The position numbers and the translations under genes were made by a program. Shown here one piece after another: positions 1 through 64,000 of a DNA stretch of 64,000 nt (the stretch's first letter is position 1; the number at the start of each line of letters is the position of its first letter). The stretch lies in the NCBI GenBank assembly GCA_015143295.1, contig CM026557.1:30513965-30577964 (forward strand), written 5' to 3'. The notes below the pieces were generated by a model. It was given only the letters and a program-made list of their open reading frames with translations. It searched no databases and was not told the DNA's origin. Origin of the DNA: Tetracentron sinense. Lineage: Eukaryota; Streptophyta; Magnoliopsida; Trochodendrales; Trochodendraceae.

Positions 1-138
1 ATTTTCAGTGATAAATGTTGATTTTACGTACTTCACTTGCAATATTGTTCTGATGAGAGTTGATTTTGCTCCACTTTACTACTAAATATTTCTTCAATGT
101 GAACCTTCAAAACAAACTGTAAATTTTCTTTGTTACAG

Positions 139-299
139 AGCTTCGTTGGAGTAGGAACCATAACATGAGCTCTCAAAAGGATTTGACTGCAGAATGCGGC
201 CAATTAGGAGGCATCGACGTCAACGCTTCACAAGAGAGTTCGATGAAGAGATCATGGTCGAAAGATTCTTTATCCAGCAATTCGAGTGGAAAACCTTGA
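139..299 (+). CDS. Terminal exon of an unidentified host gene (partial)
   Basis: A splice acceptor (tttgttacag, ending at 138) is followed by an open frame of 52 codons, read from 141, that ends in TGA at 297-299. The peptide is hydrophilic and Ser-rich; it contains MSSQKDLTAECGQLGG and ends in SKDSLSSNSSGKP. It looks like a disordered C-terminal tail, and I do not recognise the family. The AT-rich sequence before 138 reads as intron, so the rest of the gene lies left of the window. The acceptor, the ordinary coding composition and the UTR-like sequence after the stop support a real exon. It is too short for function to be assigned. Confidence 0.5.
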
Positions 300-855
300 T
301 TGTTTTCTCCTACAAAAAACACTGGCTCATTCCGTTGTCAGCTTCACCGCGCTTCCCATGATCCTGCTCCGCCACCGATCCATCTGAAAACTTCAGCGTC
401 ACGGGAAGCTGTAGAATCCAAGTGAGTGAACCAGCTAGGAATAAAAACTTGAGCATCATCATCATTTATGTGTAGGCAATGTGGCGGAGTTGGGGACTGT
501 CTGTTACAGATTTTTAAGACATTAAAGGATGATGGGTCATGCATCCTTTCTCTCTTTCCTATGTCTTCTCCACTTACAAAGTTGTATTCCAATTTTAATT
601 ATGTATCCGTTTCTTCCTGTTTTCATTTTCACATATACTGTTTTTTGGGTAGTCGATATCATTTACCTACTTCAGTAGAGTCAGCCAGTCAGAAGTTAGC
701 ATGGGCAGTGGAGCTCTTGCTGCTTGTACCCGGGGGGATTGGATCCCCATACCTTCCCCTTGGAAGGCCACACCCCTACCACTCACATATACTTAGAAAA
801 TGAAGAAAGATATCACTTTTGAAATAAAACTTATTGATGCTCTCTCTCTAGTGCA
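300..855 (+). other. 3' UTR / flank of the terminal exon
   Basis: This stretch follows the stop at 299 and leads to the hAT MITE. It has no convincing coding frame; short open frames on both strands look fortuitous. T-rich sequence around 590-660 fits a 3' UTR or polyadenylation region. I see no other structure. Confidence 0.35.
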
Positions 856-1073
856 AGGCAAAAGATTAGCTTTGGCAGCTGCCCAAGCTGGGAGCTTAAG
901 CATCCACAAAACATTGGGCACCTAATTTTGGGGGGAGAAGTCATTTCATTTTCTCCCCATGATTTTGAATTCTACCCACTTGATATCTCTCCCCTTTAAA
1001 ATGCCACATGCCCACTGGTTTATGGATGCCCAAGCACCTAGCTCGGGCAGCCGTTAGAGCTAATCTTTTGCCC
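856..1073. mobile_element. hAT-type MITE with 8-bp target duplication
   Basis: The 218-bp element is flanked on both sides by ctagtgca (848-855 and 1074-1081), an 8-bp target-site duplication typical of hAT transposons. Its ends are imperfect inverted repeats of about 60 bp: the left arm starts aggcaaaagattagct and the right arm, reverse complemented, starts gggcaaaagattagct. There is no coding capacity, so it is non-autonomous and would need a hAT transposase elsewhere in the genome. Confidence 0.85.
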
Positions 1074-1299
1074 CTAGTGCAAATCATCTACTGGGCCGCT
1101 CGTGGATTTGCGTGCCTGGCCAGCCAACAAGTGTCCCATTAACTTTTAATGTTGACAAAAAGGTTTAAAAAAAGTTGAAGGGGTATATATGGCTAAAGGA
1201 GAGCACTTTTGTGTTTTGGTTTCGTCTGGGCACAAAATCCTGGAGGAGTTCGTCTAGACAATTTGTGGTCCTCTTGGGTGACATACCATGGTTAGTTGT

Positions 1300-1410
1300 T
1301 TGTGTTAGTGGGTGAGTAGGCCCTCCTACCACACTATAAAACTTCTACCAATCTATCGGACGTTTCATTCTCTACACATTCACCACCCTAGCTTTAAAGG
1401 GTGAGTGTCT
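1300..1410 (+). promoter_or_regulatory. Possible core promoter and first-exon donor
   Basis: A TATA-like box (ctataaaac, about 1334) is followed by a pyrimidine-rich, leader-like stretch and a good 5' splice-site consensus (aagggtgagt, about 1397-1406). No coding exon can be attached before the LTR sequence that follows. It could be a truncated host gene promoter or part of an older LTR. Confidence 0.2.
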
Positions 1411-1492
1411 CTTTTATTCTTTTCTACTTTAAGTGTCTTTCTTTAGTTTGGGGTCGTGGCTTTGGAGTTGGCATATGGGCAGACCATGTTTC

Positions 1493-1608
1493 TATCTTGT
1501 TTAATAAGGGTAGATTGATTTTTTATTATGTTTTTATGCATGTCTAATTATATCTTGTTTAATAAGGGTAGATTGGCCTTTTGTTATGTTTTTATGCATG
1601 TCTAATTA
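1493..1608. repeat. Tandem duplication, 58-bp unit x2
   Basis: Two adjacent copies (1493-1550 and 1551-1608) begin tatcttgtttaataaggg and differ by a few substitutions. It sits just left of the first CGATCGATCG cluster. Confidence 0.8.
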
Positions 1609-1619
1609 TATCTAAGCAG

Positions 1620-3040
1620 TGTAGAGTGGTTTAAATGTGTAAGTGATGAAAGAGTGTAAAAATCAGAATCGACGATCGATCGCCCGGAACCTGAAATTTG
1701 GGTAAGTCTCTGTTTTGTGTGACGATCGATCGTCCTAAGCCAGAAAATTTGGAAAGCTTCTATTTCTTCTACGATCGATCGCAATGGATGCGACAATCGA
1801 TCGCTCACATATGACGATCGTTCGCAAGTCGCGATCCAGGTTTTTAAAAGAGTTACGGAAATGAAAGTTTTAAACTCCTAGCCTATAAATAGCACTTTTA
1901 ATTCAAGAGTTTTAGACTCTAAAGGGATTCTAACTTAATTTGGGAGAGATTTGGGGAAAAACCTAAGGTTTCAAAAGGGTTTTGGTTTGGAGAGGAAGAA
2001 ATTGCTCAAGGGAGAAGAAGAAAGCTTGAAGATCGTCCCCAAATCTTCAAGGAGCTTCATCTTGTGATTTGTATTTAAGGGAAAGATTCCAAAGGTCGAT
2101 ATACTCTCCAATCTAACCTTATTATGCTTTTGTATGTTCTACAAAGAGGAAAATAAAGGTTCATATATGTTTTTCCATGATTATGCACAGAATATGGGTA
2201 TGGGAATGTGAAATGTGGATTTTATATGTATTTAATGATTCTATTGCTTTGGTTTTCAATAGTAATGAAATTGTAAATGAATGCTATGAATAGGAGAATG
2301 AAGGATGAGAATGCTATGGAGGATGGGTTGAATGAATGTCTATGGTTTATGGATGATGGATATGGTTAATGAGCTTCAATTATGGATGAAATGGTGAATT
2401 TGTGGATGGATGGTGAAATGAAAGGGATTATAGAAGTGAATTATGATGTTATGTGATTACCATGTTTAGAAGAAATGCATAATTATAATAAGGAAGTATT
2501 AATGTTTGGTGTTAAACTATGCCCTATCTACCATGTATGATGATTGGTATTCGGGTAGGTCAAACAAAGAGAAAATCTTCATGTTAAGAATTCTCTAACC
2601 AGAGAGATGTAACCTGACGGAGTTTTTTGACGGAGGATCGGAAGCTAAGGGATGACCCATTTGAATTCCAATCACGACACCTAAGCATATTTTCACGTGC
2701 ATGGTAAGAAGTATGGTCCACAAGAATACGTGTCTCACAAGGCCATGCATTGAACATGATATGTATTATGCTATGAAAGAATGATCTCATGGTTACGAAC
2801 CTACTACTCTATGCGTTGCTGCGATATGTAACAAAACATTATGAATTATACGCTGACGGGACAAAACACTATGAATTATACGTTGACGGGACAACACACT
2901 ATGAATTATACGTTGACGGGACGAACACACTATGAATCATGCATTTATGGGATATGTTGGTTATCATGAGCATGTATGAGTTATGTATATGTTTCGCACA
3001 TGTACATGTTTAAGAGTCACACAAGTACACGAGTCAAGAT
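1620..3040 (+). mobile_element. Outer gypsy-type LTR, 5' segment (left boundary unresolved)
   Basis: This segment has the layout of the LTR at 59699-61986. A cluster of CGATCGATCG-type palindromes (1668-1830) comes first, then a TATA box (cctataaatagc, about 1880), a purine-rich transcribed leader and a short tandem array. It is interrupted at 3041 by a solo LTR and resumes at 5539-5580 and 17805-18350. The 3' end, ggtcgctaca at 18350, matches the expected TG..CA ending. No primer-binding site follows 18350, so this is a solo LTR or a fragment. The exact 5' end could not be fixed; about 1450-1670 is plausible. Confidence 0.5.
2837..2940. repeat. Short tandem array, about 30-bp unit x4
   Basis: Four units contain atgaattata followed by cgttgacggg, spaced about 30 bp apart. 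They lie inside the outer LTR at the position where related LTRs in this window carry other tandem arrays. Confidence 0.75.
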
Positions 3041-3696
3041 TGTCACGCCCCAAAATACCCCCTAGGAGTTTAGGGATACTTTAGGTGGACAATACAAACC
3101 TGCCAAACCATCCTGTAATGAACAAGATAAATATGGTACTAAACAATGATAATCAGAGCGCGGAAGCTAAACATAATTTGCGGAAGCGAACACTAAAATT
3201 TTCTTTTCTTTATACTGATCCAAAATGTAGTATTCCAAGTTAACATAAATACAAAACACGTCTAAGTCTAAGGTGGACAGGCCCACCTAACAAAATACAA
3301 AAGACAAAATACAACTCTGTCTCGCTCAATAGTCATCCCCGTGGGGCCAATGGTCTAAGTCTCTCGCCTCCGCCTGAGGCTCGACTACTAGATCCTCATA
3401 AGGTTCCTCCTCGCCATAGTCCTCCTCTATCCAAGGACCCGGATCACAAATGTCGAGAGGGACTCGGGTACCTACCGACATGAAAGTACGGCTGAGCATG
3501 AAATACTCAGCGAGTACAAGCCCCTAACTAACAATAGTAATAACGAACAACATCATATACAAGTAATGGGAGGAGTATAGTTCATAATCATTTCTAGCAA
3601 CCTCATACATAAACATTTTATCAAGTCATAATTATTATGAAACTAAAACATGTCTATGCATCATACAATTCATCTTTGAGTTGTCCTTTTAATATT

Positions 3697-4305
3697 TCTT
3701 ATGAGCCAGAGGTTAGCACCCGCATATCCCTGGGCTACCAACCTCCTTGACAGTACAATACCTTTCTTATGAGCCAGGGGTTAGCACCCGCACATCCCTG
3801 GGCTACCAACCCCCTTGACAGTACAATACACTTCTTATGAGCCAGAGGCTAGCACCCGCACATACCTGGGCTACCAGCCTCCTTGACAGTACGATACCTT
3901 TCTTATGAGCCAGGGGTTAGCACCCGCACATCCCTGGGCTACCAACCCCCTTGACAGTACAATACACTTCTTATGAGCCAGAGGCTAGCACCCGCACATC
4001 CCTGGGCTACCAGCCTCCTTGACAGTACGATACCTTTCTTATGAGCCAAGGGTTAGCACCCGCACATCCCTGGGCTACCAACCCCCTTGACAGTACAATA
4101 CACTTCTTATGAGCCAGAGGCTAGCACCCGCACATCCCTGGGCTACCAGCCTCCTTGACAGTACGATACCTTACTTATGAGCCAGAGGTTAGCACCCGCA
4201 TATTCCTGGGCTACTAACCTCCTTGACAATACCATTTCCTTTCTTATGAGCCAGAGGTTAGCACCCTTAACCGGGGCTACCAACCTCCTTGACAATATCC
4301 TCCAT
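3697..4305. repeat. 68-bp tandem repeat x9 with internal hairpin
   Basis: Nine units start with atgagcca at about 3701, 3769, 3837, 3905, 3973, 4041, 4109, 4177 and 4246. Each holds a 6-bp stem: gaggtt/aacctc, ggggtt/aacccc or gaggct/agcctc, with arms about 20 nt apart. Units 2-7 alternate between two sequence types, which suggests spread of a 136-bp dimer. Confidence 0.9.
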
Positions 4306-5129
4306 CTACATATGTGCTCGTGCATAGCAATCGTGAAATTATGATGACATATAGCATTTTAACAATTCCCAACTCTCATGAGAATTTAAGAAGCGAAATA
4401 AACACATGCATACAACTTGCCAAATGGGGGACATTTATGTGACTCATGCTTTCAAATCTTAGTTTATTCATGCATTCTATCAAACATGTGGTATTCAACC
4501 TTTTTACCTTTAGTTATTTCATATTTTCTCATTCGAACATTTCATCAAACACTTGGGGTGTGTTCATTATGCGTAATATGCCCTTCCACCATTTTTCCCA
4601 TCATTCAACACATCACAACATGGCATCCAATCGCCTCCCCTCCTCATCCATTCATACATTCCACCATTTGTTTGTATTATCTTGTTTATGTTTTAGGGAT
4701 TTAGCATATACCAACACAAGGGAGCAATGGGGAAGATCTAACACATATTTACTTAGAAAAATCCTAGGTTATTACCAAAGTAACTAGGGAGAGTGTACTA
4801 ACCTTGAAAAGGGAAAGAAAATCCTTGAGGATGATGTAGAAACGCTGCCCTAGCTTGGAAGAGGTATTCCACACGAGCTTGAGGTTGGATTTGGAGAATC
4901 CAAGCCTTGAACTTGAAGCAAATCCAAGTTTGAGGACGACCTAGGATGGTCCACCCCTTTGATTTCTTCCTCAATGGAAACCCTAGGTCAAAACCCTCTT
5001 CTTCTCACTCTCTAGCTCTCAAAATGTCTAAGGGTTGTGAATGAGGACTCAAAGGGTCGAGCAAACCCTTATGGGTAAGGGTTTAACACCCAAAAGACGA
5101 AAACGCCCTTACTAAAATTTCTGCAAAAA

Positions 5130-5330
5130 CGCGAAGACCGAGCGATCGGTGGTTATGACCGATCGATCGGTTGCCTACCAAGCGATCGGTGTTTATGACC
5201 GATTGACCGGTCAAAAACTCACTCTCTGGAAAATTTCCCCATACAAAATTTCTGACCGTGCGATAGCTACCGATCGATCGGTTATGGACCGATCGATCGC
5301 TGATTGGACCGAGCGATCGGTGCTCTGTAT
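5130..5330. repeat. Cluster of CCGATCGATCGG-type palindromes
   Basis: About eight copies or variants of ccgatcgatcgg, gagcgatcggtg and similar occur within 200 bp of the solo LTR, near its 5' end in minus orientation. The same motif recurs at 1668-1830 and 59910-60095. Confidence 0.8.
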
Positions 5331-6158
5331 GTCTGGACTGTTTTGACCATATCTTTTAACTCGCTCGTCGGATTTCGACGATTCAACTTGCGTTGGATCC
5401 GTCTTTCGAAAACGAACATTTCTGACATTTCGGAATTTCCGATTTCTCCCTTATTTATTAATTAGACTACGAAAACGGCCAATTAGGTACGAAGGTGCTA
5501 TTCATTAAGGATGAAAAAGTCCGGGGTGTTACAAAGATGATGATATATATGCTAACATGTTTCCGCACTCAGATTATGTTCATGTTGAAGGGGGATCCGG
5601 ATAAAAATTTATGCGGAAAACAGGATCCCCTAAATCTTAACACCATAGAAAGCATCAAAAACTATCTAAGAGTTTTAGTCATATCACCTCGGTGAATGAT
5701 GTTCACCGGTGAAGCTTAATCCACTCAAACCGTCAGAACTCTTTGTAGAGATTTCTCAGAAAAATACTAGAAGTTCGATCCTTGTTCCTCGCTATCCCCA
5801 CGAAGCTTTAGAATCTCCTTTGGAGTTGTTGAAGAAAGAGGAAGAAGATGGATCAATGGTGTAGACCTTCTGTCACCAAAATCAATAAGGTTAAAAACCC
5901 TAGATTTAAAAAACCCAACTTGGACCACCTAGTAGCTCACGAAAATCCTAAGGAATATCCCTAGGTGCTCACGGTTTGGAGAGAGAGGAGAGGGAGAGAG
6001 AAAAAATTCTGGAGAAATTTGAATTCTCTTCCTACATTTTGGTGTTGGTGTATTTATAGGATTTGGAACAATTCCAATCCCAATCCAATTACACTTTATC
6101 CCGTAAGAAGTTATTTATTAATAATAACTCTTATTATTAATTTAAATAAAATCCTAGT

Positions 6159-8780
6159 TGTCAGCACCCTATTTTTACACCCCATCTAACCTTAGTTAAT
6201 TAATTTAACTATGGTTAGCTTGACTTAACCCTAAGTCTAACCTAGGGCTTGTGGCATAACCCCGACCCTAAGACTAAGATTTTGCTAAAACTTCAAAGGC
6301 CAAAGCCCCTAGACCCAAGTGTTTGGCCCAAGTCCAGAAAACCAAGCCTATGGTCCTTTGGCCCGTAAGGCCATTCCCAGGCCAAGGCCAAGGCCCTTGA
6401 ATTTTCTCCATGGCATAAGCCAAAATTTTCATTTTGGGTGTTTCGGCCAGCTCTCCTCCAAACCCAATGCTGCCATATTTCCTCTTTGATGATAACATTT
6501 GAATTAAAGACAGTGGACCAGCCTGTGCACCGGGAAGTTCCAAAAATCTCACCTCACCTAACCTCTTTATTTACCGTCTACCCTAAGTCCCCTTTGGTCT
6601 ATAAAACCCAGCTGTCCATTACTGTTTGGGGGGGGGGGGAGGGGGGCAGAAAAATCTCTAGCAAAAAATCTTGGAGTTCAAGAGAGCATCCCCTACCGGA
6701 AAACCTGTGAGAGAGTGCGACTGGAATACTGTGAGTGCTAGCCTTTAGCTTGACTCCTCACCGGTCCCTCTTGAGGTCACTGCAATACCTACAAAGCTTG
6801 TGTGCATAAGAGAGGAGGGTAGGTACTCTGTGTTCTCCTTTCTCTTTGTTTCTTTGGAGTTCATTCTTTCTGCTTAGAGGTTAAGTTCCCTCACCATGAG
6901 GTTTTGTTGGATTCATTGAAGGGTAGGTTCACGCTTCCTTCTCTTTCATTTCATCTAAGCTTGTCTCTGGACCTCATAGTCCACTTCTAGGAGTTTGCTA
7001 GCCTCCTCCAAGAGTGGTAGAGGACCTCCTATCTCAATCTCAATGGGATAGGGGGTCCCTCATAGAAATGGCCAGCACTTTCTTTTCGTTTAGATGTTCA
7101 TATGCACCACTTCTTTTTTTTTTTCTTTTTTTTCTTTGCCAACTGCACCAAGCTGAGAGGATTTGTGAGTTAGGGAATAACTCAAAAATCTCAAGAAGAA
7201 TAGTGGTGTCACCTCCAGTCACCGTTTTTTGCATTTATTTGGCTGAGATTTTTGAGGTATCCCTTGACTGATCATCCAAAATCGTGGCCTTCTAGATCTC
7301 CATGACTCTTCTGGTTGTTCTAGTTATTTCCATGATGTTTGCTCTTGTTTGAGAATATGGATGGATGTGGGGTTAGCTTAGGACGGAGGGGCAAGGTGGC
7401 CCTTGAAGTTTCTTTTTGGGTATGCTATTGCTACAATGCACGCATAAGTCAAATCTTCTATATTTTTTTTGGGGACTGTTTTAGGCTTCCAGTGCCCCTA
7501 CATCATCCTTAGCACCATTGGTTTATTTGGAATTTGATAAGTGCCTCTAGACCTTTATCCAGATTTTTCTAACTAGGGTTAGATCTAACCCTAGTTATCT
7601 TGTCCCTTGCACTCAAAAGGAAGGTGCTGAAACAAACATTATCATGAGGTTGCTCGGATGCAAGCCTTAATTTTGAAGCTTTGCAAACTACCTTGAGCAT
7701 TTAGTTAATCCCCTCAGGCCCCAAACTAGGGTTAGGTTTAACCTTAGTTAAACCCTCTTGTCCGTTAGACCCCTAACTAGAGTTACACCTAACCTTAGTT
7801 AATCCTTTTAGGCTTCTTTCCTTTTTGTTCTTTCATAACAGTGTTAAAAAAAAAAAAAAAACAGTATTGTTTTGGGTTAGTTAGTGCAACCAAACTAGGG
7901 TTAAACTTAACCCTAGTTAAACCCTTTTGTCCGTTGGACCCCAAGCTAGGGTTACACTTAACCCTAGTTAACCCCAATAGGATCCATTTTCATTTCTTTA
8001 ATCCAAAAATAGTGCTGGAGATCAGCATTGTTTTGGATGTTTAAATACCAAAAATTAGTTTTGCTCGGGCGGTTTGCATGGCCGAAACTAGGGTTAAACA
8101 TAACGCTAGACCTCTAACTAGGGTTACACTTAACCCTAGTTAATTCTCATACCCTAGATAAGATTTCAATAAAAAAAAAAAAAAACGTTCAAAAATACCA
8201 AAAACATTCAAAAAATCCAAAAAGACCAAAATTGACCATCATTGCTCGCTTTCTTAACTGTGGTTAGGCTCCCTAATCACAGTTAATACCTTTCTAACTG
8301 CGGTTAGACTCGACCTTGCACTTGACCAATCCGGTCAACCAACCCTAGCCTCCTGGCTAGACCCTAAGCTACCCTAGGTGCACACACACACACCCTTAGC
8401 CTTGGCACGGGCTCATGTGCCAGAACTACGCTCGGTCTGATCTCACCCCTATGTGAGTACGTAGGCAGCCCAACCCGGGTTCGACCCTAGTCTAGGATTT
8501 TCTCCTTCTTAGATTAGCATTTTCTTAAATACTTAAGGCATTCGATTAAAATTGAGATTAGTTTGGCTTAATCCTAGTAAGTAGGGAACCACTGAAAAGT
8601 GGAAGTGTCGGGGTGCCTGACCCCTTCACCGGACTTAACCGAGCCTCTTACCCTGACCTCGAACCGCAGACCAAGACCTTATCCAAATCCCGGGGACTTA
8701 TCCCCTCCGAATGAATAGGTGGCAACTCTATACTACCCCATGAGATGCATACTAGGGTTTCACCAAAACCCGCGCTCACA
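6159..8780 (+). mobile_element. Solo LTR, probably Tat/Ogre-type gypsy, 2622 bp
   Basis: It starts tgtcagcacccta, ends cgcgctcaca, and has a perfect 5-bp duplication, ctagt, at 6154-6158 and 8781-8785. It interrupts the copia LTR exactly where the other copia LTR is continuous. A TATA-like box (ctataaaaccc, about 6600) sets plus orientation. The distal part, with tacgtaggcagcc at about 8459 and aataggtggcaactc at about 8714, resembles 3' LTR sequence of plant Tat/Ogre elements as I remember it; that family assignment is from memory. A G-run at 6628-6639 and a palindrome array at 7571-8142 lie inside. Confidence 0.85.
7571..8142. repeat. Array of 26-bp palindromes (aactaggg..ccctagtt)
   Basis: Palindromic blocks lie at 7571-7596 (perfect), 7724-7749, 7893-7918, 7943-7969 and 8115-8142. 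Each has arms aactagggtta and taaccctagtt, or close variants. A related pair with arms aactgtggtt / aatcacagtt follows at about 8260. These are not telomere repeats. Confidence 0.85.
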
Positions 8781-10319
8781 CTAGTTTAACTATAACTATT
8801 TTAGTTATAGTAATCCTACTAATTAAAGAGTCATTATTAAATGAGGATTCCTTAATTAATAGGGATAAGTCAACAACCAACAAAGAGAGGAATCCTAGTC
8901 AAACTAGGATACCTCAAACCATTGGATTTTAATTTCATAATTAATAGAGTTATTACTCAATAATTATTCAAGTAACCAAATCCTAATCCAATTAGGATTT
9001 CTAAAGTGGGCGCCCCACCCTAGGGTTTAAAACCCATGGGCTTGGGCCCATATTAAAGGTTTATGGATATGGGTCAAACCCATTTCCCCTTTAATTATGT
9101 TAATTAAATAATTATTAAAATAATCTTTAGATTTAAATTAACAATTAATTTAAACCATAGATTAACTTTTAATCTATTTAATTAATGATTAACTTTTAAT
9201 CACTTAAATAATTTATTAACATTTAATCAATTATTGAGCTTGTATTTCTTATTTGAGCATCTCCACAGATTGCTCTGAGACATTCTTACCCTGGCTTACC
9301 CAATGTTATCTCATTGACCCTAAACATGAATTACATCGCAATTGCAAGTGACGCTAGATATCCATGTTGCAATTGAATCCTAGTGTATGAACATTAACCA
9401 TTACGGATCCCGCCACATGAAATTTTTAATCCGATTTATCCTTCCAAATACATTATCCCTAATGGACCTTCGAAATTTTTAATAACTAACTCATAGCCAA
9501 TGCACATCATCCGGGTTTCCAAGACTTATAATTAAGAAATGAAAAACAATTTGCCATGAAAAACATTTTGAGAAAATCTCTTGATAAGTATAATATCTTT
9601 TGATAAAAGTATATTTCAAAACTTATTTTGATTTCAAAATCACCTACGCATGATTTATACTTAATCAACTGTCTTACCTGGAACTTGGATAATCTCTCAA
9701 ATTAATGAGCATGGATTTCTTGTTTGAAATTCATCATGACTCGAAAAGCTTTCTGACTATCCAACTGTCATTGTATTGTATTCACGAAGTTACAAAATAC
9801 TTTGGTGGAATCAAAACAGTCAGATCATTGCTCAGTCATAGATGAACTCATCAGATCTAAGGATCATCGAAACTGTTCAATGTGAATGATAGACCAACTA
9901 TCTGATAGTATGTTTATGCAAGAGGTCTCTCATTGCATGCAATCAGTAAGTATACATTTAAGCACCCATATGCTGATGTGTAATCTCCACTACAATAGTT
10001 CGAGATAGAACTACATCTCAACTATTGAAAACATCTTAGTATTTTGGCAGCCATATAAGTGAAGTGCCCAGCTTCACCCACAGCTGTGACTATATAAGGT
10101 ATAAGGAACTGGAATGTCATATCTGCCTGTGATAATCTAATCACATAACTTTCCTACAATATATCCTAAGAACCTTTATCGATATCTCATATCGTATAGA
10201 TCATCTCATGATCATGATCAATTCCCATAATGAATACACAATAAATTAAGAAGTTTTTATTAATCAAATTAATAAGAATCTAACAATCTAAATGATTTTT
10301 CTGGGCATCATGTCTAAAA

Positions 10320-10336
10320 ATCTCCCACTTGCCCTA
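10320..10336 (-). promoter_or_regulatory. Copia polypurine tract
   Basis: Read on the minus strand, agggcaagtgggagat abuts the 3' LTR. This is the plus-strand primer position, and the copia element at 46526 has a closely similar tract. Confidence 0.8.
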
Positions 10337-10340
10337 AAAT

Positions 10341-13300
10341 TCATTGTGCCATAAATTTCAATCTCATACTATCTAAGTGTGGTACAAATACTTTATCTGA
10401 TAAAGCCTTAGTCATCGGGTCAACAATATTAAGTTGAGACCTAATCTTTGTAACAACTACATCCTGCCTTATCTCTCAATAATGTCATTAATGAGAAGGT
10501 ACTTCCTCCAAGTGAAAAGTAAACACATAATCCCTAGTCCTTTTCAGGTACTTCATGATGTGCTTCCTAGCAGTCCAATTATCTGATACTTGGATTGCTT
10601 TGGAACCGACTAACAACTCCCACTGCATGACAGATATCTAGTCTAGTATATAACATGGCATACATAAGGCCCCCAATTGCTGAAGCATAAGGGCATCTCT
10701 TCATCTGCTCAGTCTCATCAGCTGATGTAGGGGGTATCTTTTTAGACAAAGTGACACCATATCTAAAAGGAATGAGTGTTGTCTTACAATCACTCATACT
10801 GTACCTAGACAATATCTTGTCTATGTAGGAAGTTTGGCTCAATCCCAACATTCGGCATTTTCTATCTCTCAGAATCTTTATTCTGAGAATATAGGATGCC
10901 CCTCCCAAGTCTTTCATTGAGAAATGCTGAGAAAGCCATATCTTGACTGATGACAACATCCCTACATCATTCTCAATGAATAGAATGCCATCAGTATATA
11001 GAATTAGGTATACTACTGCTCTCCCACTGTCCTTTTTGTAAATACAAGATTCTTCCAAATTCTTTTGGAATCCAAATTCTTTGATCGAAAGATCAAATCT
11101 TTGGTTCCAGCTTCTAGAAGCTTGTTTTAAACCATATATCAACTTGTTGAGCTTATATACCATGTTCTCCTGGTTAGGAGCAATGAAGCCCTCTGGTTGC
11201 TTTATATAGATGTCTTCATCTAACATTCCATTAAAGAAAGCAGTTTTGACATCCATTTGCCATATCTCATAGTCATGGTGTGCAGCTATAGCTAGCAATA
11301 TCCTGATGGATTTGAGCATAGTTACATGCGAAAAGGTATCTTCATAATCAATTCCTTGAATTTGAGTGTAACCTTTTGCAACAAGTCTAGCTTTATAGGT
11401 CTCCACGTTACCATCGGCATCCTTCTTCCTTTTGTAAATCCATTTGCATCCAATTGGCCTTATACCATCTGGTGGATCTACTAAAGTCCAGACGCCATTG
11501 TCATACATGGAATCTATTTCAGCATTCATGGCTTTATTCCATTGAGATGCATCTATATCTAATGTAACTTCCTGATAAGTATTAGGATCCGTATCCTCAT
11601 CATCAGGGGTAACTAGATAAACCTCATTATTGTAATACTAAAATCTATCTGGTGGTCTAAAAACTCTTTCAGACATTCTCAGTGGAATAGAATTAGAAGA
11701 ATCATTAATAGAAGGATTAAGTTCAGTTTGGACACTAGCTGTGTTATCTTTCATCTTATTAAATTCAACTTTTTTAACGAGATCCATTTCTTCCTCCAAA
11801 AAAGTGGCATGAAGCCTAACAACTATTGTTTGGTCTGCCTTGGAGTAGAAATAGAAACCCTTAGTTTCTTTAGGATACCCTATAAAATTCCATTTCTCCG
11901 TCCTAGATTCCAACTTAGTGGGTTCGAGTTTGCGAATATGCGCAGGATTACCCCATACCCTTAGATGTTGTAAGCTAGGTTTTCGCCCAATCCACAATTC
12001 ATAGGGTGTAATCGGAATAAACTTAGATGGAACCCCGTTCAGAATATAAATGACAGTTTGTATAGTATATCCCCAAAGATATGAAGGAACATCTGCATTG
12101 CTCATCATAGAGCGAACCATATCTAATAAGGTCGGATTTCTTCTTTCAGAAACTCCATTTTGTTGAGGAGAGGCAGGACTTGTCCATTGCGAGATAATCT
12201 CATTATCCCTTAAGTAATCCATAAACTCGTTGGTGAGGTATTCACCACTTCGATCTGATCAAAGTATATTTATGGATTTGTCAGTTTGATTTTCAAGTTC
12301 TAATCTGAATTATTTGAACTTTTCAAAGTTGTCAGATTTGTGTTGCATCAAATAGACATATCCATATCTGGAATAGTCATCTGTAAATTTGACAAAATAT
12401 CGGTATTGTCCTAGTGCAACAATGTTAAATGGACCACATACATCACTATGTATTAGTCTTAACTTTTCTTCGGTTCTTCCTATCTTTTTAGGGTAAGGCT
12501 TCTTGGTTATCTTCCCTTCGAGACAAGACTCGCTAGTAGGGAGTGGTTCTACCTTGAGAAAGTCAAGAGGACCATCTTTTACCAACCTCTTGATCCTATC
12601 AAGATTAATATAACCAAGTCTCTTATGCCAAAGACAAGTAGACTCAGTGCAATGTCTCTTCATTCCAGACATTCTAGATCATGAGACATTGTCACTTTGC
12701 AGACATTCATTATTTACCAAATGAAATATTAAATAAAGACCATTAATGAGATTACCAGTAATCAAGACCATTCCATCTTTCTTAATTTCAACAATTGAAT
12801 TAAAAATAATAGAGAATCCATAATATAAGAGTCTAGATACTAAAATCAAATTACGATGTGCTGAATGCATATAAAAGCAATCTTCTAAAATCAATGTCTT
12901 TCCATTAGTTAAACAAAGAGTAAACAAGCTGATTGACTTCACTGAAACATTTGCACCAGAGCTAACTTTAAGCTTCTGCTCCTGTTTGGTCAGCTTTCTG
13001 GTTTCACTGAACCCCTGCAAACAATTGCAAACATGTACAGTGGATCCAGAATCCATGCACCATGAGTTAGGAGGATCATCCAGAAACTTAGACTCAACAG
13101 TAATAAGTATTTCAAAGCATCTCATACATTGAGTACTACCGCCACCCTTCTTAAGAGTTGCGAGGTAAGTCCTACAATTCCTCTTCTAGTTGCCCATTTT
13201 ACCACAGTGGAAACACTTTTAATTGCCCTTCTTATCCTTGCCAGTATCTCTTGATGAACCTTTGGCAACTTTTGCCTTACCCTTATTGTCTTTAAACTTA

Positions 13301-13983
13301 CCTTTACCCTTATTCTTCTTTCTAAACTTTTTAGATCGATTGGAGGTATCAGGTTTATCGACAGTTAAAATTTCACCATTTGTTGACTTTTTGATCAAAT
13401 CTTCTGTAGACACAAGTAAGTTTATAAGCTCACTTAGTAACATTTCACTCTTGTTCATATTATAATTTAACACAAACGAATTGAAGGACGAAGGGAGTGA
13501 CTGCAGAACAGTGTCAACCTGAGTGATGGCATCCATCTCTCCACCAAGAATTTTCAGTTCATTCTATAGGCCCATCATCTTAATGATGTGCTCCCTGATT
13601 GGAGTTCCCTCAGCCATCTTGGTGTTAACAAGGGATTTGAACTTTACTTGTCGAGCTGACCTATTTTGCTCACCAAACATCTCATGTAGGTTTTGCAAAA
13701 TGTCAGAAGTCTTATCCATGTTTTCATACTAGCTTTGCAAGATGTTAAACATCAAAACCAAAATGTAACACTTGGTCATCTGATTGGACCTCTCCTATTG
13801 CTCTAACTCAGCCTTTTGGGCCGATGAAGCATCCGGAGGAATTTCGGGTTTAGGTGTCTTAAGACATAGGTCAAGGTTATCAGCAGCAAATACTATTCTA
13901 ATTTTTCTTTTCTAGTTTACATAGTTAGTTCCTACTAACTTTTCATCACGAAGAATTTCAGTCAATGGGTGTAGATCTGTCAT
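10341..13983 (-). pseudogene. Copia gag-pol polyprotein pseudogene
   Basis: The reading frame starts at ATG 13981-13983 and ends at TGA 10341-10343. In order: Gag; a CCHC knuckle with CFHCGKMGN (about 13200); protease with WCMDSGST (about 13060); integrase with its zinc finger (about 12640) and SGEYLTNEF (about 12230); and reverse transcriptase with IGCKWIYKRKKDADGNVET and MDVKTAFFNG. The RT active site reads LYTDG instead of the usual YVDD (about 10990), losing a catalytic aspartate. Most of the RNase H domain is deleted around 10480-10530, while the C-terminal tail is kept. In-frame stops include TAG at 13912-13914, 13795-13797, 13729-13731, 13565-13567, 13186-13188 and 11638-11640, and TAA at 13219-13221. 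It cannot make a functional polyprotein. Confidence 0.9.
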
Positions 13984-15581
13984 GATCTAATCAAATGACA
14001 AAAAAGATAGTATTAGGGATCTATTGTATTCATTAATACCTATTAGATTATGGGTCTGTTTCTAATGGTATTGCCAATTTGGGAAGAATCAATTGGCATC
14101 GAAAACCTAGACACTGGCTTAATGTGATCCTGCCTTTGGGCACATCATTACATCGCCTTGAATAGGTAGATAGAAACTATCATCTCCAATTTCACAGATC
14201 TCATATTGTGAATCCTGAAACATTCGATCTACTGTCTGATATATAAAGGATGTTATACTCACGCTTTGGCGTTATTGTATAATATTTCTTATTCATGTGC
14301 CCACCTACCTTGAATAGGTGAGAGAGATTAAGCCCGGCTTTGGCCTGTCAGCTTACTCACTCCACTATAGGATCACATAGTGTATGGTAGAAGATCATAA
14401 TACTTAAGGACTTGTCCCCAGTCTTATATACACATGATATATTAGGGCAATTATTTCAACAGAATAATTAAACATATAAACAGATATCATCTCATGATAA
14501 AATAAATAACAGTTACCATCTCTTGATAATAAAAATAATAATATACGAGATTAATCATTATGGTCAATAAATTAAAATGCATGGATGCAAGAGAATGAGA
14601 TAAGAATAAAGGCAGCTCGCAAATTCCTTCGCGATCTCTTCCTTTATCATCTTATCGAGATCACATCGCAACATCCTCCTTCGCAGCATCACCACCAATG
14701 CATTATTCAGAATTTAAATGGCATTAGGGAAACCAGTATTCCATTCGCCCTTTTCAGGGAAACCAAATGAATCTGCCCTTTACAGATTACCAAAACCTAC
14801 TACATATTATCCTCTAATATGAATGCATAAATGATAAACAATTTATGATAAAATATGACCCATAACTATAATCTCATATAAAAAAGATGTTACATCGTGA
14901 TGAAGTACTTTTTCTTATTTTAAAAGGATTTAAAATTTGATAAAAATTTCGCTTGATAAAATCTATATCTTATATAGATCAAACCCCGGAAAAAATAAAA
15001 CAATTATATTTTCCATAAAAAAATTTTCATAAAATTATTTTTAAAATGTAAGATAGAATTTTCTTAAAATCTCTACAAAATTTTATTTCTTTCCTGAATG
15101 CAAGATCCTTTCTCAAATGCAAGATCCTTTCATATAGATTGGTTCTACTATTATCCAAGATTGGTTCTACTATTATTCAAGATTAAAATAAAAAAATTAA
15201 GAGAATCGAAAATCCTAAATATGATCTCATCATAAATTAGGGTTTTATAATTTTTCAAATAAAATCTATTTATGGGAAAAATCATTTATTAATTATTTTA
15301 AACAATTAATAAATATATATTAAATGATCAAATCATTTAAAAATAAATTTCAAAATACACACTTTATTTCGAATTTAATTATATCACATATAATGCTAGT
15401 TTTTAAAATTATTAAATTATCATTATCAAATCTCGTTCAATAATATAATAAAATAATTATATATTTATTTATCTCATGAACAAATAAAATAATAAAAACT
15501 ACGAGCAATATTAAACAGAACTAAATTAAATTATCCATTTAATTACCTTATTAAAATAAACAAAACATACTCCCTAACCAT
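13984..15581 (-). other. Copia 5' leader, non-coding
   Basis: This AT-rich stretch of about 1.6 kb lies between the primer-binding site and the gag start. I see no coding frame, only runs of A/T and a near-duplicate phrase, caagatcctttc, at about 15105-15130. Confidence 0.6.
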
Positions 15582-15593
15582 GCTCTGATACCA
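15582..15593 (-). promoter_or_regulatory. Copia primer-binding site (initiator tRNA-Met)
   Basis: Read on the minus strand, tggtatcagagc lies 2 nt from the 5' LTR. It is complementary to the 3' end of initiator tRNA-Met, the usual primer of plant copia elements. Confidence 0.9.
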
Positions 15594-15595
15594 CT

Positions 15596-17799
15596 TGAAG
15601 GGGGATCCGGATAAAAATGTATGCGAAAAACAGGATCCCCTAGATCTTAACATAGAAAGCATAAAAAACTATCTAAGAGTTTTAGTCATATCACCTCAGT
15701 GAATGATGTTCACCGGTGAAGCTTAATCCACTCGAAGCGTCAGAACTCTTTATAGAGATTTCTCGGAAAAATACTAGAAGTTCGATCCTTGTTCTTCGCT
15801 ATCCCCATGAAGCTTTAAAATCTCATTTGGAATTGTTAAAGCAAGAGGAAGAAGATGGATCAATGGTGTAGACCTTCTATCACCAAAATCACTAAGGTTC
15901 AAATCCCTAGATTTGAAAAACCCAACTTGGACCACCTACTAGCTCACGAAAATCCTAGGGAATATCCCTAGGTGCTCACGGTTTGGAGAGAGAGGAGAGG
16001 GAGAGAGAAAAAATTCTGGAGAAATTTGAATTCTCTTCCCACGTTTTGGTGTTGGTGTATTTATAGGATTTGGAACAATTCAAATCCTAATCCAATTACA
16101 CTTTATGCCTTAAGAAGTTATTTATTAATAATAACTCTTATTATTAATTTAAATAAAATTCTAGTTTAACTATAACTACTTTAGTTATAGTAATCCTATT
16201 AATTAAAGAGTCCTTATTAAATGAGAATTCTTTAATTAATAGAGATAAGTCAACAACCAACAAAGGGAGGAATCCTGGTCAAACTAGGATACCTCAAACC
16301 ACAAAGGGGGGGGGGGCGTCCTTTTTGCAATCCAACTCCATGTCATCTTAATCCTACTTGCAATCCAACCATTGGATTTTAATTCCATAATTAGTAGAGT
16401 TATTACTCAATAATTATTCAAGTAACCAAATCCCAATCCAATTAGGATTTCTAAAGTGGGCGCCTCACCCTAGGGTTTAAACCCATGGGCTTGGGCCCAT
16501 ATTAAAGGTTCATATTAATGGGTTTATGGATATGGGTCAAACCCATTTCCCTTTTAATTATGTTAATTAAATAATTATTAAAATAATCCCTATATTTAAA
16601 TTAACAATTAATTTAAACCATAGATTAAATTTTAATCTATTTAATTAATGATTAACTTTTAATCACTTAAATAATTGATTAACATTTAATCAATTATTGA
16701 GCTTGTATTTCTTATGTGAGCATCTCCACAGATTGCTCTGAGACATTCTTACCCTGGCTTACCCAATGTTAACTCATTGACCCTAAATAGGAATTACATC
16801 GAAATTGCAAGTGTCGTGAAATATCCATATTGCAATTGAATCTCAGTGTATGAACATTAACCATTACGGATCCCGCCACATGAACTTTTTAATTCGATTT
16901 ATCCTTCCAAATACATTATCCTTAATGGGCCTTCGAGATTTTTAATACTATCTAACTCATAGCCCATTGCACATCATCCGGGTTTCCAACACATATGATT
17001 AAGCCATGAAAAACAATTTCCCATGAAAAACATTTTGAGAAAATCTCTTGATAAGTATAATATCTTTTAATAAAAGTATATTTCAAAACTTATTTTGATT
17101 TCAAAATCACATGTGTTAGAATTTATACTTAATCAACTGTCATACCCGGAACTTGCATTATCTCTCAAATTAATGAGCATGGATTTCTTGTTTGAAATTC
17201 ATCATGACTCGAAAAGCTTTCTGACTATCCAACTGTCATTGTATCGTATTCCCTAAGTTACAAAATACTTTGGTGGAATCAAAACAGTCAGATCATTGCT
17301 CAGTCATAGATGAACTCATCAAATCTAAGGATCATCGAAACTTTTCAATGTGAATGAGAGACCAACTATCTGATAGTATGTTTATGCAAGAGGTCTCTCA
17401 TTGCATGCAATCAGTCAACGTACATTTAATCACCCATATGCTAATGTGTAATCTCCACTGTAATAGTTCGAGATAGAACTACATCTCAACTATTGAAAAC
17501 ATCTTAGCATTCTGGCAGCCATATAAGTGAAGTGTCCAGCTTCACCCACAACTGTGACTATATAAGGTATAAGGAACTGGAAAGTCATATTTGTCTGTGA
17601 TAATCTAATCACATAACTTTCCTACAATATATCCTAAGGACCTTTATCGATATCTCATATTATATAGATCATCTCATGATCATGGTCAATTACCCATAAT
17701 GAATACATAATAGATTAAGAAGAAGTCTTTATTAATCAAATTAATAAGAATCTAACAATCTAAATGACTTAATGACTTTTCTAGGCATCATGTCTAACA
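15596..17799 (-). repeat. Copia 5' LTR, 2204 bp
   Basis: It matches the split LTR at 5586-10319. It contains an 11-base G-run (16306-16316) in a segment of about 70-80 bp absent from the other LTR. It ends tgtctaaca, next to the target duplication catgt. Confidence 0.92.
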
Positions 17800-17804
17800 C
17801 ATGT

Positions 17805-18350
17805 TATATGAAACTGTTACCGAGTATGTAGATATGAATCAGACTATGATATTGATAATGTACATGTCTGTATTGCTGTTAGTTGGATGGTATATACGCT
17901 GAGTATTTTCAATACTCAGTCAACCTGTTATTGTAGGTAGGTTTAGAGCAAGATTTCACGGCGGAACCGTGTATCAAGGAGGTATATGTCAAGGAAGAAG
18001 AAGAAGGTGGACCTCTAGTTGAGGAAGCTCGGGAGTTGGATAGGTAGCTATACTATTAAGCCTTGTTTTACATTTTGAGAGGATGGTAATAGACTCATGT
18101 TATTTTTAGGATGTTGCTTAGATTGTTTTACTTTCATTAGTGGTTTTTGGGATTACCCGAGTATAATGGGTTATGTTGGGCATATTTCAGTTGTACAGGA
18201 TGTTTGGTTTTTACATATCGAATTTCATTATTCTCATTTTTAGAGACTTGTATTAATATGTCTTGTATGTTATGAGATTTAAGCAGGTTTAAGAAATGTA
18301 ACGAACCCAAAGTCCCATTATGTCTAAGGTGGGGTTATGGGGTCGCTACA
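17805..18350 (+). mobile_element. Outer gypsy-type LTR, 3' segment
   Basis: This resumes the LTR broken at 5580. The phrase gctgagtattttcaatactcag, followed by a purine-rich block and ctaaggtggggttatggggtcgctaca, parallels 61548-61986 in the LTR at 59699. It ends in ..CA at 18350. No primer-binding site follows, so no internal region is attached here. Confidence 0.6.
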
Positions 18351-18542
18351 TTAGGTCTCCAATGCAGCAAAGCTACCAATAGATTGGTGGCCAATTGAAA
18401 AATCAGTTTCAGTGCTTAATTGTAAATGTCTCATGGCTCATGGTTAGAGCCAAATAGAGCATGCCAATTTGAAAAATCGATGGATTGATCATTGGTGAAT
18501 CCCTCATAGGAGAGATTAGAAGATCTTGGGCCTAATAATTAA
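18351..18542. other. Low-copy-looking flank, no gene seen
   Basis: Sequence between the outer LTR end and the first Mutator MITE. I see no coding frame. It includes the left target duplication aataattaa (18534-18542). Confidence 0.4.
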
Positions 18543-18709
18543 GGGAAATCCTAGTGAAACCGCAAAGGGCGGAGACCACACTGAGACTGGGCATGTGATG
18601 AGCGGATCTCAAAAAAATAAAATCAGATTTATGAAAATTTTGAGATCCACTCATTACATGTGTGGTCTTGATGTGGTCTCGGCCCTTTGCGATCTCAGTA
18701 GCAAAGTCC
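18543..18709. mobile_element. Mutator-type MITE, 167 bp
   Basis: It is flanked by a 9-bp duplication, aataattaa (18534-18542 and 18710-18718). The inverted ends share the core cgcaaagggc followed by gagaccaca; the outer 18 bp are less alike. A 9-bp duplication is typical of Mutator-like transposases, so this is a non-autonomous derivative with no coding capacity. Confidence 0.75.
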
Positions 18710-18718
18710 AATAATTAA

Positions 18719-19531
18719 AGCCCTCCGAGGGCTAGGGCTTTCTTAATTGTGATAAACTTTCTCAAAAAAACTTATCCATTTTTAATTGTTATTTTGAAAG
18801 AAAAGTTGAGTTTATTTTCTTTTTCTCTTCTTTCACCCTTTAGGTGAGAGTCGGGTCTGGTAAGACCTTGTAAACCAAACCGCCTATTAGCATACCCGCT
18901 CCAGTGCTCAAACTTCGCTCTCACGGTTTGAGAACAGATTCGTGTAGGGAGCGCGGTTTCTAATCTTGAAAGGCGCGGTTTTAAATGTGGGAGAGCGAGG
19001 TTTTTTGTTTTGGTGAGGAAAACCAAACGTTGTTTTTGTTTTAAAAATTATAAGCTCAAACTTAAAGCTAGCTAGTAAAGGTAGTGAGAGTATTCCTAGC
19101 AGCCTCACGAGAATAACTATTTGATTATTTTGGTGAGCCAAAACATTAAAATTGTAAAAACAAGTCTCCAGCCTCTTCAAAATAACCATTTTAGTTTGGT
19201 GAGTGTACAGTACTCACCAAACCAAACCAAATGTATCTCTCCCTTCCTTTTTGTGGTCTCACACAAATAATAAAATAATGTCGCTCTCCCTTCTTTTATT
19301 ATAATGTCTCTCCCTCTTCCTTTATTGTGTTCCCACACAAATAATAAAATAATATTTCTCTCTCTACCTATTTTTTTCACACATAATAAAATAATGTTTT
19401 TTCTCTTTTTTTTAAAAAAAAAATTGATGAGGCTAATAGGAATGTTTTAAGAAAGTGGATAATCAAAATAGGAAAAAAAATAAGCTTTTGATTATTTTGA
19501 TGATTAAAATTTGGTGAGACTATTAAGAATA
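18719..19531. other. AT-rich region, possible further MITE
   Basis: No gene is seen. From about 19088 (agagtattcctagcagcctc) to about 19909 (reverse complement agagtattcttaatagtctc) there are similar inverted ends that enclose the fold-back element below, suggesting an older MITE that hosts it. No clear target duplication was found, so this is tentative. Confidence 0.3.
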
Positions 19532-19898
19532 GGCAGCAAATCCTCTCCGGTTATCACCCCTAGAGTCACCACGTGTCTCCTTTGACACCCATTAACCATG
19601 GGTAAGGTTCACCCAACCCTAGGGTTCACCCACCTATTTTTGTTTTTTTTTTTTAAATAATAATTCTTTTTTTAAAATTAAAAAACTGTTTTTAATATTA
19701 AAACAACTCTAAAGACAGTTTTTTAATTTTAAAAAAAGAATTATTATTTAAAAAAAAAAACCAAAAATAGGTGGGTGAACCCTAGGGTTGGGTGAACCTT
19801 AACCACGGTTAAGGGGTGTCAAAGGAGACACGTGATGACCTACAGGGGTGATAACCGGATTTGCAAAATCCGGTTATCACCGGAGAGGATTTGATGCC
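19532..19898. mobile_element. Mutator-type fold-back MITE, 367 bp
   Basis: It is flanked by a perfect 9-bp duplication, ttaagaata (19523-19531 and 19899-19907). Most of the element is one large inverted repeat: the arms start ggcagcaaatcctctccgg and ggcatcaaatcctctccgg and run well over 100 bp to an A/T-rich middle. The right arm also contains a second small hairpin (gataaccgg..ccggttatc, about 19851-19879) with no counterpart in the left arm. There is no coding capacity. Confidence 0.9.
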
Positions 19899-19907
19899 TT
19901 AAGAATA

Positions 19908-20313
19908 CTCTGAAAAGACCTTAATCGTACAGTTTTTTGACCTTTCCATTTCTTTTGGTTTCTTTACATTTACTGTGGCAGATTGTGTCAGACAGTCTTT
20001 TAAACTTTTGAATATTCCTTTATTTATTTTATTTTTATTGCCATCACCATTCTGTTGCTTATTTATTTTATTCAAATGAAGTTCAGCCAATTGCGATTGA
20101 GGTCGGGAAGAGTTCAATCGCACCACAAGCCAACAAGTATCCTGTAAATCTTTGGTTAAAGGTCACTCATCTTTAAATTAACCCTTTTTTATATATATAT
20201 ATATATATATACACACACCAGAGGCGCTCTCGACCATATCCTAAATTGAAATTTGATGCTCTCACGTTCCCGTTCTCCTTCCTGCTTTGGTTACTTAGGG
20301 TAAAACCTATGCC
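19908..20313. other. No gene seen; (AT)n/(AC)n microsatellite
   Basis: A/T-rich sequence without a credible frame. A run of about ten AT dinucleotides at 20191-20210 continues into an AC run. Confidence 0.5.
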
Positions 20314-20660
20314 CTACCATTTTGACAGCCTTGCCAATTCTACACAATTTGAGAAGTTAGGACCAAGGGGGATCGTCTTAGGCCATCGTAATTTGATCAA
20401 CCAATCAGAGAACAGAAGATGTAAATTGTGTTGAAGGAACCTGATGTCCTCTAGGATTGGTCGTAGCTCAGCATGAGAATGGGTACTCGTCCCACTTAAA
20501 GCGTCAATAATTGCCTTGCATCTGACTCCACCACTATGTTGTCCCACTGGTGATCAATAGTCCCTGATAGAATAGCAGTAACCTCGGCCACTTGGGCCTA
20601 CCCTCCATGGAGAGCTGTGCTAGATATGAACGAAGCACCAGTCCTGAGTGGGTTCTTGCA
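20314..20660 (-). pseudogene. RNase H domain relic (retroelement type)
   Basis: The minus strand encodes fragments of a plant RVT_3-type RNase H domain, broken between frames. One frame around 20590-20540 gives an AEVTAILSG- and VVESDARQ-like segment. A second, 20547-20314, gives GTSTHSHAELRPILEDIRF and ends ELARLSKW, as these domains commonly do. Such domains occur in LINE-like elements and in host proteins of LINE origin. Frameshifts and a stop exclude function. No endonuclease or RT is attached, so this is a fragment. Confidence 0.6.
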
Positions 20661-22725
20661 ACAGCGCCTGTTCCTGCTCCAACTTCTGTCAGCTAGGCTG
20701 GGAATTGGAGGGCCCATCTAGATTGGGAATCAATAGGGAGGGTCACGCATCTACCAGATCTGGAGGAAAACTCCGAGTAGAGGAAGTTGATGACGTGCAG
20801 GGCTGTATGAGGGTCAGGGGGCACACCCCGGAATACCTATGTGCTAAGACATTGGAGGTACACTTCTTATTCCTATTGTTTGCAGAGAAAATAGGTGAAA
20901 ACAGGGGTGTACGAAAATTTTGGTTTGTAATACAGTTCTTTGCATTTTTTTCTTCTCCAATGCCCTTTTTCTTTTCACCAATTTCTTGGCAACCATATAT
21001 CGACCCCCACCCAAAAAACACAAAAAAAAACTCAGGGCTAAGTCTACCGTCCCTACTTTGCAACCTTCAGAAATTTAAAGAAAAACTGTAAGTCTGTATT
21101 AATGTCAGCCAGATCCGGGCAAAGAAACAGTGGAGCATCGCCTGAGACAACAACAAAGTTAGGCACATGACAAGAGGACAATAATTGAGGAATTCCCCTG
21201 TATTTAAGGTTGCCCACATACGACATATTTACTAATTAGAAGCATGTTATACGGATTTCCATTCAGTCAGGCTATAGTATATTATTCATTAGAACTAAAC
21301 TGCATCAAGAGCTGCCATATCAAAAACCAAGAGAATAATTAGGCAACCACTAACAGAAAAGGAAAATTTACCCCCTTCTTCACCAATTAAGCAAGAAATA
21401 GATTCAAGTAATTGTTAGTTAGAAATTATCATGTATAATTCCAAAGTTGGGTTTATGAAACACAAGACATGCCTTTCTGGTCGTGTTCAGAAATCTAACA
21501 ATGAGACATTTGTAGGTGAATCAAACAAAAGCCCTTCATCGACATCTCTAAACATTATCAAAGACATTATCATATCGAAGACATTATCGAAGACATTTTC
21601 CGTATGCTTCATACCATTTTCTCAAATCCTAATTTACAGTGGAAACAATAAAGACAGCTATTTCACATTGATCCTACCTCCATTACAAATTCCAAGTACA
21701 TATATAAATGAGATGAATATTTTGTTCTTCAGATAACTAGAAATTTATCTGATAAAGAGAATTTCATTCACACAAAGCTGGGGAATATTAGCTCCCTAAT
21801 TAACTAAGAATTATAAAAGATATGAACTTCCCCAACCAAATTAAACAAACACCAGATAATTATACAAAACTTTGGCAAAATTGTATACGAGCAGCTCCTT
21901 TTTGATCCTTGAAAGTTGAAAGAACATATCATTGTATCATAAGAAGAGATCAAGCTTAAAAGCACAATAAAAAAAAAAGAATAATAATAACACCAATATG
22001 AAAAAAAAAAATAGAAATATTGCAAACAAATCCCTCATTCAGCAGATAAAACTTCGTCATTCGTGCACCTACTTGTAAACCACAGGAAATTACTGACTTC
22101 TTAGAAACATAAATAACATTTCTTCACAAACTAACACAGTAAGACTATCTCCTGCGGATAAAAGTGTTCTCTCAAATAACGAAAGAAACATATACCAGAA
22201 AATCACACAAAATTAAAAGTAAAAAAAAAAAAAAAGTTCCCAGGTTGAAGGAAAAACTCATGCTTTCGTCTAATTAATCCTTTGTCTTCATGTTTACTGA
22301 TAAATTTATATTAGTAGAGGGACACCAGTTGAAACATAAACATCCTTTCTTCCTCCAGAAAAAAAAGTTAAGAATAAAATACAATAAACCCAAGCAATAC
22401 AGCTGATCTGTCCATAAGAAATATCATTTATGGAGAAAAATGGCAAACAACAAGTTTCATCAGAAACAACAAAAGAAAACAAAGAGAAAAGGAGAAATTT
22501 TTTTTTTTGAAACTGCCGGAAGTTCCTCACAGGAAATCCTAATTATTCATAAACCTACTGTTAAATTACACAAAATCAGAGAAATCCATTAAAAATTCAT
22601 CTTTAAAGAAACCTCAATCCGCATGAGTTCTCTGTAATTGCCAGACGTAAAAAAAAAAAGAAAAAGAAAAAGAAAAAAAGGAGAAACCTTTCCAAAGTAA
22701 AACTGCAGCGAAGAAGATGAAACAA
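20661..22725. other. Intergenic, 3' side of the RETICULATA-related gene
   Basis: No gene is seen in this 2 kb. The part next to 22725 would be the 3' UTR of the minus-strand RETICULATA-related gene. A-runs occur at about 21965-22010, 22220-22235 and 22650-22680. Several short open frames have low-complexity, A/T-driven composition and no recognisable motif. Confidence 0.45.
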
Positions 22726-23430
22726 TCATTTAAACGTAGTAGACTGACTGTTGTGCAAACCCTCATCCCCCACAACCAACTTCTCCTTCTCTTCCGCCGA
22801 TCCAGGTTCCAATATTACCGCATTCTCTTCCTGAACCGACTGCGATCCCGTCAACCTCGCCAACATAACAAACGAAACCCCACCAAGAACATTATTCAAA
22901 GCTCTCAAAACCACGACTGAGGCCTTAAATCCAAAGGGCGAGAGCGACTTCTCTAGCAAAAACTCCATCCCATTCAATGTCTGGTATCTAAAATTACTGC
23001 TCAAACCCATGTGAATTGCCCAAGTAAGAGCATTCAAAACTGTAGGTGGAGCCTTATTGGGAGTCTTAAAATTGGGATCCATCTTCTTCCTCATCTTGAT
23101 CAATCCATTTGAGAGAGCCGTACCAACAAGACCAGCAGCGAATCCAACAGCAGCAAAAAGCGTTCCTTTATAAACAAAAGTCCCAAACCGATCAAGAACA
23201 CTATAAGCTCCTGATTCAAACATGTGACTTGTTGGACAGCTGGCAAAGATCGTAGGGAGATTGGGCGATGAACTCAACATCGTAGGGGCTAGAAGATACA
23301 TAAGAACGAAATTCAAAATCGATCCAACCACGAGAGTTGAAAAGACGAAATCGAGCTCGTTGAGACCGAAATTAGGGCGAGAAGCCATATCGCCTAGAAC
23401 GCAAGCACTAACGCCGACCAATTCCTCCAT
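22726..23430 (-). CDS. RETICULATA-related (DUF3411) chloroplast protein, N-terminus missing
   Basis: The 234-residue frame contains the hallmarks of the plant RETICULATA-related family: GDMASRPNFGLNELDFVFST near the start, a hydrophobic segment around residues 30-52, CPTSHMFE, a second Gly/Ala-rich membrane segment around 88-108, and the C-terminal block ARLTGSQSV. Family members act in plastid membranes and affect leaf mesophyll development. They usually have about 100 or more further N-terminal residues, including a transit peptide. Here the frame is open upstream only to an in-frame TAG at 23497-23499, and the sequence above it looks like a CT-rich leader and then LTR. I infer 5' truncation or loss of an upstream exon. 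The 234-residue body is uninterrupted, so it decayed recently if at all. RER3 or RER4 subtype cannot be decided. Confidence 0.8.
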   Translation of the reverse strand: MEELVGVSACVLGDMASRPNFGLNELDFVFSTLVVGSILNFVLMYLLAPTMLSSSPNLPTIFASCPTSHMFESGAYSVLDRFGTFVYKGTLFAAVGFAAGLVGTALSNGLIKMRKKMDPNFKTPNKAPPTVLNALTWAIHMGLSSNFRYQTLNGMEFLLEKSLSPFGFKASVVVLRALNNVLGGVSFVMLARLTGSQSVQEENAVILEPGSAEEKEKLVVGDEGLHNSQSTTFK

Positions 23431-23770
23431 TAAAACCTTGAACGGTGTAGGGGGTATTTTGATCTTTGAAGAAATGGGGTTTACTGCAACCTCAATCTAG
23501 CCTAAATCTGATATCCAGACCGTTCTAAATTGAGTTATTTTTGGAAGAAATGATTCAAAGAACACAAGAAAGAAAAAGGAGAAAATAAGGAAATGATTCA
23601 GAGGGAGAGAAGAAAGAACGATGAAGAAAAGTAGTGACAGAATGTTTTTTCTTGATGAATCCTTTACTTTCTCTCTCTGTAAATTCTTTTAAAAAAATCT
23701 GGTTGTTCTTGGGAAATCTTCTGGGAACTCAAGGAAAGTCTCTCTTTTTATCAACAAGGAGGGGTCACCT

Positions 23771-23780
23771 CTATTTATAG
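23771..23780 (-). promoter_or_regulatory. LTR TATA box directed at the RETICULATA-related gene
   Basis: A consensus ctataaatag on the minus strand. Transcription would start near 23745 and run out of the LTR into the minus-strand DUF3411 coding region about 320 bp downstream. Confidence 0.65.
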
Positions 23781-24183
23781 GTGATTATCAAAATTGTAAC
23801 CAACTTGTACAGCTGTCATAACCGTTTTTGTAACCGACTTTTAGAGAGAAAATATTGGATTCCATCAAGATAAAGGCGTTTTGTCACCATACCTCCTTTA
23901 AGCTTTTATGACCAAAGCTTTCAGATATTTTCTTCAAAGGTTAAAAGCGGTATTCATAATATCCATCTTTTAACAAATTCTATCTAAGCCCTCCAAACCA
24001 CAACTCATCATCCTCCCCCAAAAGCAATTGGTAACTACACCGTGAAGGCGGGTCATACGCTTTCATGGTGTACTGTCCTGCTGAGGTAATATATTAGTGT
24101 TCAGACAGCAACACTCCTCTAGAGTAATAATCATGATAGTATTAATAATAACGATGATGATAATCATCTAATAATCATCTCAA

Positions 24184-24441
24184 GTCCAATAGGGAAATCA
24201 TAGGTGTTGGACGAGGACACCCTTCCCGTAACTCAGGTCCAATAGGGAAATCATAGGTGTTGGACGAGGACACCCTTCCCGTAACTCAGGTCCAATAGGG
24301 AAATCATAGGTGTTGGACGAGGACACCCTTCCCGTAGCTCAGGTCCAATAGGGAAATCATAGGTGTTGGACGAGGACACCCTTCCCGTAGCTCAGGTCCA
24401 ATAGGGAAATCATAGGTGTTGGACGAGGACACCCTTCCCGT
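24184..24441. repeat. 53-bp tandem repeat x5 in the LTR
   Basis: Five nearly identical units begin gtccaatagggaaatc, 53 bp apart. Each unit contains a 6-bp stem, gtccaa / ttggac, with the arms about 17 nt apart. Confidence 0.9.
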
Positions 24442-24724
24442 CAGGCCTTAAGAGAAACTGAGGAAAAATCCATCCTCAATGCTTTCTCCCTGACTGTCAG
24501 CCCAGGAAGTAATCCATGCTTCACTGGAATAGGTAATGAGGGGAAACAGCCACACTCATTCCCACGGGGAGGTACCAATCCATATCGTTCACTCCTGACA
24601 AAACAAATCTCCTTTCTGGCAGAAGTCCTCAGAAAGGCATACAAGGAGGGTACAAATCTATACCACACCCATCATCATAAGAAAGGCATTGTAAACCAGA
24701 GCGAGGCACTGAAGTCATATAGAA

Positions 24725-24900
24725 TATCCGAAGGCGTTGAAGTCTGAATCAACATCAAAGGCGTTAAAGCTTGAAACAATATCCAAAGGCGTTAGAGCCT
24801 GAAACAATATCCAAAGGCGTTAGAGCCTGAAATGATATCCGAAGGCGTTAGAGCCTGAAACAATATCCAAAAAGCGTTAGGACTTGAATCTGTGCCAATA
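24725..24900. repeat. About 29-bp tandem repeat x6 in the LTR
   Basis: Imperfect units of the form aaggcgttagagcctgaaac, followed by aatatcc, are spaced 28-29 bp apart. The first and last units are the most diverged. Confidence 0.8.
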
Positions 24901-25203
24901 GCGTGAAAGGCGCAATAGTTTCATCTTTCATTAGTGACATAAGGGTAAAATTGTCATAAATGAGCAAAAAATCCTTTGTATGAACTAAAAACATAAGAGC
25001 TTAAAATCATTGATCATTAATGACTAGAATCATTTTTTATCAGATAAACATGGAATTCTGTTGACCAATTCCCAAAAGGATTTTAGTATGTGTAATATGC
25101 TAGAACGTCCTTTGAGCCACGTGTCATTATTTTATTGAATTATGAACAACGTCCTTAAATTCAAAATTTCACAAATCAAATTTTTCAATAACCATCATCA
25201 ACA

Positions 25204-25222
25204 TTTTAGCCCCCTGTCTGTG
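25204..25222 (-). promoter_or_regulatory. Polypurine tract of the Tat-lineage element
   Basis: Read on the minus strand, acagggggctaaaa abuts the start of the 3' LTR. It fixes the LTR edge at 25203 and the element's orientation. Confidence 0.6.
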
Positions 25223-25489
25223 AAGGCGCTTTTAGGCCTAATCTTACTCTAAAAGCGTCTGAGCAGACAAACCATCATGACAAAAGGAGTTCATTAAATA
25301 ATATACTATCATAAATTTGGCGTCTGAAAGAAACGTCTTTTCGGATCCTGCTTAAAATAGTTTTGCCACATTTATAGCCAATAAGATCATGCAGCCAGCC
25401 TGTCACAGTCATTATGATCGTACCCTTTTTTTTGAATTTTGAATCAAAACGTGCTCCTTGGAAACCGCATATCATAAATGTTTAATCAT

Positions 25490-25520
25490 TATAAAAGCAA
25501 ATAATCAGTTCTTTATTGTT
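25490..25520 (+). promoter_or_regulatory. Core promoter of the antisense PMD gene
   Basis: tataaaa at 25490-25496 is followed about 25-30 nt later by a pyrimidine-rich leader. It lies between the polypurine tract and the PMD coding exon and points away from the LTR. Confidence 0.55.
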
Positions 25521-25662
25521 TTACTGTTCATCTTCTTCTTCGTGCAAGCATACTTTGAGGTTTTTATCTTTCCTCTGTGCTCGTGTTTTCATTGATCTTA
25601 TTGTGGTTTTCAAGGATCTTCAATCTTTATTTGGATTTCCAGGACATCTTCTTAGAATTCTG

Positions 25663-25941
25663 GTGAGTCTTTGCTTCCTTACTTTTTGTTTATCATTTCT
25701 ATTTGATTGCTCATACTTATGCTTGCTGTTTTTTTTTATTATATTATTTTTCGTCATTGTAGAAATTTTGATCATCTGTAAATTATGTCATTTTATCTAC
25801 TTTTTATTCTTTTATTGTTGTTATTATATGTATGTTACTGTTTTTTTTTTTTTTGTTTCATCATTCATTTTCATCACCATTTTTTTTTTAGAATACACTG
25901 TAATTTATTTATTTTTATTTCTGCAACTTTTACGCTTTCAG
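25663..25941 (+). other. 5' UTR intron of the PMD gene
   Basis: The donor attctg|gtgagt (intron from 25663) and acceptor gctttcag|ct (intron to 25941) frame a T-rich, 279-nt stretch. The PMD start codon ATG (25944-25946) lies 2 nt after the acceptor. A longer frame runs upstream through the T-rich stretch, but its residues are low-complexity, so 25944 is the better start. Confidence 0.65.
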
Positions 25942-25943
25942 CT

Positions 25944-27809
25944 ATGGCATCTTCTTCTCAAAAAAATATTTTAAGTAACGAATTTTGGGATTCAGCTATG
26001 CATCATTCCTGGGATACCGCTGTTCCTCCAGATGGATGGTCATTGCCCTATGGTGACATCGATGGAACTAAAGGATTTTGTCCACCTCCTTTTGCTACTA
26101 CTATGTTCAGAATAGAAAGAAAAGATTTCACGCTTTCTCAGGTTAATTTTAGTTCTCACAGCCGTTGTACCAAGGAGTGGACAGCTTGGTGTGATTATAT
26201 ACTCACTCACCCAGAGTATGGGCCAAAACTTCATGCAGCTGAGATTTTTAAAGCTATAGAGCTTTCGAAGGATTTTGAGATTAGGAAAGATACAGATAGT
26301 TTATCTCAGTTAGTTACTAGGTGGAACAGTCAAACTCACACTTTTATTACTTCATGGGGAGAAATCACCCCTACTTTGGAAGATGTGATGGCGTTATGGA
26401 GATTACCTGTTTTCGGGAATAATGACATACAAGACATTGTTTTGAGTAGAGAAGAGATAAAAGCGTCAAGACTTTTGCATGCTCTGGTTTGGGAATCGAG
26501 AGTAAATCCAGTTTGGGGAGCTTCAAAGGAGTCTCATGCAAGGCGGCCAAATTTCTACGGCTGGGTACGCTATTTCTTCAGGGAGAAAGGTCCTGTGAAC
26601 AAAGAGACAGGAGTCAGAGACTATCAATATGGAAAGGAGTACAAGTCTCCTTTAGAGTTGACAGCGTTCATCTGCATGTGGCTGTCTAGATATGTCTTTG
26701 AAGGCGCTCCTACTGACAAAGTTTTGGATAGATTATTTCCATTGGCTTTCCGCCTAGCTGACGGTCAGAGTTTCCCTCTTGGAATTTATTTTTTGGGAAC
26801 TTTATACAAGAATTTAGATCAAATCCATAAGTGTCAGGCCTGGTCAGCAGGTTCTTTTCTCATAGAATCATTTGTTCATACCGCTTTTCTTCAAATGTGG
26901 TTATGGGAACGTTTTCCCGGTTATGCGCCTTCAGCTAGGCAGTTTTCTCCTTTGCAACCTGATAATACCGCTGTTGAAGATCTCCCAAGTCCAAGGGCAT
27001 GGCGGTGGAGTAGTATTGCCAGAAAGAAGGATGCGTTGATCTTTGACTTTATTGACAAGGAGAAATGCTTCTGCTTCAGACCTTACATTGAACTTTCAAG
27101 AGGTATTGAAAGATTCTTTTATCATTCTGAGGAGCCTTTATCTTTCATAGGCATGAGTACTGAGGAGAGAGCAGAAGTTTCTTTGAAGGATCTTCACTGT
27201 TTTGCCATTTTGTCCAAATGTCATTTGATCGGTTTATACAGCGTTGATGGCGGTAAAACCAACAGTTTCTGCCTTGAATCTTACAATCCTGATCGGTGTC
27301 TGAGGCAATTTGGGCTCGATCAAGGCGTTCCGGATGGTACAGCTGAATCCTTTTCTCTAAAGAGAACCATGAAGGCTTTCATTCTGGAGAGTTGGTCCTT
27401 AAACTTAAGGCCATCTGTTGCCGGTTTTTACTTGGCTGGGGAGCATAGGATAGGCAGATGTACGAAGAACTACCAGCTTTTCTGGAAAGCTTGCATTGCT
27501 ACCTTCAAAACCTTTGTTCAGGGTCCGCCAATGCTCAGTCAAACTGTTAATCTGGCTATGGACAAAGAAAAATGTCTGAAAGAGCCCCCTGGTGCAGGCA
27601 AGAAAAGGAAAGCGGTAGCTTCTCCTCACAAGAAATCTAAATCGAAACCCGCTGTTGGAGGTTCTTCAGAAATCCGAGAGGAAAACATTACTCCTCCTCA
27701 ACCTGCAATTATTACTGCTCCGAAGGCGGCTACTCCAAGAGCGCCTAGAATCAAAAAGATTGCAATAAAAAAGAAGGCACCTCCTTCTAAGAAGCGAAAG
27801 AGCCAATCA
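25944..27809 (+). CDS. Plant mobile domain (PMD) protein, first coding exon
   Basis: 622 codons are open from MASSSQKN to a donor at 27810 (caatca|gtaagc). The body matches the plant mobile domain (aminotransferase-like, PF10536) family: WTAWCDYIL around residue 77, WGEITPTLEDVMALWRLPV around 135-155, then a long conserved region with GWVRYFF and LELTAFICMWLSRYVFEG. The C-terminal part is basic, with several KKRK-type clusters (about 550-620) that would act as nuclear signals. PMD proteins occur in host MAIN/MAIL genes and, commonly, inside transposable elements. Here the gene is antisense to the pol of a Tat-lineage element, between pol and the 3' LTR, where extra antisense ORFs of this lineage are known. 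It has its own TATA box and 5' UTR intron. The exon is intact, unlike the rest of the element. Confidence 0.85.
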
Positions 27810-27924
27810 GTAAGCAAAGCTTTTTATAATTAAAGCATTTTTCTTATTCATACGCTTTTCAATTTTTCATTTGTATAATTTTTTTGTCACTTATATATAT
27901 ATTTTTTTTCTTGATCTGCCACAG

Positions 27925-29739
27925 GATCCTTCTTCTGATAGTGAAGATAACGAGCCTTTGATTGTGCGCAAGCAGAATCTTCAGACTCAACATGAGTTAG
28001 GAAGAACTGAGGCTTCTGTCACTCAGGAAAAAAGCACAGCACCGCTTTCGGATGTTGGTGCAGGGAGCTCTGGAACTCCAACTACTCCAGTGGGACTCAG
28101 CATCCCTGAAGATAATGTTGCCGATATTCCTTTCCCTCCATCGGCGGAAGCAAGAGTACAAGTTGAGAATTTGGCCAATGTTTGGCCTGAGAGTGAACCT
28201 AGTTCCTCTCCGCTTTCTAAAAAGAAAGATCAATCTGCTAAAGCTTCTGGTGTTCGGAAAACTGCAAATCCTGCCAGAACTATTGACATAGCCAGAGCGT
28301 TAACATCTCTGAAGAGAATGAGATCGCAAGCTATCAAGGCGAAGTCGCTTCTTCAGCAAAGGACAGCGCAATCTTCATCACCTCTTATGATTGACGCTAT
28401 TGATGATTCTGAGAGCGTAGGTTAGTAGCAGTTTAAAAAGTATTTCATCAATATTCATGCTTATATGCTTATCATTACAATCATTATAATGTTCTAACAG
28501 TATGTATTATTTTGAAGGCCCTTCTGAAAGCGTTCAGGCTGAAATACCAGGAAACATTGCTTCTGCTTCTACTACAGTTGAGATCCTTTCTGATAATCTT
28601 CCCAAGGACCAAAACGCTGTTGAGGCTGAAGTGCACATATTTTTGATGAAAGAACTACTGGAGTTGAGGCCTCAGAACAACTTATCGAAGTGGAGCCTCC
28701 TTCAGCCAGTGAAATAGCGTTTTCTCTTCAGTGGTGCAGAGTTCTGTGCAACGGCCTCTTCCTGAAATCATTGCAGAGGTTTCTTCTTCTCTTGATAACA
28801 CTCCTTCCGTTGGCGGAAGCACTCATACGCCAATGCCTTCAACTGAGAGTGTCAGCGCTCAAGTGATTGCTTCTACTGAAAGCGTTATAATTGGATCTTT
28901 AGAAGTTATTGAAAACAGAAGCTGCTCCGGAAGGCGTCCATGAAGATATTCAAGCTACCAGTACTGTCATGGAAATTAATGTTGCTTCTAATGAGGAAAT
29001 GGTAATCACTGATTCTGATCTTCATACGACAGCTTTTTCGCCAGTTACTACATCAGAATTATCCGCTTTTGTTGGCAACTTTATGAGTGAGGACCCTGCT
29101 ACACCTTCTACTTCAATAGAGCCGCTATCAGTTGATTCTCTTGATGACATTGTGAGGCGATACCCTGTTTCTGAAAGCTCAGTCCCTTTATGGACAGAGA
29201 TAATTAAACGCTATCAGGACATCACTGCTTCCTGTTCTCTGAAGAATCCTATCATTAGGGCGGGTTGCATAGAGACAGTATGCTCTGTCATCCGAAGGAT
29301 CAGAGATATCAAGCCTCATCTTGCATTTCTGAGGATAAAGACTCTTGAAGACTGGGGGCAGGAGCTGAGGAGTTAGAGGATATCAATGTTAATGTAAAAT
29401 GGTTAACAGATTTTCTGAGTAGTCTATCTGTTACATTTTTTCAAGCCAAGAGCTTTGCCAGGCTGAATAGCTCCTACAAAAATAAGTGGTCAAAGCGGAA
29501 GAAATCAAGAAAGCGATATCAAACGATCAAGATAATATTCATATGATTCGTCAAGAGATTGCCCGCCATCAAGCCATATTGGAAGAAAAAGAAAAGGAAT
29601 AAAAGCTGCTCAAGATAGTCTGTCAGTTTCTACAAGAAGAGATCAAAGCAGATCATGAAGAATATATTCGTTTAAAAGCTTCTGCTGAAAGACTTGTATA
29701 TCTGAATGAGAGAGGCTTTACTGCTGACATTTTGTAAAA
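27925..29739 (+). pseudogene. Downstream exons of the PMD gene, frameshifted
   Basis: After a 115-nt intron (27810-27924, acceptor tgccacag) the frame resumes in phase with DPSSDSEDNEPLIV and runs to a donor at 28421. A second intron (28421-28517) rejoins in phase 1 at GPSESVQAE. This Ser/Thr/Pro-rich tail is then broken by indels near 28650, 28715, 28910, 29358 and 29490. Similar protein continues in shifting frames, through a segment with IRRIRDIKPHLAFLRIK, to a Glu/Lys-rich, coiled-coil-like end (EEIKADHEEYIRLKASAERL) and TAA at about 29737-29739. Disordered tail plus C-terminal coiled coil is a coherent layout. The breaks may be decay or consensus errors near the assembly gap. Confidence 0.65.
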
Positions 29740-29904
29740 GCTTTTTCTTTATTCTTTGTAACTCTTGTGAAATTTCATATGAATACCAAAAGGAAACTTT
29801 TGTTACTTTTCTTATTAAGCATAGTACTTTTTTAACCATTTTACATTGATAGGATCATGTAATACTTCACCAGATAGTGTAGACAAAAGACAATAACCGC
29901 TGTC

Positions 29905-32900
29905 ATAACTTTGTCTTATCAAAAATGGCCCTTCCCAATTAGGAGTAAACTTGCCACTTTTGTACCATTCCTGATAGGAATAGCTGTTCGAAGGACCAGG
30001 TCACCCTCCTTTAGAATTCTATGTCGTACTGCTTTGTCATACGCTTTAGCAACTCTTTTTTGATACGCTTTTGTCTTTATAGCTAGCTTCACGCTTTTCA
30101 TCCATAACTTCTAGCTGAGCTAATCTAGTAGCTTGGAGGCATGCCTCTTCTCCATCAAATACTTCAATTCTGTAGATGGTATCTTAACTTACAGAGGTAC
30201 AACGGCTTCTGTCCCATATACTAAAGAGAAAGGGGGTAACACCTGTTGCAGTCCTTGCTGAAGTTCTGTAAGCCCAGGTGCTGTTGGAAGTCTTTCACAC
30301 CACTTTTATGAGCTCCTTCTATCATTTTTCCAATTATCTTCAGGATAGTCTTGGTAGTAGCCTCTGCTTGGCCCATTCCCTTTAGGATAATAGGGGTTGA
30401 CTTCTTGTGTTTGATATCATTTTCTCCAGTAATTCTCTCACATTAGAATTTATGAAAGGCGTTCCATTATCAGTGATGACTTCCTTTGGTATCCCAAAGC
30501 GGCAGATGATATTTTCTTTAATAAACTTAGCCACCATGATACCTGTAGCCTTTCTTAATGGTATAGCTTCTACCCACTTGGTGAAATATTCAGTAGCCAC
30601 AAGTATCCAAACATATCCTTCAGCAGGGGGATTAACAGGTCCAATTAAATCTAGCCCCCAAGTATGGAAGGGCCAGGGCGTAGAAACATACCGTAAAGAT
30701 TGTGCAGGTGCATGAATAACATTCCCTCTTATCTGACACTGATGACAGCTTTGAACATATAAGTGTGAATCTGCCTCCATGGTAGGCCAATGAATGATCC
30801 ACCCAAAATGTGTTGAAACAGCTTTCTTTTCCTTGTGTGAACGCCACAATCTCCACTATGAGCTTCATCAAGTATTCGATCTCTTTCCATCAAAAGCATT
30901 TGGGAGCAATTACCATTGTAATCCTTTTCTGAATAATTCTCTTTGTCAAAATAGAATTTGGCAACTTTCTTTCTAACTGAAGGATTCCTTTGATCAGTAG
31001 GCATTATTCCATCTGTGAAGTAGTCATTGTATGGTTTTCTCCAATCTTCCCAAGAATTTGTAAAGTGACATTCTTTTTTATCTGGCAATATTTGACAAGC
31101 AGAACATTCTTTCTGTAACATAGCAGCATCTTTTTTGCATTGTTTGGGACATGTCGAGTAGTATCCAAAAGCTGTAACTCTATACAGGACTAACAGAAGG
31201 AGGATACATAATTTTGTGTGGGTGCAGCCTTTGTTCTTAGATCTTTTGCTCCAACCACATGCATCAGACTCTTCAGGGGGCACCTTTTTGAAATCAGATC
31301 CCCATTTATCTGTAGACTTTTAAGGACTTCAGTGGTAGTATGGACCACGGTTGAATCATGAAGGCAAAAGACATCCTTCAAAATTGGTTCTCTCCAATCT
31401 GTTTTTCTGATCTGGGTCGCATAATTATTCTATCAGCGGTGTAGCAGTATACGCCTTTCAATGACCACCTGAGAGATTCTACTTCAAGATATTAATTTGA
31501 TGACAAGTGCAAGTGCATCAGCATGGCGGTTTCTTGTACGATCTTGGAGATTGAAATTAGTATTTTATCAAATTGTCCTATTTTGAAACCGCTGTTCTGT
31601 AGGGAGCAAACAACATCTTTTAACATGAATGGACCTTCCAGGTGGACTAATTACCAAATGAATATCTTTACATTTATTCTTTGGCCTTTAACTCTTAGCA
31701 ATTGACAAAGCCTATGAGAAAAGAGCTTTCATATTTGCTATATTGTTAGAGCAAGAAAAATCCAATTTGAAAGAAAAACGACAGTACCCTCACACCAGGA
31801 GCTTTTAACACAAATACCTGCCCCAGCTGAATCGCAGTTTTAGATCCGTCAAAATAATGAACCATTCCTCTTGGCTTCAATAGTCATACTGCTTCAGGAG
31901 AATTCTCTGGTAATTCTTCTCTTAATATCCCAATCACTCATTTCCTGGGAAATTTGCCAAATAGATCGCTACTGGCTTGTCCTTGATGCACGAGGGCAAA
32001 GGCATGTAAGGTCAAATTCTGATAAGAAGGAGCCACGAGCTGCTCGGCCTGAAAAGAACTGGTTTTGACATGAGCTATTTGATTGGATCAGATTTGTCAT
32101 CAGAAAAATCTTATGAGATAGAAATAATGCGGAATTTTTGAAGCATAGATCAAGTAAACAACTTCTTTCATCGGAGGGTATCTCAATTCTGACTCTCTGA
32201 GGAAAATTCTGCTGAGATAGTATTGGCCGCTCAATACAGACAAACTATTCTTGGGGCTAGACGAGTACAACGCGGGTTCGTTGAGCCGATACAGGACCAA
32301 AGGCTTCGGGGGATTGGTGCCATCATGTTGTTGTTGAACTAATCATTTGTTGAAGTTGTTGAAAGACTTTCATGTACTGATTTCCCATTTGAATACACGG
32401 TCTTCGTAGGAGCGGCATAAGGGGTACGTCGCGACAGCTGCTAGTCTGGTAGATTTCTTATATAGGATACCTCCCTAAGAAAAACTTTTCACTCGTTTGA
32501 CGGTGCTGGGGCTGTCAGGATGCAATGCTTGAGCTTTTGTAGGATCAACATCTTACTGTCTATTCCACAATGAACCCAGGAATTTGCCTGCAGGACAACT
32601 GTGAAAGGCATTTTAACGGTTTCATTCTTTAATGAAATGGCGGGATCTGTTGAAAAACTTTTCAAAGTCTCTCACCATGCTAATGAAACGCTTTCGTTGA
32701 TTGAATAATCAATGCAGCCACATAATCTTACAGCGTATTATGGAAACATATCATGGAAAAAATGGCTGGCATAAGCTCTTTGGTAAGTGTAGCCCCGCTT
32801 CTCAACCCAACTGGACATACAATGTATAATAAAAAATTTCCAATTGGTGCCGAAAGGCGGTTTTTTCTGCATTCTTCGCTGCCATCTTAATCGATTATAA

Positions 32901-33790
32901 CCCTGTAAACCGTCATGAATGAAAAAAGATCATGCCCTGCTGTTTCTGCATGCAAGATAATAGGCCATATTGGTAGAGGAAATTCATCTTGTGGTCATGC
33001 CTGTGTAAAATCCCGGAAATCAAACCACAGCAATGAAGTTTGCCCATTCTCTTTTTGGTGGTACAATTATGGCTAAACCAAGTGGATGCTGACTGGCTTG
33101 ATAAAACCTGCTTTCGAAAGCTTTTCAACTCTATTTTTAATTGATCTTCAATATTGAGTCTGAAATTTTCTTTGATTTGTTCATGGACCTATCCTGGCTC
33201 AATATTCAATTTATGTGGGACCAATGTAGATCCAAACCCGGAATTTCTTCAGAATTCCATGGCAAAAATATCTCGGTACTCTTTGAGCAAATTTACAATT
33301 CTTCTTTCTTTTGGGGTAACTTGGAACTGATAAGTAGTGCCGGGAGACGCTTTTCTGATAGCTTTCACAATGTTTACTTCTTCACGGCTTTCTTGTACCG
33401 CGTGTACAGCCCATCCTGCATCTGTTCTGCGCGTCCCCAAGTCGCTTGTTTTCTTCTGTTGAATATTTGAATCCAGCCGGGGAATTTGATTTTCGTAGTT
33501 GTGCAGTGAATCAGTTCCTTGAGTTGTCATAGATATATCCAAACCCTCATTGTCTGGTTGCACCACTCGTTTAAAAAGACCAGACAGTCTTGATTGCTTG
33601 ATAAGCATTCCCCTTAGAAGGTATCTGTTTAACACTTTAGTCTCGGGGTCCTTTTGGAGGCCTTTGAAATTTCTGAGGCGTAGAAATAGTGGGAGGGTAA
33701 AGAGCATACCCCCCTCCATTTGGGTTTTGTCACCACAGAAGCCAGAGCGAGGGGTCACCTTCTTTTCATCGGAGCAAACTTGCACGCACT
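29905..33790 (-). pseudogene. Tat-lineage gypsy pol remnant (RT, RNase H, integrase)
   Basis: Read on the minus strand from right to left. A segment before RT with RRIVNLLKEYRDIFAMEF lies at about 33255-33310. A mutated RT fragment follows at about 33130-32910. A second RNase H-like (aRNH) segment with LSRIFLRESELRYPP is at about 32150-32220. A classical RNase H domain lies at about 31860-31450 (AEYEA-like and KMLFAPYRTAVSK pieces). Integrase with HQCQIRG, WGLDLIGPVNPPAEGY and ITDNGTPF runs 30850-30390, and its C-terminal part (LKEGDLVLR) is at about 30025. The RT-RNH-aRNH-INT series, plus an antisense PMD gene, fits the Tat/Ogre lineage. Many stops and frameshifts exclude activity. Confidence 0.75.
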
Positions 33791-36158
33791 AGTCAGCCAC
33801 GCCTCTCCGTGTTCACTGTATGTGCTCATACCATTTGCCCCCTGTTGTCCGTTTACACCTGTCACACATGACTGTATGCACCTGTGGTGTACTGCCGCAC
33901 ACACACTATTGATAATGTTGATATGTGTGCACCCAGTGACCCAGGTTCCCGGGCGGCGCCAGCAAGAATATAGTAACTCTGACAATAGGGTTCAACATAG
34001 GCCTTTGGTGATTTCACACACAGGAAGAAAATATGTTGCCCCGCCGTGTGTGTGGTTTGGCTCCTCCGATCCTGTAAGTTTTCTATCTGGTGCTTATAGA
34101 AATTTGAGAGGATTCTAATCCCATTGCCTATTCTGTGAGCTGCGCAAGGATAGACGTATTCACTGGCAGGGATCGATGCGCAGGAGACTGGGAGGATGAC
34201 CAGCAGCCGTTACCTGTTGAAAGGGCAGGTAGAAATAACAGAGAGCGTAGCGCTAGACAAGGAGTGGTGAGGCGAAGGGGGAAAGGATGAGAGATAGCGC
34301 GATGAGAGATAAGGGCAAAGCTGTAAGCGAGGAGTCCACAGCAAGGGCACGCACGAGGGAAAAACTAACATCTGGAATTTCCTGGCATTGCTTCTTTGTA
34401 GCAGAATAGGCAAGAAAACAATGGTCTGACTGAGGATTCTGCAACTGTTTGTCTCATAAGGCGCTGGTGCAGCTATTATGCCGCTTTTAGGGAAATGTCC
34501 ATCTGGTCAAAGAAAGTTTTTGTAACTTTGAACTCTGTGAAGAGTTCTAATTGCTGACGATAGAAGGATAATTTCTTCTTCAAGGTCTTTTTCTGTCATA
34601 AGTGCTGCACTTATGACAGGACCATAGAACCACATCTGTGCTTATATTTGGTCAAAAGGATCCTTGATTTGGGACGTCCTTCAGGATTAGTGAAGATTTG
34701 CAGGTGGTCCAGCAGCTATTTTGTCATTAAAAATCCCGACGTTAGAGAGAAACAATCTTTGTTGAATGGGTATGTTTGGTGATACACACGTTTTGCTGAT
34801 TCGTTTGTCTCTTCTGTAGGCTTTTGGAATGGTGTGATGGTAAGTACAAAGACGCCATCAGCAATCCATACTCCACAATTCGTAGTACTTCAGCCATGCT
34901 ACAGGGAGAAAGGAGGTTGGAATGCTTTCTGGGTGTGCTACTTTGGTTAGTTTTGTCAGACTGATAAGAAGTATTTTTCTGGAAGACGGTTCCGCCTTCC
35001 AGAATTTTCTGCCGCCATGCGGATTCTGTTCTTATCTCTCCTCCATTATCTATCTTCGCCTACTTGGTAGGGTTGCTCTTGACTATGATGTGTTGCGCCT
35101 TGAGAAAACATCATAAGCTTTTCAAAAAAAGGGGATAGAGATACCTACAAATAGGGCTCTAGTTTTTTGTGCTCCATCAAACACCTTTGTACAAAGTTTG
35201 CTCCTCAGTTGTTGGTTCATGGACCAATCTAAAACCCAATATCTAAAAGCGGCGAACTATTTGTGTTAAGATCTTCATTAGGTCTTTGCCGCTCTGTTCG
35301 ACAATGTAATTGAGAGTAAAACGGTATTCACAGAGAAAAACTTCTTGGAAAAAGATAGTGGACCATTTTCCCAAGAGTGAATCGAGTTTGGAGCCAAAGT
35401 TGTGTACCAAGTGAAGGCCACGATCAGTCAAAAGAATTAGCAATTCGCGGAGACGCAAGCTCTTCATTGGTAGAATATTGTTAATGCATCAGTGAAGAGC
35501 TTACATGCCTCTCGAGCTTCCCAGTCTTCCATTGTACAGATGGGATATTGGGGCGTGATATATCCTAATGGCACCTACCTTCTCGCGATTCTCATTCATT
35601 CTTGCGAAAAGGCGATGGTCGTAGCACTCGGAAAGCTATTCGTAAAGTCAAGGAGCGCTTTGCGCCTTTTCAACCATTTTCAGAGGAAGCCTCGGCGTCA
35701 TATATTTGAGGAATGGCAGTCCATTCGTGTCCTGATGATGGCAGGGTGGAGAAGACAGGAATCTAGGAGATCTTTCCTGGGCTAGGATTATTGTGGAATG
35801 GTCATTTTCTTCGTCATGTTGAGATGGAGAAGGTGTTACGCTCCGCATCCTCTCGTGAAGCGAACATTATCTTCACGCTGGGCTTTTTGAAAAACTCCTG
35901 GCATTGCTTTTTGATGTGCCTAACTGAGTGCACTGCCATGAGGTTGGATAGCCTGCATCGGGCTTGCATCGTCCTTTGAGGTGCATTGAAACTGAGCAAG
36001 GAAAAGGCCCCCACGATACATGTCAGAAAGTCAGGCACTTTCCACTTGGAAAGTAGAGATTCTTCCCTATTTCTTTCTTGAACCCCATGCGTTGGGACGA
36101 CAGCCCCTCTTTAGTCACCATTTTCTCTCAAAAAATTGTTACCGAATTCCCCAGCGGA
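33791..36158. other. Unresolved sequence, expected gag-pro side of the element
   Basis: If the element were intact this would hold protease, gag and the 5' LTR on the minus strand. I could not recognise protease or a gag zinc knuckle. No frame is long, no LTR match to 23643-25203 was seen, and the stretch ends at the assembly gap. It may be strongly decayed, mis-assembled or unrelated. Confidence 0.4.
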
Positions 36159-36176
36159 NNNNNNNNNNNNNNNNNN
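36159..36176. other. Assembly gap (18 N)
   Basis: Eighteen undetermined bases separate retroelement-like sequence on the left from the RINT-1-like gene on the right. The true distance is unknown. Confidence 0.99.
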
Positions 36177-38017
36177 ATTGTTGGAAAATATGCTTGCAAA
36201 ATGGCTTTTACATCTTCCTGACATCTAGTAGCTTGAGAGATCTCTATACAAGGAAAAAAGGCTTCGGGCCGAGCACAAAAGACTGGAAAATGACGAACAA
36301 GGCTCGCATATCAGATCCAAACTGATTGACCCCCTGACAGAAAATCTCGTATCTTCATGATTAATGCTGTCCAAAAATAAAAACTGGTCAGCCCATCTGT
36401 GATGCTTCTCCATAAATCCAAGAAGTCAAAATATGTGAGCTGATTCTTAAAACATCCAAGGCCTTCAAACAAAGTCAGCAGAAACAATAAAATCCGTGGC
36501 CCCAAACAATTGTTCAGGCCAAAATCTTCTCGCCCCCCATTGTTCCCTATTTTGGACTGTTCCAGGAGATTGTTGCCTTGACAAAGAGATTGCCATTAAT
36601 TTCCAAAGCCATGCATTATTGAAGCTCATCAAGCTCTTTATATTGTTCCCCAAGAACCACCATGATTATCCATGTCCTTTCCTTATATTGATTTGAAATC
36701 ATCTTCCACCATTTCATCTCCAAGAAATTCACATATTTCGCTCCATTCCCGCTACATAAATTCACGTAATCTGGCGGCATCGATGACTAGGAGCCTGCAT
36801 TAAGACTTCATTCCGCTACTGGCCACCCTGATTCCTGCTTTCCTCTGCAGTGCTGAAGCAACACTTTGAAGAATTTCCACAAGAATATGGCTGCAGAGAT
36901 CTGATAAATTGGGCTCGAAGTAAGATATTTGGTAAAGTTTCGCACCGTTGTATCATTGCCCACATGATTTTAATAACAGCCTCTGCAATTGGTGGAGCTT
37001 TATGGTCTTCCCTAGTAGACAGGAGAAAATTGTTCAGGTTCTCTCTCGGTATGAAACTCAGCTCCTTTCCTGGTGTCGATCACCAAGCTCTGTCATCTTC
37101 CAACTCCAATTTTAGATCTTCTGGGCATCTTGAGCTCTATCTGGCCCAAATTCTGAGCCAGTCGGCGCGAGCAACAATATTGTAAGGCTGAGAGTGCCTC
37201 CTGGGATTTCTTCAAACCTAGAAGACTCCCCAACAAATAGTGGAGTTCCCAAACTTACAAGTGATTGCATCTGGTTATCAAAAGCAACAATAAGATCAAC
37301 AAGATGGAGCCACGAAGCAATAACCTCTGATTTGGCATTTTTCTCCGTATATCTTTCAGCAAGAGCAGATAGATTCTCTAGCTAGGTACCCTGAAAGCAT
37401 TTTAACCATTGCCGATACCCAAGCTTCCTTAGCACTACAACCCACTAACCTTGCTTTATCAATCAAAGGCTTGCAAAACATCATCCACTCCAACAACGAA
37501 ATCCCGGGTAATTTATACGCTAGAGCAAACATAAATTTGGGTTGATCAGCCCATTTCGAAAAATGGTGTTCGACTCTTGCTGCAATGGGAGATACCAATT
37601 CATCAATGGGCCAAAGTCCTAAGTTGTGCTCCCTCTTGTGTCCTAATAGTTCAAGTTGTCGTGCTTCCCTCTGGAACTGCAGATGCTGCAAGCACAAAGA
37701 GCTAGAAAGCTCGGAGAATACCTCTCTCTTTTGTCTCCTTGCATCAAAACCAGTGGATTTGGAAGGTCCAAGTTCTTTCCAATTTCTGTTTCAGACGTCA
37801 AAAGTGCTGGTGGCCATCCAAGAGAAGCAAGGAGAGCTCTATGATCTGCGAGAGCTTGTGGCCTGAGAACCCCCAGAGTTTTATCTACTCTAGCATCGAC
37901 GGACTTCAGAAGAAGTTTCCACTGTGGCTGGCATTTTGCAACACTCAGAATAACTTTCTCAATATTATTCATGGCTTTTACAGCAAGAAGCAGCTTTTCT
38001 TGCTTCCATCCAAATTC
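36177..38017 (-). pseudogene. RINT-1/TIP20-family (MAG2-like) gene, broken and truncated
   Basis: The minus strand encodes much of a plant RINT-1/TIP20 protein, a tethering factor for Golgi-to-ER vesicle traffic (MAIGO2-like). It starts after an acceptor at 38018 (..ttggaatgcag) with EFGWKQEKLLLAVKAMNNI. Conserved blocks follow: RVDKTLGVLRPQALADHRAL, LASLGWPPALL, NPLVLMQGDK, LWPIDELVSPIAARVEHHF, CSAKEAWVSAMVKMLSG, an AIKIMWAMIQRCE-like block at about 36960 and PEAFFPC near 36220. Frame changes occur in the LALCA..QHLQ region (about 37700), near 37500 and at many points left of 37380. The N-terminal part is absent and the far end runs into the gap. It is a pseudogene, or a real gene with an error-rich consensus. 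Confidence 0.75.
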
Positions 38018-38287
38018 CTGCATTCCAATAAGATAACACTGTTACCTTTTGCTCCTACCACAGTAGGATAATGTTACACCTAACAAATTTCCCAACGACA
38101 AATAAGAAAAAGATATAAAAGAAAAAAGAAGAAAACATGTTATAAAGCCTTACAGGTGGACTTGATTCATTTAAAAGATTTCCTGAGAAAATATTCCTTG
38201 TGTTCCATTTGGTTTGATGATTCATAAAACAAGTAAAATAAATTCAGAGAAGATATGTAGTAAAGAAGGTTAATGCTATGCACTCAC

Positions 38288-38783
38288 CTGCAAGACATGA
38301 GTGCTTTGGCCTTGATGATATTGCCTGCAACATGGACCATGCCTCCTTAGCCCTACTTGCAAATTGCAATAGCTCAAAGAAACTTGGTAAACCTTTCTAA
38401 GTTCATTGAAGAACCTCCTTTAGAGGTTTCACATATATGACTAAGAAAATAAATGTATAAATATGTATCTACATTGCACCATAGATGCAAATATTACTCT
38501 TTGACTTGAAGAATATTGTTCATGGCACATATGGTTCACTAATTGGAGGGACAACCACAAAAGGCTGTAATTTTTAATTGCTATGTGACTACCCCATTTG
38601 AAGCAAAACCAGGATTGAGTTCTTAGAAGCAAAACCAGATTGATTCTTCTGCGAGGATTACAACCAGAAAGTTACTTGGTTGCCGTTACAATTTAAAAGA
38701 ATATTAATAGAGTAAGTATATAAACCCACCTGAAATGGTAGAGCTCCATAGTAGTAATCTCTCTGTATGCAATAATGAAATCC
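38288..38783 (-). CDS. Two exons of an unidentified gene
   Basis: Exon 38783-38730 is 54 nt, phase 0, with acceptor ctttgcag and donor cag|gtgggt; it encodes GFHYCIQRDYYYGALPFQ. Exon 38396-38288 is 109 nt, with acceptor ..cttag and donor gcag|gtgag; it continues in frame with KGLPSFFELLQFASRAKEAW and ends PKHSCLA in phase 1. Both have consensus splice sites and read through in the same frame, which supports real exons. I do not recognise the protein. The phase-1 donor does not match the frame of the RINT-1-like exon at 38017, so a link needs an intervening exon or an indel error. Upstream exons would lie to the right. Confidence 0.45.
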
Positions 38784-38799
38784 CTGCAAAGCATACAAT

Positions 38800-38982
38800 T
38801 GAAACTTAAAAACTGAAAATCTCATCAATTTTAATAACTCAGCAATTCAGTTCATGCCCATTAAAGATTGAACTATCTTCTAGTCAATTGAAATTTAAAA
38901 CCTGAAAATTCCATCAATTTTAACAACCCACCACTGCAGTTCATGCCCATTAAATAGCAAACTGTCATCTAGTCAATTGAAA
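38800..38982. repeat. Tandem duplication, about 91-bp unit x2
   Basis: Two adjacent diverged copies share cttaaaa-ctgaaaat, catcaattttaa, cagttcatgcccattaaa and ctagtcaattgaaa. They lie in what would be an intron of the minus-strand gene. Confidence 0.7.
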
Positions 38983-39654
38983 CCAAACTGTCCCTTGTAA
39001 CAAAAAAAGTTTTTTTTTCCTTCTAATCAATAGCATTGTCTTGTACTAAGGAACTAGAACTAATTTGCATAAAACTATTTAATAACAGATCAACTATATT
39101 CTATTACTGGGAATATTTTTAAATTAAACCCCACACAAGATACTTTAAATCCTATCTGAATTTCACCCTAATTTTATCTTTGAACATCACCTTTTCTTAC
39201 CCTACTCTTCCGTATTTGTTATGAATCCTAAGCCGCATGTCAAATTAGTTAGATTTTGATCGAACTGAGTCCTTTGTCATCTGTACCAGTGTCACCTAGG
39301 AGATGAAAAAGAAAAAAAAAATGACTGAGACATACATGTGTGTGCTAAAATTCTATGGCTTATCCAAAGGAGGCCATATCCATCCCTAGTGCAGAATGCA
39401 GATGGCGTGAAGAACCCTTGTTTGAGAAGTTTAATTTTACACTGAAACATGCAAAACCAAAGCAGCACAATGACTATAGCCACCAATGCAAGCCCCCCCC
39501 CCCCTTCTCCCTGCAACACCTTCAAGTATTGCTGCGTTACTGCATATGACCTCAAAATCTGGTTGGGGTTTGATGTCTCCTTCCACAAACTTGAACATTC
39601 AACCTGAAAAAGCCAAAGAATAACCAGTTTCTAATGGTGAAAAAAGTCTGTAAA
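38983..39654 (-). other. Possible further exon, otherwise unassigned
   Basis: A frame on the minus strand from about 39605 (acceptor tttttcag) reads VECSSLWKETSNPNQI up to a C-run at 39493-39504. It may be an exon of the unidentified gene, but no donor is clear. Confidence 0.25.
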
Positions 39655-40093
39655 TCTGCGGACTTCCGCTCGGGCGGAGCTATCCAGCGCTCGGGCGGTT
39701 TGGACCAGTATACTTTTTCTTCATTTATTTTCCTGTTTTCTTCAGTTCTTTCATCACCTAGGCTCTTCTAAATTCTTGAAAGCTCTCATCCTTTGAGAAT
39801 TATGATATTTTCTCCCCTTAGTCCTGAAAATAATGACTCATTCTAGAGGTTCATGGATTCACGCCATTATATGCAATTCCTTCGGAGGTTCAACAACACC
39901 TCCACAGTCAGTTCACCAGGAACATCATCCTCCTATCGGGATTTTATAGACGCGGACTCACAATCCGGGGAACGCTTTCCCTCCCGCCTACCCTAAACAG
40001 ATTCTGAGAGGTCCCAAACGACATCAAGCTGGGTGAGTGACGATGCATACTAGACAGGTGTTCATCTCCAAAGCAACCATAAATTCAGAACTA
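39655..40093. mobile_element. Probable LTR fragment, target of the LINE
   Basis: It begins with a GC-rich pair of gctcgggcgg motifs (39669 and 39691), like one in the Tat/Ogre-type LTR at about 8057. No coding region is recognised. The LINE 3' end abuts it at 40094. Confidence 0.3.
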
Positions 40094-40249
40094 TTTTTTT
40101 TTATCGATAATGCAAGCAAATATATTAAAAGAAAAGCAGAGCTACAAAAAAAGGAAAAGCGCTCAGCTCACAAGCTCGTGAACCAAAAACACTAAACCAG
40201 AAAAAGAAAAACAAACAGCATAAGATAACCCCTGAAACCTCGCCTATCG

Positions 40250-43200
40250 GCCCCTAGACTATATCACCAAATGAGATGTCCAAATCCACCCTCTCCTGTC
40301 TAGCATTACACCAAGCCAAAACCAACGAACGAGACCGAGAGCAAATGCCATAGAGGGAAGAGGTAGAGTTTTCAAAAACTCTCTTGTTCCTCTCCTTCCA
40401 TAAAGACCAAGCTATAGCACCCGGCAAACCATCCAGATAGCCATCTTAGAGCCACTTACCCCATCCCAACAAGATAAGAAGTTGTGAAGGGAACAGGGAA
40501 AGACCCAAGCCACTCCCAGCCGAGAAAGGAAGAAACTTCAAACTCCACATGCTACAGTACAATGTAAAAGAAGATGATCTACCATGTCTTCCGCTTGGAG
40601 GCACATAAAATAGCGGTTTGCCATCCTCCACACTCTAAGATTTCAGATGATCACTGGTGAGAATTTTATTCAAAGCCGCATTCCATAGAAAGAAAGATAC
40701 TTTTGATGGAATACCTGGATTCCACATAATCCTATGAGGAAACCAGGTGGGAGACCTAGGCCTAAAGGTCTGAAAAAGAGATCTTACAGAAAAACGACCC
40801 TTTTTGCTTATAGACCAAATTCTACAATCCCACCCGTGAAAAACCAAAGAATGAGACCCCAGATGCTCTAACAAGCTACTAAACTCATTGATATCCCAAT
40901 CATTAAGCCCTCTCCTCAGTCTCGGACACCAAACAGCCCCCTCACCTCCCCTATCAATGTACTCGCCCACTAACGCATCCCTATTTGATGCTAGACGGAA
41001 AATGCTAGCGAAATCATCTTGCAATTTTGTGGCTCCACACCACACATCTTTCCAAAACCTAACCTCATATTTTCTCCCGACTCTAAAAGAGAACAAATGA
41101 ATAACATGACGCGCGACTGACATGATGCCTTCCCACAAACCCACCCCATGGGCCCTCCGAACATCCTTGAGAATCCAACACGATTTGGCCCCATATTTAG
41201 CTACAATCACGACCCGCCAAAACTTTCTCTTTCCTCTCCAAACCTCCAAATCAATTTCTCTAGCAGAGCCTTGTTAACTAACGATAGAGGCTTCAAATTT
41301 AAACCACCCTCACTCTTTGGCCAACAAATGTTGGCCCAGTCAACTAAGTGATAATTAAACTCTCCTCCTTTCTTGTGCCAATGAAATTCCCTCTGCATAC
41401 GTTCAAGAGATAGAGCTACCGAACGGGACAAAATTGGACATGAAGTAGGTAGGCAAACTACTCAAAGTGCTCTGAATCAAAGTTAACTTCCCCCCTTTTG
41501 ATAAAAAAGAAGCTTGCCACCCAGACAATCTTTTTGCAAATCTATCCAGGACCGGAGCCCACACTGACTTTGCTTTAAATCTAGCTCCAACCCAGGTATG
41601 TTGATGGAAGAGTCCCTGCCCGACAACCCACAATCGCCGCTAGATTGGCCACTCCCTTTACCTCCCCCACCCCTAATATTTCTGACTTGGACATGTTGAC
41701 TCGCAACCCAGACACTACTTCAAAGTAGAAAAATAGACTCCTAAGAGATACTAGATCCTGACGAGAAGCTCTACAGAAAATAAGGGTGTCATCTGCGAAC
41801 TGGAGATGGAAAATGCGTCACGACCTAAGGAAAAACCTTCGAAAATTGGCCCATCAGCACGGGACAACATTCTACTTAAAGCTTCTGAAGCAATGATGAA
41901 TAAGAATGGGGATAAAGGATCTCCTTGCCTCAACCCCCTAGAGCTTTGAAAGTAACCTGCTTAGAGCTTTGAAAGTAACCTGCTGGGCTACCATTGATGA
42001 GAATAAAGGACACAGATGAGATACATAACTTCATCCAATGGCACCACTTAGGACCAAAACCCATTATTTCCAGAAGATACCCTAGATATGACCAACTCAC
42101 ATGATCATAAGCTTTTTCCATATCCACTTTGCACACTAAACCAGGGGCCGAAGATCTAATCCTCTCATCAATGCATTCGTTGGCTATCAGTATTCCATCA
42201 AGAATCTGCCGACCACTCACAAAAGCCCCTTGTTGAGGAGATATAATATAACCCATCACTCTCTTGAGGCGACTAGCATGAACTTTGGAAAGAATTTTAT
42301 AGACACTGCTCACTAGGCTAATCAGACGGAAATATCTGATATCTGTTGCCCCTTTATGCTTTGGAATCAGGACAATGAAAGTGTTGTTGATCACTCTATC
42401 AAACCAACCTAGCTCGTCCAACTCACCCATCACTACCATGAAATCCTTACCCACAATGTCCCAACAGGATCAATAGAATTCAATGGTAAAACCATCTGGG
42501 CCAGAGGCCTTATCCCTGGCCATGTCTCGAATGGCTCATAGAACCTCCTCCTCCAAGAACCTAGACTCCAAAGATTCCTTCTGCTCCATCGGCAAACTCT
42601 CAAAATCGAGTCCATCTAGTTGAGGCCGCCACCGTTCCCTTTCAAAATACAAATCTTGATAGAAAGAAACAATACTCTCCGCAACCTCTCCTGGCCCCTC
42701 CTACCACTCCCCATGCACCTAAATTCTGAAAATGAAATTTCTTTTGTGATGAAAATTGGCTATCCTATGGAAAAACTTGGTATTTCGATCTCCCTCTTTA
42801 AGCCAACGAACCCTGGATTTCTATTTCCAATTGATCTCTTCCATCCTAGCCACAGATAAGTATTCCACCTTCAAAGCTTCCTTTGATCTCAATTCATCAC
42901 TAGAGAGTAACCTCGATTCTTCCGGCAGATCCAAGTCACTAATATCCTTCAAAAGGCGAGATAATCGAGCTTGAATATTTCCAAACACTTCTCTATTCCA
43001 GATCTTGAGGCGAGCCTTAAGAGCTTTAAGTTTAAGACCAAATCGAGTGCTCACTAAGCCCTGCCCCTTTCTAGCACTCCAAACCTTGGCCACCACCCCC
43101 TTAAAACCCTCATCTAATAGCCACATATTTTCAAACCGGAAAGGCGTGGGACCCCCTCTGAAATTTCCCAACTCCAAAGAGATGGGCACATGATCTGATA

Positions 43201-43872
43201 TAGGATGAGGCAAAGATGTTTGAATCAAGTTTGGAAAATGAGTTTCCCAATCCGGGGAACAGAGGAAGCTATTGAGACGGCTCGCTAGAAAACTGGTTTC
43301 TGAATGGGCCCACGTGAAAAGTTGACCTTTTAAAGGAAAATCAATCAACTCATGGCGCCTGATGAACTCCCCGAATCTCCTCATCTTTGCATTTAACCTA
43401 CACCCCCCTTTCCTCTCATCAGGGAAACAAATGCTGTTAAAATCCCCGCCCAAGCACCAAGGTCCCCCCCATCTGATGCTAACGTCCTCTAACTCACTCC
43501 AGAAGACAGAGTCATTCGTCCCACCGGATGGACCATAGATCCCAGAAAAAACCAAGTAAACTCCTCGCCCACCCGCCGACAGAGAATGGATAACGAGTAC
43601 GCTCCTAGCTCTGAATCTAATACTTCCAAAATATCCTTGTACCAAATCAAGAGAATACCTCCCTAAGCACCCAAAGATGGAACAGTCATCCAATGGGGAG
43701 AAGAGATATCCCACAAATCCCGAACTATATGGTCCTAGACTGATTCTAGTTTAGTCTCCTGAAGACATAACAACACTGGCCTCCTAAATTTAACCAGACG
43801 CTTCATAGCCACACATTTATCCACTGACCCCAGACCCCGAATGTTCCACAATATGACGGGAAAACCTGTCAT
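40250..43872 (-). pseudogene. LINE ORF2: endonuclease, reverse transcriptase, zf-RVT
   Basis: It starts at ATG 43870-43872 with ILWNIRGLGS. The apurinic endonuclease part has LCLQETKLE, LGGDFNSI and SDHVPISLEL. The RT part has [62 protein letters not shown] and, in another frame, FADDTLIF (about 41790). The C-terminal zf-RVT region has MWNPGIPSKVSFFLWNAALN. Breaks include a TAG near 43735, a frameshift near 43690, several stops at 42460-42830, a 23-bp duplication at 41939-41984 and a frameshift before FADD. ORF2 overlaps the ORF1 stop by four bases (atga). Confidence 0.88.
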
Positions 43873-45973
43873 CTACGAACTCTAAGGCCCTTTCCTATAC
43901 TAGGACTGCACGAGACACTCCGAGAACTTGACCTCTCATAGTTAACGCCACTCTGCAAATTCCTCAGCTCCTTAGCCGATCGACCCTCCTTGCCTATGCT
44001 TGATTTCTGACTAAAAATCCCTTTCTTCTCAACTCGAACCTGATTAAGACTAGAAAAAAAAACCTTGGCTTCCTTCTCATGACCCACAAAAAACAGACCT
44101 AGGAATTTTCCTAGAGCTTCCAGTTGACCCGGATCTCCCTCTAACCACTCCCTTGACTCCCCACTATTAACATCCTGAGAACTATCTCCATAATTTTCAG
44201 GATTAGAATGAGAATTTGAATCTACAAGCATTGACTCAAGTCTGATTGGAATTTCTGTGAGAACTCTAGTATCTGAACACAATCTAGCCCCAACTCCGAC
44301 ATTGGTTTCCTCAAGAGACTGTGGTATCATGTCTCCATGACATAAGAACAATGAATTAGAAGACTCACCAAATGAACAAAATGAACTCTCCATATCCATC
44401 CGCTTCCCGCCCTGACACGGAATGGGATGGATACAACGAGAAGAGGATTTAGGCATACCTCCCAACAGAAAAGAAGATGCATCTCTGACCTCTTGAAGGA
44501 CCTTGCCTCTCGAAGAGTGTGAAGATTTGGAAGGTTCTAACTCTTCCGAACCAGAATTGAGTTGATTCTTTGATCCTGTTCCTGGCATCACTTCTGCAAA
44601 ACAAGTTGAAATATGATTTGCAAGAGATGGATCCAGAATAGCTATTGGACTGAAATTCAATTCATCTGTTATCTTAGCTAGTTCAAGCAACATTGAAGGA
44701 GCTGCCCCAATGCTACTCCTGGAATCAGCATGAACACCCAGAAGACCTGAATTAACTCCCTTGCCCTCTGACTCCTTAACCCTTTCTAACCGAGCCGAAA
44801 CTAGAGCTACCTTAGAATCACCACACTCTACCATAGAAATAGCCAAAGGACCCGAGACAACTTTGGTTTCTTTATCACTGGGCCTTCACCTATCACGTCC
44901 CAAAGTCTACCCTTGAGAGGGGAGAGGGAGGTTCTTCCCCCAAGAAGTTGGATATTAGCCACTACCTTTGGTTTTAATAAACCGATTTCTGAGTGTAACA
45001 CTTCCTCTGTATCTGACAAATGAGAACTTCTGTTTGATGCCTCGCCTAATTCAGCAACCCTCATCACAGTTTCACTCGACGACTGATTGACAATCGAACA
45101 CTTCCTTAAGCTCATGTCTGATGATGCTAAAGAAACAGAATCCTGTAAACCCATTTCCCCAAAATCTGGACTTTGCCTTCAAAACACTTCCTCTTGCTCC
45201 CACCTTTATTCAAAATCACGGCTCGATTCAATTGCTGGAGATTCAACTCATCAAGCCCTAGCCCATTCTCCACTAACTCCAGTCCCTCAGCCAAAACATC
45301 ATTAGGATGTTGCTCTCTAAACCTTTAATTCAAAGCTTCGACCTGCTGGATTAATGGAGAAAGCGCCAACTCCCCGGCCACCGTCTTCTCCCGCGATTCC
45401 CTCTTTTTTTTCAAACTTACCAAACTGCGAGCAGCAGTGGGACAAAACGAGAGTTTTCTATTACTCTTAGCGATAAGCGGGTATAACCCGAAAGGGTCAT
45501 CCGACAGATCCGAATGCTTGACACTTTCCATGGGCTGAAAATCAAGCCCGATCTGAGATCCAGCCATATCATTGGCTACTGAGCCTGCCTCCCACTCTTC
45601 AAACTCCAAGCCCACCTGATAGGCCCAACACTGATTAAATCCCCCACCCCTGTTTAAAACCACTCACGTGATTAGGGATATTAAAAGCAAACTCGTCTTC
45701 TTCACTACCTCTTTCAACAAAAACCCTAGCCCCCTTCCTACCTCCAACTGATGGGATGTAAGTAGACTTCATGACTTTACGCTTCCATCGTAGACGCATG
45801 CGCCTGAAATTTCGCATTTTATTTTTATTTTGATTTTTCCGAATCTTTTTCTTTTTCCCTTCTGCTTGTGGCTCATGACTGGTACTACTGCCCCTACACA
45901 TGGGTAGGGTTCGAAAATTTCCTCTGACCACCTGTCTTGAGTCACCGAACTCCCCACTCTTTGGTGCAGAGAT

Positions 45974-46525
45974 TGTAAGATTAAACTTAATCTCATAAAA
46001 TCACTATTCTATGTCGAATAAAATATGACAGGATCTAGACCATGCAATATTAAATTAATCTAGTGAATATAAATTCAGGGATAAATATATTCGTACCTTT
46101 TAGGATCAATGAATAATGCCGAGGACAATATGAACGACTTTATGAATCCAGAAACCTGCAAAATAAAATCAAGAACCTCCTTTGGGAGTCTTCTCTTCGC
46201 CTCTCAAGTTTATCGATGGGGCTTGAAAAATAACGTGAGTGAGAAGAGGGACTTTCCCAAAACTTATAAGATAAAAAAAAAACCCTCGTAATCACCCATC
46301 ACGATCCAAGGGTCATGGGAAGCCACACCAAATCTAACGGTGAGTCATCCAACCGTTTCTCCTTAATTATCGAACATGTGTGAGTCCCATGTTTGACCAC
46401 ATCTTAGTGGGACCCACCAATTTAAACATTCTCTTATAGCAACCTTATCAATCCGGGATTTTGAATAAACCAAAACATGATTGCGTGGGCCACACCAAGA
46501 GTTGTAAAATATTAAAACTCTTACA
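45974..46525 (-). repeat. Copia 3' LTR, 552 bp
   Basis: It is nearly identical to 52930-53481. It begins tgtaagattaaactt and ends ctcttaca, next to a polypurine tract. Confidence 0.95.
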
Positions 46526-46541
46526 ATCTCCCACTTGGCCC
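46526..46541 (-). promoter_or_regulatory. Copia polypurine tract
   Basis: Read on the minus strand, gggccaagtgggagat directly precedes the 3' LTR. It is nearly the same tract as in the older copia element at 10320-10336. Confidence 0.85.
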
Positions 46542-47240
46542 AAGCAATCCCTTTTAAAAGAATAATTAAGAAAAAGACTTCCCGGACTGAAACCTTTAAA
46601 AAAAAAAAAAACGTGAGTGGCCACTCTATTTTATTTTTTAAAAAAAAATAGTTGCCAAGAATTACATGTTCTTAAACTTTCACTCTAAAACAAGAGTGCC
46701 ACTAACAGTGATCATGGAAGCACATAGTATCTACTAGTTTTCATTACTATGACACAGGCCACTCCATGGTCAAACTGCTAGTAACACTAATATCTTCGAG
46801 AGGAACTTTATGATGACTATTATGGTGTGACATGGAAAATACACAACTTTATGTGATCAATATGCGTATATCCATAAGTGTCCACGCTACATGCATTTAA
46901 GCATATGCATGTCATTCTGATACCTTACGACATCCGTCATGTGAAATCCATCACCTTATATCCAGAATGAAGGCCTCAAACATGGTGCCCAACCATATTC
47001 AACCCAAGCGACTTGAGAGCTTTGTGCATGCTCTCGGGCTTAACTTGACATCAATGGCATCCGCCATGTGAATACCATCACTTGATGTCTATACTTTCGC
47101 ACGTGCATTCAAAAACATAAGAACAACTAAAATGATGCATCAATTATTTCCAAAACCATAACATTTATAAATGAGAGTATATCAACATAATATATGAATC
47201 ATAAAAAGGACTGAAATGAGATAATAAATAAATACTCCCA
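46542..47240 (-). other. Copia 3' untranslated stretch
   Basis: About 700 bp between the pol stop and the polypurine tract. I see no coding frame. A block around aaccatca-cttgatgtc / catcaccttatatcc recurs at about 46946 and 47087 as a weak repeat. Confidence 0.5.
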
Positions 47241-50200
47241 CTAAACAAAAGAATCAAAAGACTCTAAAACTCCCATACGGGTTACATGCTCTTTGAAAAC
47301 TCTAACTGAAAGACCCTTAGTCAATGGATCAGCAATCATGATTAAGGTAGAACAGTGAGGGATAATGATTAAACCAGCTCGAACTTTCTCTCGCACATAT
47401 AGATATTTTATCTCTATATGTTTGTTCCTGCTTGTGACATGGTCGTTCTTAACATATTGAACGACAGCTGCATTATCACAATGAACTTTGATCGGTCGCT
47501 CAATGGAGTCCACTATTTTGAGCTCACTGATAAAGTTCTTTATCCAAATGGCCTGTTGTGCAGCCTCATAACAAGCAACATACTCTGCTTCCATGGTAGA
47601 AGATGCCACCAAGGATTGCTTGGCACTTCTCCATGAAACTGCACCTTGAGCTAACATGAAAACATATCCCGAAGTCGACTTCAAACTATCCTGACATCCA
47701 GTATAGTCAGAATCTGAATAACCAATAACTTCCAGCTCATCACATCTCCGGTAAACCAGCATGAAATCTTTAGTCCTTTGAAGGTACCGAAGTACTTTCT
47801 TAACTGCAGTCCAGTGAACAGCTCCAGGATTCTTCTGATATCTTCCCAACATCCCAACAATGAAACTCAGGTCAGGCCTGATGCAAATCATGGCATACAT
47901 AAGACTCCCAACTGCGGAAGCATAATCAGTAGAATCCACTTGAAGTCTTTCAACTTCATTCTTGGGACATTAACGATTATTGAAGATATCTCCCTTAACT
48001 ACTGGAGCATCTCCGGGAGCACAATTCTGCATCTTGAATCTGGTTAACACTTTGTCAATGTAAGCCCTTTGTGATAAACCCAAACATCCTGAACTGCGAT
48101 TTCTAGTGATCTTGATGCCTAAGACATAACTTGCCTCTCCCATATCCTTCATATCAAAATTCCGAGACAAGAATAGCTTGGTATCATGAAGCATATGAAC
48201 ATTATTACTTGCTAAAAGAATGTCATCGACATACAGCACAAGAATGATAAACCTACTCCCACTCAACTTGAGGTATATGCATCGATCCATTGGATTTTCA
48301 TGGAAACCATGTTGAATAACAACTTTATCAAACTTCAGGTACCATTGCCTGGAGGCCTGTTTCAAACCATAAATCGACTTCTTCAGATTGCAAACAAGTT
48401 CTTCACTTCCAGGAGTAACAAAACCTTCTGGTTGATCCATGAAAATTACCTCTTCAAGTTCACCATTCAGAAATGCAGTTTTAACATCCATTTGGTGAAG
48501 TTCTAGATTGAAATGCGCTACTAGAGCCAAAATAATTTTGAGGGAATCTTTCTTCGAAACAGGTGAGAAGGTCTCAACATAGTCAATGCCTTCCTTCTGC
48601 TTAAAACCCTTGGCCACAAGCCTTGCCTTAAATCTTTCAATTTTACCTTCAGAATCCCTTTTGGTCTTGTAAATCCATTTACACCCAATAGTTGAGGAAT
48701 TAGGAGGTAAAGATGTAAGATCTCAGACTGAATTCTTCTCCATAGACATCAATTCCTCTCTCATCGCATTCAACCATTCTCGAGAGTGCGGACTCTGCAG
48801 AGCATCTTGAAAACTGGAAGGATCTACAGAATCACTAATGTCACCTTTATTCAAATACACTTCATAATCAGAAGATATAGCTGATCTTCTATCCCGTGAA
48901 GATCTTCTCAGAGATACTGGTGCAGCAACAGTTGGAGCAACAACAGTTTGAGTTGGTGCAACAATATCAGCTGCTATTGTCGCACCCTGTTGTTCTTCTT
49001 GCACTGGCACTGCAACTGTACGAGTGACCTGAACAACCGGTGAAAGCGGCCTAGCTAGAAGTGGTAGTAGTGAAAATGAACTACCATCATCAAGTACTTC
49101 CTCAAAAACAACTTCTCTGTGAACTGAGCTTCCAATTTCACCATCTTCCAGAAATCTCGCATTATTGGTCTCCCCAAACTGAGATGGTCTAGAAGGACAA
49201 TAAAATCTAAAACCCTTCGATCTCTCCGGATATCCAATGAAGCGACAACTCACAGTTCTAGGATCAAGCTTCTGCAAGGTGGGATCATAAATTCTTGCTT
49301 CAGCATGACAACCCCAGATGCGAGAATGATGAAGACTAGGCTTTCTCCCAGTCCAGAGGAAAAAGGGGGTTTCAGGAGTTACATTGTTGGGGACCCTGTT
49401 CAAAATATAAACAGCGGTCTTAAGGGCTTCACCCCAAAAGCTATCAGGTAAATCTGTGTGACTCATCATGCTGCGAATAGCATCCATATAAGTTCGGTTC
49501 CTCCTCTCAGCTACACCATTCTGCTCCGGAGTCCCAGGAGTGGTGTACTGAGGCACAATACCGTGTTCACGAAGGAAACTGACAAATCCATCGTGGTTAA
49601 CCCCATCAACATCAGCTTTCCCATAGTATTCACCTCCCCTATCAGAACGGACAGCTTTAATCGGCCTGTCCAACTGCTTCTCCACTTCAGCCTTGTATTG
49701 CTTGAACATCTCTAATGCTTCAGACTTATGATGAATTAGAAATACAAAGGCATAACGAGAGAAGTCATCGATAAAACTGATGAAGTATCGCTGACCACCT
49801 CGAGATGCTGTAGGGAGAGGTCCACATATATCAGTGTGTATCAGGTCCAAAAGACCAGTACTTCTAACTGCATCCAAATTCCGACTCTTAGTCATCTTTC
49901 CCTTAATACAGTCTATACAAGTCTCGAAGTCAGAAAAGTCAAGGGGTTCCAGAACTTCAGACTTAACTAAAGACTCTAAATGCTTCTTTGATATATGACC
50001 CAATCTACGATGCCACAACATAGAAGAATTTCCCTTTTGTCTAACACGTTTAGAACCGGTAACTGGAGTAGAAGAATCAACTGTCATGCATAGTAAGGAT
50101 GATGCAAAACTAGAATCCAAAACCAACTGATAAAGACCATCAATCAAAATACCATTTCCAATGGTCTGCAAATTATGTCTAACAGATAGCACACTCCCCT

Positions 50201-51398
50201 CAAATAAAAAACTGTAGCCAGATGTACCAAGTCTAGAAACTGAAATAATATTCCGTCTAAAAGACGGCACATAAAAAGTATCATCCAAAAGCAAAACATG
50301 ACCAGAGTCTAAAATCAGTCTGCAAGTCCCAATAGCCTCTACTACTGCTGGTGAAGAATTCCCCATGAATAGAAGCTCCTCATCCTTGGCCTTACGTCTA
50401 TGTACGAACCCCTTAAGAGAATGAGAAATGTGCACAGAGGCACCTGAATCAATCCACCAAGTGTTTGAAGGAACATCTACTAGGTTTGATTCAAAGCATA
50501 CCAATGATAAATTAATACCTTTATTCTTCTTCTTGGCCCACTCCTTATACTTTAAGCAGTCTTTCTTCACATGCCCTTTCAACTTGCAGAAAAAACATTC
50601 TATCTCCTCTGGTTTGATGACAATCCCTCTGCCCTGAAACTGATCTGCCTTCCCTTTCCCTTTGAATTGATGACCCTGGTTCTGCCCTGAACTCTGCCCT
50701 GGAAAAAATCTCTGAGTATTTGGCTTCTTGAAAACTTTTGTCTTGAAGTTCTTCTTACTTCCAGAACGAATAGCCAAATTTGCAGATTCGGCCTTACCAT
50801 GCTTAGTGCGTTCTTCTTCACTCACACAAACTGCTATCAGTTCGTTGAGGGTCCACTTTCTGTCCTGTGCACTGTAATTAACTTTGAATGCATCAAAGGA
50901 GTGAGGAAGAGAAGCCACAGCTAAATGGACCATGAGGTCATCCTCAATGGTCAAACCCAACTCTCGGAGAGAGATAACTAACTTCGAGATTTTGAGAAAA
51001 TGTTCTCGAACGCTCCCAGCACCATCATACTTCATAGAAATCAACTGAGTCAGACTGCTGTACTGTCTGGATCTAACTGACCCCATAAACTGCTTCTTGA
51101 TAGTCTCAAGAAGCTCTTTAGCTGTCTCAGCCGAAGGGATACCTCCTCTGATGGCTTCCTGAATAGAAGCCCTGATGATCATCATGGCCATCCGATTGAC
51201 CTTCTCCCATTTCGAAAACAAAGACCTATCTGAGTCCGAAGACTCAGCAATGGGAGCATCCGGCTTTTCCTCCAGGAGGACAAAGTCATAGTCTAGGCAG
51301 CCTAGAACAATGTCTAGCTGCATCTTCCAAGAACCATAGTTTGAGCCATTCAATGGCTCAATCCCAGTCAAATACCTGTGTACAACAGATCCGTCCAT
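47241..51398 (-). pseudogene. Copia gag-pol polyprotein with two nonsense codons
   Basis: One frame of 1386 codons including the stop, read from ATG 51396-51398. Gag begins MDGSVVHRYL; its CCHC knuckle is CFFCKLKGHVKKDC (about residue 270). Protease has WWIDSGASVHI (about 313). Integrase has an HHCC finger starting WHRRLGHI, then IHTDICGP, VRSDRGGEYYG and TPEQNGVAERRNRT. RT has CKWIYKTKRD, MDVKTAFLNGELEE and LYVDDILLAS with both catalytic aspartates. RNase H has GYSDSDYTGC and STMEAEYVA. The frame is broken by TGA at 48723-48725 (codon 892, just before RT) and TAA at 47970-47972 (codon 1143). Apart from these two stops it is full length. I leave the copia lineage unassigned. Confidence 0.95.
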
Positions 51399-52915
51399 AG
51401 CTGCAAATAATGATGTCTATATATGTTATGGTTTGTAATACAAATTATCGCACAAATTATAAAACTTTATTTGGTTCTTGTAGTTGCTAATTTTAGTTCA
51501 AATTAATAATTCTAACCGGTCTAGGGGTTGAGCCGGATTAGCTAAAGTGGTTTAATATTTAAAAAATGTTTTCTTCCACTTTACGGGACAGGTGGGCGCA
51601 TCATCTAATCACACCTTTGGGCAAGAGATTTCGATATGCAATTCACCCCCCAAATGGCGACAATAGTCGCGCACAGAACTAACCTATCATGCTTTGGATT
51701 GATCAGGACACTTCCACACCTTTGGGCAAGAGGGTTATCCTTCTCTCACTTCCACATATAAGTTATTCTGTCCCACTTATTCTACAAGAAGTCCCTAGAC
51801 ACTTTTGGGCAAGACTAGTTATTCTTATGTATTTAAGTGCAAACTTGCAGATTACAAGAGATCAAAATCTCCTATTCAAAGGATCATAACTTCTTTAGGA
51901 CGGTCACCTTTGGGCAAGACGATCTAACCTAATTCAGTTATGCTCATTCGAATATCTGCCTTACTGGTCATTCCTAAACCCCTTTAGGAATGACCCAAAT
52001 CTTAAAAATGCACCAAAACAGTCATTTATAGTGCTCAGAAGTCCAAAAGGACCCAAAAAAATGAAACCAGAACACTCAAAAACCTCAAAAGAGGTAAGAC
52101 ACTTCCCTGGACGTGTCCTGGAAACGCATCACGCGCGCCAGACACGTCCCTGCGAGTGTCACGCGCAGGACACGCGCGTCTCAGAAGCTGGGAGTGCACG
52201 TCACGCGCGGGAGGGTGCGTCACAAGCTGCAGTGCGTGTCACGCGCTTGCGCCTTACGGTTTCCGGTCTGATTCGGTCCGGTCTGACCGGTTCGATTCGG
52301 TTAGATCGGTCTGGTTCAGATGGACCGGTTTGGATACAAACGGGTCGGGTCAAAAATTCGGGTCGGTTTGACCCATTAGGATTCGGGTCCGGGTCCAAAA
52401 TACGGTTTTGGGTTTAAACCATTCGGATCCGGTTCGGGCTAAACCTGTAGGGTCGGACCGGGTCAAGGGTCAACGGGTCGGTTTGACCCTCGTCACTCTC
52501 ACCCGAAATTTTTATTTTTTATTTATTTATTTTGAAAACCAAACTGCCGTAGCAGTTAACTCCTTTAGTGGGGGCCCTACCGGCCACCATCCCGGCAGCC
52601 GCCGGTGCCAAAAGGTCGGCCATAGTCCGGCGACCAAAACCTTGCCGGCGGCAGAGTTTTCTGATGATCGACGGCAGCGGAATCACCGTCCAACCGGAAA
52701 CGACCGAAAAAAAAAACCCAAAAATTATTATTATTATTTTTTTAAAATTTTATAACTCCCTTTAATCAATTAAAATATTCCGAATTCAACTAAAAGTACA
52801 ACATTACCCCAAAAATTCCAGAAAAATTATTTATAATTAAAAACAATAATTATAATAATTAATCCGGATTAATCCATCATTGTTAGATTAATTTAAAAGC
52901 ATGGTTCGAGCTTGT
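51399..52915 (-). other. Copia 5' leader with CGCG-box cluster
   Basis: An unusually long non-coding leader between the primer-binding site and gag. At 52120-52250 tcacgcgc-type motifs occur about five times. At 52260-52490 cggttcgg / cgggtcgg / ggtttgacc motifs alternate. At 51612-51920 the phrase ttttgggcaaga or cctttgggcaaga occurs four times, roughly 100 bp apart. An A/T-rich stretch adjoins the primer-binding site. Confidence 0.6.
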
Positions 52916-52927
52916 GCTCTGATACCA
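52916..52927 (-). promoter_or_regulatory. Copia primer-binding site (initiator tRNA-Met)
   Basis: Read on the minus strand, tggtatcagagc lies 2 nt inside the 5' LTR edge. Confidence 0.92.
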
Positions 52928-52929
52928 AT

Positions 52930-53481
52930 TGTAAGATTAAACTTAATCTCATAAAATCACTATTCTATGTCGAATAAAATATGACAGGATCTAGATCATG
53001 CAATATTAAATTAATCTAGTGAATATAAATTCAGGGATAAATATATTCGTACCTTTTAGGATCAATGAATAATGTCGAGGACAATATGAACGACTTTATG
53101 AATCCAGAAACCTGCAAAATAAAATCAAGAACCTCCTTTGGGAGTCTTCTCTTCTCCTCTCAAGTTTATCGATGGGGCTTGAAAAATAACGTGAGTGAGA
53201 AGAGGGACTTTCCCAAAACTTATAAGATAAAAAAAAAAACCCTCGTAACCACCCATCACGATCCAAGGGTCATGGGAAGCCACACCAAATCTAACGGTGA
53301 GTCATCCAACCGTTTCTCCTTAATTATCGAACATGTGTGAGTCCCATGTTTGACCACATCTTAGTGGGACCCACCAATTTAAACATTCTCTGATAGCAAC
53401 CTTATCAATCCGGGATTTTGAATAACCAAAACATGATTGCGTGGGCCACACCAAAAGTTGTAAAATATTAAAACTCTTACA
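52930..53481 (-). repeat. Copia 5' LTR, 552 bp
   Basis: Partner of 45974-46525. Differences seen include gtcgagg against gccgagg, cttctcctc against cttcgcctc, and ctctgatag against ctcttatag. Confidence 0.95.
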
Positions 53482-54760
53482 GAGATCACACGATCTAAAT
53501 TTGGATTTGAATTCGAGGAAGTTGCTCATTTGCAAATTTCCACTCTTGTAGAGACATGTGTCTCTACCTTCTCCGATGGCTGTTCCTTCTCCGGCAAAAC
53601 TCTTTTTTCTTCAACCCAACTCCGGCAATACCAAATTTCCATCGCCTCCAGCCACATCTTGCAATTCTCACATAACTCTTCCTCCCAAACATTGATTTCC
53701 AATGTATATGATATGGAATGGAAGACGATAGAGATTACACGAGGGACGAGCCTAAGATCTCCAACAACTTTGATTTTAGCAAAGGAGAGGATGGACAAAT
53801 CCGCCGTTGAGGGATGCACCTCCACCAAACCACCACAGATTGATCCAATTTTACCAAGCACAGACGGGGTCCAGAGATGAAACGGAATACCTTTTACTGC
53901 TACCCATCTTGGTTTGTTCAAACTAGTAATAGGTAGAGAATTTGACGCCGGCCACCATCTTCGGAAGCCCACAAAGTTACGATTGCCTATTGGGAAACTT
54001 TGATTTCCACAAAGCTCTGATATCTGGGTAATGTTTTTTGTGTGAAAAATAGCCCGGTGAGCTTCAAATGGAAAAAGAGATACATTCTCCTCCCCAGAAA
54101 GTAGTTTACTAATGATTTTTGCTACTACCCCCCAGTCGTCCTTCTTTTGCGAGCCTCCAATAGAGCATAGGACGGCCGCATCCCAACCATTGAAAGCTCC
54201 GGCATCCAAGTCCACCACCACCTTACTGAATTCCTTGTCCCACTCTATATGGCAGTTGAGGCCCACCCAGGGTTCCACTCTCCATGATTCTTTCCTCACC
54301 GGATGGCTGGACTACTTACCACCTTCTTCTCTCCTGTTTACATTTGAAAGTTTCTTAGGATATCTCAACACAGTCAAGAAAGCTTCCCAGCCTAAATTGT
54401 TAATGCCTCTGGGGATGATAATTCGATCATCAACCCCATCCCCCCGGAAAGCCTGAACTGAAATGAATTCGCCTCTATGATTGCTTCTCTTTTCCCCTAT
54501 TACAGAGCCTTTACTTCCCCTGAACTTCCTGAAGCAGTAACCCTTTGCTTCCTTGACATCCTGAACCGATTTCTCCATCCAACCTATTGCCTCTGCCGGT
54601 AGCCATAATCTACTCCTGAATCCCCTTTTCGTTGTCTCCATTATCTTAAGCATATAAACTGCGTGAAGCCCGACTTCCTGAACCTCGAAAGATTTGGCTT
54701 CTACGACAAACTCGCCTCTTTGTGTTGATAGATGCATCTTCATTCTTCCATTTTAAAACA

Positions 54761-55856
54761 TAACAGCTAAATATTAAAAGATTAGCACTCACCTGAAAAT
54801 TTCAACCTACCTTAGCATCCTCTAGTTACATCCTCTTAGAATTATGTACAATAAAAACTAAGGAAAAGGGGAACTTGAGATTCAGCATACCAATTGTAAT
54901 GAAAACTCTTGGTCAATTGATGCTCTAAATTGAAGACCCACTTGTATCCATTCAGAAAAAAACCAATAATCATGAGGGTTTTTATTACCAACTATTAATG
55001 TGTTGATTTTACCTTGTGGATGTGGACAGAGGAAAGTGACTTTAATTGCACAGGTGCTAAAATAAATCATCATTGAAGGGGATCAAAAGATAAGGTAGTA
55101 AGTCTATTCCATAGGAAAAAGGCTAAGTCTATTCCATTCACAAAAAACCAAAAAAGTGATCGGTTTACTTACTTTTTTTATCAACCAAGTCTATTCCAAT
55201 AAGAAAGAAAAGATTCAAAGGAAATAGCAAAAATTTAAAGATCCATCTAAAAAAGCAGGCAAAGGCATTAAAGTTTTCTCCAACACACTTCAAAACATAT
55301 CACATAGAGAAGCATCCCCCTCAATTCCTCTTCTTCAGCAATGACTATCCCAACATGAACCCCCACCTTTGATTCATAACCATATTCTTCCCCATCAAGT
55401 GCTCCAACCATACACCCACAAATAATTTCATCGAAAATGGTAAGTCTCAAACGCGGAGGTTCATGTGGAGAAAAACAGTGGAAGATATAAACATTCAGCT
55501 CGGCAAATCAAAAATAGAACACTAACTCAAATCACATTATAACCCAACTTGAAATCAAAGATAACACCCACCTATGAAAAGCATTTGTCCCCAACTTGAA
55601 CTCCAATATGCCTAATCACTCACAAACTCAAAATCCTTGAAAACAAAGATCCAGAGAAATCACCTTCAAGTACTTCGCTCGAAATCCCTTAAAACACAAA
55701 GATCCAACACAGCCAAACCATTACAGAAGGAAAAAATTTGCAGTAACAATACTAATCAGAAAATATGTTACAAAGAGGAAAAAAAATATTCAATGCTATA
55801 ATATCCAGAGAGAACCCTTGAATATCGTTTTCATTGGTCGTGTAATCATCAAACTC
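54761..55856. other. Unassigned region between the LINE and the tandem array
   Basis: Two short minus-strand frames (55073-54882 and 55450-55268) have ordinary amino-acid composition but no recognisable motif. They could be exons of a host gene or part of a LINE 5' UTR. Nothing else is seen in this 1.1 kb. Confidence 0.35.
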
Positions 55857-58800
55857 ACAATTGATTAACTCGTGAAGATAAATACTAACACTTGATAAAT
55901 GAGAAAAAAAGAGATGCATCAATATAACTAAGGGAATTGGTAGCCATATACACCCCCACTATCGTGCCAGAAGGAGAATCACTTTGGGGTGGGCCCCAAC
56001 AAACCCCAAGTAATTGTCGAAATGTAGAGACTGGGACGTCTACGACAAGCGAGTCCATAAATAGTAAAATCCTATTTCTTTATAACTTTTTTTAAACATT
56101 ATACTTTCAGTTATAGACTAACATCTAGCATTAATGAAAAATTAGATTATTAATATAAGATTACAAAAGAAAAATAAAATAAAAGGGGGAGACTTACCGT
56201 AAGTGAAGTCGATTGAAAGGAGCAGCCTAGAACTAATAGTCCTTTTTTTAGAAGTCAATGATTCTGTATTGTAATTTCCAGATAGTTATAATGGTGTAAT
56301 TAACTACTTTACCGAATATATCTAATTTAGAAATAAGAAAAAAATCAAATTATTAACAATATAAGACATGATAAGCAATTTAAAAAATGCTGAAACTTAC
56401 CATGGGAGAATCCGAGAGCAAATGACAGTCACGAAAGTTGAAGGGCAGCTAAGAGCAAGGTCCATGCTAAGCTTAATGGCCCTTGAGCAGAAGTCATCGT
56501 ACACACCTCGTTCCATATAGCTCACATGGTGTAGTTGAATAATGTAGGAGTACATAAAACAAATTCAAACAATCAGTTTTCTTACATAGAAAATTTTGAA
56601 TAAAAAATTATAAAAATATAAGAGTTAAAAGTACAAGAACTAAGCACATAATTATATTCAGATCGAGTAATTAGAAGAGAATTTCCCTTAAGCAAGACAT
56701 CTACTCACCATTGATTAACTCGTAAAGATAAATACTAAAACCTAATAAATGATAAATAAATAAAAGGATGCATCCATATAACTAGTGAAATTGCTAGCCA
56801 TAAACACCCTCACTATCTTGCCAGAAAGAGAAACACTTTGGGGGTGGGCCCCACCAAACCCCAAGAACTTGTCAACATGGAGAGAGTGAGACATCTACGA
56901 CTAGCGAGTCTATAAATAGTAAAATCCTATTTCTTTTTTACTTTTTTTAAAGATTATACTTTCAGTTATAGACTAACATTTAACATTAGTGAAAAATTAG
57001 ATTATTAAAATAAGATTTCAAAATAAAAATAAAATAAAATGGGGACATATACCGTGAGTGAAGTCGATTGAAAGACGCATTTAAAAATTAATAGTCCTTT
57101 TTAAGAAGTCAATGATTCTGCATCATAGTTTCCAGATATTTATAATGGTGTAATTAACTACTTTACCGAATAAATCTAATGTAGAATTAAGAAAAAATCA
57201 AAATTTTATCAATATAAGACAAGATAAGCAACTTAAAAAATTATGAAACTTACCATGGGAGAATCTGAGAGCAAATGACAGTTGCGAAAGTTAAAGGGCA
57301 GCCATGCTAGGCTTAATGGCCCTTGAGCAGAAGTCGTCTTTCACGCCTCGTTCCATATAGCTCACATGGTGTAGTTGAATAATGTAGGACTAAATAAAAC
57401 AAATTCAGACATCAGTTTTCTTACCCAGAAAATTTTGAATGAATAATATAAAAATATAAGACTTAAAAGTACAAGAACTAAGCAGAGAATTATATTCAGA
57501 TTAAGTAATTAGAAGAGAATTTCCCTTAAGCAAGACATCTACTCACCATTGATTAACTCACGAAGATAAATACTAACACTTGATAAAAGATAAAAGAAGG
57601 GACGCATCAATATAACTAAGGGAATTGCTAGCAATATACTCCTCCACTATCTTTCCAGAAGCAGAAATACATTGGGGGCGGGTCACACCAAACCCCAAGG
57701 ACTTGTCGAAATGGAGAGAGTGGGACTTCTGAGACTAGCGAGTCTATAAATAGTAAAATCCTAATTCTTTTTTATTTTTTTTAAAGATTATACTTTAAGT
57801 TATAGACTAACATCTAGCATTAGTGAAAAAATAGATTATTAACGTAGTTTACAAAAGAAAAATAAAATAAACAGGTAAGACATACTGTGGTGAAGTCGAT
57901 TGAAAGGCACAGCCTAGAACAAATAGTCCTTTTTTAGAAGTCACTAATTCTGCATTATACTTTCCAGATAGTTATAGAGGTGTAATTAACTATTTTACCG
58001 AATAAATCTAATTTATAAATAAGAAAAAAAATCAAATTGTTAACAATATAGGACAGGAAAATAATTTAAAAAATGGTGAAACTTACCATGGGATAATCCT
58101 AGAGCAAATGACAGTCGCGAAAGCTGAAGGGCAGCCAATGCAAGGTGCATGCTACGGTTAATGGTCCTTGAGCAGAAGTCGTCGTTCACGCCTTGTTCCA
58201 TATAGCTCACTTAGTTGTTATGTAATATAGGAGTACATATAACAAATTCAAACAATCAGTTCTCTTACATGTAAAATTTTGAATAAATAATATAAAAATA
58301 TAAGAGTTAAAAGTACAAAAACTAAGTAGAGAATTATATTCAGATCGAGCAATTAGAAGAGATTTTTCCCTTAAGCAAGACATCTACTCACCATTGATTA
58401 ACTCGCTAAGATAAATACTAACACTTAATAAATGATCAAAAAGGGATGCATCCATATAACTAATGAAATTGCTAGCCATAAACACCCCCACTATCTTGTC
58501 AGAAAGAGAAACACTTTGGGGGTGGGCCCCACCAAAATCCAAGTACTTGTCGAAATGGAGAGAGTGGGACGTCATTGACTAGCGAGTCTAGAAATAGTAA
58601 AATTCTAATTCTTTTTTTACTTTATTTAAAGAATTATACTTTAAGTTATAGACTAACATCTAGCATTAGTGAAAAATTAGATTATTACCAAAGATTACAA
58701 AAGAAAATTAAAACAAAAGGGGGAGACCTACCATGAGTGAAGTCGATTGAAAGGAGCAACGTTGAACTCTTAGTCGATTTTTAGAAGTCAATGATTATGC

Positions 58801-59698
58801 ATCGTAGTATCGAGATAGTTATAATGATGTAATTAATTACTTTACTGAATAAATCTAATTTAGAATTAGGAAAAAATTCAAATTATTAACCATATAAGAC
58901 AAGATAAGAAATTTAAAAAATGGTGAAACCTACAATGGGAGAATCTGAGACCAAATGACAGTCACAAAAGTTGAAGTGCAACCGAGAACAAGGTCCATGA
59001 TAGGCTTATTGGCCCTCGAGCAAAAGTCTTCGTTCATGCTTCATTCCACATAGCTCACATGATGTAGTCCAATAATGTAGGTGTAAATAAAACAAATTCA
59101 GAAAATCAGTTTTCTTATACATAAAATTTGAATGAATAATATAAAACTATAAGACTTCAAAGTACAAGAACTATGTAGAGAATTAAATACAGATCGAGTA
59201 ATTGTAGAGAATTTCCCTTAAAGAAGATATCTACTCACCATTGATTAACTCGTAAATTCAAATACCAACACTTGATAAATGATATAAAAGTGATTCATCA
59301 ATATAACAAAGGCAATTGCTAGCCATATATGCCTCCACTATCTAGTAATATACGTCCCCATTATCTTGCCAGAAGGAGAAACACTTTGGGGGTGGGCCCC
59401 ACCAAACCCCAAGTACTTGTCGAAATGGAAAGAGTAGGATGTCTACGACCAGCGAGTCTATAAACAGTAAAATCCTAATTTTTTTTACTTTTTTTAACGA
59501 TTATACTTTAAGTGATAGAATAACATCTAGCATTAGTGAAAAAATATATTATTGAGATACTAAAGAAAATTAAAATAAAAGGGCTCACATACCATTAGTG
59601 ACGTCGATTGAAAGACGCAACCTAGAACTAATAGTCCTTTTTTAGCAGTCACTGATTTTGCATCATAATTTCCAGATAGTTATGGTGGAGTTATTAAC
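55857..59698. repeat. Tandem array of a unit of about 845 bp, 4.5 copies
   Basis: The landmark ttgattaactcg recurs at about 55861, 56711, 57549, 58394 and 59241, a period of 838-850 bp. Every unit shares gtgggccccac, ataaatagtaaaat or variants, gaagtcgattgaaag, atagctcac and aaacttaccatggga. Units differ by many substitutions and small indels, so the array is old. It is cut on the right by the gypsy element at 59699. On the minus strand each unit holds three exon-like blocks ending in donor-like sequence. The block at 58575-58384 is open for 63 codons; equivalents in other copies are broken. I recognise no protein or satellite family. Confidence 0.85.
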
Positions 59699-59909
59699 TG
59701 TAGAGCCCCGGACCTTTTCACATTTATGCATGACCCTTCGTAGCCATTTTTCCTTTAAAGTAATGCAATTAATAAATAAGGAAGAAATTTGAAATTCTGA
59801 AATGTCAGAAATGTTCGTTTTCGAAGTACGAACCCAACGCAAGTTGAATCGTCAAAATCGGACGAACGAGTCAAAAGTTATGGCCAAAACAGCTTGGACC
59901 TGCAGACCA

Positions 59910-60095
59910 CCGATCGCTCGGTCCATGGAGCGATCGATCGGTCCAAAACCGATCGCTCGGAGGCTATCGACTGGTCGAGATTTTTCTATGGGGAAATTTT
60001 CCAGAGAGTGAAATTTCAACCGATCGCTCGGTTATGAAACCGATCGATCGGTAGGCAACCGATCGATCGGTCATTAACACCGATCGCTCGGTACT
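59910..60095. repeat. Cluster of CCGATCGNTCGG palindromes x7
   Basis: Seven copies of ccgatcgctcgg, ccgatcgatcgg or gcgatcgatcgg lie within 190 bp, 20-60 bp apart. ccgatcgatcgg is a perfect 12-bp palindrome. The cluster lies about 210 bp from the LTR start. Confidence 0.9.
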
Positions 60096-61005
60096 CGCGT
60101 TTTTGCAGAAAATTTAGAAGGGTGTTTTAGTCTTTTGAGTGGTTTACTCTTACCTTAAGAGTCTTGCCCGAGCCTTTAGGGCTTATTTGCAATACTTAGA
60201 AGATTGAGAGCTAAGGAAGGGAGAAGAAGGCGATCCCTAACCTAGGGTTTGATTTTTGGAAGGGAAATCAAAGGGTTTGAGACCCTAGATTATCCTCAAG
60301 CACGTTTTCCTTCAAGATCTCGGCTCAAGCTCGTGTGGAGCTCGTGTTCCAAGCTAGGGCAGCAACTCACGGTCGTTTGGAAGAGGGGTTTCTTCCTCAT
60401 CTCTTCAAGGTCGGTACTTTTTACTACCCTCCTAGTTATAGCCTCTCCTTCCCTTATTTCTTCTTGTTTTCCTTCATATATATATATATATACATATTAT
60501 GAGATGGGTGGTATGTATGGTAAATGGAGAGGGATGTTGGCGAATGGATGCCGTGTGGATGATGTAATGAATGAATGGGGAAGGGCATAGTACTAATAAT
60601 AAACATACAAGTGTGATGTGAGTATAACCCACCTAGAAAAGCATGTTGTAGGGTTAATGAATAATGAATGTACCATGTTTGATGAAATGTCAAGGTGAAT
60701 AAAATGAATGATAAATTAAGAAAATGCATGTTTAAGGTTTATGGAAATTGCTAGGGTTATGATAGTGTGATTGTTCGCTTTCCCTAAATGATATCAATAT
60801 TAAATTGCCCAAATCATTGATGTTATGTGTTATGAATTACTCAAATGCCATATTTAATTCCAAATGTAAGTATGCACACGACCTCACGAGCACGCATACA
60901 TGACATGATTTACCGAGGTTTTCAAGAATGGGATTTAGAGGTGGGGCATATCGTACGATATGTTTTACCTCGCTTTTGGCAAGGACAAGACAATCATGCA
61001 TTTTC

Positions 61006-61260
61006 ATAAGAAGGGTCTCCCTTCCCTCGCAAGTGCATACTTAACATAAGAAGGGCCTCCCTTCCCTCGCAAGTACATCTCACAAGAACATCTCACAAGT
61101 GAAAGGACATGACATGAGCATTTAGGAAGAAGGGTCTCCCTTCCCTCACAAGTAGTTTACTCTTCCAAGCATGATACAAGCAAGCATGACATGGCATGAC
61201 AAGCATGGGCATTTAGGAAGAAGGGTCTCCCTTCCCTCACAAGTAGTTTACTTTCCAAGC
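61006..61260. repeat. Irregular tandem array with gaaggg/cccttc hairpin x4
   Basis: Four copies of aagaagggtctcccttccct, or with cct for tct, are followed by cncaagt. Each forms a 6-bp stem with a 3-nt loop. Spacing varies from about 30 to 90 bp. Confidence 0.8.
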
Positions 61261-61990
61261 AAGCATGACATGGCATGACACGCACGATACGATAAGATAA
61301 GACAAACATGACAAGTTTTCAAGCAAGGAAATGGTATTTTCAGTCAAGTCAAGTGCACGGTGTTTTCAAGGGTTTTATCGGCTTTTATGAATTCAAGCAT
61401 GATTATATACTCCTTTACTTTATTGTCATGATATGAATTATTCCTGCTTTATATGCTTGAATTGTTTCCTGCTTTATATATGTGAAATGCTTCCTGCTTC
61501 CTATACTGCTATGGTTTGCTATGACTATTGGTTAGTATTTAGTACCCGCTGAGTATTCCATGCTCAGCCGTACTTCTTATGTCGGCAGGTTCTGAGGGAG
61601 CTGCTGCTCCGTTTGATATCTGTGCTCCGAGCCCTTGGGTGGAGGAGGAGTACGTCGAGGAGCCTTTGGAGGAACCTCCCGTAGAGGGTTACCATTAGGT
61701 GGTTGTAGATTCTGAGTGAATAGCTGTGGGTGAGATGAGAGATATACTTTCATGTATTTTGGCGGGCTTGTCCGCACTTTCTTTTGGTTACTTTTGTATA
61801 ACTTGGATTTGAGCATGTATATTCATAGAGGTTTGGTTAGACTTCCACTGTGTTTTATAGTTATGTTCCGCTATATTGTCTTCTATGGTATATGCTCTGT
61901 GGGTTTTGCAGGTTGGTTGTCAAGCAAGTCATGATTAGTCGTCCAAAGTTCACTCTAACTCCTAAGGTGGGTTTTGGGTCGCGACAGAAG

Positions 61991-62002
61991 TGGTATCAGA
62001 GC
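61991..62002 (+). promoter_or_regulatory. Gypsy primer-binding site (initiator tRNA-Met)
   Basis: tggtatcagagc begins 4 nt after the LTR end and is complementary to the 3' end of initiator tRNA-Met. Confidence 0.9.
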
Positions 62003-62346
62003 TTAGGCTTTAGGTCTCTAGGGTCACTTAGAATCTTATACCGCGGCTTGACAAGAGCATATGTTAGGAAACAAGTTAGGAAGGAAGTGAGTCGGGAACG
62101 AGTCTGGTTCCAAGTTTAAGACTAAACTTTAGTCTTAGTCTAAAATGGTTGCATTAACCAAGTACGGGTCCTAGGTACGCTAGAACACTAAAGTATAAGT
62201 ATAATGTGATGAATACTCTGATGACTTGATGTGATGTATATTAGTATTATACAACTAATACAAATTGAATTATTGTGAAATGACATGGAAATAAACTGTG
62301 GTTTTAGTGAGACTCATGTGGTGCTATTGTTCTCAGGACTTTAGTC
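62003..62346 (+). other. Gypsy leader upstream of gag
   Basis: About 345 bp between the primer-binding site and the gag ATG. It is A/T-rich and non-coding, and it would contain packaging and dimerisation signals, none of which I can identify. Confidence 0.5.
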
Positions 62347-63595
62347 ATGAGGCGGGGCACACGGGGTCGTGGACCACACACCAGAGCTTCATCTTCTTCC
62401 AGAGATGAGGATGAGCAGCCGGACCTCTCCCAGGTCTTAGGCTCTATTGCTGAGACACTCGCCATCCTGGCGGCTCGGCAAACTATACCGGCATCAGCGG
62501 CACCTACTCCACCGCCCGCAGCTCCAGTACATCGTACAGCTGGAGTTGAGGCATTCAGGAGATTGAGGCCTCCATCCTTCCATGGGAGTGTGGACCCTCT
62601 TGCTGCGGAGGCGTGGATCCTCCAGATGGAGAAGATTTTTGCAGTCCTCTCGCCTACAGAGGAGGATAGAGTAGCATGGACAGTTTTCATGCTAGAGGGT
62701 GAAGCCCACCATTGGTGGTTGTCCGCATTGAGGACGCGAGACTTGACCATGCAGGGTCAACCTTGGACTTGGGAGGAGTTCAAGGATACTTTTTACAAGA
62801 AGTATTTTCCGATCGGTGCACGGGAAAAGAAAGAGAGAGAATTCATCAACCTTGAGCAAGGTTCGATGTCTGTGGCTGCTTATGAGGCCAAGTTCTCGGA
62901 GCTATCACGCTTCGCGACACATATGATTGCCACCGAGGCAATGAAGGCGAGGAGGTTTGAGCAAGGGCTCAAGGATGTCATCATGGAGAAAGTGTCGGTC
63001 TTCAGGCACACCACTTACGCCGAAGTAGTGGATAAAGCCTTGTTGGTTGAGACCAATTCAGAGACCGTGTCCAAGAAGAGAGAATTGGCGAGAGGCCAAT
63101 CTAGTGGTTCGGTACCTTTAGAGAGGCGGGCCCGGACTGGTCCTTATCAGTATACATGGCCAGCACCACAGATGAGGCCGACTTATGTGCCTCCAGCACC
63201 CCGGCAGTATGTACCCCTGGCACCTCGACCTCAGGCTCTCCCGGCCCCACGGCCAGTTACCCCTCAGGCAGCAAGGTATACACCACCTCCGGTCCCTCCA
63301 GCCTACACATATGAGGTCTGCACTTCATGCGGCAAAAGGCATCCGGCAGGAGATTGCCGAAGAGCATCTGGTGGATGTTATCATTGCGGTCGCCAGGGCC
63401 ACATGATCAGGGATTGCCCTAGCCGGCATTTACCAGGCCAGTCTCAGGGTAGTAAGCCCCCGACACGCCCAGCAGGATCACATCAGGCGTCATCTCAGAC
63501 TACCCGGTCCACACCTCAGTCTCGCCAGGCGAACCAGGGGCGAGTTTTTGCCCTGACAGAGGGCGATGCACTTGCATCTGACGATGTGGTGCAAG
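62347..63595 (+). CDS. Gypsy Gag, first coding exon of gag-pol
   Basis: ATG 62347 opens a frame that unspliced ends at TAG 63604-63606 (419 residues). The N-terminal part is basic then Ala/Pro-rich. The Gag core has FRRLRPPSFHGSVDPLAAEA and WILQMEKIF (about residues 75-105), HHWWLSALRTRDL and FKDTFYKKYFPIGAREKK, matching the retrotransposon gag domain (PF03732). A Pro-rich linker follows, then a knuckle pair: CTSCGKRHPAGDC and CYHCGRQGHMIRDCP (about 325-356). The last residues, VFALTEGDALASDDVVQG, are the usual lead into protease in this lineage. The coding part common to both transcripts ends at 63595, where a splice donor begins. Confidence 0.9.
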
Positions 63596-63739
63596 GTACG
63601 CGTTAGGAGTTATTTTCCTTATTCGTGATGGTTATGTTATGTTTTATCCCTTGTGTACGTAGTTGGTATGCTATATATATATTTACTTACATGTATACAC
63701 TGTTGAGGCTTGAATTGACGTAACTAGCTAAAATTTCAG
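63596..63739 (+). other. Probable GT-AG intron between gag and protease
   Basis: Donor caag|gtacgc, acceptor aatttcag|g, 144 nt, T-rich with A/T runs. Removing it joins the exons in phase 1 and gives ..DDVVQGTLLVNEYLARVL.., the uninterrupted Gag-protease junction expected for the family. Unspliced, translation ends four codons into the region (TAG 63604-63606). Confidence 0.75.
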
Positions 63740-64000
63740 GAACCCTACTAGTCAATGAGTATTTGGCTCGAGTGTTGATTGATACCGGGTCTACTCATTC
63801 GTTTGTCTCGCCGAGTTTTTCAGAAGGCTTTTCTGGGGAGCCAAGTCAGCTAAAACCGGAGTTAGCCATTTCGACTCCGCTCGGCAAAACAGTATTGGCA
63901 GATAAAGTGTATAGAAATAGTTCAGTCCAAGTTGGAAGCCACGAGTTGGCAGTTGACCTCATCGTCCTTGGATTCCAAGACTTTGATATTATATTGGGAA
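63740..64000 (+). CDS. Gypsy protease, start of pol (cut by the window end)
   Basis: This exon is open from the acceptor to the window edge. It encodes TLLVNEYLARVLIDTGSTH, where DTGSTHSFVS is the retropepsin active site, and continues to IVLGFQDFDIILG at the edge, close to the GM-D-W-L motif that normally follows. Protease cleaves the Gag-Pol precursor. RT, RNase H and integrase would follow to the right. There is no ATG near the exon start, in keeping with expression only by splicing from gag. Confidence 0.85.

Follow-up and report, generated by a model that had tools for sequence, protein, structure and literature searches.

A probable intron between gag and protease in a large chromovirus-like retrotransposon family, with a possible role in setting the Gag:Gag-Pol ratio

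Most plant LTR retrotransposons are single-ORF elements, which raises the question of how they produce Gag in excess. Among the elements that bear on this question, CRR is a CRM-clade chromovirus and Bianca a member of the Ty1/copia group. According to Neumann et al. (PMC6317226), most plant groups encode their polyprotein in one ORF, and Ogre and Bianca have separated ORFs; in Ogre the separator lies between gag-protease and RT and is an intron that is spliced from a subset of transcripts. The first-pass annotation of the locus described here had likewise placed the Ogre intron further downstream, between protease and RT. In the Ty1/copia elements BARE1 and EVADE, splicing yields a Gag-only RNA (PMC3735527; PMC12786077). 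The BARE1 intron is given as 104 nt with 37.5% U, and attempts to amplify DNA copies of spliced BARE RNA from barley failed, according to PMC3735527, which also mentions spliced transcripts of the plant gypsy element CRR, where rt is spliced out and two ORFs result. For chromoviruses of Beta vulgaris, Weber et al. (PMC3605345) describe a single uninterrupted gag-pol ORF and the use of a tRNA-Met primer.

Here we describe an abundant family in which the conservation of splice sites may provide an answer, together with natural copies that appear to derive from spliced RNA. We propose, with a probability of roughly 0.8, that positions 63596–63739 of the window (the whole 64,000-nt stretch of DNA that was analysed) are a spliceosomal intron separating gag from pol, such that unspliced RNA would give Gag, spliced RNA would give Gag-Pol, and the efficiency of splicing would set the ratio of the two.

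The element and the segment between its gag and pol

A young chromovirus-like Ty3/gypsy element with two LTRs spans the 3' end of the window, with the following features:

59699–61986, plus strand: 5' LTR (TGTAG...CGACA), 2288 nt, from blastn against the 3' LTR
61991–62008, plus strand: primer-binding-site-like sequence TGGTATCAGAGC..., four bases 3' of the LTR, seen in the sequence
62347–63606, plus strand: Gag ORF in the unspliced reading, 419 aa, with Retrotrans_gag, Ty3_capsid and a CCHC zinc knuckle
63596–63739, plus strand: putative intron, 144 nt, phase 1, donor CAAG/GTACGC, acceptor TTTCAG/GA
63715–63719, plus strand: branch-site candidate TTGAC, YTNAY-like, with the A 21 nt upstream of the final intron base
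63740–64000, plus strand: start of pol with the aspartic protease (DTGSTHSF), the frame open to w67062 past the window
w67166–69454, beyond the window (G000 contig C7): 3' LTR, from its blastn match to the 5' LTR

The LTRs are 99.91% identical by blastn, differing by one substitution and one 1-nt gap, and a target-site duplication, TTAAC, is found at 59694–59698 before the 5' LTR and again after the 3' LTR. The site at 61991–62008 presumably matches the initiator-Met tRNA, and a purine tract precedes the 3' LTR. The pol frame begins at the last base of the segment (63739) and is uninterrupted as far as w67062. The domain scan of pol covered pieces outside the RT stretch, and these pieces, scanned separately, gave RNase H and then Integrase_H2C2 above the cut-off, the integrase core (rve) below the cut-off, SH3_Tf2-1 well over it and, at the end of pol, a Chromo match of 23.6 bits (E 5e-5) against a cut-off of 25.1. 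Among 30 copies, third codon positions vary most, both in gag (28%, versus 9% and 6.5% at the other positions) and in pol (18%, versus 5% and 3%). By its general resemblance, the element may belong to Tekay/Del.

The element is hosted by an array of tandem units of ~850 bp, about 80–84% alike (55853–59698), which resumes past the 3' LTR. Elsewhere the window, which its Pfam hits mark as plant DNA, holds a fragment of a RETICULATA-like plant gene (22726–23430, minus strand), a 682-aa ORF encoding a plant mobile domain (25785–27833, plus strand), and a Ty1/copia element (48723–51398, minus strand) whose gag, GAG-pre-integrase and integrase domains share a single 891-aa ORF.

The Gag stop, TAG at 63604–63606, falls inside the segment, and removal of the segment from the donor at 63596 to the acceptor at 63739 joins Gag in phase to the protease across a split glycine codon, to which exon 1 gives one base and exon 2 two. 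The first-pass annotation had proposed both this Gag end and this 144-nt in-phase junction, and the sequence bears out both. In the Gag/pol frame the segment carries stops at 63604 and 63721, and the remaining frames are closed as well; since 144 is divisible by three, retention of the segment in the window copy blocks pol by means of these two stops, without a frame shift. In-phase removal is weak evidence when taken alone, because 15 of the 49 nearby GT-AG pairs (at least 60 nt) are also multiples of three. The pol frame contains no ATG between 63739 and 64000, hence none before the protease motif, and with no start of its own in this interval the protease, and so pol, must be joined to Gag somehow.

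The composition of the segment and its match to a protein profile also bear on the proposed junction. T makes up 42% of the segment, compared with 21% of Gag and 30% of the protease piece. The branch-site consensus is YTNAY, to which the candidate listed above conforms approximately, and the donor consensus is GTAAGT, from which the donor of the segment, GTACGC, departs; we counted this departure against the intron reading. When the 31-aa tail of Gag is compared alone with Pfam RVP_2, it matches positions 3–25 (E 0.014; 15.6 bits, below the 20.3 cut-off), a match that was not listed when the whole of Gag was scanned, and the protease piece alone matches positions 24–110 (E 1.2e-20): the two halves of the profile meet at the proposed junction.

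Copies with and without the segment

The family is large and recently active. In the host genome, the 19-mer at the acceptor has 3,580 matches at up to two mismatches (20 for the reversed-pattern control). Relatives without the segment had been expected, in the first-pass annotation, to make it a private insertion; such relatives do exist, as described below, but a private insertion is ruled out, the segment being family-wide and present, by the acceptor count, at thousands of places. With a junction-spanning query, the best 40 of 2,098 candidates were scored, and 40/40 match at full length with 98–100% identity; the donor and the acceptor show no change in 30/30 loci from this query, a set that includes the window copy. 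A protease-only query, which exerts no selection for the intron, gave 1,809 candidates, of which the best 40 were scored and 30 loci extracted, and the segment is present in 30/30, again including the window copy. Merging the two 30-locus sets and removing one duplicate of the window copy leaves 59 copies. The alignment of family members that had been suggested earlier as a check on the splice sites gives a uniform result: the GT-AG ends, donor and acceptor, are kept in 59/59 copies.

Copies that lack the segment were sought with a 20-nt exact empty-site probe, which has 52 matches (28 perfect, 16 with one mismatch and 8 with two; reversed control 9), three of the two-mismatch matches looking unrelated by their letters. 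We read 47 of these 52 loci (L062–L108). The gag and pol matches meet at the junction in all ten loci first examined, L068 having a partial gag. Four loci (L062, L066, L070 and L071) are uninterrupted through the entire Gag and through the stretch of pol seen, 504 codons, and eight among the other 37 are open across the whole 1.4 kb seen, so that gag is open into pol over all that was seen in 12/47; in three loci (L080, L083 and L106) the alignment is very poor on one side or on both.

Other families in the genome are continuous at this place. In a search for the RVP_2 family, the best 150 of 14,809 candidates were scored and 150/150 cross the intron place, starting from profile positions 2–5; 135 of them contain no stop, 15 contain one or two, and some sit in single ORFs of about 1,460–1,550 aa. 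Uninterrupted matches rank higher in this search, and the result therefore speaks for the commonness of continuous families without implying any rarity of interrupted ones. In the one related family that we read (L111), Gag is 30% and protease 47% identical to the window element, and the Gag match ends and the protease match starts at one and the same glycine codon, so that L111 presents a natural unbroken form of the site. Given that all 150 scored matches run across the place, the intron is probably derived in the window family. A protein-derived scan of viral contigs brought up no relative, and an IUPAC pattern for the protease motif had no match there.

The continuity of other families is one of the observations favouring a different history, in which an intron-like piece was inserted, most intronless copies represent a lineage from before that insertion, reshuffled by recombination, and splicing is of minor importance in expression. 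Many intronless copies are old and diverged, and they cluster in the trees: the intronless state needs 8 changes on the gag tree and 7 on the pol tree, versus about 35 with shuffled labels. This separation is exaggerated, because the two sets were sampled differently, the intron-bearing copies being those nearest to the window copy and the intronless ones having been chosen otherwise. The gag and pol trees also disagree with each other, hence recombination moves the intron state around. The nearest relatives of L081, L066 and other older intronless copies are other intronless copies, which makes an old intronless lineage possible, through either early loss or an intron never gained, and part of the intronless copies may predate the intron, their ancestor never having had it.

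Recent copies argue against this history as the main one. In both trees the intronless copies nearest to intron copies are L086, L062 and L084; for L070 this is clear in the gag tree alone. Right up to the junction, L084 (gag and pol sides) and L086 (pol side) are nearer to intron copies than to any intronless copy read. Across 600 flanking bases L086 differs from the intron copy L030 at one (gag 300/300, pol 299/300), and the best intronless copy on the pol side reaches 294/300; the gag side of L086 also equals that of the intronless L062 at 300/300, giving no separation there, and L086 and L062 may not be independent losses. For L084 the agreement with intron copies is complete on both sides (gag 200/200, pol 300/300), where the best intronless copies reach 197 and 294. 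The pol side of L062 is a near tie (296 versus 294), and that of L070 is slightly nearer to an intronless copy. Judged from these comparisons, there would be two clear recent losses (L086 and L084) and up to four possible ones with L062 and L070. L086 has two LTRs, whose alignment shows 11 substitutions and 3 gaps; a clean 5-bp target duplication was sought around it and not found, the flanks sharing GGT only. It further counts against a minor role of splicing that intron-bearing elements commonly have both Gag and the part of pol seen, 1.5 kb, open (16/30 loci from the junction-spanning query), though the protease is startless in 63739–64000. We therefore consider the pre-intron history an unlikely account of the intronless copies as a whole.

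Drift within the segment and the remaining alternatives

Between its constant ends the segment varies. Its length in the 59 copies is 144 nt (38 copies), 145 nt (18), 146 nt (2) or 143 nt (1), so that all three phases occur. The first stop in the Gag frame lies at intron position +8 (39 copies), +134 (9), +86 (3), +29 (3), +110 (2), +77 (1) or +11 (1), i.e. at seven different places across 58 copies, and one copy, L034, has none. In L034 (match G000:C23:25566653-25566913) the 144-nt intron is stop-free in the Gag frame, so that translation even of unspliced RNA would continue from Gag into pol. When 28 distinct versions of the segment are aligned, the ends are conserved and TTGAC, TTAAC or TTGAT stands near the acceptor. 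Relative to the window copy, segment identity falls to about 79% among the protease-only-query copies, and one subfamily combines a segment about 79–81% identical with a protease about 98–99% identical; 200 nt of the Gag tail are 93.5–96% alike to the window copy, with one exception at 88% with a 16-nt gap.

Retention of the splice sites while length, phase and interior drift strongly supports an intron-like mode of evolution. Taken together, the family-wide splice sites, the drifting interior, the exact intronless copies and the continuous relative lend strong support to the first-pass proposal that the segment is a spliceable intron. An intron divergence of ~20% beside a protease divergence of ~2% is seen in L034, L036, L042–L053 and others of L033–L061. 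This unevenness, together with the conflict between the gag and pol trees, suggests mosaic elements generated via template switching.

The same variation bears on the possibility that the segment is not an intron but a spacer crossed by stop-codon readthrough or programmed frameshifting. The recurrence of one TAG, at intron +8, as the end of Gag in 39/59 copies would suit such recoding, as would the frame shared by Gag and pol in the window copy, but the window copy presents two in-frame stops with all frames closed, and a segment of 143–146 nt with a first stop that varies in place and kind means that no single recoding signal would serve all copies. Natural copies without exactly the GT-AG segment count against it as well. 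We regard recoding as very improbable, in keeping with the earlier suggestion that an intron here would take the place of frameshifting or readthrough. Hardly more credible is an origin of the intronless copies by precise DNA deletion between short terminal AGG repeats instead of splicing, since AG/G is indeed present at both ends of the segment but a 3-nt repeat is trivial and is carried by AG/G-type junctions anyway, yet the identical exact product recurs in at least two separate recent copies (L086 and L084), perhaps four with L062 and L070.

Proposed expression strategy and comparison with known systems

Under the intron reading, unspliced RNA would be translated into Gag only, ending at whichever stop the intron holds, and would double as the usual genomic RNA, which it must be if most of the copies found keep the intron. 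Splicing would fuse Gag to protease-RT-integrase across the split glycine codon to give Gag-Pol, and its efficiency would set the Gag:Gag-Pol ratio. Now and then, packaging of spliced RNA, followed by reverse transcription and integration, would produce intronless copies that carry the exact junction. These proposals differ in how far they reach: (i) judging from the genomic footprints, splicing very probably occurs; (ii) the division of labour between Gag and Gag-Pol is a further step, which would follow from the reading frames; and (iii) control of the ratio by splicing efficiency would in turn follow from that division. Since the stop varies in position, Gag seems to need no more than some stop a short way past the donor. 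If the intronless copies came from Gag-Pol mRNA, the proportion of acceptor to junction matches, 3,580 to 52 (up to two mismatches), offers a rough upper handle on the packaging of that mRNA.

In the wider context, it seems rather likely that a chromovirus lineage with single-ORF relatives has gained an intron between gag and protease and uses intron retention to control Gag versus Gag-Pol, an "inverse BARE" arrangement separate from that of Ogre and present in thousands of copies, with spliced-RNA copies as a record of packaging leakage. Tekay/Del and other plant chromoviruses resemble the element in tRNA-Met-like primer site, purine tract and, for the pieces of pol scanned, domain content, and also in an end that is chromodomain-like here, its Chromo match lying just under the cut-off. 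The single ORF of the Beta chromoviruses is not shared: two in-frame stops part gag and pol in the window copy. CRR splicing likewise differs, as it involves no gag-protease intron.

With BARE1 and EVADE the element has in common that splicing near the end of gag would regulate Gag versus Pol, and that a short, U-rich plant intron would be involved. The polarity is opposite: the spliced RNA there is the Gag-only form, whereas here, by the reading frames, it is the retained form that ends in Gag, in 58/59 copies. The two cases differ also in their genomic traces, barley BARE having no amplifiable spliced DNA copies and the window family having natural intronless ones. Bianca has two ORFs at an average separation of 172 bp, for which no intron is shown in the passages of PMC6317226 consulted.

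The closest precedent is Ogre, of the Tat lineage of Ty3/gypsy, in which the same logic operates at another position. The Ogre intron lies between gag-protease and RT, whereas the putative one of the window element lies upstream of the protease, with pol then open to w67062; the Ogre separator averages 274 bp (PMC6317226) and the window segment is 144 nt; and the window element, set against Ogre, has chromodomain-like features. Our literature search, in which most subscription papers were out of reach, turned up no gag-protease intron described for a plant chromovirus. Within the literature searched, the gag-protease position of the intron and its occurrence in this lineage, otherwise described as single-ORF, look new, and the underlying logic is the one known from Ogre.
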